From Nitrospirota bacterium (lineage in GTDB: Bacteria; Nitrospirota; Thermodesulfovibrionia; Thermodesulfovibrionales; JdFR-85), in NCBI GenBank assembly GCA_015492645.1, contig WGER01000056.1, forward strand, positions 1-49,692: 49,692 nt of DNA, given 5' to 3'. Every line of letters begins with the position of its first letter. The stretch's first letter is position 1. Positions 1 to 49,692 of this stretch are shown here, in pieces. The notes below the pieces were generated by a model, which saw nothing but the letters and a program-made list of their open reading frames with translations, searched no databases and was not told the DNA's origin. Both the position numbers and the translations under genes were made by a program.

Positions 1-636
1 ACACTCAGCACCTGGCCAATCTATGTCTCCCCCCTCGGTTACGAGACCATAGAGGGGACCTCAATGGCATCCCCCCATGTGGCAGGACTTGCGGCACTGC
101 TGATGGACTACTACAGAAACTTTGATATCCAACAGATAAAGGCGACGATTGAGACCTTCGTGGACAGACTCCCCCAGTTCCAGGAGTATGTGGCCACATC
201 AGGGAGGGTGAATGCCTATAAGGCGGTCTCGAGCCTCCTGACTCCCACATCCTTGGTGGCGGTTGCCCCAGATCATACCATAGTTGACCTCTCCTGGCAG
301 GACAACGCCACAGGGGAGGACGGCTACAGGGTCGAAAGAAGGGCAGAGGGAGAGGCGTCCTTTTCTCTGCTCGTTAACCTGCCTGCCGACACCCAGACCT
401 ACAGTGACACCTCTGTGGAGCCCCAGAAGACCTACACCTACAGGGTGATAGCATTTAACTCCATCGGTGAGTCCCCCTCCTACTCCAACGAGGCGACAGT
501 GACGGTGCCGGCACCATCAACAAACGGTGGTGGGGGCTGTTCAGTGGTCTCAAGGAAGGAGGGTGGAGACATCGGGCTCCTCCTTGTCCCCGCTGTCCTG
601 TTCCTCCTGAAAGGGGTGTCCAGGAGGAGGAACTGA
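1..636 (+). CDS. Subtilisin-like serine protease, C-terminal part (5' truncated by window edge)
   Basis: The reading frame is open from base 1, so the gene begins outside the window. The visible part starts near the end of a peptidase S8 domain: the motif GTSMASPHVAG carries the nucleophile Ser (codon at 61-63). The catalytic Asp and His must lie upstream. An FnIII-like domain follows (about 244-510), with the Trp and Tyr spacing typical of that fold (DLSWQDN, TYTYRVIAFN). The end is a tripartite tail: Gly-rich GGGGC, a hydrophobic stretch, then RRRN. Such tails are recognised by sorting or processing proteases in several Gram-negative CTERM systems. It is a paralogue of the next gene, with the same domain order and tail. 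The function inferred is an exported, envelope-anchored or processed protease; its substrate is unknown. Confidence 0.88.
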   Translation, partial: TLSTWPIYVSPLGYETIEGTSMASPHVAGLAALLMDYYRNFDIQQIKATIETFVDRLPQFQEYVATSGRVNAYKAVSSLLTPTSLVAVAPDHTIVDLSWQDNATGEDGYRVERRAEGEASFSLLVNLPADTQTYSDTSVEPQKTYTYRVIAFNSIGESPSYSNEATVTVPAPSTNGGGGCSVVSRKEGGDIGLLLVPAVLFLLKGVSRRRN

Positions 637-661
637 AGATCCGACATCTGGTCCGGCAGTC

Positions 662-2626
662 ATGGGACCTGTGAGAGGGGTGAGGTCTCCTCTTTTCATA
701 CTGTGCATTCTCATCCTGTGGGCTGCACTGCTCGGTACTCCTCTGTACTCTTCAGGGATAACAGGGGAGGAGGTGGCGGTTGACCAACTCGGCAGGCCCT
801 ACAAGAAGGGCGAGGTGATAGTGAGGTTTAAAGGTGCCCCTCAGGTCCCTGAGGGCCTTAAGGGTATCTCTGTCAGGAGACTCGCAGGGGATATCTATCT
901 GGTCAGGGGTGGTGGCGAGGTTGTCACTGTCCAGGGTCTTGCTGATGCCCTGAAAGGGGAGGTCCTCTATGCAGAGCCAAACTACCTGAGGAGGGTGCAG
1001 GCCGTCCCGAATGACCCGCTCTTTACAGAACAGTGGGCCATGGAGTTCATCTCCGCCCCCTCTGCATGGGACCTGACCAGATGCCAGAGGGAGGTGGTGG
1101 TGGCGGTTATTGATACAGGCATTCAGATGGACCACCCGGAACTCGCGGAGAATATATGGAGGAACCCGGCGGAGGTGGCTGATGGCCTGGACAATGACCA
1201 GAACGGGTATATTGACGACACAGTGGGGTGGGACTTCGTGAACCGTGACAACTCCCCTCAGGACGACCATGGCCACGGCACCCATGTGGCAGGACTGATA
1301 GGTGCGGCGGGCAACAACGGCCTCGGTATAGCAGGGGTCTGCTGGCAGGTAAGCCTGATGCCCCTGAAGGTGCTTGATGCGGAAGGCTGGGGCACAGTGG
1401 CCGACGAGATAGAGGCGATCGGATATGCCGTTGAGGAGGGCGCAGATGTGATAAACGCCAGTTTTGGCGGTTACTCCTTCATAAATGCAGAGCGGGATGC
1501 GATAGAGATGGCGAGGTCTGAGGGGGTGGTTGTGATAACCGCAGCAGGAAATGGCGGAAAAGACGGCATTGGAGACGATATAGACATCACACCCTTCTAC
1601 CCCGCCTCATACGGCCTTGACAACATCATCGCGGTTACGGCAGTTGACCACTCAGGGATGCTCCCTGTCTTTGCGAACCACGGTGCAACGACTGTGGATA
1701 TCGGATCCCCGGGGGTCTATCTGCTGAGCACGGTCCCCTACAACAGTTACAGCCTCGGCATCGGCACCTCAATGGCGACAGCGGTCGTCACCGGTGTCTA
1801 TGCGATGGTGAAGGGGTATTATCAGGGTCTGAACTATCTGCAGGTCAAGGAACTGATGAAGAGGGGCGTAAACCAGTACAGTGGTCTTCAGGGGAGGGTC
1901 TCCTCAGGTGGTGTGGTGGATGCCTGGGGGGCGGTTTCTGCCCTGCTTCCACCCACCTCACTGGTGGTAGAGGCGGTCACCACTGACACAGTGCAGATCA
2001 GTTGGTCAGAGAGGGCGACCCTGGAGGACGGGTACACAGTTGAGAGGGACAGCGGGGAAGGCTTTCAGGTGCTGACGACCCTTCCCGCGGATGCGACCTC
2101 ATTCACGGATACGGGCCTGCTGGATGGGAGGGGATACTCCTACAGGTTAAGGGCCTACCTGGACGGGGTTGCAGAGGGGCCCTATTCAGGGACCCTCCAT
2201 GTGGTGACACCCCTTGCCCCTCCAACTGCCCTCACAGGGTCTGCTACTACCACTGAGGTGGTCCTCCAGTGGGTGGACAACTCCTCCTCTGAGGAGTCCT
2301 ACATCCTTGAGAGGGGACTGCCAGGGGGTGAGTATACGACCCTTGCCACACTCCCCCCTGACACCACCGTGTATACTGATACCGCTGTCTCGGGGGGAAC
2401 AACCTACTCCTACCGGCTGATGGCCTACAACTCAGTGGCAGGGTATTCTGAGGCAGTAGAGGTCCTGGTCACTGTCCCCTCAGTGGGTGCAGTCTCAGGG
2501 GGAGGGGGTGGTGGCTGTAGTGTCAGGGGCGGAGGAGACCCATCAGACCTGTTGCCCCTGATTGCGGGTGTATCTCTCTTCTGGTACCTCAGGAGAAGGA
2601 GACCTCCCTCTCAGGGCCTTCCTTAA
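662..2626 (+). CDS. Exported subtilisin-like serine protease with two FnIII domains and Gly-Cys/TM/Arg tail
   Basis: This 654-residue peptidase S8 protein has a hydrophobic N-terminal signal segment (about residues 10-28) and a prodomain-like stretch (45-110). The catalytic triad is visible as Asp151 (VIDTGIQ), His205 (HGHGTHVAG) and Ser370 (GTSMATA), with the oxyanion Asn in ITAAGNGG. Two FnIII-like repeats follow (about 430-515 and 520-605). The C-terminus is GGGGGGC, a hydrophobic segment and RRRR, matching the tail of the preceding gene. The two lie 25 bp apart and are probably co-transcribed tandem duplicates. No strong ribosome binding site precedes 662; GTG at 671 or 680 are alternative starts. 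The 3' end overlaps the convergent transglutaminase gene by 84 bp, so the sorting tail is coding on both strands. Confidence 0.92.
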   Translation: MGPVRGVRSPLFILCILILWAALLGTPLYSSGITGEEVAVDQLGRPYKKGEVIVRFKGAPQVPEGLKGISVRRLAGDIYLVRGGGEVVTVQGLADALKGEVLYAEPNYLRRVQAVPNDPLFTEQWAMEFISAPSAWDLTRCQREVVVAVIDTGIQMDHPELAENIWRNPAEVADGLDNDQNGYIDDTVGWDFVNRDNSPQDDHGHGTHVAGLIGAAGNNGLGIAGVCWQVSLMPLKVLDAEGWGTVADEIEAIGYAVEEGADVINASFGGYSFINAERDAIEMARSEGVVVITAAGNGGKDGIGDDIDITPFYPASYGLDNIIAVTAVDHSGMLPVFANHGATTVDIGSPGVYLLSTVPYNSYSLGIGTSMATAVVTGVYAMVKGYYQGLNYLQVKELMKRGVNQYSGLQGRVSSGGVVDAWGAVSALLPPTSLVVEAVTTDTVQISWSERATLEDGYTVERDSGEGFQVLTTLPADATSFTDTGLLDGRGYSYRLRAYLDGVAEGPYSGTLHVVTPLAPPTALTGSATTTEVVLQWVDNSSSEESYILERGLPGGEYTTLATLPPDTTVYTDTAVSGGTTYSYRLMAYNSVAGYSEAVEVLVTVPSVGAVSGGGGGGCSVRGGGDPSDLLPLIAGVSLFWYLRRRRPPSQGLP

Positions 2627-4516
2627 AGACCTGTAGAGGGCCTCGTATCTCCTAAAGAGGTCTTCATCCCTGCGTGGACTGAAGCGGAGGCGGTGATAGA
2701 GGAGGACAAACTCCCTTAGTTCACCGAAGAGGGGATGAGAGGGAGGCAACTGCTGGAGTAATTCCGTACCTGTAATGGAGGGCTCACCACCAAGGGACCT
2801 TCTTATTTCGAAAAAGAATCGACTTACAGGTGGAAGGCGGTGTCTCCTCATCAGATAGATGAGCAGTACTGCAGTGAACAGGACAGGCACCGGATAGACA
2901 ACCCACCGGAGATCAGGTCTGCCCGCCGGGGCCTTAAAGCCGAACCTGATCGGCCTTGCCAGAAGACCTGCGATCCTCCTTTGGTCATAGGAACTGAACC
3001 CGACCACATACCTCTGCCACTTCATCTTCAGGAAGTCAAGAAAGAGGAGAAGGTCTGACCTGCTGATCTCTTCAGCGGTGGAGGGTGTTGGATCAAAGGT
3101 GAGCCAGAGGCCATCCACTGCTGCCTCCACCCAGGTGTGGGCGTCCCTCTGCCTCACGATGTAATAGTTTCCGTACTGGTTGTACTCCACTGCAAGGTAC
3201 CCGGTGACCAGACGGGCCGGTATCCCCAGGGTCCTCAACATCAGGACCATCGCGGTTGCGTAGTACTCGCAGTACCCCCTCCTGGTGTTAAACAGGAAGT
3301 CCTCCACAGGGCTCACCGATCTGTCCACCCGGGATGGGTTCAGGGAGTAGGTATAGTTCTGCCTGAGATATGCCTCGACTGAGTGGGCCTTCTGCATCGG
3401 CTCAGAAGTGCCCCCTGCAACCTCCTCGGCAAGGGCCTTCACCCTCCTGAGACCCCCGGGCAACTGGAGATACTCCATCAGCGGGCCCTTCACAGGCCGG
3501 GGGTCAGTTGTGGTGTAGATGATGTACCTGAACCTCTTGGAACGCTTCCTGGGCAGTGAGAGTGCACCGTCTTCTGTGAGGTATACCTCCCCTGCCTCTG
3601 ACTGGAGCATCACAGGTGTGCCGGTATAAAAGAGGAGTTCTGAGTCGAGGGGCTCAAGCACCACCTCCTGGTAGAGATCCCTTCTGGCATCACTGAATAC
3701 TATGCCCCCCGGGCCTGCCCTGTACTTTCTGCTGGAGGTCTGAAAGGCCCTGTCAAGGTCGATCCAGGTGTCTTCCCTGTAGAGTTCAAAGGTTGACCCC
3801 CTCAGGTAGAGGGGGTTGCCCTGAATGAAGGGCCTCCCCATCGGTTTTACTGTAACCCTCATCACCACAGTGGGGTCGAGTTTCACCTCTTCCAGCCCCC
3901 CGAGTTTGATGCTCTCTGAGAAGCCCGACCTGATCCCCCTGCTGAGGCCAACGCCAATAAGGGACCCTCTGAGCCTCGGGGTGGAGACAAAGAAGATCGC
4001 GGTGAGTAAGACCACAATCCCCATTATGCTGAACAGCGGCCTCAGGAACGGTCTTACGGTGGGCACACCCTCTTTCATGAGGTGGGAGTAGAAGATGGCA
4101 AATACAATCAGGACGATAAACAGTAGAAAGACCGCACCAAAGGCGAGTGAACGGGTCAGTTCAGAGGCGAGTAGTAACTGTATCAGGGACATGAAGAAGA
4201 CCTGCAGGGGGTCCCAGGGGTCCTTTATATCAAAACTCTTGAGTGTATGGAAGAGGATACTCATGTGGGAGACACCCACTATGATGTCCCTTGAAAGATA
4301 GAAGGCGTCAAAGAAGAAGAGGAGGAGCACCACTGTGGAAAGGGTGCCTGTGAGGTAGCGGTGGGCCTGAGGCAGTCCCTTAATTGCCCTGTAGTACCCT
4401 ACAAACATCAGACTGCCAGGTATGTAGATGAGGGGGTTGAGTTCACCGGTGGTGATCAGACTCAGGTCTCCAACCAATGCGACCAGACATGTTATCAGTT
4501 TATATATCGGAGGCAT
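2543..4516 (-). CDS. TgpA-like membrane transglutaminase-domain protein
   Basis: A 657-residue protein with several N-terminal membrane helices, a periplasmic region, a transglutaminase-like core and a further C-terminal helix. The core triad is visible: Cys416 in RRGYCEYYATAM, His460 in RDAHTWVEA and Asp475 in TFDPTPS. This is the DUF3488/transglutaminase (TgpA) architecture. The start was set at ATG 4516 (MPPIYKL) because AGAGAGGG lies just upstream; a longer frame to 4621 lacks such a site and would run deeper into the DUF58 gene. It overlaps DUF58 by 17 bp, and MoxR precedes that. MoxR-DUF58-transglutaminase triplets are a recurrent bacterial cassette of poorly known function, thought to act in envelope protein maturation. 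The 3' end overlaps the convergent protease gene. Confidence 0.9.
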   Translation of the reverse strand: MPPIYKLITCLVALVGDLSLITTGELNPLIYIPGSLMFVGYYRAIKGLPQAHRYLTGTLSTVVLLLFFFDAFYLSRDIIVGVSHMSILFHTLKSFDIKDPWDPLQVFFMSLIQLLLASELTRSLAFGAVFLLFIVLIVFAIFYSHLMKEGVPTVRPFLRPLFSIMGIVVLLTAIFFVSTPRLRGSLIGVGLSRGIRSGFSESIKLGGLEEVKLDPTVVMRVTVKPMGRPFIQGNPLYLRGSTFELYREDTWIDLDRAFQTSSRKYRAGPGGIVFSDARRDLYQEVVLEPLDSELLFYTGTPVMLQSEAGEVYLTEDGALSLPRKRSKRFRYIIYTTTDPRPVKGPLMEYLQLPGGLRRVKALAEEVAGGTSEPMQKAHSVEAYLRQNYTYSLNPSRVDRSVSPVEDFLFNTRRGYCEYYATAMVLMLRTLGIPARLVTGYLAVEYNQYGNYYIVRQRDAHTWVEAAVDGLWLTFDPTPSTAEEISRSDLLLFLDFLKMKWQRYVVGFSSYDQRRIAGLLARPIRFGFKAPAGRPDLRWVVYPVPVLFTAVLLIYLMRRHRLPPVSRFFFEIRRSLGGEPSITGTELLQQLPPSHPLFGELREFVLLYHRLRFSPRRDEDLFRRYEALYRSLRKALRGRSPSPEVPEERYTRNQGQQV

Positions 4517-5531
4517 AAAATACCCTCTCTGCCCTGGGGATGAGGTGTCCCAGAAAGGTCTTCTCATCGGGTAATACCAGAAAGAGGATCTCCCTTTCCT
4601 CCATCGGAGGCACTGCCTCAAAGGGCCTGGGGCTTCTCAAGACGGCAAGACAGTCAAGCATCCTCCAGAGGTGCTCCATCCCGGAACCGAAGGGGAAGGC
4701 CTTTGAAGAGGTGATGAGACGGACTGAATAACCCCTCTGGACCGCCTCGTAGAGCAGTGATGCAGAAAGGGAGACCGCCTTCTCAAAGGCCTCCTCCTCT
4801 TTACAGAGGGAGTTATCAAGGACCACCGTCACCCTCTCCGGTTCATCAACTACAAACTCCTTCACCATGAGGTCGCCCCTCTTGGCGGTGCTCTTCCAGT
4901 GAATAGCCCTCCAGTGGTCTCCTGGCCTGTACTGCCTCAAACTGTGGACCTCCTCGCCTTCTGTCTGGAGGAGTCTGCCCCTCTGCTCTTCCGTCAGGAT
5001 GGCTGTCCCGAAGACTCTCTCTATATCCAGGAGTCTTGGGTAGACCACCACCCTAAGGGTTGTCCCCCTGGTACCTGCTGACAGGGGTGCCTTCTGCCTG
5101 AACCGGAAGAAGATGAAGGGGAAGGATGTCTGGACGATGGCATACCGCATCTCATAGACACCCCTCTTCTGAAAAAGGACCCTCTGATTTATCCTGGTCA
5201 CATTGCCAGGGGGGACCTTTGCTATGTAAAGTCCCTCTCTGGTGATCCCCTCTAAAAGGAACCTGATGCTGTAGGAGGTGAACCATTTACGATTCTTGAC
5301 ACTCAGGAGTATCTCCTTAGACTGACCCGCAAATATCGGTTCATCCACCTGGAGGGCTGTCTGCAGGGACTTCAGGTTTAAAAAACCTGCTACCAAGGAG
5401 ATAACAAAGAGTGCGGCCATCATCGAGAAGGTCAGATACATGAGATTGTTCCCCGTGTTCAGGGATGTAAAGCCGACCACCAGAAGGGCCAGCAGGAATC
5501 TCTTGCCCTCTCTCGTTGGCTCTATCCTCAA
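4500..5531 (-). CDS. DUF58 domain protein, membrane anchored, MoxR partner
   Basis: A 343-residue protein with two hydrophobic segments near the N-terminus (about 12-55) and a cytoplasmic DUF58 domain, recognised by the signature around LRQYRPGDHWRAIHWKSTA followed by VKEFVVDEPERVTVVLDNS, a von Willebrand A-like fold. It starts at 5531 and overlaps the MoxR stop codon by 4 bp (ATGA), indicating translational coupling. DUF58 proteins are encoded beside MoxR AAA+ ATPases and are inferred to be remodelling partners or substrates. The transglutaminase gene overlaps its 3' end. The specific process served here is unknown. Confidence 0.88.
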   Translation of the reverse strand: MRIEPTREGKRFLLALLVVGFTSLNTGNNLMYLTFSMMAALFVISLVAGFLNLKSLQTALQVDEPIFAGQSKEILLSVKNRKWFTSYSIRFLLEGITREGLYIAKVPPGNVTRINQRVLFQKRGVYEMRYAIVQTSFPFIFFRFRQKAPLSAGTRGTTLRVVVYPRLLDIERVFGTAILTEEQRGRLLQTEGEEVHSLRQYRPGDHWRAIHWKSTAKRGDLMVKEFVVDEPERVTVVLDNSLCKEEEAFEKAVSLSASLLYEAVQRGYSVRLITSSKAFPFGSGMEHLWRMLDCLAVLRSPRPFEAVPPMEEREILFLVLPDEKTFLGHLIPRAERVFYASDI

Positions 5532-6448
5532 AGGGGGACCTCGGTCTCCTTCAGGAGGTTCACTATCACTTCCTCTGCGTCCCGGATAAAGGTCCTCCCC
5601 TTCAGGAGGACCCTGTGGGCGAGGACCCAGGGGGCAACCCTCTTTACATCCTCTGGCAGGAGGAAGTCCCTGCCCTGTATGAGTGCATGGGCCTTGGCCG
5701 CCCTGAGCAGGTGCTGTGCACCCCTTGTGCTCACTCCGAGCCTTATCTCTGGATGTCCTCTGGTGGCGACCACGATCCCCATCAGGTAGTCTGCCACGGA
5801 ATCCTCTACATGGACATCCCTCAGTAACTGCTGGGCCTCAAGGATCTGGTCCCTTGTCACCACGGGAGTGAGTCTCATGAGATGGTCAAAGTCTCTCATC
5901 TCAAGGACCACTGCCTTCTCCTCCTGGTAGGAGGGATAACCTATCCTGAGGTGGAGCATAAACCTGTCCAGTTGACTCTCAGGCAGGGGAAAGGTCCCGT
6001 GATACTCCATCGGGTTCTGTGTTGCGATCACCATAAAGGGCTCTGGCAGTTGATAGACCTCTCTGTCGATGGACACCTTCCTCTCATTCATCGCCTCCAG
6101 CAGTGCTGACTGGGTCTTCGGGTTTGTACGGTTTATCTCATCGGCAAGCACAATATTGGCGAATACAGGCCCCTCCTTAAACTCGAACTCCCTTGTCTCT
6201 GGATTGTAGATATGTACACCCAGGATATCTGAGGGTAGGAGGTCACTGGTGAACTGTATCCTCTGGAATGTGCAATCCGTCACCCTGGCGAGGGCAAGGG
6301 CGAGGGTGGTCTTGCCCACCCCGGGGATGTCTTCAATAAGAAGGTGTCCCCTCGCTATAAGACAGACCAGGGCGAGTTCTATAACATCTTTCTTCCCTCT
6401 CAGTACGGATGAGAGGGTCTTTCTCACCTCTTTTATCCAGTCAATCAC
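5528..6448 (-). CDS. MoxR-family AAA+ ATPase
   Basis: A 306-residue AAA+ protein of typical MoxR length. Walker A is GVGKTTLALA (about residues 41-50) and Walker B is IVLADEINR (about 100-108), followed by the MoxR signature KTQSALLEAMNE and the sensor-like VIATQNP. A C-terminal lid domain follows. It overlaps the upstream BioD/DRTGG gene and the downstream DUF58 gene by 4 bp each, so the run is transcribed as one unit. Family members act as chaperone-like ATPases for metal insertion or complex assembly, usually together with a DUF58 or VWA protein. The client here is probably linked to the DUF58-transglutaminase pair. Confidence 0.93.
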   Translation of the reverse strand: MIDWIKEVRKTLSSVLRGKKDVIELALVCLIARGHLLIEDIPGVGKTTLALALARVTDCTFQRIQFTSDLLPSDILGVHIYNPETREFEFKEGPVFANIVLADEINRTNPKTQSALLEAMNERKVSIDREVYQLPEPFMVIATQNPMEYHGTFPLPESQLDRFMLHLRIGYPSYQEEKAVVLEMRDFDHLMRLTPVVTRDQILEAQQLLRDVHVEDSVADYLMGIVVATRGHPEIRLGVSTRGAQHLLRAAKAHALIQGRDFLLPEDVKRVAPWVLAHRVLLKGRTFIRDAEEVIVNLLKETEVPL

Positions 6449-7497
6449 AGGCCCTTAAGAAGTGCCCTTATATCGAGGTTCTCCTTCACCACCTTCTTTA
6501 TGAGCGGGAGCCTGCCCGGGTCCCTGATCTTGGATTTCCCCATAACAGACTCGATCCTTTCCACCGTACTAAAGGTGTCGTCATTGACCAGGAGGATGGG
6601 GACACCTCTCTCCTCTGCCTTTGCAATGATTGTCTCGTCAGGCATGAGGCCACCTGTCAGTATGATACACCTTGTTGAGGTCTCCAGGGCAGCCATCTGG
6701 ATGTCACTCCGGTGGGCACCTGTAATCACCGCCTTGTTCGGTGTCGCCCTGAAGTACCTGAGGGCATTATGGACATCCATCGCACCTATGGAGAAATTCT
6801 CCACCAGTTCATCCAGGCCCCTTACTGCACAGAGGACCCTTGCACCGAGCAGTTCAGCCAGACTCCTCACTGTCACTGCAGAGAGCATCGTGTTGTCAGG
6901 GATCAGACCGAGCACCTTCACACCCCTCCTTCTCAGGAACCCCCTCACCTTGGTCCTCAGGAACTCCATCTCCTGTGGTCTGACCCTGTTGATAACCACA
7001 CCTGCCAGCCTCTGTCCGATGAAATCGGAGGCAGCAATTATGTCGTCTATGCTCTCCTCTCCCCTCCATGCCTCCACTATGACCGCCCTGGTCTGGGGCA
7101 TCCTTGACAGGGTCATCCCGCTTATCTGAAACATGGAACCCTCAAAGATATCCGTGGTACCCGCTATCAACAGTATATCCACATCCTTTATCTCTTCAAT
7201 GGCACCCAGCACTCTTTGCCTCACATCCCTGAGTCTGCCTGACAGGGCCTTTGAGACCGTCTCAATGGTGTAGATGAAGGGTGAAAGGGTGTGGAAGGGC
7301 TGGTCCAGGCCAAGGGCCTCCTGGAAGAAGAGTGCATCTGCATCCACCAACTTACCATTACGAAGGACAGGCTCCTTACCGAGTGGCTTTGTGTATCCAA
7401 CCCTGAGCCCCCTGTCTTTGAGGTTCAACCCCAGGCCGAGTGTGAGGAAACTCTTTCCTGAGGCACTATTTATTGAGCCTATGTAGAGTCTCTTCAT
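6445..7497 (-). CDS. BioD-like P-loop / DRTGG domain protein (phosphotransacetylase N-terminal type)
   Basis: A 350-residue protein. It begins MKRLYIGSINSASGKS, a dethiobiotin synthetase-like P-loop domain, and continues to about residue 200. A DRTGG-type domain (about 215-320) contains ITGAHRSDIQMAALE and IILTGGLMPDETI. This is the arrangement found N-terminal to the catalytic domain in long phosphotransacetylases, but here it stands alone with no PTA catalytic domain. It lies 1 bp downstream of the ADP-forming acyl-CoA synthetase gene and overlaps moxR by 4 bp. Because such proteins often sit beside acyl-CoA synthetase genes, a role in sensing or regulating acetyl-CoA/acetate flux is the likely inference. 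No enzymatic activity can be assigned from sequence alone. Confidence 0.85.
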   Translation of the reverse strand: MKRLYIGSINSASGKSFLTLGLGLNLKDRGLRVGYTKPLGKEPVLRNGKLVDADALFFQEALGLDQPFHTLSPFIYTIETVSKALSGRLRDVRQRVLGAIEEIKDVDILLIAGTTDIFEGSMFQISGMTLSRMPQTRAVIVEAWRGEESIDDIIAASDFIGQRLAGVVINRVRPQEMEFLRTKVRGFLRRRGVKVLGLIPDNTMLSAVTVRSLAELLGARVLCAVRGLDELVENFSIGAMDVHNALRYFRATPNKAVITGAHRSDIQMAALETSTRCIILTGGLMPDETIIAKAEERGVPILLVNDDTFSTVERIESVMGKSKIRDPGRLPLIKKVVKENLDIRALLKGL

Positions 7498-7498
7498 C

Positions 7499-9595
7499 TC
7501 ATCCTCCTGTTTTTATGATCAGCCTTGCATCAAGGGCGACCGCCCCCCTTTCTCTTAAGACGAGAGGATTTATGTCGATCTCCTGTATCTCGGGGAACTC
7601 GATCACCAGTTGATTCACCCTGAGTATCGTCTCTGTCAGGGCCTCTATGTCAGCAGGTCTCTCACCCCTCACACCCCTCAGGATTGGATAGCCCCTCACC
7701 TCCTTTATCATCTCCCGGGCCTCTGCCTCTGTGATCGGTACAATCCTGAAACTCACATCCTTCAACACCTCCACATATATACCTCCAAGGCCGAACATGA
7801 GCATGTGACCAAAGGTCCTGTCATAGGTGACACCCACTATCACCTCTTTTCCACCGGTCACCATCTCGTATATGTTCACACCCTGAAGCCTTGCCTGGGG
7901 CATCCTCCTCTTCACCGTCGAGATGATCTCAATAAATGCCTTCTCCGCCTCCTTCCGGTTTCTTATGTTCAGTTTCACCCCTCCGAGATCGGTCTTGTGG
8001 AGTATATCGGGTGAGGAGACCTTCATCACCACAGGGAACCCTATCCTCTTTGCCTCCTTGGATGCGGCCTCTGCAGTGGTAACCAGGGATGACCTGGGGA
8101 AGGCGATACCGTATGCCTCAAGGCACCTCCTCGCATTCTCCTCGGTAAGGTGGGTAATCCCGTGGGTCTTTGCCCAACTGAGGGTCTCACTGACGGCACC
8201 CCTGTCCACATCCCTGAAACGCTTCGGTCTGCCAGGCGGTCTCTTCCTCCACTCAGCAAACCTCACCACCCTTGAGATCGCCCTTACCGCCTCTTCAGGG
8301 TACTCATAGTTTGGCACCGAACCCTCTTTCAGAATCTCCACCGCCTTTGCCACTGTCTCTCCTCCCATAAAGGCCGTAACAAAGACCTTCTCAGAGGCCC
8401 TGAAGGCATCAACCACCACCTCTGCCACCGCCTCTGTGTCCGTCATCGCCTGTGGGGTGAGAATCACCATGATGGTGTCCATATCCTTTGATTTGACCAT
8501 CTCTTTAAGGACCGCCCTGTATCGTTCGGAGGTGGCATCTCCAATCAGGTCGATCGGATTGTAGAGGGAGGCGTTTGAAGGTAGTATCCTTCGGAGTCTC
8601 TCAACGACCCTTCTGGGTGGAACAGGCAACTTGAGATCCTGCCTTTCAGATTCATCGGCAGCCACAATGGCGGGTCCCCCTGCGTTTGTCACTATCAGGA
8701 CCCTGTCGCCCTTCGGCAGACGGCCCTGGACGAATGCCTTTGCGATCTCAAAGAGTTCCTTCACCCCGGTTGCCCTTATCACGCCTGTCTGCCTGAAGGC
8801 GGCATCAAAGGCCCTATCAGAGCCTGCCAGGGCACCGGTGTGTGAGGAGGCGGCCCTTGAGCCAGCCCCTGTGCCTCCTGCCTTTATCAGTATCAGCGGT
8901 TTTGTTGCGGTGCACCTCCTCGCCACCTCCATAAACCTCCTGCCGTCCACCACGTCCTCTATGTAGCCTATTATCACCTCGGTGGATGGGTCCTGAGTGA
9001 AGTACTCCACAAAGTCTGACTCATTAAGGTCGGCCTTGTTACCCAGGCTCACAAACTTTGAAAAGCCCACATTGTTCATCACTGCCCAGTCGAGGACGGC
9101 CACTCCAAGTGCACCTGACTGGGAAAAGAAAGAGACCTTCCCCTTGGGAGGCATACCCCTGGCAAAGGTCGCATTCAGTGATGCCCCTGTGTTAATAACC
9201 CCCAGACAGTTGGGACCAAGGACCCTGATTCCCTCCTGTTCTGCTATCTCTCTCACCTCCCTCTCTAAAGCAAGCCCCTGTTTTCCTGTTTCCCTGAATC
9301 CTGCGGAGATGACTATCGCAACCTTCACCCCCTTTTCTGCACACCCCCTGAGTGCCTCTGGTACTGCCGGTGCAGGGATGCTGAGGAGGGCGAGATCGAT
9401 GTCATCAGGAATCTCATTTACAGAGGGGTAACTCTTCAGCGAGAGTATCTCTGAGGCCGAGGGGTTTACAGGATATACTCTGCCCCTGTAGCCATGGGTG
9501 AGGAGGTTCTGGACAATGGAGTGACCGACCTTCTGGGGGTTCCTTGAAGCCCCTATTACAGCAATAGACGATGGTTCAAAGAGTGCACTTAACAC
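7499..9595 (-). CDS. Acetate/acyl-CoA ligase (ADP-forming), fused alpha-beta
   Basis: A 698-residue protein combining the alpha and beta parts of NDP-forming acyl-CoA synthetases. In order: a CoA-binding Rossmann domain (IAVIGASRNPQKVGH at about 12-26), two succinyl-CoA ligase-like domains (TNAGGPAIVAAD), and a C-terminal ATP-grasp domain from about residue 475 (FPVVMKVSSPDILHKTDLGG). His252 in SHTGALAG matches the phosphorylated histidine of the family. There is no C-terminal GNAT domain, so it is not a PatZ-type acetyltransferase. It should convert acyl-CoA, ADP and phosphate to acid, CoA and ATP, a substrate-level phosphorylation step common in anaerobes and archaea. It heads the operon that continues into the BioD/DRTGG, MoxR, DUF58 and transglutaminase genes. 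Substrate specificity cannot be read. Confidence 0.92.
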   Translation of the reverse strand: MLSALFEPSSIAVIGASRNPQKVGHSIVQNLLTHGYRGRVYPVNPSASEILSLKSYPSVNEIPDDIDLALLSIPAPAVPEALRGCAEKGVKVAIVISAGFRETGKQGLALEREVREIAEQEGIRVLGPNCLGVINTGASLNATFARGMPPKGKVSFFSQSGALGVAVLDWAVMNNVGFSKFVSLGNKADLNESDFVEYFTQDPSTEVIIGYIEDVVDGRRFMEVARRCTATKPLILIKAGGTGAGSRAASSHTGALAGSDRAFDAAFRQTGVIRATGVKELFEIAKAFVQGRLPKGDRVLIVTNAGGPAIVAADESERQDLKLPVPPRRVVERLRRILPSNASLYNPIDLIGDATSERYRAVLKEMVKSKDMDTIMVILTPQAMTDTEAVAEVVVDAFRASEKVFVTAFMGGETVAKAVEILKEGSVPNYEYPEEAVRAISRVVRFAEWRKRPPGRPKRFRDVDRGAVSETLSWAKTHGITHLTEENARRCLEAYGIAFPRSSLVTTAEAASKEAKRIGFPVVMKVSSPDILHKTDLGGVKLNIRNRKEAEKAFIEIISTVKRRMPQARLQGVNIYEMVTGGKEVIVGVTYDRTFGHMLMFGLGGIYVEVLKDVSFRIVPITEAEAREMIKEVRGYPILRGVRGERPADIEALTETILRVNQLVIEFPEIQEIDINPLVLRERGAVALDARLIIKTGG

Positions 9596-9923
9596 AATAC
9601 TATATTAACAAAAAACCAGAGTCCGGAGTTGCAGCCCTGCATCAGGTTTGTTATACTGTCACTGCTGTCCAAAATAATCTGCGATAGTGTACACAGGCGG
9701 TATGCCGAAGAAACAGAATTCAGGACACCTTTGAAAATAAACTCTTTCATGTTGCCTTACTCATGGACTGACACTCTGAACCTGAGTGTACTGAACAGGT
9801 CAGTCTACTTGAAAATTTGTCCGTTAATTGTGTTTCTGAGGCATACCGCCTGTGCCTCAATCCTATTTTGGACAGATGTGTTATACTGTATAATCTCAAA
9901 ATTTATGTGATCAGGAGGTCTCT
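9596..9923. other. Divergent intergenic region with a palindromic element and trpB2 signals
   Basis: 328 bp between the acyl-CoA synthetase (-) and trpB2 (+). Most of it is an imperfect palindrome with flanking 11-bp direct repeats, entered separately. At the right end, TATAAT (9889-9894) follows TTGGAC (9868-9873) with a 15-bp spacer, a weak trpB2 promoter candidate partly made by the element's arm. AGGAGG at 9913-9918 is the trpB2 ribosome binding site. An open frame at 9629-9910 shows no protein-like features and was not called. Confidence 0.6.
9660..9878. mobile_element. MITE-like imperfect palindrome flanked by 11-bp direct repeats
   Basis: The outer arms match closely in inverted orientation: CTGTCCAAAATA (from 9665) against TATTTTGGACAG (ending 9875), and CACAGGCGGTATGCC (about 9692-9706) against GGCATACCGCCTGTG (9840-9854). 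The similarity continues inward through AGAAACA-AATT for about 60 bp. An inner dyad (GACTGAC, GTCAGTC) suggests the whole sequence can fold as one long hairpin. The direct repeat TGTTATACTGT occurs at 9649-9659 and 9879-9889, directly flanking it, like a target-site duplication. It encodes no transposase, so a non-autonomous element is the natural reading. Confidence 0.6.
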
Positions 9924-11276
9924 ATGGATGACACAAAGGTGATCCTTACAGAAAGGGAGATACCGAGGCAGTGGTATAACATTGCTGCGGACATGCCGAA
10001 GTTGCCTGACCCGCCACTGCATCCTGCAACCAAACAGCCAGTTGGGCCTGATGACCTGAAGGTTATCTTCCCGATGCCCTTAATAGAACAGGAGGTATCC
10101 ACCCAGAGATGGGTTGAGATACCAGAGGAGGTGTTACAGGTCTATACCCTCTGGCGTCCCACGCCCCTGCACAGGGCGAGGAGGCTGGAAGAGGCACTCA
10201 ACACCCCGGCCCGGATATACTACAAGTATGAAGGGGTGAGCCCTGCAGGCAGTCATAAACCAAATACATCCGTACCTCAGGCGTATTACAACAAGGTCTC
10301 TGGGATCAGGAGGATCGCCACCGAGACAGGTGCTGGCCAGTGGGGCTCGGCAATGGCGCTGGCAGGGAGCCTCTTCGGGGTGGAGGTGACGGTCTACATG
10401 GTGAAGGTGAGTTACAACCAGAAGCCCTACAGGAGGATAGCGATGGAGACATGGGGGGCCAGGGTGTATGCGAGCCCCTCGGAAAATACAGAGGCGGGAA
10501 GGAGGATCCTTGCAGATGACCCTGAAAACCCCGGTTCCTTGGGTATAGCCATCTCAGAGGCGGTAGAGGATGCCGCAACCCATGAGGATACAAACTATGC
10601 CCTCGGTTCTGTGCTCAACCATGTCCTGCTGCATCAGACCATCATCGGGCTTGAGGCGAAGAGGCAGTTTGAACTGATAGGAGAGTACCCGGATGTTATA
10701 TTCGGCTGTTGTGGTGGGGGAAGTAACCTCGCAGGCGTGAGTTTCCCCTTCCTTTACGACAAGATTCACGGCAGGCAGTTAAGGGTTGTTGCGGTAGAGC
10801 CTGCCTCCTGTCCAACCCTCACCAAGGGTGAGTTCAGGTATGACTTCGGAGACACAGCGGGTCTCACCCCGCTGATAAAGATGTACACCCTCGGGCATGA
10901 CTTTGTTCCACCCGGTATCCATGCCGGTGGTCTGAGGTATCATGGAGATGCCCCCCTCATATGCCAACTCTACAATGATGGATTGATAGAGGCAAAGGCA
11001 TACCATCAGAGGGCGGTGTTTGAAGCGGCAGTGACATTTGCGAGGGCCGAAGGGATCATCCCTGCTCCAGAGAGTGCCCATGCAGTGAGGGCAGCAATAG
11101 ATGAGGCCCTCCTCTGTAAGGAAGAAGGCAGAGAGAAGGTGATATTCTTTAACCTCAGTGGACACGGTTATCTTGATCTGCAGGCCTATGCAGATTACCT
11201 CGAGGGCAAACTTGAGGACTACGAATATCCAGAGGAGAAGATAAAGGAGGCACTTGCCAAATTGCCTGTGATTTGA
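9924..11276 (+). CDS. trpB2: TrpB2-type tryptophan synthase beta chain
   Basis: A 450-residue fold-type II PLP enzyme. It is longer than classical TrpB (about 400) and shows the TrpB2 pattern: a long N-terminal extension ([20 protein letters not shown]), then [14 protein letters not shown] with PLP lysine Lys112, [13 protein letters not shown], and the phosphate-binding glycine loop [12 protein letters not shown]. It joins indole and serine to make tryptophan, but TrpB2 proteins are often encoded without TrpA and may act alone, in indole salvage or as serine deaminases. No trpA or other trp gene is nearby. AGGAGG lies 5 bp upstream of ATG 9924. A B12 riboswitch follows 15 bp after the stop, so the downstream cob genes are separately controlled. 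Confidence 0.93.
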
Positions 11277-11291
11277 ATATACTGTTCAGAG

Positions 11292-11473
11292 GCCTTCAGG
11301 TGCCCTTGGGGGCTTAAAAGGGAATCCCGTGAGAATCGGGAGCGGACCCGCCGCTGTGACCCTGCATTCTGGAGGCCCTCTGCCATGATGCCACTTTCAG
11401 GTATGCCTGATGAGGGCGCCTGATGGGAAGGCGGCAGAGGGACGCAGGGGAGCCAGAAGACCTGCCTGAAGGC
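11292..11473 (+). promoter_or_regulatory. Cobalamin (AdoCbl) riboswitch aptamer
   Basis: The aptamer is closed by a 9-bp P1 stem: GCCTTCAGG (11292-11300) pairs with CCTGAAGGC (11465-11473). Inside lie the conserved core around 11330-11361 (GGGAATCCCGTGAGAATC, then GAGCGGACCCGCCGCTGTGA) and a B12-box-like AGCCAGAAGACCTGCC (11451-11466). A terminator follows at 11535-11570 and then the cobalamin assembly genes. By the known mechanism, bound adenosylcobalamin should favour termination. Confidence 0.93.
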
Positions 11474-11534
11474 GTGAGGACACCGCTCTTCGGGGCTTGG
11501 GAGTGGTGTTGCCCGGGATGAGAAGAGGGTTAAG

Positions 11535-11570
11535 TCCCCAGGGTTTTCAAAAGCCCTGGGGATTTTTTTT
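11535..11570 (+). terminator. Rho-independent terminator of the B12 riboswitch
   Basis: TCCCCAGGG (11535-11543) pairs with CCCTGGGGA (11554-11562) and is followed at once by eight T residues (11563-11570). It lies between the aptamer and the first cob-cluster gene (11581), so it serves as the riboswitch expression platform. Confidence 0.92.
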
Positions 11571-11580
11571 GGAGAGAGAG

Positions 11581-11841
11581 ATGGAGAGTTCTTACAGATT
11601 TTTCTTCAACAGTGGGTGTGAGTTTTTCCCCTGTCATCAGACAGATATAGAGGAGTTTAACTGTCTGTTCTGTTTCTGCCCTCTCTATTACCTCTCCTGT
11701 CCAGGAGAGGCGGTTTACATACCCTACAACGGCCATATGCTGAAGGACTGTTCCCCTTGTGACCTGCCTCACAGGCCAGAGAACTATGATGCGATAATCC
11801 AGATACTGATGGAGGTTAACAGGAGTGGACAGGGTGTCTGA
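11581..11841 (+). CDS. Cysteine-rich small-domain protein of cobalamin gene clusters
   Basis: An 86-residue protein beginning MESSYRFFFNSGCEFFPCH and containing NCLFCFCPLYYLSC and LKDCSPCDLPH. The dense Cys/His pattern (C13, C18, H19, then the CLFCFC cluster and C-S-P-C) matches the Cys-rich small domain found beside or fused to cobalamin biosynthesis proteins in archaea and anaerobic bacteria. It is probably a metal or Fe-S binding protein of unknown function. The start at ATG 11581 has GGAG 6 bp upstream. A longer frame beginning at 11497 would run through the riboswitch terminator and was rejected. It is the first gene after the riboswitch and overlaps cobU, so it belongs to the B12 operon. 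Confidence 0.82.
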   Translation: MESSYRFFFNSGCEFFPCHQTDIEEFNCLFCFCPLYYLSCPGEAVYIPYNGHMLKDCSPCDLPHRPENYDAIIQILMEVNRSGQGV

Positions 11842-12355
11842 ATTTGTCCTGATAACCGGAGGGGCAAGGAGTGGAAAGAGTGACCTGGCCCTCAAACTCG
11901 CCTCTGCGCAGGGCCGTCGTCTGGCCTTTGTCGCCACTGCTGAGGTGAAGGATGAAGAGATGGCAGAGAGGGTGGCGATCCACAGGGCAAAAAGGGGGCC
12001 TGGATGGCACACCTTTGAGGAGCCTCTCCATCTGGGGACCCTCCTTTCCGAGATCTACGAGAGGTACGACTCTATAGTGGTGGACTGTCTCACCCTGTGG
12101 CTCTCAAACCTCCTGTTGAGTCTTCAGGATCCAGAGGAAGTGAGAAGGGAGATACAAGAGACATTTCAGAGACTGAGGAGTCTCAGGGGAGCACGGATCT
12201 ACTTTGTGACGAATGAAGTGGGCATGGGGATTGTCCCTGAGCACCCACTGGCGAGGATGTTCAGGGACCTGGCAGGGTGGATGAATCAGCAGTTCGCCTC
12301 CCTCTGCAGGGAGGTCTACCTGGTTGTGGCAGGACAACCACTCAGAATCAAATAA
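11825..12355 (+). CDS. cobU: Adenosylcobinamide kinase / adenosylcobinamide-phosphate guanylyltransferase
   Basis: A 176-residue P-loop protein of normal CobU length. The P-loop is GGARSGKS, the guanylylated His lies in HRAKRGPGW, VDCLTLWLSNLL is the Walker B region, and the C-terminal NEVGMGIVPEHPLAR and FRDLAGWMNQ are family hallmarks. It phosphorylates adenosylcobinamide and transfers GMP to give AdoCbi-GDP for the nucleotide-loop assembly of B12. The start is GTG: 11825 has GGAGG 9 bp upstream, while GTG 11834 has AGGAG 8 bp upstream and is an equally good alternative. The gene overlaps the Cys-rich protein and is followed by cobT and cobS. Confidence 0.94.
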   Translation: MDRVSEFVLITGGARSGKSDLALKLASAQGRRLAFVATAEVKDEEMAERVAIHRAKRGPGWHTFEEPLHLGTLLSEIYERYDSIVVDCLTLWLSNLLLSLQDPEEVRREIQETFQRLRSLRGARIYFVTNEVGMGIVPEHPLARMFRDLAGWMNQQFASLCREVYLVVAGQPLRIK

Positions 12356-12367
12356 AGGAGGTATGGA

Positions 12368-13423
12368 ATGCTTGAAGAGACCCTCAACAGAATCATGCCT
12401 GTTGACAGTCGTCTCTATGAGGTTGCACAGAGGAGACTCGATAGCCTCACAAAGCCTCAGGGGAGTCTGGGCAGACTGGAGGAATTTGCGAGGCGGCTGG
12501 TAGCAATATACGATGAACAGATGCCTGAACTGCCCAAGAAGGTGGTCTTCACCTTTGCTGCTGACCATGGGGTGGCTGAGGAAGGCGTGTCTGCCTTTCC
12601 CCAGGAGGTGACCAGGCAGATGGTCTACAACTTTATCCGTGGTGGTGCCGGGATCAACGTCCTGGCAAGACATGCAGGCGCTGATGTGGTTGTGGTGGAT
12701 ATAGGAGTGAAGGCGGATTTTGACCCTGTCGAGGGACTTGAGATAAGAAAGGTACTCTACGGTACTGGGAACATAACAGAGGGACCTGCCATGAGCCGTC
12801 AGGAGGCGATCAGATGTATAGAGGTGGGTATTACCCTTGCCGGGGAGTATGTGAAGAGGGGATACAGGATGTTTGGTACAGGGGAGATGGGTATAGGCAA
12901 CACCACACCCTCCTCTGCCATATGTGCAGTGATCACCGGCAGGGATGTAGAGGAGGTGACGGGTCGGGGTACAGGTATAGATGACGAGAGGTTGAGACAT
13001 AAGATAGGGGTTATAAAGAAGGCCATAGAGAGGAATCAACCCGATCCGAGGGACCCGATAGATGTCCTTGCAAAGGTTGGAGGTCCTGAGATAGGGGGGA
13101 TTGCCGGTCTGTGTATTGGAGCATCTGCCCTGAGGGTCCCTGTAGTGGTTGACGGTTTCATCTCCACCGCAGGTGCCCTTATAGCATACGAACTTAATAA
13201 CAATGTAGCGGATTACCTCTTCTTTGCCCATCTGTCCCAGGAGCAGGGACACAGGGCGATGATAGAGCATATGAGGGCACGTCCTGTACTTGACCTGGAT
13301 CTCCGTCTGGGTGAGGGAACAGGAGCAGCCCTTGCCATGACACTGGTTGACGCCGGGCTGAAGATATACCTCGAGATGGCCACCTTTCAGGAGGCAGGTG
13401 TGTCAGACAGACAGGACAGATGA
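12368..13423 (+). CDS. cobT: Nicotinate-nucleotide--dimethylbenzimidazole phosphoribosyltransferase
   Basis: A 351-residue CobT of standard length. The N-terminal [11 protein letters not shown], the central [34 protein letters not shown] and the C-terminal [10 protein letters not shown] are family motifs; the catalytic glutamate is Glu316. It activates the lower-ligand base as its alpha-ribotide for joining to AdoCbi-GDP. AAAGGAGG precedes the start. It is followed by cobS with a 4-bp ATGA overlap. Since no cbi ring-building genes lie in the window, the operon serves the late or salvage half of B12 synthesis. The nature of the lower-ligand base cannot be inferred. Confidence 0.95.
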
Positions 13424-14166
13424 TAAGAGGCATCCTTATGGCCCTCAGTTTTCTGACTGTCCTGCCTATACCCTTGAAGGGAGGCCCTCAGGGTGTTGCC
13501 AGGACCACCCCGTTTTTCCCTCTTGCCGGATTACTCAAGGGTCTCATCCTCATCGGGCTGGCCTCTGTCGTTAGCCCCTTTGTGCCTGTAAAGGTGCTGG
13601 CAGGAGGTATTCTCCTGTTACATACCGGTCTTTCTGGTGGTCTGCATCTTGACGGCCTTGCAGACACAATTGATGCAGTTGCTGCAAGGACGGACAGACA
13701 GAGGAGGCTCAGAATAATGAAGGATCCATCAGTAGGACCCCTTGGTGCTACTGCCCTGTTTCTGGTACTGCTATTGAAGTTCCTCTGCATCGAGGAACTC
13801 CTGTCAGAGGGGCTCTGGGCGGAGTTACTCCTGTTCCCTGTAGCAGGCACAACCGCAATGGCCGGGGCATGCTACTTCGGCAGTCCTGCGAGAACAGAAG
13901 GGCTGGGCAGCCTCTTTATAAGGGAGACAGGAACAAGGGAGGTCCTGACGGCCCTGCTGTTGGCCACCTTCTCGGTAATTGCTATTGGCCTCCTGTTCAG
14001 CAGGACAACCAGGGTGATGATTGTAATGATAACCACTGTCGGTATTGCCCTTGTATTGACCCGATGCCTTCAGAGAATGTTTCACGGCCTTACTGGAGAC
14101 AACATAGGGGCGGTTGGTGAATCCTCCGAATTGGTCTTTCTTGTGCTTAGTTTGGTAAGATTTTAA
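13420..14166 (+). CDS. cobS: Adenosylcobinamide-GDP ribazoletransferase (cobalamin synthase)
   Basis: A 248-residue integral membrane protein. The start [18 protein letters not shown], the motif [12 protein letters not shown] with acidic residues that bind metal, and [13 protein letters not shown] are CobS signatures, followed by several hydrophobic helices and the C-terminal [14 protein letters not shown]. It joins AdoCbi-GDP to the alpha-ribotide at the inner membrane, the final assembly step. The start overlaps the cobT stop by 4 bp. folD follows 50 bp later and may be read through from the same riboswitch-controlled transcript. Confidence 0.94.
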
Positions 14167-14216
14167 GATAATAAAGGGGGACTCTGGGGCAAGACAATAA
14201 TAACAGGGAGGTCAAG

Positions 14217-15158
14217 ATGACGAAGATACTGGATGGAAGGTCTCTGGCTGAAAAGATCAAGAGTGATGTGAGAGGTGAGGTTGAAGAACTGAAGAGGTTC
14301 GGAATAGACGTCGGACTCGGGCTCTTACTGGTGGGAGACAACCCTGCATCAAAGCAATACTTCCTTGCGACTCTCAGGGCCTGCAGACAGACAGGCATCA
14401 GACCCTATGAGTTCAGACTTCCCTCGGATGCGTCCATAAATGAGATACTCAATGTTGTCCACAGGCTAAATGCAGACGAGAGGATAAACGGGATACTTGT
14501 GCTCTTCCCCCTACCCAGAAGAATAAACGCACGGAGGGTGGTGAACGAAATACTGCCCGAGAAGGATGTGGATGGCCTGGGTGCGATATCCATAGGCAGG
14601 CTCGCGGCCGATGAGTCCACCTTCCAGATATTCGATGAGGGCCTGTACAAGAATCTTAACAGGACAGGGTTTTTCCCTGCTGTATCAGGATTCCTTCCCT
14701 GTACACCCTTTGGTGTGATAAGACTCCTGGAACACTACCAGATCCCGATCAAGGGCAGACATGCGGTTGTTGTGGGTAAGAGCCTTGCTGTGGGCAAGCC
14801 CCTCAGCCTCATGCTTCTGGCAAAGGAGGCGACCGTGACAGTCTGTCATAAGGCAACAGGTGATCTTGGGTACTTCACCCGGCAGGCAGACATCCTCTGT
14901 TCTGCAACAGGTGTCTCCCATCTCATAAAGGCGGATATGGTGAAGGAAGGTGCGGTTGTGGTGGACATAGGGATAAATGTCCTCCAGGACGGACGGATAG
15001 TGGGGGATGTGGACTTTGAGAATGTGAAGGAGAAGGTCTCTGCCATAACACCTGTGCCAGGAGGGGTTGGTCCGGTTACCATAGCAATGTTGATGGAGAA
15101 TACAGTAAGGTCAGCCAGAAGGACTGAGGCGATGAAGAGCCCCCTCATGATGGGCTGA
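14217..15158 (+). CDS. FolD-like methylenetetrahydrofolate dehydrogenase, cyclohydrolase residues not conserved
   Basis: A 313-residue FolD-family protein. It keeps VGDNPAS-QY with Tyr48, EKDVDG with Asp119, the cofactor-binding VVVGKSLAVGKP, DIGINVL and ITPVPGGVGPVTIAML. Two catalytic positions differ. The lysine of the YxxxK motif (E. coli YVASK) is Thr52 in YFLAT, and the glutamine of GILVQLPLP is Leu96 in GILVLFPLP. Both are needed for the cyclohydrolase step in bifunctional enzymes. The usual Arg of the GRS cofactor loop is Lys. An insertion of about 20 residues follows GRLA. The yeast monofunctional Mtd1 dehydrogenase also has Thr at the lysine position (from memory). A dehydrogenase-only, possibly NAD-linked enzyme is the likely reading. 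GGGAGG precedes ATG 14217, 50 bp after cobS. Confidence 0.85.
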   Translation: MTKILDGRSLAEKIKSDVRGEVEELKRFGIDVGLGLLLVGDNPASKQYFLATLRACRQTGIRPYEFRLPSDASINEILNVVHRLNADERINGILVLFPLPRRINARRVVNEILPEKDVDGLGAISIGRLAADESTFQIFDEGLYKNLNRTGFFPAVSGFLPCTPFGVIRLLEHYQIPIKGRHAVVVGKSLAVGKPLSLMLLAKEATVTVCHKATGDLGYFTRQADILCSATGVSHLIKADMVKEGAVVVDIGINVLQDGRIVGDVDFENVKEKVSAITPVPGGVGPVTIAMLMENTVRSARRTEAMKSPLMMG

Positions 15159-15173
15159 GGCGCATCGCGGTCT

Positions 15174-15649
15174 CTAACCCAGTTTCTCTATATCACTGTT
15201 CGCCCCGAGTAATACCAGTATGTCTCCTTTATGGATGACATCATCTGGAGATGGGTTGATATTCCAGGTATCCTGCCGTTTTATCTCACCATCCCCTCAA
15301 AGGTATCGATATTGAATGACTCCTTTATCATTGCCCTCTCGAAGATGCCTATCTTTCTGCCCGCCAGAAGTGCCACTATAGTTGAGAGGCTCATGTAGCC
15401 AAGCCCTCCTGTCTGTATCAGGATGAGTATAACCAGTTGACCAAAGGGGGTAAAGTCTGTTCCTGTGTTCTTCACAATGAGACCTGTAACACATACCGCA
15501 GAGGTGGCAGTAAACAGGGCATCAATGAGGCTGATGCCCTGGACAGTGGAATAGGGCAGCATCAGAAACACCGTTCCCATTAGTATTATTACCAGAAACC
15601 CGACGAGCAGGACCTGTGACGGTGAGGCCGATGTGAGGGTTGTCTTCAT
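15174..15649 (-). pseudogene. TrkH-TrkA potassium uptake remnant (internal deletion)
   Basis: The first 122 codons (15649 down to 15281) are a good TrkH/KtrB N-terminus: a hydrophobic helix, then the first pore-loop motif ALFTATSAVCVTGL and QTGGLGYMS. The frame stops after DTFEGMVR, where the family normally continues for about 300 more residues with three more pore repeats. Directly after the break, in another frame, 15296 to 15174 encodes a TrkA C-terminal domain end: WNINPSPDDVIHKGDILV, LLGANSDIEKLG, stop. The simplest reading is a deletion that removed most of trkH and the start of trkA. The order shows that trkH preceded trkA. A truncated functional peptide is unlikely. Confidence 0.82.
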
Positions 15650-15703
15650 TGTGGAGTTTAGTATAACAAAAAGGGTTAGATATCTGGTCTGAACAGGCCT
15701 AAG

Positions 15704-15735
15704 AAGGGACCAGCCCCTTGTGCGAGGGCCGGCCC
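15704..15735 (-). terminator. Hairpin just after nifU, probable terminator
   Basis: On the minus strand an imperfect stem (AAGGGCCGGCCC against GGGGCTGGTCCCTT) lies directly after the nifU stop and is followed by CTTCTTAG. The T-run is weak on this strand; on the plus strand it is followed by five T residues, so it may act in both directions. Confidence 0.5.
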
Positions 15736-15739
15736 TTTT

Positions 15740-16114
15740 TCAGTTCTTTTTCTGCCTGTTCTTATAGTCCTCTATGGCCTTTCTGAGGGCATCCGCCCCA
15801 AGATTGGAGCAATGCATCTTCTGGGGTGGCAACCCTCCCAGCGCCTCAGCAACCTTCTCCTTGGATATCTGGAGTGCCTCATCCAGGGTCTTCCCTTTGA
15901 CCATCTCTGTAATCATGCTACTGACCGCGATCGCAGCACCACAACCAAAGGTCATGAACTTCGCATCCACTATCCGGTCATCCTTAACCTTGATAAAGAG
16001 TTTCATCACATCCCCACATACGGGATTGCCCTCTACACCGACCCCATCTGCATCAGGCATCTCACCAACGTTTCGTGGGTTCATAAAGTGGTCCATCACT
16101 TCTTTGGAGTACAT
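15740..16114 (-). CDS. IscU/NifU-type Fe-S cluster scaffold
   Basis: A 124-residue scaffold with the three cluster cysteines Cys33 (NPVCGD), Cys58 (FGCGAAIA) and Cys102 (HCSNLG), plus the conserved Asp35. MYSKEVMDHFMNPRNVG is the usual N-terminus, so the start was set at 16114, where GAGGAGGAAGG lies upstream; a frame beginning at 16141 adds residues unlike the family. The gene overlaps the end of the NifS-like gene by 19 bp. It has the IscU domain only, without the NifU C-terminal Fe-S domain. It should receive sulfur and iron and pass on [2Fe-2S] clusters. Its partner lacks the PLP lysine, so the sulfur route is unusual. Confidence 0.94.
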   Translation of the reverse strand: MYSKEVMDHFMNPRNVGEMPDADGVGVEGNPVCGDVMKLFIKVKDDRIVDAKFMTFGCGAAIAVSSMITEMVKGKTLDEALQISKEKVAEALGGLPPQKMHCSNLGADALRKAIEDYKNRQKKN

Positions 16115-17295
16115 CTTCCTTCCTCCTCTACTCCCTCCCACCCCTTTGCGAAGGGTGAGAGTTCTCTTAGTCTCCTGACGACCTGAGGAAATTCCTCAAG
16201 GGTGTATTCTATCTGCTCCATGGTGTTGTCCATTCCAAAACTGAACACGATGGAACCATGGGCGATATGGGCCGGGATCCCCATAGAAAGCAGTACTGGA
16301 GACGCCTTCAGTGCCTTAGATGTACAGGCTGATCCACTGGCAGCATATATGCCCTTTGAGGCAAGCATCAGGAGCATCGCCTCACCCTCTATGTATTCAA
16401 CGCAGAAACTGGCATGTCCAGGCAGTCTCCTGTCCGGATGGCCTGTATAATGTATCGCCTCTATCTTATTCATTACACCTTCCACAAGTTTGTCTCTCAG
16501 ACCTCTCACATGCTCCACTCTCTGGGGCAGTTCCTCCTTTGCCAGTTCTGCAGCCCTTCCCATGCCCACAATAGCTGGTACGTTCTCTGTGCCTGCCCTT
16601 CTGCCACCCTCCTGTATGCCACCAAATATCAGGGGTATTATCCTGGTTCCCTGCCTGATGTAAAGGGCACCTGCTCCCTTTGGACCGTAGAACTGATGGG
16701 CTGCCATGCTGAGGAGGTCAACTCCAAGGTCCTCCACATCAACCGGTATGTTGCCCACTGCTGCAACTGCATCGGTGTGGAAGGTTATACCTCTCTCCCT
16801 TGCAATCTGGGCGATCTCCTTGATGGGCTCTATGGTGCCCACCTCAGGACTTGCGTATATGACAGAGATTAGGATCGTCTCGTCTGTAATCGCCTTTTTT
16901 ATGTCGTCAGGACTGATGAGGCCCTGACGGTCAGGATTCACATAGGTGACGGCAAAGCCGAGTTTCTCGAGAAACCTTGCAGGGTTCAGAACAGAGTGGT
17001 GTTCCATTCTGGTCACAATGATGTGCTTCCCCTCGTACTGCCTTGCCATGGCTATTCCTCTGAGTGCAAAGTTATTAGCCTCGGCACCGCTGGAGGTGAA
17101 GACTATCTCGGATGGCCTGGCGTTTACAAGGGAAGCCACCTGCTCTCTCGCCTTCTCCACCGCCTCCCTTGCCCTCACACCGAGAGGATATACACTGAGG
17201 GGGTTACCAAACTCCTCTTTGAGATATGGCATCATCGCCTCGAGCACCTCGGGCCTCAATGGATTGGTTGCGACATGATCAAAGTAGCACTCCAT
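16096..17295 (-). CDS. NifS/IscS-like protein lacking the PLP lysine (Archaeoglobus IscS type)
   Basis: A 399-residue fold-type I aminotransferase-like protein aligned over the whole length of cysteine desulfurases: YFDHVATNP, TSSGAEANNFAL, MEHHSVLNP, GGRRAGTENVPAIVGMG and GSACTSKALKASPVL with the loop cysteine Cys324. The lysine that binds PLP in the SGHK-YGPKG motif is Gln201 (AAHQFYGPKG), and the PLP-contacting Gln of DATQ is Ala178 (HTDAVAAVG). Both changes were read directly from the DNA. A. fulgidus IscS, as I recall it, likewise lacks this lysine (Asp) and has Ala for the Gln, and binds IscU with its loop Cys near the cluster. It is probably not a working PLP desulfurase but a scaffold partner. 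It lies 4 bp after a TusA-like gene and overlaps iscU. Confidence 0.9.
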   Translation of the reverse strand: MECYFDHVATNPLRPEVLEAMMPYLKEEFGNPLSVYPLGVRAREAVEKAREQVASLVNARPSEIVFTSSGAEANNFALRGIAMARQYEGKHIIVTRMEHHSVLNPARFLEKLGFAVTYVNPDRQGLISPDDIKKAITDETILISVIYASPEVGTIEPIKEIAQIARERGITFHTDAVAAVGNIPVDVEDLGVDLLSMAAHQFYGPKGAGALYIRQGTRIIPLIFGGIQEGGRRAGTENVPAIVGMGRAAELAKEELPQRVEHVRGLRDKLVEGVMNKIEAIHYTGHPDRRLPGHASFCVEYIEGEAMLLMLASKGIYAASGSACTSKALKASPVLLSMGIPAHIAHGSIVFSFGMDNTMEQIEYTLEEFPQVVRRLRELSPFAKGWEGVEEEGRCTPKK

Positions 17296-17299
17296 CTTT

Positions 17300-17659
17300 T
17301 CACCTCTCTGGTTTTTTATTGTCTCTGTCCACTGGGGCCACTTCAGCGGTGGTTCCCAGTGACTCTTCTTCCACCGCCTGTGGCACCGGGCAGTAGAGTT
17401 TGTCCGTCTTTTTCCTTATGTAGAATTTATAATAATCCTCTGCCTCCTCAACACCGAGAAACTCATTACCTGTCTTCTCACACCACTCAGGTATATCCTC
17501 GAGGGCCCCGTCGTAGTCTGTCAGGAGTTCCAGAATCTGCCCCTTCTCAAGTTCCCTCATCATCTCATCGAGTTTCAACAGGTGCATAGGGCACATCATA
17601 TATACAATGTCTGTGGTCACATCTGGCTTTATTCCTGATACGAATTTTATTTTACTCAT
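17300..17659 (-). CDS. TusA/SirA-like sulfur carrier protein with C-terminal extension
   Basis: A 119-residue protein. Residues about 1-82 resemble TusA: MMCPMHLLKLDEMMRELEKG places Cys23 at the sulfur-carrying Cys of the CPxP motif (here CPMH), and ILELLTDYDGALEDIPEWC followed by NEFLGVEEAEDYYKFYIRK matches the remaining fold. The tail of about 35 residues is charged and contains a second CPVP motif. TusA-family proteins relay persulfide sulfur. The gene overlaps rrf2 by 4 bp and lies 4 bp ahead of the lysine-less NifS gene, so it is a plausible sulfur donor to NifS Cys324 or to IscU. This role is inference from gene order. Confidence 0.8.
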   Translation of the reverse strand: MSKIKFVSGIKPDVTTDIVYMMCPMHLLKLDEMMRELEKGQILELLTDYDGALEDIPEWCEKTGNEFLGVEEAEDYYKFYIRKKTDKLYCPVPQAVEEESLGTTAEVAPVDRDNKKPER

Positions 17660-18105
17660 ACTCTGGCCCTCTTCAGCAGTGTTTGATAGTCCAAAGGTTT
17701 AAATCCCTTCAGGAGGTCATCAAGCGTTACAGTCCTCAGAAATGACTCTATCTGCCAGCCCAGGGACTTCCATAACAGATGGGTCACACACCTGTCCACC
17801 CTCACACAGCCCTCTTCAGGATTGAGACAGGAGGTGAGGGCAAAGGGGCCTTCAAGTTCCTCAAGTATCTCTGCTATGGAGATCTCCTCAGGTGGTCGTG
17901 TGAGGAGATAACCTCCCCCGGGCCCCTTAACACTTTTTATAAGCCCGGCCCTCCTGAGCCGATTCAGTATCTGCTCAAGGTAGTGGATCGAGACATCCTG
18001 CCTCCGGGAGATACTCTTTATGTTTACAGGCTCGTCAGGATATCCCCTTGCTATCTCATACATGGCCCTCACACCGTATTGTCCCTTTGTCGAAAGCCTG
18101 AGCAT
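17656..18105 (-). CDS. Rrf2-family transcriptional regulator with three cysteines (IscR/NsrR-like)
   Basis: A 149-residue winged-helix regulator. MLRLSTKGQYGVRAMYEIA and SIHYLEQILNRLRRAGLIKSV-GPGGGY are Rrf2 hallmarks. Three cysteines in C-X6-C-X5-C spacing (CLNPEEGC, CVRVDRC, about residues 90-104) could hold an Fe-S cluster. The start was set at ATG 18105 rather than TTG 18111 because the -10 box ends at 18112, which puts transcription start at the ATG itself (leaderless). It heads the operon rrf2-tusA-nifS-iscU. The palindrome overlapping the -35 box suggests autoregulation in response to Fe-S status, as with IscR. Confidence 0.92.
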   Translation of the reverse strand: MLRLSTKGQYGVRAMYEIARGYPDEPVNIKSISRRQDVSIHYLEQILNRLRRAGLIKSVKGPGGGYLLTRPPEEISIAEILEELEGPFALTSCLNPEEGCVRVDRCVTHLLWKSLGWQIESFLRTVTLDDLLKGFKPLDYQTLLKRARV

Positions 18106-18111
18106 AATCAA

Positions 18112-18145
18112 ATTATAAAATACTTAACTATTTTTGTCAAGTATT
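18112..18145 (-). promoter_or_regulatory. Consensus sigma-70 promoter with overlapping Rrf2-type operator
   Basis: Minus strand: TTGACA (18135-18140), 17-bp spacer, TATAAT (18112-18117), both perfect matches, then 6 nt to the ATG of rrf2 at 18105. The inverted repeat AATACTTGAC - 7 nt - GTTAAGTATT (18119-18145) agrees in 9 of 10 positions per arm and covers the -35 box and spacer. This is the position expected for a repressor of the Rrf2 family. Confidence 0.85.
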
Positions 18146-18156
18146 TTCTGTTCCCC

Positions 18157-18275
18157 AAAATTGCCGTTAGACTTTAGTCAAAAGACATTAGAGGTGGTGG
18201 GGCAGGGAGGGGGCTGTCGCATTAATTCAGTTTTCTGCCGGAAATCAAAGATTTCCGGGACCCTCCATTTGGAGG
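18157..18275. repeat. Intergenic repeat copy with hairpins between clpA and the rrf2 promoter
   Basis: The end AAAATTGCCGTTAGACTTTA (18157-18176) closely matches the terminal repeats of the element at 40551-40671. Further in are a perfect hairpin, CCGGAAATC/GATTTCCGG with a 3-nt loop (18238-18258), and CCTCC/GGAGG (18262-18275). The latter two lie just past the clpA stop and may also end its transcript. Nothing in the rest of 18146-18299 looks coding. Confidence 0.55.
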
Positions 18276-18299
18276 CAACCCGCCAACTTTTAACAGAGA

Positions 18300-20522
18300 T
18301 CAGCCCTCAAACTCGAATCTCAGGGCCTTGCCATCATGGTCTACCCTCACTGTCCCTCCCTTCTTCAGTCTGCCGAAAAGTATCTCATCAGAAAGGGGGT
18401 CCTTCAGTTCAGTCTGGATCACCCTTGCCATCGGTCTTGCACCAAATTTCTTGTCAAATCCCTTCTCTGCGAGATAGGCCCTTGCAGCCTCCGTAACAGT
18501 GAGGGTCACCTGTTTCTGGGCAAGTTGTTCCTGTAGTTGTCTAATAAACTTGTCAACAACCATCAGGATGGTGTCTCTCTCAAGGGGCTTGAATGTGATG
18601 ATCGCATCAAGCCTGTTCCTGAACTCAGGGCTGAAGAGCCTGTTTACAGCCTCCCGGCTCTTCGCCTGTGCATCAGAGGTTCGGTCTCCAAATCCTATCA
18701 CACCCCTGTCAACCTCTCTTGCCCCCACATTGGAAGTCATGATGAGGATCACATTCCTGAAGTCGGCCCTCCTGCCATTGTTGTCCGTGAGTGTGGCATA
18801 ATCCATTATCTGAAGAAGTATATTGAATATATCAGGATGGGCCTTCTCGATCTCATCAAGCAGGAGCACAGAATAAGGATTCTTTCTTATCTCGTCAGTT
18901 AAGAGTCCACCCTGTTCAAAACCTACGTAACCAGGAGGTGCACCTATAAGTCGTGACACAGCATGTTTCTCCATATACTCGCTCATATCAAACCTTATGA
19001 ACTTCACACCGAGGACACTGGCCAACTGTCGTGAGACCTCTGTCTTCCCCACACCTGTAGGGCCTATAAAGAGGAAGCACCCGATCGGTCTATCAGGAGA
19101 ACCGAGCCCTGCCTTTGCCCTCTTTATGGCTGATACAAGGGTCTGGATCGCCTCATCCTGTCCATACACCACCCTCTTCAACTCTGACTCTAAGTCCTTG
19201 AGTCTCTGAACATCAGAGGCGGATATGTTCCTTGAGGGTATCCTGGCAATCCTGGCCACCACCTCCTCGATGTCCCTAACTGTCACCGTCCTCTTCGAAG
19301 CGGACAGTTTCACCAGCGCACCCACCTCGTCTATCACATCTATGGCCTTGTCAGGGAGGTATCTATCATTTATGTACTTGGCAGACAGTTCTGCCGCCGC
19401 CCGGAGGGCCTTGTCAGTGTATCTCACACCATGGTAATCCTCATAGTAACTCCTGAGCCCCTTCAGTATCTTTATTGTCTCATCAACAGAGGGCTCATTT
19501 ATCTCAACCTTCTGGAACCTCCTTGAAAGGGCCCTGTCCTTCTCAAAATGGTTCTTATACTCTTCATAGGTGGTTGCACCTATGCAACGCAACCTGCCTG
19601 AGGTGAGCACCGGCTTGAGTATATTGGAGGCATCTAAGGTTGCACCACTGGCTGCACCAGCACCAACCACAGTATGGATCTCGTCTATGAAGAGGATGGC
19701 ATCCTCTATCTTTTCCAGCGCCTTTATGGTGGCCTTTAACCTCTCCTCAAAGTCTCCCCTGTAGCGGGTTCCGGCGAGCAGTGCTCCCATGTCAAGGGCA
19801 AATATCTGGGCCCTTTTCAGGGTATCAGGCACCTCACCTCGGGCGATCTTCAGGGCAAGTCCTTCCACAATAGCGGTCTTACCCACGCCGGGATCACCCA
19901 CAAAGACAACATTGTTTTTTCGTCTCCTCGCAAGGATCTGGATCGTCCTCTTCAATTCCTCCTGCCTGCCCACAAGGGGGTCTATCTCCCCCCTCTTGGC
20001 CTTCTCCACAAGGTTCACTGTGTATCTCTTGAGCGGGTCCCTCTTCCTCCTGAATTGGCGTTCCTCTTCGTCTTCTTCCTCTTCTATTTCCTCCTTCGGA
20101 GTTCCATGAGATATATAATTCAGAACATCAAGCCTCGTTATCCCCTCCTGTTGTAGGAAATAGACAGCAAAGGAATCATCCTCAAGGAAGAGGGATGCCA
20201 GCAGGTCACCTGCATCTGCGAAGGGTTTTTCAGCCGCCCTCACATGCTCAACAGCCCTGTCAATCACCCTCTGAAAGGCAACAGTTGGTTGGGGATAGGC
20301 ATCCATTGGGGCCGGCACTTTCGGAATGTAATCTGCAAAGAACCTCTCCAGATTTCCCTGGAGCCTCTTCACATCACCACCGCAGTTGACAATAATCTCA
20401 CGACCCCAATCATCCAGCAGTATCGCATAGAGTATGTGTTCCACCGTGAGATATTCATGCCTCTTCTGTCTGGCCTTCTGGAACGTCCTGTCAAGCGTCT
20501 TCTCTAACTGTCTGTCAAGCAT
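18300..20522 (-). CDS. clpA: ATP-dependent Clp protease ATP-binding subunit ClpA
   Basis: A 740-residue class I Clp ATPase. It has an N-terminal Clp-N domain (LDRQLEKTLDRTF and EHILYAIL), an acidic linker (KEEIEEEEDEEER), a first AAA domain with GDPGVGKTAIVEG and LFIDEIHTVVGAGAA, and a second with GPTGVGKTEVSRQLA and VLLLDEIEKAHPDI. It lacks the long coiled-coil M domain of ClpB, and the clpS neighbour confirms ClpA. It unfolds proteins for ClpP. The start was set at ATG 20522 (MLDRQLEK), with AAAGGGAG upstream, 2 bp after clpS; the longer frame to 20546 would overlap clpS. No clpP lies in the window. Confidence 0.95.
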   Translation of the reverse strand: MLDRQLEKTLDRTFQKARQKRHEYLTVEHILYAILLDDWGREIIVNCGGDVKRLQGNLERFFADYIPKVPAPMDAYPQPTVAFQRVIDRAVEHVRAAEKPFADAGDLLASLFLEDDSFAVYFLQQEGITRLDVLNYISHGTPKEEIEEEEDEEERQFRRKRDPLKRYTVNLVEKAKRGEIDPLVGRQEELKRTIQILARRRKNNVVFVGDPGVGKTAIVEGLALKIARGEVPDTLKRAQIFALDMGALLAGTRYRGDFEERLKATIKALEKIEDAILFIDEIHTVVGAGAASGATLDASNILKPVLTSGRLRCIGATTYEEYKNHFEKDRALSRRFQKVEINEPSVDETIKILKGLRSYYEDYHGVRYTDKALRAAAELSAKYINDRYLPDKAIDVIDEVGALVKLSASKRTVTVRDIEEVVARIARIPSRNISASDVQRLKDLESELKRVVYGQDEAIQTLVSAIKRAKAGLGSPDRPIGCFLFIGPTGVGKTEVSRQLASVLGVKFIRFDMSEYMEKHAVSRLIGAPPGYVGFEQGGLLTDEIRKNPYSVLLLDEIEKAHPDIFNILLQIMDYATLTDNNGRRADFRNVILIMTSNVGAREVDRGVIGFGDRTSDAQAKSREAVNRLFSPEFRNRLDAIITFKPLERDTILMVVDKFIRQLQEQLAQKQVTLTVTEAARAYLAEKGFDKKFGARPMARVIQTELKDPLSDEILFGRLKKGGTVRVDHDGKALRFEFEG

Positions 20523-20524
20523 AT

Positions 20525-20836
20525 CTACTCCCTTTCCATTACACACCTTAGTGGGAAGTTATTCTTTCTTGCAAGGTCATGTACCATCTTCACCTTGGTC
20601 TCGGCTATCTCCTTAGTATATACACCACAGAGGCCACTGCCGTTATGATGGACATGGAGCATTATCCTCACAGCCTCATCATGGGGCTTATGAAACACCG
20701 TCTTTAAGATATGGACCACAAAGTCCATTGTCGTATAATCATCATTTAACAGAATAACCTTGTAGAGATGAGGTCGTTCTGTCTTCTTCTTTGGCCTGGT
20801 CCTTACCGAACCCTCGGGCTGATAGGGCCTTGCCAT
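20525..20836 (-). CDS. clpS: ATP-dependent Clp protease adaptor ClpS
   Basis: A 103-residue ClpS with a short charged N-terminal extension and the motifs LYKVILLNDDYTTMDFVVHIL and VHHNGSGLCGVYTKEIAETK. The Asn-Asp-Asp and His-His positions form the N-degron pocket in known ClpS proteins. It delivers N-end rule substrates to ClpAP. It sits directly upstream of clpA in the same transcript, the usual arrangement. Confidence 0.95.
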   Translation of the reverse strand: MARPYQPEGSVRTRPKKKTERPHLYKVILLNDDYTTMDFVVHILKTVFHKPHDEAVRIMLHVHHNGSGLCGVYTKEIAETKVKMVHDLARKNNFPLRCVMERE

Positions 20837-20884
20837 ATCTGATCACCCCTTTTTTAATTTTACCAGAACAGACCGATGGATTGA

Positions 20885-21223
20885 CTACCCCTCCTGTTGC
20901 ATAAAGAGCCAGTGGCGGTAGAGGTGTGGATGTTCTTCCTGAGAGAGTTCGTTCTCAAAGAGGATACCCATCATGTATATATCCTCTCTCCTGAGGTTCC
21001 ATACCACTGTGCCATGGAGGGTGTCTGATTTCTCATCTCCTTCTGCGGAGATGAATCTGATCTCGACCTCCACCCTGGCGCCCAGTTCAATTGGTTTCAG
21101 GCAGTAGACACCGAGCCCTTGAAGAGAGATATTGTCCACCATTGCGGTAATAGAGTCTTCTTTGTGTCTCAACTCGGCAATGGCAAAAAGCGGGTATCTC
21201 TTGTGCCTTCTCTTTGGTTGCAT
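20885..21223 (-). CDS. PilZ domain protein (putative c-di-GMP receptor)
   Basis: A 112-residue single-domain protein. The N-terminal RRHKR (residues 5-9) and DNISLQGLGVY (about 31-41) match the RxxxR and D/NxSxxG motifs that bind c-di-GMP in PilZ domains. The start shares one base with the tsaC stop (TAATG), so it is translated with that gene. The target process is unknown. Confidence 0.87.
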   Translation of the reverse strand: MQPKRRHKRYPLFAIAELRHKEDSITAMVDNISLQGLGVYCLKPIELGARVEVEIRFISAEGDEKSDTLHGTVVWNLRREDIYMMGILFENELSQEEHPHLYRHWLFMQQEG

Positions 21224-21843
21224 TACTGTCCCTCCTCTGCTATCCTTTTTACTACACCTCTTCTGAGGAGTTTCACCCCTTCCTGAACTATCTCAACAAT
21301 GGTTGAAGGCTCTTCAGAGAGGCTCTTACCACCGTCCACAATGAGGTCCAGTTCCACTGTAAAGTACTTCAAGACCTCCTGGGCAGTGGTGGCTGGTGGT
21401 GCCCCAGAGGGGTTTGCACTTGTGGCAGTGATTGGAAAACCTGCCGCCCTTACGAGTTCCAGCGCAAAGGACTCTCCTGGTACCCTCACAGCCACCTTGC
21501 CTGTACCGGCAGTCAGCAGTGGACTCACCTCTGGCCTTGCCCTGAGCACAATAGTGAGTGGTCCAGGCCAGTATCTCTCCATCAATTGGCGTGCCAGGGG
21601 TGGAATCTCCTCAACAATGGTCTCCACCTGATGTATGTCCTTAACAAGCAGGGGGATGGCCTTCTCCATAGGCCTTTTCTTTACTTCATAGAGCCTTCTG
21701 AGGGCATCCTCATTGTCATATCTGACACCAAGCCCATAGAATGTCTCCGTGGGAAAGGCAACCACACCGCCCCTCTGAAGGACATCTATCGCCTTCCTGA
21801 GGACCTCCTCCATATTGTCCCTTGAGACCTTTACAACCTCCAT
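21223..21843 (-). CDS. tsaC: L-threonylcarbamoyladenylate synthase (TsaC/YrdC type)
   Basis: A 206-residue YrdC-domain protein. VVAFPTETFYGLG, KKRPMEKAIPLLV, AVRVPGESFAL and TATSANPSGAPPATTAQEV are the family motifs. It makes threonylcarbamoyl-AMP from Thr, bicarbonate and ATP for the t6A modification of tRNA. The length fits the short TsaC form without the extra Sua5 domain. It lies 19 bp after the DUF89 gene and is coupled to the PilZ gene. Confidence 0.94.
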   Translation of the reverse strand: MEVVKVSRDNMEEVLRKAIDVLQRGGVVAFPTETFYGLGVRYDNEDALRRLYEVKKRPMEKAIPLLVKDIHQVETIVEEIPPLARQLMERYWPGPLTIVLRARPEVSPLLTAGTGKVAVRVPGESFALELVRAAGFPITATSANPSGAPPATTAQEVLKYFTVELDLIVDGGKSLSEEPSTIVEIVQEGVKLLRRGVVKRIAEEGQ

Positions 21844-21862
21844 TTCTCTACTCCTTGATCTC

Positions 21863-22759
21863 TTAGATCGTCTTCAGTCCTGCCAGGGTATGAGAAGAGA
21901 CAAGCACCCTCTCGCCCTTCTTTATAGATGAATACCTGGATACCACATCACACTTGACCTGAAACAGGAAAAACAGATCATTTTCTTTCTCCCGGATGTT
22001 CTCTGAAAAGAGCGTTTCGAAGTTCCCCTGTCCTTTGCTGATCACCACGGGTGTCTCATAAAAGAGCCTTCTAAACTCATCTGAACACCACTCGAGAATC
22101 GTTCCAACTCCGTCCGAACCATTATCGACCACCCTGCATATCTCTGTCAACCCCACCTGCACCGCATCCTCCATAGTGGCATCATTTATTATTGGGCCTG
22201 CCTTCACAGCAGCCGTGACAGTGTTGCCCCGGGCCTGTAGTAACTCGATCAAGACCCTGTCGAATACTATCTCTCCTGAATTGTCAAGTAGATACAACAC
22301 CTCTTCAGATCTTTCAAGTGCATTCTTCAGTTCTTCGTATTCCTCATAAGGCATCTCCATTGATAGTGCCCTCTGCAGTTCTGCCTCTACATCTATCTCG
22401 GTGTATATACCGAGGTCAATCACATTACCTGCTATGGCGACCCTGAATGCTGCCCTCAGGGGGTCATCTGCCCCCTCCACCATCTCCTTCAGGTGAGGAT
22501 ACAATCTCATCGCCAATTCATTGTAATGTCTCTTTCTCTCTGCAAATGGATCGAACCCGAGCAGTTCTCTCACCCTCCTGTGCAGAAAGGTTGTGGCATG
22601 GGCAGGTGTCCTGCCAAGGTCTAAGGTTGCAGTATAACTCAGGCAGTCCCTCATCACCTGGAGTCTTTCATGCTCAGTCAGGGGCAAGCCCTGCAGGGCT
22701 ATCACTACCTGCCTGAAGAAACAGGGAATACACTCCGGGTGAACCTTGATCTCCTCCAT
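21863..22759 (-). CDS. DUF89 / ARMT1-like protein (putative metal-dependent phosphatase)
   Basis: A 298-residue DUF89 protein of the bacterial/archaeal type. The N-terminal HPECIPCFFRQ provides a CxxC pair; YLLDNSGEIVFDRVLIELL and AAVKAGPIINDATMED hold the acidic and Asn residues that bind metal and phosphate in characterised relatives. Eukaryotic and plant members remove phosphate from damaged sugar phosphates or pantetheine phosphates; the prokaryotic substrate is not settled. It lies between feoB and tsaC in the same direction. Confidence 0.85.
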   Translation of the reverse strand: MEEIKVHPECIPCFFRQVVIALQGLPLTEHERLQVMRDCLSYTATLDLGRTPAHATTFLHRRVRELLGFDPFAERKRHYNELAMRLYPHLKEMVEGADDPLRAAFRVAIAGNVIDLGIYTEIDVEAELQRALSMEMPYEEYEELKNALERSEEVLYLLDNSGEIVFDRVLIELLQARGNTVTAAVKAGPIINDATMEDAVQVGLTEICRVVDNGSDGVGTILEWCSDEFRRLFYETPVVISKGQGNFETLFSENIREKENDLFFLFQVKCDVVSRYSSIKKGERVLVSSHTLAGLKTI

Positions 22760-22808
22760 CTCTGCTGTCCTCCCTAAATGCTATGAGTCAAGCAGTACAG
22801 GGGGTCCC

Positions 22809-24794
22809 CTATAGATTGCTCAGTACAGGGACGTTACTTATTATAAAGTTCATCATACCACCCACAAAAAATGCAATAAAGAAGACAACGGCAGTAACAA
22901 TAAGGGCCACCTTCAGCCCCCGCTCTTTTATTATCATAAAGAAGTTGGCCAGACAAGGAACGAAGAGGGTGATGGTTATTATGCTTACAAGGGTCTGTTG
23001 AGGAGTCAGCAGGCCCTTTTCAGCCATGCTGAAAAGCCCTGCTGCCCCGTAGTCCCTTCTGAGGAAACCCATGAGGAAGAAGCCTGCTGTCTCCTGTGGA
23101 AGCCCCAGCACGCCATGCACTATTGGATACATCGTCTTTTCTATCAAACCGAGAAGCATCATCTTGTCAAGGAGAAAGAGTACAAGGGTGCCAAGAATGA
23201 AGAGGGGGACGGCCTCCTTCAGGTACCACTCTATCCTGCCGAGTGTCTTCAGCAGGACATTGCCTGTCCTTGGGACCCTGAGCGGGGGTATCTCGAGAAA
23301 GAGTTCTGATCTGGAGCCTGGTACCACCCTGGAGGCGAGATAACCTGATACCATCAGGACACCAATTACTGTTCCAAACCATATGAGTGTTGCCTTACCT
23401 GATAGGGACCCCACCATCCCGAGTATTACACCAAGCTGGGCTGAGCAGGGTATTGCAAGGGCGAGCAGGAAGGTGGCTATTATCCTGTCTCTTCTGGTCT
23501 CCAGTATCCTTGTGGTCATGACAGCCATGGTACCACATCCGAGCCCGAGCACCATCGGGAGGATCGCCTTCCCATTCAGTCCTATGAGGTTGAACGCCCT
23601 GTTACTCAGGATCGCCAGTCTCGGCAGATAACCGCTGTCTTCAAGAAGGGAGAAGGCAATAAAGAAGGTGGTTGTTATGGGAAGGATAATCGCTATAGCA
23701 TAGGTTAATGCCATGGTCACAATGCCATACTGCCCAACAAAGAGGTCGTGAATAAACCCGGAAGGGAAGAGGAGTTCCACGGTCTTGATTGTCATCGGGT
23801 TTATATATCTCTCAAAGACCACCCCTTCAAGGAGGTCAACCAGCGTGCCCGCACCAAAGACCCCCACAAACTGATAAAGGCCGTAAAGCACAACAAGCAG
23901 TACTGGTATTCCACCCAAGGGATGCATACTCATCGCCTCAAGGGTCTGCCTGATTGTGCCACCTTTCACCTCTGTCCGTCTGAGGACCTCCCTCACAATC
24001 CCTTCCACCACCTCCACCCGTGCATTGTTTATTATTACTGAAAGGGGTAGCGGGAAGAGTCGCTGACACTCCTCAACAAGGACTTCCAGTTCTTCCACCT
24101 TCTGCTTGGATAGGTTCCTGTTGAGCCATCCCTTCAGGCTTTCATCTCCAGCCAGCACCATCACCGCCAGTGATCTCTTTGACACAGGGGCCTCCGGCAG
24201 TATCTCTTCTATCCTCTTTATATATCCCTCTAATGGTTCAGGATACCTCACCAGTAATTTGGGCACCTTGGGTTCTTTTAGGGCATCCCTGAGTTTCCTC
24301 AGGCCCTTTCTCCTGGGGGCAACAGTGCCGACCACATCTATTCCAAGCATTTCTGAAAGTCCTGCCTTATCAATCTCGATGCCCTTGTCTCTGGCCTCAT
24401 CCTCCATGTTCAGGTCAAGTACAACCGGGATCTGCATCTCTGCAAGTTGTGTCAGCAACATCAGGGTCCTCTTCAGGTTCTTCGAATCAGCCACCTGAAT
24501 CACAGCATAGGGTCTCTCAGACAGGAGTATATCCCTGGTCACCCTCTCGTCTTCACTCATTGGGATCAGACTGTTCACACCAGGGGTATCAATCACCAGG
24601 AACCGCTCCTGGGAGAGTTTCATATTACCCTGAGAGACCTCTACAGTGGTGCCAGGATAGTTTGAGACAGTCACATATCTGCCCGTCAGCAGTCCAAAGA
24701 TGACACTCTTACCCACATTCGGGTTGCCCACTAATACAACCCTTTTTATACCTGTGGCTATCCTTTCCTGTTTGTGGCAGTGCAAGGGAGGCAC
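22809..24794 (-). CDS. feoB: Ferrous iron transporter FeoB
   Basis: A 661-residue protein with an N-terminal G domain (GNPNVGKSVIFGLLTG for G1, the G2 Thr in YPGTT, and DTPGVNSL for G3), a helical GDI domain, and from about residue 300 a polytopic membrane part with the two Gate-like repeats (LPITTTFFIAFSLLEDSGYLPR; GCGTMAVMTTRILETRRDR). It imports Fe(II) across the inner membrane. It is shorter than E. coli FeoB. The predicted start is GTG 24794 without a clear Shine-Dalgarno; a TTG slightly downstream is possible. No feoA lies nearby. A Fur box sits 8-26 bp upstream of the start. Confidence 0.93.
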   Translation of the reverse strand: MPPLHCHKQERIATGIKRVVLVGNPNVGKSVIFGLLTGRYVTVSNYPGTTVEVSQGNMKLSQERFLVIDTPGVNSLIPMSEDERVTRDILLSERPYAVIQVADSKNLKRTLMLLTQLAEMQIPVVLDLNMEDEARDKGIEIDKAGLSEMLGIDVVGTVAPRRKGLRKLRDALKEPKVPKLLVRYPEPLEGYIKRIEEILPEAPVSKRSLAVMVLAGDESLKGWLNRNLSKQKVEELEVLVEECQRLFPLPLSVIINNARVEVVEGIVREVLRRTEVKGGTIRQTLEAMSMHPLGGIPVLLVVLYGLYQFVGVFGAGTLVDLLEGVVFERYINPMTIKTVELLFPSGFIHDLFVGQYGIVTMALTYAIAIILPITTTFFIAFSLLEDSGYLPRLAILSNRAFNLIGLNGKAILPMVLGLGCGTMAVMTTRILETRRDRIIATFLLALAIPCSAQLGVILGMVGSLSGKATLIWFGTVIGVLMVSGYLASRVVPGSRSELFLEIPPLRVPRTGNVLLKTLGRIEWYLKEAVPLFILGTLVLFLLDKMMLLGLIEKTMYPIVHGVLGLPQETAGFFLMGFLRRDYGAAGLFSMAEKGLLTPQQTLVSIITITLFVPCLANFFMIIKERGLKVALIVTAVVFFIAFFVGGMMNFIISNVPVLSNL

Positions 24795-24801
24795 CTTTAT
24801 T

Positions 24802-24820
24802 GAAAATTATTATCAATATC
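24802..24820 (-). promoter_or_regulatory. Fur box upstream of feoB
   Basis: On the minus strand GATATTGATAATAATTTTC matches the consensus arrangement GATAAT-GATAAT-N-ATTATC in 16 of 18 positions. It overlaps the presumed transcription start: TTGACA (24845-24850) with an 18-bp spacer to TAAAAT (24821-24826) lies directly ahead. Repression of feoB by Fe-loaded Fur is the expected outcome. Confidence 0.82.
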
Positions 24821-24850
24821 AATTTTATTATAACACTTTCGTCTCTGTCA
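24821..24850 (-). promoter_or_regulatory. Probable feoB promoter
   Basis: TTGACA and TAAAAT (5 of 6) with an 18-bp spacer on the minus strand, directly upstream of the Fur box and about 30 bp from the feoB start codon. Confidence 0.65.
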
Positions 24851-24863
24851 AGAAGACCGTAAG

Positions 24864-24896
24864 AGGCAGGGACTCCCCACAAGATCAGAGATTTTG
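24864..24896. repeat. Core copy of the dispersed palindromic repeat
   Basis: GGCAGGGACTCCCCACA (from 24866) followed by AGATCAGAGATTTTG matches the centre of the 40551-40671 element read on its minus strand (GGCAGGGGCTCCCCATA, then AAATCAGAGATTTTG) with about four differences in 32 bases. The terminal repeats are absent here, so this is a partial copy in the feoB-ispA intergenic space. Confidence 0.55.
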
Positions 24897-24953
24897 GGTT
24901 CTTCTCCAATTTAGTTGGTTCAGGAAAGGTATTTTTGATCACCCTCATCCCTG

Positions 24954-24976
24954 CCCTCTCCCTTTGAGGGAGAGGG
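24954..24976. repeat. GC-rich hairpin (REP-like)
   Basis: CCCTCTCCC and GGGAGAGGG form a perfect 9-bp stem around a 5-nt loop (TTTGA), preceded by CCCTCATCCCTG. No T-run follows, so it is not a standard terminator. The pattern resembles short hairpin repeats widespread between genes in many Gram-negative genomes. Confidence 0.55.
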
Positions 24977-25011
24977 AGTTTCACAGGAGCAGGAGGTCCA
25001 ATCTCTCCTTC

Positions 25012-25893
25012 TTACTCAACTCTCTGTATGATGTACTGGGCAATTGAAACAAGAGGGGTTGCACTCTCTCCAAAGACCCTGAGTGCCCCGACCGCCTCCC
25101 TGACGAGTTCTTCAGCAGCAGCCCGTGATCTGTCAATCCCATACAGTGACGGATAGGTCATCTTCCCCTTTCTCTGGTCAGAGCCCTTCTTCTTTCCCAT
25201 CCTCTCCTCCTCACCTGTCACATCCAGTATATCGTCTGCTATCTGGAAGGCGAGCCCGATCTTGTCTCCAAAGACACCAAGGGCATCCCTGAGGTGCACA
25301 GGGACATCGGCAAGTATAGCACCTATCCTGACCGAGGCACTGATAAGGGCCCCTGTCTTGTGGGTATGGATGAAAAAGAGCGTGTCAGGCTCCGGTGGTC
25401 TGCCCTCAGAGAGGATATCCTCTGCCTGGCCTCCGACCATACCCCTCGGCCCTGCAGCATCTGCCAGATGTCGGCAGGCCTCGATCAGCCTCTCCGGGGG
25501 GAAGTGCTCACTGTTGAGAAAGATATAAAATGCCTCTGTGAGGAGGGCGTCACCTGCCAGGATGGCCATCGCCTCTCCAAAGACCCTGTGATTTGTGGGC
25601 TTACCCCTCCTGATATCGTCGTTATCCATTGCAGGAAGGTCATCATGGATGAGGGAGTAGGTGTGGATCAACTCCAGTGCTGCTGCCTGTGGCAGTATCT
25701 GTCTATACTCCCCTCCACAGGTCTCATATGAGGCGATCGCGAGGATGGGTCTCAATCTCTTGCCACCAGCGAAAAGTGAGTATGTCATGGATTCATAGAG
25801 TATCTCTGGTTGAAATCTCACACTGAAGTGCTGCCGGAGAAACTCATCGACCGCGTCTCTTCTCTCCTTGATGTATGTCTTGAGATCAAACAC
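25012..25893 (-). CDS. ispA: Polyprenyl (farnesyl/geranylgeranyl) diphosphate synthase
   Basis: A 293-residue short-chain trans-prenyltransferase. FAGGKRLRPIL binds IPP; the first Asp-rich motif is DDLPAMDNDD followed by RRGKPTNH, and the second is QIADDILDVTG with the KKKGSD-KGKMTYPSL stretch after it. It condenses DMAPP or GPP with IPP, supplying isoprenoid precursors. Whether the product is C15 or C20 cannot be fixed by reading alone. It lies 3 bp after guaA, so it is transcribed with the guanine nucleotide genes. Confidence 0.93.
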   Translation of the reverse strand: MFDLKTYIKERRDAVDEFLRQHFSVRFQPEILYESMTYSLFAGGKRLRPILAIASYETCGGEYRQILPQAAALELIHTYSLIHDDLPAMDNDDIRRGKPTNHRVFGEAMAILAGDALLTEAFYIFLNSEHFPPERLIEACRHLADAAGPRGMVGGQAEDILSEGRPPEPDTLFFIHTHKTGALISASVRIGAILADVPVHLRDALGVFGDKIGLAFQIADDILDVTGEEERMGKKKGSDQRKGKMTYPSLYGIDRSRAAAEELVREAVGALRVFGESATPLVSIAQYIIQRVE

Positions 25894-25896
25894 CTC

Positions 25897-27435
25897 TCAT
25901 TCCCACTCAATGGTGCTCGGAGGCTTTGAACTTATATCATACACAACCCTGTTAATCCCCTCCACCTCATTTATTATCCGGTTTGATATCCTCGTCAGCA
26001 ACTCTTCAGGCAATCTGGCCCAGTCTGCTGTCATACCATCCAGACTGGTCACGGCCCTCACAGCAAGGGCGTATTCATATGTCCTGAGGTCTCCCATTAC
26101 ACCCACTGTCCTTACCGGTAGAAGCACGGCAAAGGCCTGCCAGAGTTTTCTGTAATAGCCAGCCCTCTTCACCTCTTCCAGGACAATCGCATCAGCCTCT
26201 CTGAGGATATGGAGTTTCTCTCTTGTCACCTCTCCTATACACCTTATAGCAAGGCCAGGCCCTGGGAAGGGATGTCTCCAGCAGATCTCCTCTGGCAGCC
26301 CAAGTTCCTCTCCAAGGACTCTCACCTCGTCCTTGAACAACTCCCTGAGGGGTTCTATTAACTCGAGGTCCATCACCTCTGGCAGCCCACCCACATTGTG
26401 ATGAGACTTGATGGTAGCTGATGGACCCTTGAATGAGACACTCTCTATCACATCAGGATAAAGTGTTCCCTGGGCAAGGAACCTTACACCCTCTATCTTT
26501 CTCGCCTCTTCTTCGAACACACTAATAAACTCCCTGCCGATCCTCTTCCTCTTCTCCTCAGGATCCACAACACCCTCCAGCAACTTCAGAAATCTCTCCC
26601 GAGCATCCACAAAGTGCAGTTTTATCTGGAAGTGCCTCTGAAAGGTGTCCTTCACCTTCTCAGCCTCCCCCTTTCTCAGGAGCCCGTTGTCCACAAATAT
26701 ACAGGTGAGGTTATCACCTACAGCCCTGTGCACAAGAAGGGCGGTTACAGAGGAGTCTACACCGCCACTGAGGGCACATATCACCTTCCCATCACCCACC
26801 TTCTGTCTGATCTGCTCGGTTGCCCACTGAATAAAGGATGACATCTCCCATTCAGGCCTACAGCCACAGATGTCAATAACAAAATTCTGGATGATTCTCT
26901 TGCCTTCCTCAGTATGGACGACCTCAGGATGGAACTGGAGTGCATATAACCTCCTTTCATGATCCGCCATTGCAGCAATCGGAGAGTTCTCGGTATGGGC
27001 TATTGGCTGGAACCCCCTTGGACACTTGTCAATCCTGTCGGCATGACTCATCCATACCACAGAATGGTCAGTAATACCCCATAGCAGGTCCCTGTCATCA
27101 TCAACAATGATCTCTGCCCTTCCGTATTCCCTCTTCTGTGCCTTTGCCACTTCACCACCAAGCATATATGCCATAACCTGCATACCGTAACATATACCGA
27201 GTACAGGTACACCCAGTTCGAATATTCCGGGCTCTGGCAGTGGAGCATCAGGCTCATAGACACTGGATGGACCACCAGACAGGATTATCCCCTTTGGTTT
27301 AAACTCCCTTATCTTCTCAAGGGGGGTGTCGTAGGGATAAATCTCAGAGTATACCTTACATTCCCGCACCCTTCTCGCAATTAACTGGGTATACTGGGAA
27401 CCAAAATCGAGTACCAGGATCCTGTCTTCAATCAT
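25897..27435 (-). CDS. guaA: GMP synthase (glutamine-hydrolysing)
   Basis: A 512-residue two-domain enzyme. The N-terminal class I amidotransferase has [18 protein letters not shown], the nucleophile Cys in LGICYGMQ and the His in [11 protein letters not shown]. The ATP pyrophosphatase domain has [13 protein letters not shown] and [10 protein letters not shown]. The C-terminal dimerisation domain ends in the invariant PSTIEWE. It converts XMP to GMP. Gaps of only 3 bp to guaB upstream and ispA downstream show an operon guaB-guaA-ispA. Confidence 0.97.
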
Positions 27436-27438
27436 GCA

Positions 27439-29172
<1,734 letters not shown>

Positions 29173-30345
29173 ATGATACTCTATCTTGATTGTTCTTCAG
29201 GGATAAGTGGAGACATGTTCCTTGCGGCCCTGATTGACCTCGGGGTCTCAACCGGATGGTTAGAGGAGACACTCCGAAGTTGTATCCCGGAGAGGTTCTC
29301 TATAAGGCAGAAGCGGCTGTTGAGAGGAGGGATCAATGCCAATAGCATTACCGTAAAGGTGCAAAAGGAGAAATCTTCAAGGAAACTGAAGGATATCAGA
29401 AGGCTGATAGAGGGGGCGCCTCTGTCTGAGTGGGTGCAGAAGAAGGCCCTTGAGGTCTTCACCTCCCTGTTTGAAGTAGAGGCAGGGATACATGGGGTAT
29501 CCATCGAGGAGGCCCACCTTCATGAACTGGCAGCAACAGACTGTCTGGTCGATGTCATCGGTGTACTGCTGAGTCTGGAACACCTTGGAGTGAAGGAGGT
29601 GTATGCCTCTTCTGTGAATCTGGGAGGTGGCAGGGTCCAATCAAGCCACGGTATGCTTCCTGTTCCTGCACCTGCAACTGCAGAATTACTGAAGGGGATA
29701 CCCGTCTACTCCAGTACAGAAGAGGCCGAACTAACCACCCCTACAGGGGCTGCACTCTTGAGGGCCCTTGTCATCTCCTTTGGCCCTCTGCCACCTGTTG
29801 TGATAGACAGAATCGGATATGGCGCTGGCACCAGAGAACTCTCAGGGCAGCCAAATATCCTGAGGGCCTTCCTTGGTACACCTGCAGACAGCAGACCCTC
29901 AGAAGGGGAGGAAGAACTGCTGACTGTCTTAGAAACGAATATAGACGATATGAATCCGCAGGTCTATGAGTATCTGATGGAACGACTCCTTGCAGCAGGT
30001 GCCCTTGATGTCTATTTCACCCCAGTGGTTATGAAGAAGTCCCGCCCAGGAGTGCTCATCACTGTCCTGTCACGTGATGAAGATACACCTGTCTTAAAGG
30101 ATATACTGTTTAAAGAGACAACCACACTCGGGGTGAGGTTCCACCAGGTAAGGAGGACCTGTCTCAAAAGGGAGGTGGTGAGGAGGGACACCATCTTTGG
30201 GCCTGTACGGTTTAAGGTCTTCAAGAAAGATGGAAAGACGATCTTTCAGCCTGAATACGAGGATATAAAGACAATAGCCCGGAGGGAAGACCTCCCACTG
30301 CTTGAGGTTATCAGGAGACTCCGGAGACAGGAATCAGAGGAGTGA
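29173..30345 (+). CDS. larC: Nickel insertion / pincer cofactor protein LarC
   Basis: A 390-residue LarC (DUF111) protein encoded in one uninterrupted frame, unlike lactobacilli where larC1 and larC2 are joined by frameshifting. YLDCSSGISGDMFLAALIDLG, HLHELAATDCLVDVIG and LETNIDDMNPQVYEYLMERLL are family motifs. LarC inserts nickel into the pyridinium-dithiocarboxylate cofactor of lactate racemase and related epimerases. Neither larA, larB nor larE lies in the window. No Shine-Dalgarno precedes ATG 29173, because a repeat sequence abuts the start. Confidence 0.92.
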   Translation: MILYLDCSSGISGDMFLAALIDLGVSTGWLEETLRSCIPERFSIRQKRLLRGGINANSITVKVQKEKSSRKLKDIRRLIEGAPLSEWVQKKALEVFTSLFEVEAGIHGVSIEEAHLHELAATDCLVDVIGVLLSLEHLGVKEVYASSVNLGGGRVQSSHGMLPVPAPATAELLKGIPVYSSTEEAELTTPTGAALLRALVISFGPLPPVVIDRIGYGAGTRELSGQPNILRAFLGTPADSRPSEGEEELLTVLETNIDDMNPQVYEYLMERLLAAGALDVYFTPVVMKKSRPGVLITVLSRDEDTPVLKDILFKETTTLGVRFHQVRRTCLKREVVRRDTIFGPVRFKVFKKDGKTIFQPEYEDIKTIARREDLPLLEVIRRLRRQESEE

Positions 30346-30351
30346 GACCTC

Positions 30352-31230
30352 TTACGGGATCACCTTGTTCAATTTATACTCAACAATACCTGTGGCCCCT
30401 GCCTTCTTTAACCTGGGTATGAGGTCCCTGACCAAGGACTCGTCTATCACCACATCTATATCATACCAGCCCTGCTCCGTCAGCATGGATATGGTTGGGG
30501 AGTGCATAGCAGGTAACAGGGAGAGGACCCTCTTGAGGGCCTCTTCAGGCACATTCATCTTCAACCCAACCTTTAATTCTGCCTCAAGGGCACCTTTCAG
30601 GAGCATCACTATGTTCTCCATCTTCTGCCTTTTCCAGGAGTCCTTCCAGGCCTTTCTGTTGGAGATGAACCTGGTGGTAGAAACAAGCACCGTCTCGATC
30701 ACCCTCAGTTTATTGGCCCTCAGTGAGGTCCCTGTCTCGGTGAGTTCCACAATTGCATCGGCGAGATGGGGCGGTTTAACCTCCGTCGCACCCCAGGAAA
30801 AATCCACAATCGCCTTGATCCCCTTGGACCTGAGGAATCGCTTGGTGAATCTCACCAGTTCTGTGGCGATCCTCTTCCCCTCCAGGTCTCTCAGACTCTT
30901 AATCTCAGAGTCCTCAGGCACTGCAACCACCCACCTCACGGGCCTCAACCCCTCCTTTGCATAATTCAGTTGCGCCACCTCCTTCACATTTGCATTCTGT
31001 TCCACAATCCAGTCGTATCCGGTGATCCCGCAGTCAAGGACACCGTTCTCCACATATCTGGGCATCTCCTGGGCCCTGACAAGCATCGCCTTGATCTCCT
31101 GATCATCCACTGTGGGGTAGTAACTCCTGTGAGAGATGTGGAAGTTATATCCTGCCTTTCTGAAGAGATTGAGCGTGGATTCCTGCAGACTTCCCTTCGG
31201 GATACCCAATTTCAACACCCTCTCCTTCAT
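30352..31230 (-). CDS. hisG: ATP phosphoribosyltransferase, long form
   Basis: A 292-residue HisG of the long, self-sufficient type with a C-terminal regulatory domain (about 215-292; [28 protein letters not shown]), so no hisZ is needed. [29 protein letters not shown] and the PRPP loop region [15 protein letters not shown] are visible. It catalyses the first step of histidine synthesis. The start was set at ATG 31230, 4 bp after GGAGG; GTG 31233 is a possible but poorly spaced alternative. It follows the J-domain gene by 9 bp and has no other his gene near it. Its 3' end faces larC with a 6-bp gap. Confidence 0.95.
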
Positions 31231-31239
31231 CACGCCTCC

Positions 31240-32220
31240 TTAACCACCTTTCTTTATCTCAAGAAGCCTTCTGTATGCCTCTGAAAGTTTGATAAACTCA
31301 TCTTTACATCCACCCTTATCAGGGTGGCATCTCTGGGCGAGTCTCCTGTATCTCCTCTTCAGCCCCTTGAGGGTGATCCTCTGAAACTCCTCATTTGTGA
31401 GATTAAGTGTCTTCAGTGCATCAGAAAAGGAGATACCCACCTTTGCAGGAGGTCTTTCAAAATGATAGAAAAAGGGCCTCCTGCCCCTGGGGAATTCATT
31501 GTCAAAATACATTATCACATACTTTTTCAGATAGTTGTTCAGCCTCCCATTTGTATAGTATTCACCCCAGAGTGTGGTATCCTCGTTCAGGCGGCAGACC
31601 TCTTCAATAAATGCCTGATCCACCCTATCCTCCGGTAGCAGAGAGGGATCTCTCAGTGCCTCCCTGAGCCCGGGGAAGTGGCGGCTTAACTGGAAGATGG
31701 TGTAGACATAGGTCTTCAGTTCCGACCGCCTCAGTTTCTTCTCTGATTCATCTATCATGCACTCAATCTCATCCCTTGATTTGTCAAGCAGCCTGTTAAA
31801 GAACCTGTAGGGATACCTGAGGATGTCCTCCTGATTTATTGAGCCAAACCTGATGAAGTGTAGCCGCCTCTTGTCAAAGGGGTGGATTCTCTGCTGCATC
31901 CTGAACAGTTCCTCCCTTGAGTATCTCTTTGTGGATACCTTTCTGTTAGGGGACCTCAGGACCCTCTTCAGTCTCGGATCAACATAGGGCCAGAATAGTG
32001 CCTCGAGTTCAAAGGTGTCAACTGAATGGCCATTGGCCAGGATCGTCAGTTCCACTTCTTCACTTATATAGAAACTGTTCCCACCTGGATAGACAATGTA
32101 CTTGCTCGGGTCAGGTCCTAATTCGAAAAGGACCCTGTTCTTCAATGAACCATGATCATTGTAGGTCTCACAGATATAATAAAGGGTCAGACCCTCTTCT
32201 TCCCTCTTTGAGATATACAT
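31240..32220 (-). CDS. Protein with C-terminal J domain and unrecognised N-terminal region
   Basis: A 326-residue protein. Residues about 258-322 form a J domain with the essential HPD motif in RLAQRCHPDKGGCKDEF, preceded by a basic helix (LKGLKRRYRR), so it should stimulate a DnaK-type ATPase. The first 250 residues match no family I recognise: an N-terminal beta-rich part (LYYICETYNDHG; LGPDPSKYIVYPGG), then helical, charged segments with Arg/Lys-rich stretches. There is no G/F region, zinc finger, signal peptide or membrane segment. Its start shares one base with the LysR stop, and hisG follows by 9 bp. Confidence 0.8.
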   Translation of the reverse strand: MYISKREEEGLTLYYICETYNDHGSLKNRVLFELGPDPSKYIVYPGGNSFYISEEVELTILANGHSVDTFELEALFWPYVDPRLKRVLRSPNRKVSTKRYSREELFRMQQRIHPFDKRRLHFIRFGSINQEDILRYPYRFFNRLLDKSRDEIECMIDESEKKLRRSELKTYVYTIFQLSRHFPGLREALRDPSLLPEDRVDQAFIEEVCRLNEDTTLWGEYYTNGRLNNYLKKYVIMYFDNEFPRGRRPFFYHFERPPAKVGISFSDALKTLNLTNEEFQRITLKGLKRRYRRLAQRCHPDKGGCKDEFIKLSEAYRRLLEIKKGG

Positions 32221-33116
32221 TACACCACCTTTCTGAGGAGAAACCCCCTGAACTCCCTGTACACCCTCGGCAGACTCCTCTTTTTATGAGTAATGAGATA
32301 GAATCTCCTCTGAATACTGAATCCCTCTATCCTGATCTCCTTCAATTCACCTCTGGTGAGTTCATCCCTGACGGCAACCCTGGAGATGTATCCCACACCG
32401 AGGCCCGCCTTTAGGGCCTCACGCACTGCATCAGTACTGCCAAGGGTTGCCACTGTGTTCAGGTCATCAATGTTTATACCCTTAGATTGTAGATATTTCT
32501 CGAATGCCTCCCTTGTGCCTGAGCCCACCTCCCTCATGATAAAGGGAAGGGTCTTCAGGTCTTCCACCCCGAGGTCCGTTATTGCAGGGTCCCTTAAAAC
32601 CTCTGGTCGACAGACGAGAATCACTTCATCTTCTGCCACCTCCTCGTAGTTCAGATCGGCAGGTGTCAGTTTTGCCCCCACCACCCCCATAAGAATCTGA
32701 TGGGTCCGGACCATCTCTGTCACCTTGGCAGTATCTTCGATCACTATCTCAAAGGAGACCCCCTCGTGATGGGCCTTAAACTCTGCTGCAACCGAGGGTA
32801 GCAGATAGGCACCCGGAATGGTACTCGCACCAAGTACAATCTCTCCCCTGATCTGTCTTTCACTGCTCAGGACCTCCTCTTTTAATGCCTCTATCTCATC
32901 CAGCAGTCTGACCGCACCAGTGTATAACCGTTCACCCTCCTCGGTGGGTATCACCGTCCTGCCTATTCTGTCAAAGAGCCGGCAACGGAGTTCTCTTTCT
33001 AAACTCTTGATATGCTCACTGACGGTAGGCTGGCTTAGCCCTACTGCCTCTGCAGCCCTCGAGAAACTCCTCTCCTTATAAACATTCACAAATACCCTTA
33101 ACTGATGAATATCCAT
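32220..33116 (-). CDS. LysR-family transcriptional regulator
   Basis: A 298-residue LTTR. The N-terminal winged helix reads MDIHQLRVFVNVYKERSFS then VGLSQPTVSEHIKSLERE, followed by a periplasmic-binding-like effector domain (IRGEIVLGASTIPGAYLLP; REVGSGTREAFEKYLQ). It resembles the LysR group often found beside selenium or sulfur metabolism genes, but that assignment is tentative. ATG 33116 was chosen over GTG 33134 because the residues match LTTR N-termini and because TATAAT (33123-33128) lies 6 nt ahead, the same leaderless spacing seen at rrf2. The likely operon is lysR, J-domain gene, hisG. It diverges from the pseudopilin genes. Confidence 0.9.
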   Translation of the reverse strand: MDIHQLRVFVNVYKERSFSRAAEAVGLSQPTVSEHIKSLERELRCRLFDRIGRTVIPTEEGERLYTGAVRLLDEIEALKEEVLSSERQIRGEIVLGASTIPGAYLLPSVAAEFKAHHEGVSFEIVIEDTAKVTEMVRTHQILMGVVGAKLTPADLNYEEVAEDEVILVCRPEVLRDPAITDLGVEDLKTLPFIMREVGSGTREAFEKYLQSKGINIDDLNTVATLGSTDAVREALKAGLGVGYISRVAVRDELTRGELKEIRIEGFSIQRRFYLITHKKRSLPRVYREFRGFLLRKVV

Positions 33117-33305
33117 AAATTTATTATAAAACACTCCTGTCCAAAAAGACCTACTTCATACCCCATTCAATCAGGCCCTCAGATGCCGCTGGTACCAATT
33201 GGCGATTCGGACCATACTTCGATTTTCCCTGTCTCTTTCAGGTATAATCTTTTAAATAAATGTAGGGACTTGATCCTTGAAGCAGTGTGACCAGGGGTTG
33301 GAGAT

Positions 33306-33695
33306 TTGAAGATTAAGGTACCTTTTAGTGAGGGGTTTACACTCCTGGAGGTGCTCATAGCAGTGGCAATCCTTGCAGGGGCGGTGGTCACCATCCTCTT
33401 CAGCCTGAACTACCACCTCGACCTTCTGCAGCGGCAGGCCTTTTTGACCGAGGCCACAGAGTTTGCAAAGGAACTCTTTGAGGAGATCTCAGAGGGGACT
33501 ATCCCGCCAGATGGGGAGGTCCCTGACAGCAACCTCCACTACAGGGTCCTGCTTCAGGAAGGGCCTTTGACAGGGATTTACATGGTGGTCTTAGAGGTGG
33601 AGAAAGGGTCAGACACCATTATTATGAAGAGGCTCATAGGAAGAAAGCAGGCAGAGAGACTGATGAAGATCAAGGACACTGGACCCCCTCAATGA
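33306..33695 (+). CDS. Type II secretion / type IV pilin-like minor pseudopilin (GspI-like)
   Basis: A 129-residue prepilin-like protein. A short basic leader ends in SEG-FTLLEVLIAVAIL: prepilin peptidase should cut after Gly and methylate the Phe, and the Glu at +5 is present. A single hydrophobic helix follows, then a small globular domain (LHYRVLLQEGPLTGIYMVVLEV) like GspI. The start is TTG 33306 with AGGGG 8 bp upstream. It overlaps the next pseudopilin by 4 bp. No other gsp genes are nearby, so this is a split minor-pseudopilin pair. Confidence 0.83.
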   Translation: MKIKVPFSEGFTLLEVLIAVAILAGAVVTILFSLNYHLDLLQRQAFLTEATEFAKELFEEISEGTIPPDGEVPDSNLHYRVLLQEGPLTGIYMVVLEVEKGSDTIIMKRLIGRKQAERLMKIKDTGPPQ

Positions 33696-34300
33696 GGCGC
33701 CTGACTGAAAGGGGGTTGACCCTTATAGAACTCCTCATAGCCCTTGGGCTGATGAGTCTCGTCCTCGGAGCGGTTTACACCGCCTTTTTTGCCTCAGAGA
33801 GAGCCATCAGAGCATATAAAGATTACGGGGTCGGTCTTCATGAGGCAAGGATGCTCCTGAGTACCCTTTCAAGGGAACTGAAGGGTGCCCTTTACAACAG
33901 TAAAGACCCCTGGACCGAATTCATCTTAAAAGACAGGGACCTCTATGGAAAGAGGACATCAGAAATTGAGTTTACCACCTTGTCATCCACGGTCGGCACC
34001 TGCAGGGTGAGATACTCTGTAGAGGAGTCCATGCCATCTGGAGGTGAGGAGACGACCGTGGTGCCCTTCTTACTCAAAAAGGTGGTAGAGACACCAGGAG
34101 GCAGAAGGACAGAAATGTCAGTAGGAAATGTAGAGGAGTTCCTGGTAAGGGCGATAGCGGGTAAAGAGGCCTATACCCAATGGCGGTCAGAAAAGAAAAA
34201 GGCCCTTCCCGAGAAGTTTGAGATAATGATCTCTGTGAGGGCCGGCGAGTCAATCATAAGATTGAAAGAGACCGTAAGGCCAAGGATGAAAGGTCTTTAA
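33692..34300 (+). CDS. Minor pseudopilin, GspJ-like
   Basis: A 202-residue protein with prepilin signature RG-LTLIELLIALGLMSLVLG and a globular domain containing LLSTLSRELKGALYN and FTTLSSTVGTCRVRYSVEE, the pattern of GspJ-type minor pseudopilins. It is translationally coupled to the GspI-like gene (ATGA). GspI and GspJ form the tip complex of type II secretion pseudopili together with GspK, which is not seen here. rnr follows 3 bp later. Confidence 0.83.
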   Translation: MRRLTERGLTLIELLIALGLMSLVLGAVYTAFFASERAIRAYKDYGVGLHEARMLLSTLSRELKGALYNSKDPWTEFILKDRDLYGKRTSEIEFTTLSSTVGTCRVRYSVEESMPSGGEETTVVPFLLKKVVETPGGRRTEMSVGNVEEFLVRAIAGKEAYTQWRSEKKKALPEKFEIMISVRAGESIIRLKETVRPRMKGL

Positions 34301-34303
34301 TAT

Positions 34304-36421
34304 ATGACACTGGAGGAAAATAGGATGAGAGAGGAGATTATCCACACGCTGAAGGCCTTCAATCGTCCCTTAGGGTTCAGGGAGATACTGACAAGGATGG
34401 GGTTGAAGGGGCCGCAGAAGAAGACACTCAAACGGGCCCTCAAGGAACTCGTGAAAGAAGGTAAAGTGATAAGGACAAGAAAGGGCAGATATGGGTTGCC
34501 TGAAGAAATGAGGCTCCTGAAAGGATTCTTTGAGGCCCATGAAGAGGGCTACGGTTTCGTCATACCTGAGGGGACACATAGCAGAGACATCTTTGTCCCT
34601 CCCTGGGCAACAATGGGGGCAATGGATGGGGACAGGGTTATTGTAAGGGTGGAGAATGAGGAGAAAAGACAGGGCAGAATAATAAGGATACTGCAGAGGG
34701 CCCATAAGAGGGTGGTGGGATGGTTGCAGAGGTCAAAGGGGTTATGGATTGTGAGGCCGAAGAGGAAGAGTGATAGGTTCTTCCTCTATGTCCCAAGAAA
34801 GGGGTTAAAGGGGGCCATGGAGGGAGACCTCGTTGTGGCAGAGGTCCTTGACTATCCCTCACAGTCAGAACCAGCCACTGGCAGGATACTGAAGAAACTG
34901 AAGAAGCCGACCACCCCAAAGGAAGAGATGGAACTGCTGATTGATGAGTTCGAATTGCCCCGGAGATTCCCTACAGAGGTCTCAAGGAGGGCAAAGGCCC
35001 TGAAGCCACCTGGCAGGAAGGATTTCCTCTCCAGGCAGGACCACACAGACCTGAAGACCGTCACCATAGACGGAGAGAAGGCCAGGGACTTTGATGATGC
35101 GATATCAATAAAAAGGACTCCCGAGGGGTACACCCTATTTGTGCATATTGCCGATGTAAGTCACTATGTAAAATGGGACAACCCCATGGACAGAGAGGCG
35201 AGAAAGAGGGGCTGCAGTGTCTATCTGCCTGACAGGGTGGTACCCATGTTACCAAAGGTCCTCTCTGAAGACCTGTGCAGTCTGAAACCAGAGGTGAAGA
35301 GGCTGGCCTTCACCGTCAGGATGGATTTCTCCGAAGATGCAGAATTGGTGGATGTGGACTTCTATCCCAGTGTTATTATCAGTGATGAGAGGATGACCTA
35401 TTCTGACGTGAAGAAGATCCTTATAGACAGAGATGATAGTCTCAGGAAGAGGTATCAGTATCTGCTTGAGGACCTCGAGTTAATGGCTGAATTGACCCAT
35501 CTTTTACGTCAGAAGAGGCTCAGAAGGGGCAGCCTTGACTTTGATCTGCCAGAACCAGACGTGATACTGGATATAACCGGTGCACCTGAAGATATAATCA
35601 TTGCAGAGAGGAATTTTGCACACATGATCATTGAGGAGTTCATGATAGCAGCAAATGAGGCAGTGGCTGGCTTTATTTATCAGAAGGGTGTTCCCTCTCT
35701 TTACAGGGTGCATGCAGAACCAGAGGAGGGAAAACTGATGGAGGTGGTGAAGGTTATAAAGGCAACCATCCCGCAGGGGATCAAGGGTTTTGGACTGAAT
35801 GACAAAAGATTGAAACCCTCAGACCTTCCGGGACTCCTGGAAGGGGTGAAGGGGAGCCCTGTGGAGGATGTTATCAACTATATTGTACTGAGGAGCCTGA
35901 AACAGGCCCGTTACTCTACAGAAAACATAGGGCACTTTGGCCTCGCCTCACCCTGTTATACCCATTTCACATCTCCTATACGGAGATATCCTGACCTGAT
36001 TGTCCATAGAATACTGAAGGAGACTCTCTCAGGACAGAGCATTGACGAGACAGAGAGGACCACTTTACTGGAGGAGATAGCCTTTCACAGCAGTATGAGA
36101 GAGAGGTATGCCGATGAGGTGGAGTATGAGTCAGTCAGGGCAATGAGGGCATGGTTTATGAAGGACAGAGTGGGTGAGGAGTTTGATGCCAAGGTGGTTT
36201 CGGTCTCGGCATACGGGATGAGGGTAAGACTGAATGAGTATTTTGTAGAAGGGTTCATCCATGTGTCATACATGACAGATGACTACTATCAGTTTGATGA
36301 ACAGAACCTGCAGTTGCTGGGGAAGAGGACAAAAAAGAGATACAGGATTGGAGATCCGGTTGTGGTAAAGGTATTGGGGGTTGATCTTATTGAGAGAGAG
36401 GTCAACTTTGGATTACTCTGA
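34304..36421 (+). CDS. rnr: Ribonuclease R
   Basis: A 705-residue RNase II-family exoribonuclease. In order: an N-terminal winged helix (MREEIIHTLKAFNRPLGF), cold-shock-type OB domains (EGYGFVIPEGTHSRDIFVPP), the RNB catalytic domain with the Asp cluster in EKARDFDDAISI, HFTSPIRRYPDLIVHR, and a C-terminal S1 domain (GEEFDAKVVSVSAYGMRVRL). It degrades structured RNA 3' to 5'. The last S1 residues run to the stop with only a short tail. It is 3 bp after the GspJ-like gene and overlaps the TIGR02757 gene. Confidence 0.95.
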   Translation: MTLEENRMREEIIHTLKAFNRPLGFREILTRMGLKGPQKKTLKRALKELVKEGKVIRTRKGRYGLPEEMRLLKGFFEAHEEGYGFVIPEGTHSRDIFVPPWATMGAMDGDRVIVRVENEEKRQGRIIRILQRAHKRVVGWLQRSKGLWIVRPKRKSDRFFLYVPRKGLKGAMEGDLVVAEVLDYPSQSEPATGRILKKLKKPTTPKEEMELLIDEFELPRRFPTEVSRRAKALKPPGRKDFLSRQDHTDLKTVTIDGEKARDFDDAISIKRTPEGYTLFVHIADVSHYVKWDNPMDREARKRGCSVYLPDRVVPMLPKVLSEDLCSLKPEVKRLAFTVRMDFSEDAELVDVDFYPSVIISDERMTYSDVKKILIDRDDSLRKRYQYLLEDLELMAELTHLLRQKRLRRGSLDFDLPEPDVILDITGAPEDIIIAERNFAHMIIEEFMIAANEAVAGFIYQKGVPSLYRVHAEPEEGKLMEVVKVIKATIPQGIKGFGLNDKRLKPSDLPGLLEGVKGSPVEDVINYIVLRSLKQARYSTENIGHFGLASPCYTHFTSPIRRYPDLIVHRILKETLSGQSIDETERTTLLEEIAFHSSMRERYADEVEYESVRAMRAWFMKDRVGEEFDAKVVSVSAYGMRVRLNEYFVEGFIHVSYMTDDYYQFDEQNLQLLGKRTKKRYRIGDPVVVKVLGVDLIEREVNFGLL

Positions 36422-37253
36422 AGGCCTCAGAGATCTCCTTGAAAACCTCTACAGAACCTTTGATTTTAAAGGGCATCTCCTCCGAGACCCACTTGAGTTT
36501 CCCCACAGATACGCCACCAAAAGGGATGCTGAGGTGGTTGCCTTCATCTCCTCGTGCTTTGCCTATGGGAGGGTGGAGGTGTTTAAACCCGTGATAGAGG
36601 CGATCCTGGAGAGGATGGGCCGGAGCCCCTATGAGTTTCTGCTCAGTTTTGATCCGTCCAGCCAGTTGAAGCGATTTTCTGGTGTGAGGTACCGGTTTCA
36701 ACAGGAAGAGGAGATAGTCATCTTTCTGCACAGTATCTCGAGACTTCTACAGAAATACGGGAGTTTAGAGGCCCTTTTCATGGAAAATTACAGGGGCGAT
36801 GTGAGACCTGCCCTTGAACACCTCTTCAGAAGCCTCCGCCGAACCGCTGGACAGTGCATTGACCTGCCAGGAGGTCTTAAGCAACTGCTGCCTTTACCAT
36901 CATCCGGCAGTGCCTGTAAGAGGGCGAATCTCTTTCTCCGGTGGATGGTGAGGGATGGCGATGTAGACCTCGGGCTCTGGAAGGGTGTATCCAAGGCATC
37001 ACTGATTATTCCCCTGGACACCCATATAGCAAGGATAAGCAGATGTCTTGGTTTGACAGGCAGGAGTTCTGTGGACTGGAAGACAGCCGAGGAGATAACC
37101 GAGGTCCTCAAGACCTATGATCCAGAGGATCCCCTCAGATATGACTTCGCCCTCTGCCATCAGGGTATATCAGGCCTCTGTAAGAGGTGCAGGACCAAGG
37201 ACAGCAGACAGATCTCTTGTCTTCTCGAATCCTTTTCTAAACTCAGCATATGA
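36408..37253 (+). CDS. TIGR02757 (DUF2400) family protein
   Basis: A 281-residue protein of a conserved family without assigned activity. Recognisable stretches are DPLEFPHRYATKRDAEVVAFISSCFAYG read in two parts, the helical LFLRWMVRDGDVDLGLW, LIIPLDTHIARISRCLGL and the C-terminal RYDFALCHQGISGLCKRC. The last part, with several Cys, suggests a metal site. The helix-hairpin-like fold with a D-T-H motif recalls DNA glycosylase-like proteins, but this is inference. TTG 36408 was chosen because AGAGAGG lies 6 bp upstream; TTG 36381 is the next in-frame option. It overlaps rnr by 14 bp. Confidence 0.85.
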   Translation: MDYSEGLRDLLENLYRTFDFKGHLLRDPLEFPHRYATKRDAEVVAFISSCFAYGRVEVFKPVIEAILERMGRSPYEFLLSFDPSSQLKRFSGVRYRFQQEEEIVIFLHSISRLLQKYGSLEALFMENYRGDVRPALEHLFRSLRRTAGQCIDLPGGLKQLLPLPSSGSACKRANLFLRWMVRDGDVDLGLWKGVSKASLIIPLDTHIARISRCLGLTGRSSVDWKTAEEITEVLKTYDPEDPLRYDFALCHQGISGLCKRCRTKDSRQISCLLESFSKLSI

Positions 37254-37264
37254 TTTAAATCATA
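37249..37264. promoter_or_regulatory. Perfect 16-bp palindrome, CRP/FNR-type site candidate
   Basis: TATGATTTAAATCATA spans the stop codon of the TIGR02757 gene and precedes the gene at 37351. It fits the FNR arrangement TTGAT-N4-ATCAA in 8 of 10 positions. A possible -10 (TATATA, 37295-37300) lies about 40 bp downstream. The regulator is not known. Confidence 0.5.
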
Positions 37265-37350
37265 CCTTTTTTTCACCACGAGGAGGGAAAATTGTATATA
37301 GGAAGTACTCCCAGGCAGGGAGAGAAACAAAGAGATGAAGGAGGTCTGAG

Positions 37351-37788
37351 ATGAGCATTGAATGTCCTTCCTGCTCAACAACTGGTCAGGACGCCAATAC
37401 AGAGGCCCCTCTTTCTCACTGGCCAATCCAGATTAACCTGATGGGAACAGCAATACCCTTTCTCCAGGACGCAGATCTGGTCGTTGCAGCAGACTGCACC
37501 GCCTTTGCCACAAGGGAGTTCCATGAAAGGTATCTGAAGGGGAGAAAACTCCTTATCGGCTGTCCGAAACTGGACAATGCAATGGCCTATGTGGACAAGT
37601 TCACAGAGATATTCAAAAATATCCCGATCAGGAGCCTCACCTGCGTAAGGATGCAGGTACCATGTTGTGGCGGTATGACGGCAATCCTGAGGGAGGCACT
37701 GAGGAGGTCTGGCAAGAGAATCCCCTTTAAAGAGGTGATTATAGGAATAAAAGGGGAGTTTCTCTCAGAGAGTGATGTTGAGATTTAG
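37351..37788 (+). CDS. Conserved Cys-containing protein of the ferredoxin-associated type, function unknown
   Basis: A 145-residue protein. From LSHWPIQINLMGTAIPFLQDADLVVAADC onward (read as two segments) it resembles the C-terminal domain of proteins common in anaerobes and sulfate reducers that usually carry a 4Fe-4S ferredoxin domain in front. Conserved stretches are ADCTAFATREFHERYLKG, LIGCPKLDNAMAYV and QVPCCGGMTAILREAL. Here the N-terminus holds only CPSC, so the ferredoxin part is missing or reduced. AGGAGG precedes the ATG. Several Cys suggest metal or Fe-S binding. It starts a four-gene run with HEAT, CBS and HPP proteins. Confidence 0.8.
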   Translation: MSIECPSCSTTGQDANTEAPLSHWPIQINLMGTAIPFLQDADLVVAADCTAFATREFHERYLKGRKLLIGCPKLDNAMAYVDKFTEIFKNIPIRSLTCVRMQVPCCGGMTAILREALRRSGKRIPFKEVIIGIKGEFLSESDVEI

Positions 37789-37805
37789 TCCCTGAATGGG
37801 GAATT

Positions 37806-38414
37806 GTGATATCAGAGAGCGAGATAGACCACCTCGTTGCATCCTGTCTGGATAATCCAAAGTGCTTGAAGACTGTAGTGACTCTGCTTTATGATCTGGA
37901 GATGTCCAATAGATTGATGGCAGCAAAGGTACTGGGAGAGATAGCCAGGGTGCGTCCTGATCTAATAAGAAAGAGGTGGCAAAGGATATTTTATGCCTTT
38001 GATGATACCATGAGTTGCTGGGGAGCAGCAGAGGCACTCGGTGAAATAGGTAGAAACTTGCCGGATTTGAGAGGAAAAATCATTTTACTTCTGAAGAAGT
38101 TTGAAAAGGATGATGCGAGTTGCCAGGGTTATATCTGGGCGATAACAAGGATCGCTCAGGTGGACAGGTCTAAATGTGAACAGTTTATTCCGGAGATTAT
38201 TCGATTTATTAATGCAAAAGACATATGCCTGAAGGCCCAGGCGATCTGGTCAGCAAAGGAACTTGGACTTCCAGAGGCTGTACCTTTTGTAGAGAAGAAT
38301 GTAGATGACGCGCGTGAAGTTATGATTTATTCCAATAACTCTGTGGTGAAGACAACAATCCGTAGCCTCGCAAGAGAGACCCTTGAGGTATTGCAGGTAA
38401 AGGAAGGGGCCTGA
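37806..38414 (+). CDS. HEAT-repeat-like protein
   Basis: A 202-residue, mostly helical soluble protein with repeated helix pairs of HEAT type: SNRLMAAKVLGEIARVRPDL, SCWGAAEALGEIGRNLPDL and CLKAQAIWSAKELGLPEA. Similar short HEAT proteins occur in sulfate reducers; no enzymatic motif is present. The start is GTG 37806 with GGGG upstream. Its TGA stop lies directly against the ATG of the CBS-domain gene, so the two are probably coupled. It likely mediates protein contacts; the partner is unknown. Confidence 0.75.
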   Translation: MISESEIDHLVASCLDNPKCLKTVVTLLYDLEMSNRLMAAKVLGEIARVRPDLIRKRWQRIFYAFDDTMSCWGAAEALGEIGRNLPDLRGKIILLLKKFEKDDASCQGYIWAITRIAQVDRSKCEQFIPEIIRFINAKDICLKAQAIWSAKELGLPEAVPFVEKNVDDAREVMIYSNNSVVKTTIRSLARETLEVLQVKEGA

Positions 38415-39023
38415 ATGAAAGAGGATGAGATAAGTCGCTATCTTTTTGATGAAACGCCCATTTCTGATGAAGATATCCATGAGGCGATGAGGGAGGTGTC
38501 AGGGTACATAGATATAACTACTGAGGATTTCAGAGAGTTATACATAAAGGCATACAGACATGCTCTTAAGAGGCTCCTCTCCTCTACAAAGGCAGCCGAC
38601 ATTATGACCAGGGATGTGGTTACGGCAGGATTAGAGACACCTCTGACTGAGGTGGCCAGGGCGATGGGTCTCAGAGGAATCTCAGGTGTGCCTGTTGTGG
38701 ATAATGGTATGAGGGTGTTGGGGGTCATCTCTGAGAAGGACTTTCTCACCCATATGGATATAAAAGGAGCAAAGAACTTTATGCTAATTATTGCTGAATG
38801 CCTGGAGGGGAAGGGATGTCTGGTTGTCAATATGAGAAAGGCCAGAGCAAAGGATATCATGAGTTCACCAGCCATTACAGTCAGAGAGGATACCCCAATT
38901 ATAGAGATATCCCATATCTTTACAGAAAGGAAAATAAACAGGGTGCCTGTTGTAGATAAAGATAAAAGACTTACAGGCATAGTTACACGGGGTGATATAC
39001 TCCGTGGACTGAGAAGGAGGTAG
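38415..39023 (+). CDS. Tandem CBS-domain protein
   Basis: A 202-residue protein with an N-terminal helical segment (about 1-60) and two CBS domains: ADIMTRDVVTAGLETPLTEV to LGVISEKDFLTHM, and AKDIMSSPAITVREDTPI to LTGIVTRGDILRGL. CBS pairs bind adenine nucleotides and regulate linked proteins. The next gene is an HPP membrane protein; HPP and CBS domains are often fused in one protein, so this pair looks like the split version, with the CBS protein as its regulator. Confidence 0.9.
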   Translation: MKEDEISRYLFDETPISDEDIHEAMREVSGYIDITTEDFRELYIKAYRHALKRLLSSTKAADIMTRDVVTAGLETPLTEVARAMGLRGISGVPVVDNGMRVLGVISEKDFLTHMDIKGAKNFMLIIAECLEGKGCLVVNMRKARAKDIMSSPAITVREDTPIIEISHIFTERKINRVPVVDKDKRLTGIVTRGDILRGLRRR

Positions 39024-39029
39024 GAGTAT

Positions 39030-39575
39030 TTGGGACTCTCTCATTATTTTGGAAAGATGAGAGGGACAACAAAGAGCCCTCCACGGGTAAGTGTCTCAGA
39101 GATAATATGGTCATGGATTGGGGCATTCCTCGGTATAGCCTCTGTTGCGTATATCAACTATAATATCATCGAAGGCACAGATCTTGTCATGATCATTGGT
39201 TCATTTGGGGCCTCCGCAGTACTAATCTACGGTGCAATAAAGAGTCCGCTTGCACAACCAAGAAACCTCATCGGGGGACACTTCTTCTCAGCAGTAATCG
39301 GTGTTCTCTCTTACAAACTCTTCCATCCCTACCTCTGGTTTGCATCTGCCTTTGCAGTAGCAACTGCGATCGCCTTTATGCACTACACAAAGACACTTCA
39401 TCCACCTGGCGGTGCAACAGCCCTGATTGCTGTAATCGGAAGCGAAAAGATCCATAACCTTGGATTTCTCTACGCGGTCATACCCGCAGGCATTGGTGCC
39501 CTGATAATGTTAATCGTTGCATTGCTTGTAAATAACATCCCACAGACAAGGAGGTACCCAGAATACTGGTTTTAA
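39030..39575 (+). CDS. HPP-family integral membrane protein
   Basis: A 181-residue protein with about four to five membrane helices. The family signature HPPGGATAL is at about residues 130-138, and IIGSFGASAVLIYGAIKSPLAQPRNLIGG is typical (read in two parts: to AVLIYG, then the remainder). Plant and cyanobacterial HPP proteins have been linked to nitrite transport; the substrate here is not known. The start is TTG 39030 with GGAGG 9 bp upstream, 6 bp after the CBS gene. It converges with the cytochrome fusion gene with a 2-bp gap. Confidence 0.88.
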   Translation: MGLSHYFGKMRGTTKSPPRVSVSEIIWSWIGAFLGIASVAYINYNIIEGTDLVMIIGSFGASAVLIYGAIKSPLAQPRNLIGGHFFSAVIGVLSYKLFHPYLWFASAFAVATAIAFMHYTKTLHPPGGATALIAVIGSEKIHNLGFLYAVIPAGIGALIMLIVALLVNNIPQTRRYPEYWF

Positions 39576-39577
39576 AT

Positions 39578-40489
39578 CTACCACCACCGCCAGAGCGAAA
39601 TCACAAAGACGATCAGGAATATCAGAACAAGGTTCATATATGCCAGGAGGTAGAAGACCCTCTCATGGAGAGGCCTCTTCTTTAGTGTCTCATGCCTCTG
39701 TATCAGTTTACCCACCTCCGGGAAGGCAACTATCTTCTCATCACCATGTGGGGCCGTTTTCATCGCATCAGTCAGATCAAACCCGGCCAGATGTTTTCTC
39801 ATATGGGAGCCTCCTTTCCATAGTCTACTGCCAGAGACATCGAAAATCTTTCCCTTATACGCAATATATGAAGGCCTGCCCTCTTTACCATTGAACTGAG
39901 CGAGTTCATCAAGGGTGAGGTCCTGTTTATGAGTCTGAAGGGCCTCCTGTCTCCTCTGTCTCAACTTCGGACCTATAATGAAGGTGACGATTGCTGCTGA
40001 CATCACCATGACCAGGAATAGAGATATCTTTATCATGAGGAGTATCCCAAACCGTGTATGTGTGAGCATATAAAATGATGGAACGCGTGCAATGGTAAGG
40101 AGTGTCCCTGTCACTGCCATTACTATTATAGAGATCCATCCCACCATTAACTCGCCTCTCGGCAACCCCCTGGCTGCATATGCGGGCTTCAGGAGTATAT
40201 GTACATAAAGTATCGCACCAAACCATATTATTGCTGTCATTGTATGGAGATAACCGATTATAAGCCTAATAATATGCTGGGTAGTAGTAAGAGGCCTGTA
40301 GAGACCTTTTATCCTGAGGTCTTCACTGAATACTCTGCCCTCTTTTGTTAGTGGCCCTCCACCTGCTGGGTCAATGTGGCAGAAACTGCATGCCCTGTCA
40401 GTCTGCCGTGCATACTCCACAGTGGCAATGCTGACTGCTGGATGAAAGATTATAAGTGATAATATAAATACGTTATAGAGCCTTTTCAT
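39578..40489 (-). CDS. Fusion of c-type heme site, CopD-like membrane domain and cytochrome b5-like domain
   Basis: A 303-residue protein. A signal-like helix (about 5-22) is followed by a single c-heme motif, Cys34-Cys37-His38 (CSFCH). Four hydrophobic helices then form a CopD/DUF-type membrane domain (LHTMTAIIWFGAILYVHIL; GWISIIVMAVTGTLL). After a linker comes a small cytochrome b5-like domain (RPSYIAYKGKIFDVSGS, GGSHMRKHLAGFDLT, APHGDEKI) with its two heme-ligand His candidates, and a final helix. The start was set at ATG 40489 (MKRLYNVF), the natural signal-peptide start. TATAAT lies 12 nt upstream and no Shine-Dalgarno is visible. A membrane electron-transfer role is inferred. Confidence 0.85.
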   Translation of the reverse strand: MKRLYNVFILSLIIFHPAVSIATVEYARQTDRACSFCHIDPAGGGPLTKEGRVFSEDLRIKGLYRPLTTTQHIIRLIIGYLHTMTAIIWFGAILYVHILLKPAYAARGLPRGELMVGWISIIVMAVTGTLLTIARVPSFYMLTHTRFGILLMIKISLFLVMVMSAAIVTFIIGPKLRQRRQEALQTHKQDLTLDELAQFNGKEGRPSYIAYKGKIFDVSGSRLWKGGSHMRKHLAGFDLTDAMKTAPHGDEKIVAFPEVGKLIQRHETLKKRPLHERVFYLLAYMNLVLIFLIVFVISLWRWW

Positions 40490-40550
40490 ACACTGTTTAC
40501 TATTATAAAAACCAGATGCCTTAAGGTCAATGATTTGTATCATACCCGAA

Positions 40551-40671
40551 AATTGCCGTTAGAAATGGTTGTGTTTACGGCAGGGACTCAGCCCCACAAA
40601 ATCTCTGATTTTATGGGGAGCCCCTGCCGCCTTTCAAAATTTGTGGTTTAAAGTCTAACGGCATTTTACAG
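40551..40671. mobile_element. MITE-like palindromic element with 12-bp direct repeats
   Basis: The termini AATTGCCGTTAGA (40551-40563) and TCTAACGGCATTTT (40654-40667) are inverted repeats. The centre folds as GGCAGGGACTCAGCCCC against GGGGAGCCCCTGCC, with AAAATC/GATTTT around a 3-nt loop. ATCATACCCGAA occurs immediately outside on both sides (40539-40550 and 40672-40683), as expected for a target-site duplication. No protein is encoded. Related pieces occur at 18157, 24864 and 49517. Confidence 0.68.
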
Positions 40672-40763
40672 ATCATACCCGAACCTCTGACTTACACTTC
40701 GGAAGGGTAAATTTAATTTTTCTGAGAGATTCTATCGGCAGAATATGGGTTTTCGGGGATCTT

Positions 40764-40792
40764 GGTTGACTTGTGGTATTATTAATTGATAA
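40764..40792 (+). promoter_or_regulatory. Probable promoter of the TPR-protein gene
   Basis: TTGACT and GATAAT (5 of 6 matches each) with a 16-bp spacer lie about 55 bp upstream of ATG 40848 in an AT-rich stretch. Confidence 0.6.
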
Positions 40793-40847
40793 TCTAAACA
40801 AGTAAAATCTTTAACTGGAGGCCCCGCCTCTACGAGGAGAACACTAT

Positions 40848-43205
40848 ATGAAGGATAAGTTTCAGATCTCCAGAGAGGTCCAGAAGGCCCTTTCCAGAGG
40901 TCAGATAGACAGGGCCATCTCTCTATGGGAGGATTATGTCTCTGATAATCCTGATGCGAGGATTTTTAACACCCTGGGAGACCTCTATCTCAGAAAAGGC
41001 GTTCCGGAACGGGCAATAGAGTATTTTCACAAGGCTGCTGAGAGATTCAGGGCAGACGGGTTTGTTACTCAGGCCCAGGCCATTTATAAAAAGATACTGA
41101 ATATCAAACCCTCAGAGGCAAGGGCCCTCATTCTTACAGGAGACCTCTACAGGGAGAGAGGTCTAATTAACGAGGCGGTCAAGTTTTACTTAGGTGCGAT
41201 TGAGACCTACGCAAAGGAGGGAAAGAACACAGAACTCTCTGAGGTCTGTGAAAAGATTATAGAACTCGCCCCGGACAACCTCTCCCTCAGGACAAAACTC
41301 GCCAACTACCTCCATAAAGAGGGGTTTCTCAAAGAGGCCTCAAAGGAATACCTGAATGTGGGAATGCTTAGCAACAAAAGAGGAGATGCTGATACAGCAG
41401 TCCAGTTTCTGGAGAAGGCCATAGAGATCTATCCAAGAAATGAAGAGGCCTATGAGGTCCTTTATCACTTCTACAAAGAGAATGAGATGTATGAAAGGGC
41501 AGAAGAAGTCCTCACAAAGGGCCTGGAACTCTTTCCAGATAATCTCCTCCTGAGGCTCAGGAAGGCAGAGGTGCTCCTGATGCAGGACAGGACAGCAGAG
41601 GCGAAGGCACTCCTTGAGCCCATTCTTGAACAGGAGACCGTCAGTGATCTCTATGATAGTGCCTCTGAATTGATGATAGAGATACATCTGAAGGAGGGTA
41701 ACAGGACAGAGGCGATTGAAAGATTGAATGACCTCTGTGAGAGATACAAGGCGAAGGAGAAGACAGATGAGGCCATATCACTCTGTCAGAAATACCGTCA
41801 CCTTGATGTAGAGGGGATCACCAGGACCCTGATAGAACTCCATCGCCAGAGGGGAGACACCATTGGCCTTTCAGAGGAACTGATGAAATTGGCAGAAACA
41901 CTGGTATCTTCAGGCAAAAAGGAAGAGGCGATTAAACTCTATGAGGAGGCCCTACAGTACAGACCATCAGATGAGGAACTCCTGCAAAGGCTAAGGGAAT
42001 TGTCCCCAGAACCTCCTGAAGTAGAACCACCTGTTGAGAAGGTGGAGAGAGAGAAGACCTTTGATGAGAAAATGGTAGATGTTGATATCTTCCTCAGATA
42101 TGGTCTCACAGACGAAGCCATTGACCTTCTTGAGAAGATGAAGGTGGAGGACCCTGAGAATATCGAGGTACACAAACGTCTAAAGGACCTCTATATAGAG
42201 GCGAATGACAAGGAGAGAGCGATAGCAGAATGTCTCGCCCTCTATCAACTGTATGACAGACTCGGTATGTCCGAACAGAAGGAGGCTGTCCTGAATGAGG
42301 CATTTCAGATTGATCCTGCAGACCCCAGACTCCCGCAATTTATGCATGAAACAGAAACTGTCTCAGAAAGGGAAGAGGAATTCGTTGGAACAGAACTGAA
42401 GGGCTTTGAAAAGGCAGAAGGTGTTGAGGAGGAGTATGCAGAACAACTATCAGAGGCCGAATTTTATTATAGACAGGGATTACTTGAAGATGCACTGCAA
42501 CTCTACCAGAGACTCGTTGAGGTAAACCCAGAGGATGAGTTTCTTAAAAACAGGATAACAGAGATACAGAAGGCGCTTAAGAAAGAGGTGAGCCCTGAGA
42601 CATCTCAGGAATCACCTCCTGAGGAGATAGAGGATATAGAGGAGATAAAAGCGGTGGTAGAGGATGATGTGGCTTCACCTGAGCCACTGCTTGACACGGA
42701 TGTGATGGAGATATTCGAGGAGTTCAAGAAAGGCATAGCAGAGGAGATAGAGGAAGAAGACTACGAGACCCACTACAACCTTGGTATAGCATACAAAGAG
42801 ATGGGCTTAATAGACGATGCAATAAAGGAATTTCAGATTGCCAAAAAAGACCCTCAGAGGAAGGTCCAGGTATTGAGTATACTGGGCCTCTGCTATATGG
42901 AAAAGGGGCTCTACTCACTTGCAATCGATGCTCTAAATGAGGCGATTAAAGAGGTGAAAGACAGGGATGAGGGTTACTGGAGCATGAAGTATGATCTTGC
43001 TACTGCCTATGAGAAGAATGGAGATATAAAGAAGGCATTAGACCTCTTTGTAGAGGTGTATGGCTGGGATTCAAAATTCAGGGGCGTGGACGAGAAGGTG
43101 AATAACCTGAAGGCGATGCTTGAGATGGAGGTGCAGGAAAAGGAACCTGAAAAGAAGGAACAGAAGAAGCCCCCTACCAAAAAGGACAGGATATCTTATA
43201 TTTAG
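40848..43205 (+). CDS. Large tetratricopeptide-repeat protein
   Basis: A 785-residue acidic, helical protein built almost entirely of TPR units, for example ARIFNTLGDLYLRKGVPERA, EALILTGDLYRERGLINEA-like and YNLGIAYKEMGLIDDAIKEF near the C-terminus. Acidic linkers occur at about 395-415 and 590-625. There is no signal peptide or membrane segment, so it is probably cytoplasmic. The C-terminal tail is rich in Lys and Glu (EKKEQKKPPTKKDR). It lies 9 bp ahead of an ExeA-like ATPase and shares its promoter. TPR-ATPase pairs of this type are known beside pilus or secretion systems; the actual system here is not evident. Confidence 0.88.
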   Translation: MKDKFQISREVQKALSRGQIDRAISLWEDYVSDNPDARIFNTLGDLYLRKGVPERAIEYFHKAAERFRADGFVTQAQAIYKKILNIKPSEARALILTGDLYRERGLINEAVKFYLGAIETYAKEGKNTELSEVCEKIIELAPDNLSLRTKLANYLHKEGFLKEASKEYLNVGMLSNKRGDADTAVQFLEKAIEIYPRNEEAYEVLYHFYKENEMYERAEEVLTKGLELFPDNLLLRLRKAEVLLMQDRTAEAKALLEPILEQETVSDLYDSASELMIEIHLKEGNRTEAIERLNDLCERYKAKEKTDEAISLCQKYRHLDVEGITRTLIELHRQRGDTIGLSEELMKLAETLVSSGKKEEAIKLYEEALQYRPSDEELLQRLRELSPEPPEVEPPVEKVEREKTFDEKMVDVDIFLRYGLTDEAIDLLEKMKVEDPENIEVHKRLKDLYIEANDKERAIAECLALYQLYDRLGMSEQKEAVLNEAFQIDPADPRLPQFMHETETVSEREEEFVGTELKGFEKAEGVEEEYAEQLSEAEFYYRQGLLEDALQLYQRLVEVNPEDEFLKNRITEIQKALKKEVSPETSQESPPEEIEDIEEIKAVVEDDVASPEPLLDTDVMEIFEEFKKGIAEEIEEEDYETHYNLGIAYKEMGLIDDAIKEFQIAKKDPQRKVQVLSILGLCYMEKGLYSLAIDALNEAIKEVKDRDEGYWSMKYDLATAYEKNGDIKKALDLFVEVYGWDSKFRGVDEKVNNLKAMLEMEVQEKEPEKKEQKKPPTKKDRISYI

Positions 43206-43214
43206 AGGTGACAT

Positions 43215-44036
43215 ATGGATTATCTGGAGTTTTATGGACTCAGAGAACACCCCTTCTCTAATGTAGTGGACAATAGATTCTACTACAACAGTGCACAACA
43301 CTCCGAGGCCCTCACCCGTTTGAGGTATGCGATAGACAGACGATTAGGGCTTGCTGTGGTGATCGGTGACATAGGCACTGGTAAGACCACACTGGCAAGG
43401 AGATTGCTGGAGGAACTGGACGAATCTAAGTATGAGGCCACGCTTCTTGTGGTGATCCATTCCTCTGTGAGTTCTGATTGGTTGCTCCGAAAGTTTGCCC
43501 TCCAACTCGGTGTTGTGGATGTGGCAGATGACAAGGTAGATATAATCGGACAGATCTACCAGAGACTACATGAGATATACAGTGCAGACAAAAAGGCGGC
43601 GATCCTGATAGATGAAGTCCAGATGTTAAATTCAAGGGAATTGATGGAGGAGTTCAGAGGGCTACTCAATATAGAGACACCTGAGGGAAAACTGGCCAAT
43701 TTTGTCTTCTTCGGTCTGCCCGAACTGGATGAGGTCCTCTCCCTTGACGAGCCCCTGAAGCAGAGGGTGGCGGTCAGAATAAAATTGGAGCCCTTCTCTG
43801 AGGACAACTCCATAGAGTACATCCTCCACAGGATGCATGTAGCAGGTGGAGGGGATGAGATATTCAGCCAGGACGCCCTCCGAGAGGTCTACAGATATTC
43901 AAAGGGTATACCAAGGCTTATAAACACCATATGTGATAATGCCCTGCTTGAGGGATATCTGCTGAAGAAAAAACCGATAGACAGAAACATAATAGAAACA
44001 GTTGCGGTAGACCTGGGGCTAAGAGAGGTCCACTAA
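43215..44036 (+). CDS. ExeA/GspA-like AAA ATPase
   Basis: A 273-residue AAA protein. The start MDYLEFYGLREHPFSNVVD is the ExeA-type N-terminus; Walker A is GDIGTGKTTLA (about 57-67), Walker B AILIDEVQML (about 132-141), and YSKGIPRLINTICDNALL is the conserved C-terminal lid motif. Family members assist secretin assembly (with GspB), or polysaccharide export. It lacks the C-terminal peptidoglycan-binding domain of full GspA. It is co-transcribed with the TPR protein. The 3' end overlaps convergent radA by 18 bp. Confidence 0.9.
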   Translation: MDYLEFYGLREHPFSNVVDNRFYYNSAQHSEALTRLRYAIDRRLGLAVVIGDIGTGKTTLARRLLEELDESKYEATLLVVIHSSVSSDWLLRKFALQLGVVDVADDKVDIIGQIYQRLHEIYSADKKAAILIDEVQMLNSRELMEEFRGLLNIETPEGKLANFVFFGLPELDEVLSLDEPLKQRVAVRIKLEPFSEDNSIEYILHRMHVAGGGDEIFSQDALREVYRYSKGIPRLINTICDNALLEGYLLKKKPIDRNIIETVAVDLGLREVH

Positions 44037-45386
44037 GTTTTCAAACACCTCTGTCACCCTGTTAACCCTGATAAGTTCAATCCCGTCAACCTCAACAGAG
44101 GCTGGCAGTATCGCTTTCCTGATGCCCAGTTTCTTGGCCTCTTTGATCCTCCTTTCTATCTGGCTCACCGGCCTCACCTCACCGGTCAACCCCACCTCCC
44201 CTATAACCACAGTCTGTCTGTTTATGGGTATGTTCTTGAAGGATGAGACTATAGCCGATGCGACGGCAAGGTCTACTGCTGTCTCATATATCCTGAGCCC
44301 TCCCACCACATTCAGATATACATCAGACACACCCAACTGCACCCCTCCTATCTTCTCAACAACAGCAATGAGCAGGTTCAACCTCTGCAGGTCAAACCCT
44401 ATGGAGGCCCTTCTGGGCATACCAAATACAGTGGGGCTCACAAGGGCCTGGATCTCTACCAGCAGTGGCCTTGTCCCCTCTATGGTAACTGTGAGAATTG
44501 TGCCAGGGGTACCTTCGCTGTGAGGGGACAGGAAGAGTTCTGAAGGGTTTAGTACTTCTCTCAGACCGGTGTCAGTCATCTCAAAGATACCTATCTCGTT
44601 GGTCGAGCCAAACCTGTTCTTCACAGCCCTCAGAATCCTGTAGGCCTGGTACTTATCTCCCTCGAAGTAGAGTACTGTATCCACTATATGTTCAAGCACC
44701 CTTGGCCCTGCAATTGCACCCTCCTTTGTGACATGACCTATTATGAACATGGGCAGTGCTGACTGCTTCGCCAGGAGCGTGAGTCTTGCAGAGCATTCCC
44801 TCACCTGGGCTACTGTCCCTGGGGCCGAACTGAGGGAATCGGTATAAATGGTCTGGATTGAGTCAATCACCACAAGCCTGGGTTGAAGTTCCTTTATATG
44901 GTGTATAATTGACTCAAGTCTCGTCTCTGAGAGGACAAAGATTTGAGATGATGATATCCCGATCCTGTCAGCCCTCATCTTTACCTGCTCCACTGACTCC
45001 TCTGCAGTGATGTAAAGGACCGGGAACCCTTTACCACCCTGGCCTGAGTATCCCCTCACCAACCCCTCAGAGACCTGAAGAAGCAGTGTGGACTTCCCGA
45101 CCCCTGGGTCTCCACCTATAAGCACCACCGCTCCCGGCACAACTCCTCCCCCGAGCACCCTGTCAAATTCGTCTAAATTGGTGGTGAACCTTCCAGTCTC
45201 AGCAGCGGTGACATCCCTGATGGAGATTGGAGAGGTTGAAGGCTCAACCACAGTGGCCTTTTCGGTCTGCCACTCCTCCACCATACTGTTCCAGTTCCCG
45301 CAGTCAGGACACCTCCCCATCCACTTCTGAGAACTGTATCCACAGGCCTGACAGATAAAGACCCTCTTTGGTTGCCTCTGCTTCAT
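44019..45386 (-). CDS. radA: DNA repair protein RadA
   Basis: A 455-residue RadA/Sms. The N-terminal C4 zinc motif is CQACGYSSQKWMGRCPDC; the RecA-like core has GGDPGVGKSTLLLQ, VVIDSIQTI and the RadA-specific KNRFG; the C-terminal Lon-protease-like domain contains DLAVASAIVSSFKN and GEVGLTGEVRPV. It promotes branch migration in homologous recombination. It is the last gene of a six-gene minus-strand run and overlaps thiD by 4 bp. Confidence 0.96.
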   Translation of the reverse strand: MKQRQPKRVFICQACGYSSQKWMGRCPDCGNWNSMVEEWQTEKATVVEPSTSPISIRDVTAAETGRFTTNLDEFDRVLGGGVVPGAVVLIGGDPGVGKSTLLLQVSEGLVRGYSGQGGKGFPVLYITAEESVEQVKMRADRIGISSSQIFVLSETRLESIIHHIKELQPRLVVIDSIQTIYTDSLSSAPGTVAQVRECSARLTLLAKQSALPMFIIGHVTKEGAIAGPRVLEHIVDTVLYFEGDKYQAYRILRAVKNRFGSTNEIGIFEMTDTGLREVLNPSELFLSPHSEGTPGTILTVTIEGTRPLLVEIQALVSPTVFGMPRRASIGFDLQRLNLLIAVVEKIGGVQLGVSDVYLNVVGGLRIYETAVDLAVASAIVSSFKNIPINRQTVVIGEVGLTGEVRPVSQIERRIKEAKKLGIRKAILPASVEVDGIELIRVNRVTEVFENLVDLS

Positions 45387-46150
45387 ACCCTCAACAGTGC
45401 CATCCCCTTACCCGGCCTGTAGGCCCTTTTTATCGATTCCTGGACAAACTCCTTTGCAAGGGATGCTGACTCAAGCACGGGTTTGCCCTTCGCCATATAA
45501 GCGGTCAGGGCCGCTGAAAAGACACACCCCGTGCCATGATACTCTCCTTCCACCCTCTCACCGGAAAGCCATCTTACCAGTTTGCCATCGTAGTAGAGAT
45601 CTCTACAGTCTCTACCCTCTGTATGTCCCCCCTTCAGCACCACAATCCCCGGCCCCTTTTTCTGTAACACCTCTGCTGCCCTAACCATGTCATCCTCATC
45701 TGTTATCTTGAGGCCTGTCAGAAGTGATGCCTCCTGGAGGTTTGGGGTAATCACCCTACACAGTGGAAACAATTCATCCATCAGGGCCTTTAACGTCTCC
45801 CTGTCCTGGAAGAAATAGCCAGATGTGGAGGCCACTACCGGGTCGATCACCAGGTCCTTCACATTATGGGACTCTAATGTCTCCTTTATCACCTTTATAA
45901 CTCCTGTTGTAGGCAGTATCCCTGTCTTGACAGCATCCACCTTTATGTCTTCAAGGATGAAATGGAGTTGCTCCTTTACCTGTTGAGGGGGTACGGGATA
46001 TATCTTTCTGACTCCTATGGTATTCTGGACAGTAAGGGAAGTAATGACGGACAGCGGATGGACACCCATTCTCCAGAAGACCCTTATATCTACCTGAATT
46101 CCGGCCCCTCCTGAGGGATCAGAGCCTGCAATTGTGAGGGCGGACAGCAT
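45383..46150 (-). CDS. thiD: Hydroxymethylpyrimidine / phosphomethylpyrimidine kinase
   Basis: A 255-residue ribokinase-fold ThiD. TIAGSDPSGGAGIQVDI, TSLTVQNTIGV, DPVVASTSGYFF and VLKGGHTEGRDCRDLYY are family motifs, and HGTGCVFSAALTAYMAKG holds the catalytic Asp-region equivalent (here GTGC). It phosphorylates HMP and HMP-P in thiamine synthesis. No fused thiE or other thi gene is adjacent. It lies 4 bp after the SurA-like gene. Confidence 0.94.
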   Translation of the reverse strand: MLSALTIAGSDPSGGAGIQVDIRVFWRMGVHPLSVITSLTVQNTIGVRKIYPVPPQQVKEQLHFILEDIKVDAVKTGILPTTGVIKVIKETLESHNVKDLVIDPVVASTSGYFFQDRETLKALMDELFPLCRVITPNLQEASLLTGLKITDEDDMVRAAEVLQKKGPGIVVLKGGHTEGRDCRDLYYDGKLVRWLSGERVEGEYHGTGCVFSAALTAYMAKGKPVLESASLAKEFVQESIKRAYRPGKGMALLRV

Positions 46151-46154
46151 CTAT

Positions 46155-47066
46155 TTACAGTTTTATCTCTATAAAGTGTTTCTTTCTCACCTCTTGTAGC
46201 CATCTGGTATACATCTCATTGAATTTCTTTTCTCTTAATTCTTTTACCACTTTCTCTCTGGTAAGCATGCCAGGCTGCAGAATCCTTTCCACAAAGAGGA
46301 TATGGATGCCTTTGTCAGTGTATATGGGATCGGTATACTCTCCCTCCCCTTTCCCCTTCAGGGCCTCTCGTATAGGCACTGCCATTTCTGATTCTTTGAA
46401 TAACCCCATTCTACCACCATCCCTGGCAGTGGGACTATCAGAGAACCTCTTCGCCAGGATATCAAAGGGGATGCCCTCTTTCAACCCTTCCAGCACCTTC
46501 TCCAGTTTGTCCTCTTTGCCTTTCTTTATCAGGATCTCCCTAAGGAGGAAGGACCTTTCTGATTTGTCAGGATTGTCTTTCATAAATCCTGCCACCTCTT
46601 CTTCTGATATCACGATATTACTGCTGATCTTATAGGAAATCAGTTTGTTTATTATTATCTGCTCGGCAAGCAGCCTTCTGTATTCGTCAAAGGTGAGTCC
46701 CTGTCTCTGGACGGCCTCTTTAAACCCCTCAGGTGTGAGATTGTATTTGTTTCTGATCTGCTCAAGGGCCTCCCGGATCTCCCTTTCTGTTACAGAGATG
46801 TTCTCCTTTTCCGCCTCTTTTAAAAGGACAAAGGTATCTATCACCTTCTCGAGATATTCCTTCTGCCTCTTCTCTATGAACTGGCGCCTCTCAGCAGGGT
46901 TCAACCCCTGGAGCATATCGGAGAGTTCAAACTCCATCCGCTTGTATAACTCGCTCCATGTAATCGCCTCTCGGTCAACTACAGCCACGATCCTGTCCAC
47001 AAGGACCGCGTATGATAGGGTGGGTAAGAGCAGGATTGATACCAGTATCCAGAAGAAGGGCCTCAT
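46155..47066 (-). CDS. SurA-like periplasmic peptidyl-prolyl isomerase
   Basis: A 303-residue protein with a cleavable-looking signal peptide (MRPFFWILVSILLLPTLSYA), a SurA_N chaperone domain (VDRIVAVVDREAITWSELYKR) and one parvulin domain (about 170-275; FDILAKRFSDSPTARDGGRMG, YTDKGIHILFVE). E. coli SurA has two parvulin domains, so this is the shorter form. It should help fold outer-membrane proteins. It overlaps the small conserved gene upstream by 4 bp and is one of two foldase genes in the operon. Confidence 0.88.
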   Translation of the reverse strand: MRPFFWILVSILLLPTLSYAVLVDRIVAVVDREAITWSELYKRMEFELSDMLQGLNPAERRQFIEKRQKEYLEKVIDTFVLLKEAEKENISVTEREIREALEQIRNKYNLTPEGFKEAVQRQGLTFDEYRRLLAEQIIINKLISYKISSNIVISEEEVAGFMKDNPDKSERSFLLREILIKKGKEDKLEKVLEGLKEGIPFDILAKRFSDSPTARDGGRMGLFKESEMAVPIREALKGKGEGEYTDPIYTDKGIHILFVERILQPGMLTREKVVKELREKKFNEMYTRWLQEVRKKHFIEIKL

Positions 47067-47482
47067 AGTAATGCCACATCCTCCACAGAGGATACCACCA
47101 CAAAGACCTTCTCGTTATTACTTGATCTGTCCACGGGTATCATATAGAACCCCTTCCTCTTCGGCCTCTTTGAAGAGAGATAGAATCCCTTTTCCCATGG
47201 GAAATCCCCGAGTATATATCCGAGCATACCCTCACCATCATAAAACTTCACGAATATTCTTTTACCCGTGTATTTGACCTCTTCGTATCTTTTCTTTTCC
47301 CTGTAGTTTGGTCTACCCTCAAAGTCCTTCACGAAGAATATCGCCTTCAGGTCATCAATATAAAATGTCTGGGCATGCCCCTGTTTGGTGAGTATCTTCA
47401 CCTCCTCACCGTCTTCATGGAAGTGCAGTAGAAAACCCTTCACAAGGGTCTTGTCCTTAAAATGCAACACCACCTTCTGCAT
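47063..47482 (-). CDS. Small conserved protein (DUF6982-like), function unknown
   Basis: A 139-residue protein starting MQKVVLHFKDKTLVKGFLLHF and containing YIDDLKAIFFVKDFEGRPNY and FVKFYDGEGMLGYILGD. The beta-rich pattern with K-V-V-x-H-F-x-D at the start recalls a widespread small domain sometimes fused to PilZ or response-regulator parts. No catalytic residues are evident. It is tightly packed between two foldase genes (3-bp gap and 4-bp overlap), which hints at an envelope link but proves nothing. Confidence 0.72.
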   Translation of the reverse strand: MQKVVLHFKDKTLVKGFLLHFHEDGEEVKILTKQGHAQTFYIDDLKAIFFVKDFEGRPNYREKKRYEEVKYTGKRIFVKFYDGEGMLGYILGDFPWEKGFYLSSKRPKRKGFYMIPVDRSSNNEKVFVVVSSVEDVALL

Positions 47483-47485
47483 CTG

Positions 47486-48379
47486 TCATTCCACGAAGAC
47501 CTTGATCTCTGATTTCTTCTTTCTCTCTTCAATGAGATGTGCCCTCATGGCAAGCCTCCGATCAATGAGCATCCTGTTTTTTATCTGTTCCTTCGCCTCT
47601 TCATAGGAGAGCACCTTCTCCGGCTCCCTCTTCTTGACTCTTATAATATAGTATCCATCTGTACCTTTATAGGGGCCTCCCACCTCTCCCTCCTTCAACT
47701 CCTTCAGTGCATCTCTTATCACACCGCCGAAGAGATCCGGTTCTATCCATCCATAACCAGTTACAGCAACACCTTCTGGCTGTTTCATCTTTGCCACAAA
47801 TTCATCAAAATTAAGCCCGCTCTTCTTCCATTCCTCGTATATATCCCTGGCCTGTTGTTCTGTCTTGGTCTGAAGGAGCCTCACCTGTACCCTCTCTGGC
47901 TTTAGAAATGGAGTCTGGCTTTCTCTGTAATACTTCTTCATATCCTCTTCTGTAATGGAATCTTCAGGCACCAACTGGTTGATCAGTTTCTCTATCATGA
48001 TTGTTTCCCTCAGGTTCTTTCTGTACTGCTCTTCTGTTACACCCCATTGCTGGAGGTTCTTCGCAAGATTCTCTTTACCTATTGTATTCTCTATCCGATT
48101 TATCCTCTCCTGCAACTCTTCGTCAGATACCGTGATACCCTTTTCTCTTGCCACCTGCAAAAGTAGCCTCCTGCCTATCATCTCCTGTATCACCGCCTCT
48201 CTCAGAGCCCTTTCATCCACCTCTGCCCCCTGCAGTCTATGGGCCTCCCTTCTCTGGGCCAGTTGTCTCTCAAAGTCTTCCATACTTATCTCTTCTCCAT
48301 TCACCACTGCAGCAGGTCTTTTACCACAGCCTGCTATCAGGAGCCCAATCACTAAAAAAAGCACCAATATCCTGTTCAT
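47486..48379 (-). CDS. PrsA/SurA-type foldase lipoprotein
   Basis: A 297-residue protein. The signal peptide ends in the lipobox LLIAGCG, so the mature protein should be acylated at Cys. A SurA_N/trigger-like helical domain follows (AVVNGEEISMEDFERQLAQR), then a parvulin-like domain (about 170-265; QVRLLQTKTEQQARDIYEEW, GPYKGTDGYYIIRVKKREP). The start was set at ATG 48379 (MNRILVLF), with GGAGG 4 bp upstream. It lies 8 bp after hypE. Confidence 0.87.
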   Translation of the reverse strand: MNRILVLFLVIGLLIAGCGKRPAAVVNGEEISMEDFERQLAQRREAHRLQGAEVDERALREAVIQEMIGRRLLLQVAREKGITVSDEELQERINRIENTIGKENLAKNLQQWGVTEEQYRKNLRETIMIEKLINQLVPEDSITEEDMKKYYRESQTPFLKPERVQVRLLQTKTEQQARDIYEEWKKSGLNFDEFVAKMKQPEGVAVTGYGWIEPDLFGGVIRDALKELKEGEVGGPYKGTDGYYIIRVKKREPEKVLSYEEAKEQIKNRMLIDRRLAMRAHLIEERKKKSEIKVFVE

Positions 48380-48387
48380 ACCGCCTC

Positions 48388-49386
48388 CTAACATATCCGT
48401 GGTAGTTGCTCTCCTGGGAGCATCTCTATCATCCTAGTACCTCCCATACTGGTCTTCAGCAGAACCATTTCAGCAGGGGTCTCCTTTACTTCACCGATAA
48501 TGGCTGCTTCAGTCGCCTCCGGACGCCTTTTCATTGTCTCAATTACTGATTCTGCCATATCCCTCTCCACAAAAGCAACAACTATGCCCTCATTGGCCAC
48601 ATAGAGGGGATCAAGTCCGAGCAACTCGCAGACCCCTCTGACCTGTTCCTTGATCGGGATTCTATCCTCCTCTATCTCAATGCATAATCGGGTCTGGGTG
48701 GCTATCTCTTTCAAAGTGGTTGCAACCCCTCCCCTTGTAGGGTCCCGCATCATATGCACTGCACTGCCTGTGCTGAGAAGGTCTCTGACAAGGCGGTTAA
48801 GTGGTCTGGTGTCACTGTTGAGAGGAGGCTCAAAATAAAATCCATTCCTGGACGCCATGATAGAGGCCCCATGATCACCTATTGAGCCGCTGACGATAAC
48901 AATATCTCCAGGTCTTATTCTCTCTGGCCGCAGGTCTACGCCTTCAGGTATCACTCCCACACCAGAGGTGTTTATAAAGAGACCATCACCCTTCCCCCTC
49001 TCCACCACCTTGGTATCTCCTGTGAGGACAGGAACCCCTGCCTCCTCAGCGGCAGTCTTTATGGATAGGAGGATCTTTTCAAGTTTCTCCATCTCAAAGC
49101 CCTCTTCAATTATCAGGCCCAGGGACAGACAGAGGGGCTCTGCCCCGACCATAGAGAGGTCATTTACAGTACCATTAACTGCCAGAACTCCTATATCGCC
49201 TCCAGGGAAGAAGAGAGGGGATACCACATAGGAATCGGTGGTGAAGGCGAGCCGGGTTTCATGCACATCAAAAACTGCTGAATCGAGTATCTCCCTGGCA
49301 CCGGTGAGGGGCAGGATCATCTCTCGCAGCAACTGATGCATCAACCTGCCACCACTGCCATGGCCAAGTATAATCCGCTCTGACAT
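48388..49386 (-). CDS. hypE: Hydrogenase expression/formation protein HypE
   Basis: A 332-residue AIR synthase-like protein. GHGSGGRLMHQLLREMI, FTTDSYVVSPLFFPGGDIG, GTVNDLSMVGAEP, TGDTKVVERGKGDG and RDPTRGGVATTL are HypE motifs; it ends in the essential Cys (PRIC) that receives carbamoyl from HypF and is dehydrated to thiocyanate for the CN ligands of [NiFe]-hydrogenase. ATG 49386 (MSERIIL) was chosen over ATG 49389 and over the longer frame to 49431, because TATAAT (49394-49399) lies just upstream. No other hyp gene is in the window. It heads the run to radA. Confidence 0.95.
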   Translation of the reverse strand: MSERIILGHGSGGRLMHQLLREMILPLTGAREILDSAVFDVHETRLAFTTDSYVVSPLFFPGGDIGVLAVNGTVNDLSMVGAEPLCLSLGLIIEEGFEMEKLEKILLSIKTAAEEAGVPVLTGDTKVVERGKGDGLFINTSGVGVIPEGVDLRPERIRPGDIVIVSGSIGDHGASIMASRNGFYFEPPLNSDTRPLNRLVRDLLSTGSAVHMMRDPTRGGVATTLKEIATQTRLCIEIEEDRIPIKEQVRGVCELLGLDPLYVANEGIVVAFVERDMAESVIETMKRRPEATEAAIIGEVKETPAEMVLLKTSMGGTRMIEMLPGEQLPRIC

Positions 49387-49389
49387 CAT

Positions 49390-49692
49390 CTCTATTATAC
49401 ACAGGTTAGCAGTGATAATGGACAGGTTCAAAATTGCCAGAGTGAAGATAACGCGTTAGATCACAACCAGTAGTGACCGTGTTAGATCAAAATTTTGTCC
49501 GTAGAATCTGGACCCTAACTTGCCGATAGAAATGATTATTTTTACCAGGGACTCAGGCCCTGAAACATGATTTATGCGACAGATTTGTCAGGCAGTGCCG
49601 GTTCGGACACAAAGAGGCAAAAGGCGACAGGCAATGGGCAATAGGCAGCACTGCCGGCCTCCTTTAACCCTTGTTCACCCCACAGCGGATAC
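49390..49692. other. Intergenic region upstream of hypE, rich in repeat fragments
   Basis: TATAAT (minus, 49394-49399) is the likely hypE -10 box. Beyond it are a truncated repeat end (AAAATTGCC, 49430-49438), the direct repeat GTTAGATCA (49455-49463 and 49481-49489), and the element copy at 49517-49608. After 49610 the sequence is repetitive-looking (GGCAAAAGGCGACAGG, GGCAGCACTGCCGG). No gene was found. Confidence 0.5.
49517..49608. repeat. Diverged copy of the dispersed palindromic element
   Basis: AACTTGCCGATAGAAATGA (49517-49535), continuing to ACCAGGGACTCAGGCCC (49544-49560), parallels the first 45 bp of the 40551 element (TTGCCGTTAGAAATGG, then GGCAGGGACTCAGCCCC). It then changes to ATTTATGCGACAGATTTG and GGCAGTGCCGGTTCGGAC, which is shared with the copy before larC. 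Confidence 0.5.

Follow-up and report, generated by a model that had tools for sequence, protein, structure and literature searches.

A Nitrospirota FolD paralogue that has lost the cyclohydrolase lysine and glutamine across its clade and is probably a dehydrogenase only

The stretch of Nitrospirota DNA analysed here (the window, 49,692 nucleotides) encodes a FolD paralogue, FolD-P, in which the lysine and the glutamine of the cyclohydrolase site are both replaced. From the sequences we infer that cyclohydrolase activity has been lost and dehydrogenase activity retained; FolD-P is probably a dehydrogenase-only descendant of bifunctional FolD that serves the methylene-THF node. With an ordinary FolD fold, it would bind 5,10-methylene-THF through its retained Tyr48, Asp119 and PVPGGVGP loop, together with NAD(P), and hydride transfer would yield 5,10-methenyl-THF, or run in the reverse direction. 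Without the lysine and glutamine it would be unable to hydrolyse methenyl-THF to 10-formyl-THF, a step that would fall to the cell's canonical FolD. What FolD-P most likely contributes at the methylene-THF node is additional dehydrogenase capacity, or capacity under different regulation; this node may feed or drain corrinoid-dependent methyl-THF chemistry.

The FolD-P reading frame starts with ATG and is preceded by the Shine-Dalgarno sequence GGGAGG (Table 1). Both the codons and an alignment to E. coli FolD (1b0a), from which the E. coli numbering was taken, bear out the initial annotation, which had placed Thr52 at the position of the catalytic lysine and Leu96 at that of the glutamine, with Tyr48 and Asp119 kept. 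The FolD (THF_DHG_CYH) family domain PF02882 is present at 219.9 bits (cut-off 27), a match as strong as the 220.4 bits scored by the genome's other, canonical FolD. The bifunctional features sought in FolD-P, the catalytic Lys of YxxxK and the Gln of VQLPLP, are both missing, and FolD-P reached the cut-off of none of the 25 NCBIfam FolD models listed, the closest being PRK14186 (306 of 333 bits). Proteins of this type are prone to being mislabelled as bifunctional FolD.

Table 1. Features of the window, and sites in the window genome and its relatives that are referred to in the text
Feature	Position	Strand	Evidence or remark
Cobalamin riboswitch aptamer (RF00174)	11281..11483	+	cmscan, 102 bits
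Terminator-like hairpin and T run	11532..11565	+	15 pairs, 49 nt past the aptamer; possible expression platform; consensus scan, 3 sites found against 3.0 expected in shuffles
cobU	11825..12355	+	PRK05800, 193 bits (cut-off 161)
cobT	12368..13423	+	TIGR03160, 467 bits (cut-off 319)
cobS	13420..14166	+	TIGR00317, 138 bits (cut-off 110)
FolD-P, FolD paralogue without the cyclohydrolase Lys and Gln, 313 aa	14217..15158	+	Open reading frame, alignment, PF02882, AlphaFold2 model
Tyr48 codon TAC (E. coli Y50)	14358..14360	+	Kept in 46/46 of clade
Thr52 codon ACT (E. coli K54)	14370..14372	+	Replaces catalytic Lys
Leu96 codon CTC (E. coli Q98)	14502..14504	+	Replaces Gln
Asp119 codon GAT (E. coli D121)	14571..14573	+	Kept in 46/46 of clade
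Insert relative to canonical FolDs, residues 135-154	14619..14678	+	Predicted disordered (pLDDT < 50)
MtrH operon loci	L095, L096 (window genome, contigs C61, C62); L034-L037, L042, L043, L045, L097-L104, L108-L114		
Second MetF sites	G033:C21:53643, G022:C10:30242, G011:C35:4897, G043:C165:3602, G008:C15:68345, G042:C13:9030		

FolD-P orthologues with 58-80% identity occur in relatives, and the gene was found in 33 of 61 genomes (the window genome and 60 relatives), one of which has two copies. A phylum-wide draw of 148 genomes showed it in 32, of which 12 belong to a separate family (f19) and one to another family of the same class; a search of genome contigs with a profile of the clade alignment returned canonical FolDs only among the matches listed. 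The phylogeny, made by a quick method with SH-aLRT support and with yeast Mtd1 left out, placed all 46 FolD-P sequences, each from the same phylum, in a single group supported at SH-aLRT 100, whose stem branch is long (1.08) and which stands beside one canonical FolD type of the same order. FolD-P appears to have had a single origin.

Within this clade position 52 is Thr in 33 sequences and Ile in 13, and position 96 is Leu in 26 and Phe in 20; the Lys and Gln are both present in 83 of 83 canonical FolDs and in all 60 scored FolDs of named organisms (30 of them among the 83). Tyr48, Asp119 and PCTP are kept, PVPGGVGP is nearly fully kept, and the NAD(P)-site motifs are retained in nearly all members, so that the loss of cyclohydrolase residues and the retention of dehydrogenase motifs, first noticed in one protein, hold for the clade. 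Further changes co-vary around the active site (V49 to F/Y/L, F121 to L/Q, I191 to A/T and M287 to V). The clade evolves under purifying selection: dN/dS could be calculated for six pairs and lay at 0.02-0.11, whereas synonymous sites were saturated in the pair formed by the window genome and its sister genome. These values, and frames that are intact in nearly all members, rule out a pseudogene. Long open frames in two genomes (G073 and G133) look like 5' read-through, not fused domains.

The AlphaFold2 model of FolD-P (mean pLDDT 90.7, pTM 0.88) has stretches below a pLDDT of 50 only in the insert and at the last three residues. Its best structural matches are bifunctional FolDs (3p2o: Z 41.2, rmsd 1.2, 282 residues), and yeast Mtd1 (1edz) matches with Z 31.6 and rmsd 2.1 over 276 residues. 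Because canonical FolDs were among the sequences aligned for the prediction, this agreement in fold is expected and is no test of function. Bifunctional FolDs (E. coli 1b0a, C. jejuni 3p2o, human MTHFD1/2) share the fold, the Tyr, the Asp and the dinucleotide and C-terminal motifs with FolD-P, at about 40-48% identity over the aligned model, but FolD-P differs from them in the insert and in the replacement of Lys and Gln in 46 of 46 sequences. In the dinucleotide site, position 188 changes from Arg to Lys and position 212 from Ser/Thr to Lys/Arg. MTHFD2 has Arg233, and MTHFD1 Ser197, in the register of position 212 (PMC9173628); the reading of Lys/Arg at this position as a mark of NAD use was dropped, because Arg is found at this position in E. 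coli FolD too.

The canonical FolD of the window genome (contig C24) carries the motifs YVTAK and VQLPLP and scores above the cut-off of an NCBIfam FolD model, and a canonical FolD coexists with FolD-P in nearly every FolD-P genome. Had the genome held no other cyclohydrolase, FolD-P would, as the initial annotation reasoned, have had to perform both reactions; this second folD could supply the activity. Of the further partners then proposed, FTHFS was found (56 of 61 genomes, the window genome included) and FchA was not (FTCD_C, 0 of 61 genomes). As FTCD_C is absent, canonical FolD is the sole recognised cyclohydrolase of the window genome. CdhC/AcsB is present in 57 of 61 genomes, again including the window genome. 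A tie between FolD-P and one of the two canonical FolD types was rejected (p = 0.44, 61 genomes). Separately, 20 of the 24 MtrH genomes carry the canonical FolD of the PRK14168 type, a co-occurrence with p = 2e-7 when phylogeny is ignored.

Replacements at the same two positions have been characterized in E. coli FolD, where selection for carolacton resistance yielded K54N, with undetectable cyclohydrolase and ~19% dehydrogenase activity, and Q98H, with ~8% dehydrogenase and ~1% cyclohydrolase activity (PMC5688156). FolD-P loses exactly these positions; the E. coli variants are laboratory single mutants, whereas FolD-P is a natural double change, fixed in a bacterial clade that nevertheless retains a bifunctional copy. 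The clade provides a clean test of separating the two FolD activities. In human MTHFD1, K56E raises the KM more than sixfold, with little change in the kinetic isotope ratio (PMC9173628). That FolD-P is still bifunctional, another residue or a water standing in for the Lys, is very improbable: most members carry a polar Thr at position 52, and methenyl-THF hydrolysis also occurs spontaneously (PMC5688156), but others have Ile there, position 96 is always Leu or Phe, the K54N variant lost its cyclohydrolase, and a canonical FolD is nearly always at hand.

Lys56 with Gln100 of human DHCH has also been described as supporting hydride transfer (PMC3368264; PMC6443876). Given this role and the low dehydrogenase activity of E. 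coli Q98H, the double loss could have crippled the dehydrogenase as well, and the described role of Lys56 and Gln100 is why confidence in a dehydrogenase-only FolD-P is not higher. A catalytically weak or dead FolD-P might have been retained to bind folate, to act as a regulator, or to pair with canonical FolD in a heterodimer. This is quite unlikely given the NAD(P)-site motifs, the strong purifying selection and the example of Mtd1, a dehydrogenase that manages without both residues; the co-varying changes at V49, F121, I191 and M287 could compensate for the loss in the dehydrogenase reaction.

Yeast Mtd1 (1EDZ/1EE9) is an NAD-dependent monofunctional methylene-THF dehydrogenase that shares its fold with FolD-P. 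Its sequence, used as a query, matched 1EDZ over all 320 residues, and its motifs are YATWT, VYFP and DVEGL; the Thr that the initial annotation had placed at the Lys position of Mtd1 is present in the deposited structure. Like FolD-P it keeps the Tyr, has Thr at the Lys position, has lost the Gln and has Leu after the Asp motif, and FolD-P fits the Mtd1 kind of residue pattern, in which Lys and Gln are absent and the substrate Tyr, the acidic Asp position and the dinucleotide fold are kept. It differs from FolD-P in carrying Tyr where the Gln would be and Glu for the Asp of DVDG (DVEG). The FolD-P clade profile scored 76.7 bits against 1edz and 342.7 against 3p2o; this far greater distance of Mtd1 suggests that the shared loss of Lys and Gln may be convergent. 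A monofunctional bacterial methylene-THF dehydrogenase is also attributed to Peptostreptococcus productus in a citation within PMC6443876; as a bacterial, dehydrogenase-only enzyme it would resemble FolD-P in the activity proposed here.

In the window, FolD-P begins 50 nt past cobS on the same strand, in the order riboswitch, cobU, cobT, cobS, FolD-P. A consensus scan of the window found no terminator-like hairpin between cobS and FolD-P; together with the hairpin past the aptamer, this makes B12-repressed co-transcription of cobUTS and FolD-P likely. The order is kept in the sister genome G001, the other genome of the genus, where a small extra ORF separates cobS from FolD-P. The position behind a cob operon with a cobalamin riboswitch was confirmed; as evidence of a corrinoid link it is weak by itself, because the aptamer and hairpin predict expression at low B12 and because FolD-P is often located away from B12 genes. 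A TrpB-like PLP enzyme (PRK12391, 760 bits) lies directly upstream of the riboswitch in the window (9924-11276) and in G001.

Elsewhere, FolD-P lies beside a cbi cluster on the opposite strand (G058), ~2 kb upstream of a riboswitch and Btu-like genes (G021), or near a formate dehydrogenase-like cluster and FTHFS (G035 and G044). In the distant genome G123 the order is riboswitches, cobT, FolD-P, riboswitch and a ThiC/BzaB-like gene; three cobalamin riboswitches surround these genes (L250), and the ThiC-like gene matches BzaB at 470 bits, under the model cut-off of 700. Proximity to B12 genes is a post hoc observation made without a formal control, and at many other loci the neighbours (pyrE, tgt, split gltB, ATP synthase, glpD-like genes) have no C1 link.

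Such neighbourhoods raise the alternative of neofunctionalisation, in which FolD-P would act on another folate or pterin substrate or on a corrinoid lower-ligand precursor. The two active-site residues have been swapped for other types along with several co-varying positions, the stem branch is long, and FolD-P adjoins cobUTS in the window genome and its sister and cobT with the ThiC/BzaB-like gene in G123. Tyr48, Asp119, PCTP and PVPGGVGP, which position folate in known enzymes, are nevertheless retained in all or nearly all members, as is the dinucleotide loop, most FolD-P loci are distant from B12 genes, and we know of no lower-ligand step that requires a FolD-like enzyme. A new function is therefore unlikely, and the initial suggestion of another folate or pterin found no supporting evidence.

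A corrinoid-dependent C1 context, also suggested initially, emerged from the relatives. In seven of them (G003, G004, G006, G009, G011, G022 and G033) FolD-P lies inside an operon, with genes for a membrane protein and an HdrD-like protein immediately downstream and DUF6951 (uncalled in G004) and RACo immediately upstream. These operons also hold an MtaA-like methyltransferase, a corrinoid protein, an RDH/QueG-like FeS protein, cysteate synthase and a ComDE fusion, with MtrH farther upstream (in G011 the contig stops before MtrH, which is on a separate contig). Operons of this kind, with MtrH, MtaA-like methyltransferases, corrinoid protein, RACo, HdrD-like protein, cysteate synthase and ComDE, are conserved in 24 of the 61 genomes and apparently combine coenzyme M biosynthesis with corrinoid methyl transfer. 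Cysteate synthase accompanies MtrH in all 24 (split into two matches in G004) and occurs without it in the incomplete genome G013.

The presence of FolD-P in a folate, corrinoid and coenzyme M operon points to a little-studied bacterial methyl-transfer route. It is conceivable, though somewhat unlikely, that FolD-P is a dedicated monofunctional methylene-THF dehydrogenase for a route in which MtrH, the corrinoid protein and the MtaA-like enzymes connect methyl-THF with a thiol, either coenzyme M or a related one; if so, a methanogen-like methyl-CoM node would be run with folate in bacteria, the coenzyme M being made by the same operon. A strict tie to the operon was rejected: MtrH is found in 12 of 33 FolD-P genomes and 12 of 28 others (Fisher p = 0.79, 61 genomes). 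In the window genome FolD-P is not inside the operon, which is split over contigs C62 and C61, but at the cob locus, and DUF6951 and the membrane protein gene abut (L095) where relatives have FolD-P between them. FolD-P, being independent of the operon, looks like a general folate enzyme that was drawn into corrinoid contexts several times and is not an obligate operon part. Since no correlation was seen, its role is one that we infer, and probably lies in B12-linked one-carbon metabolism. This same lack of co-occurrence counts against the dehydrogenase-only explanation, as do the many loci without C1 or B12 neighbours and the lack of a MetF match in the window genome.

No description of the gene combination of these operons was found in the literature searched. 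The type 1 mlp gene clusters of anaerobes (Kountz and Balskus) share MtaA-like (SCMT-like) proteins, a corrinoid protein and a corrinoid activase with the relatives' operons, and as presented in the main text of PMC10418091 they are without an H4folate methyltransferase. The relatives' operons hold, in addition, MtrH, the HdrD-like protein, cysteate synthase and ComDE, and FolD-P in seven genomes. That main text does not mention MtrH or cysteate synthase, and among the matches listed for folD in the paper, 'fold' is the ordinary word.

MetF was found in 54 of 61 genomes and had no match in the window genome, which is rated 100% complete. At the window genome's folD locus (L065) panB directly follows folD; in several relatives metV/metF sit near folD, between it and panB, and their absence may reflect a deletion or an assembly gap. 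In six genomes a second, high-scoring MetF (309-330 bits) lies ~7 kb or less from MtrH, and the same six carry a lower-scoring MetF elsewhere.
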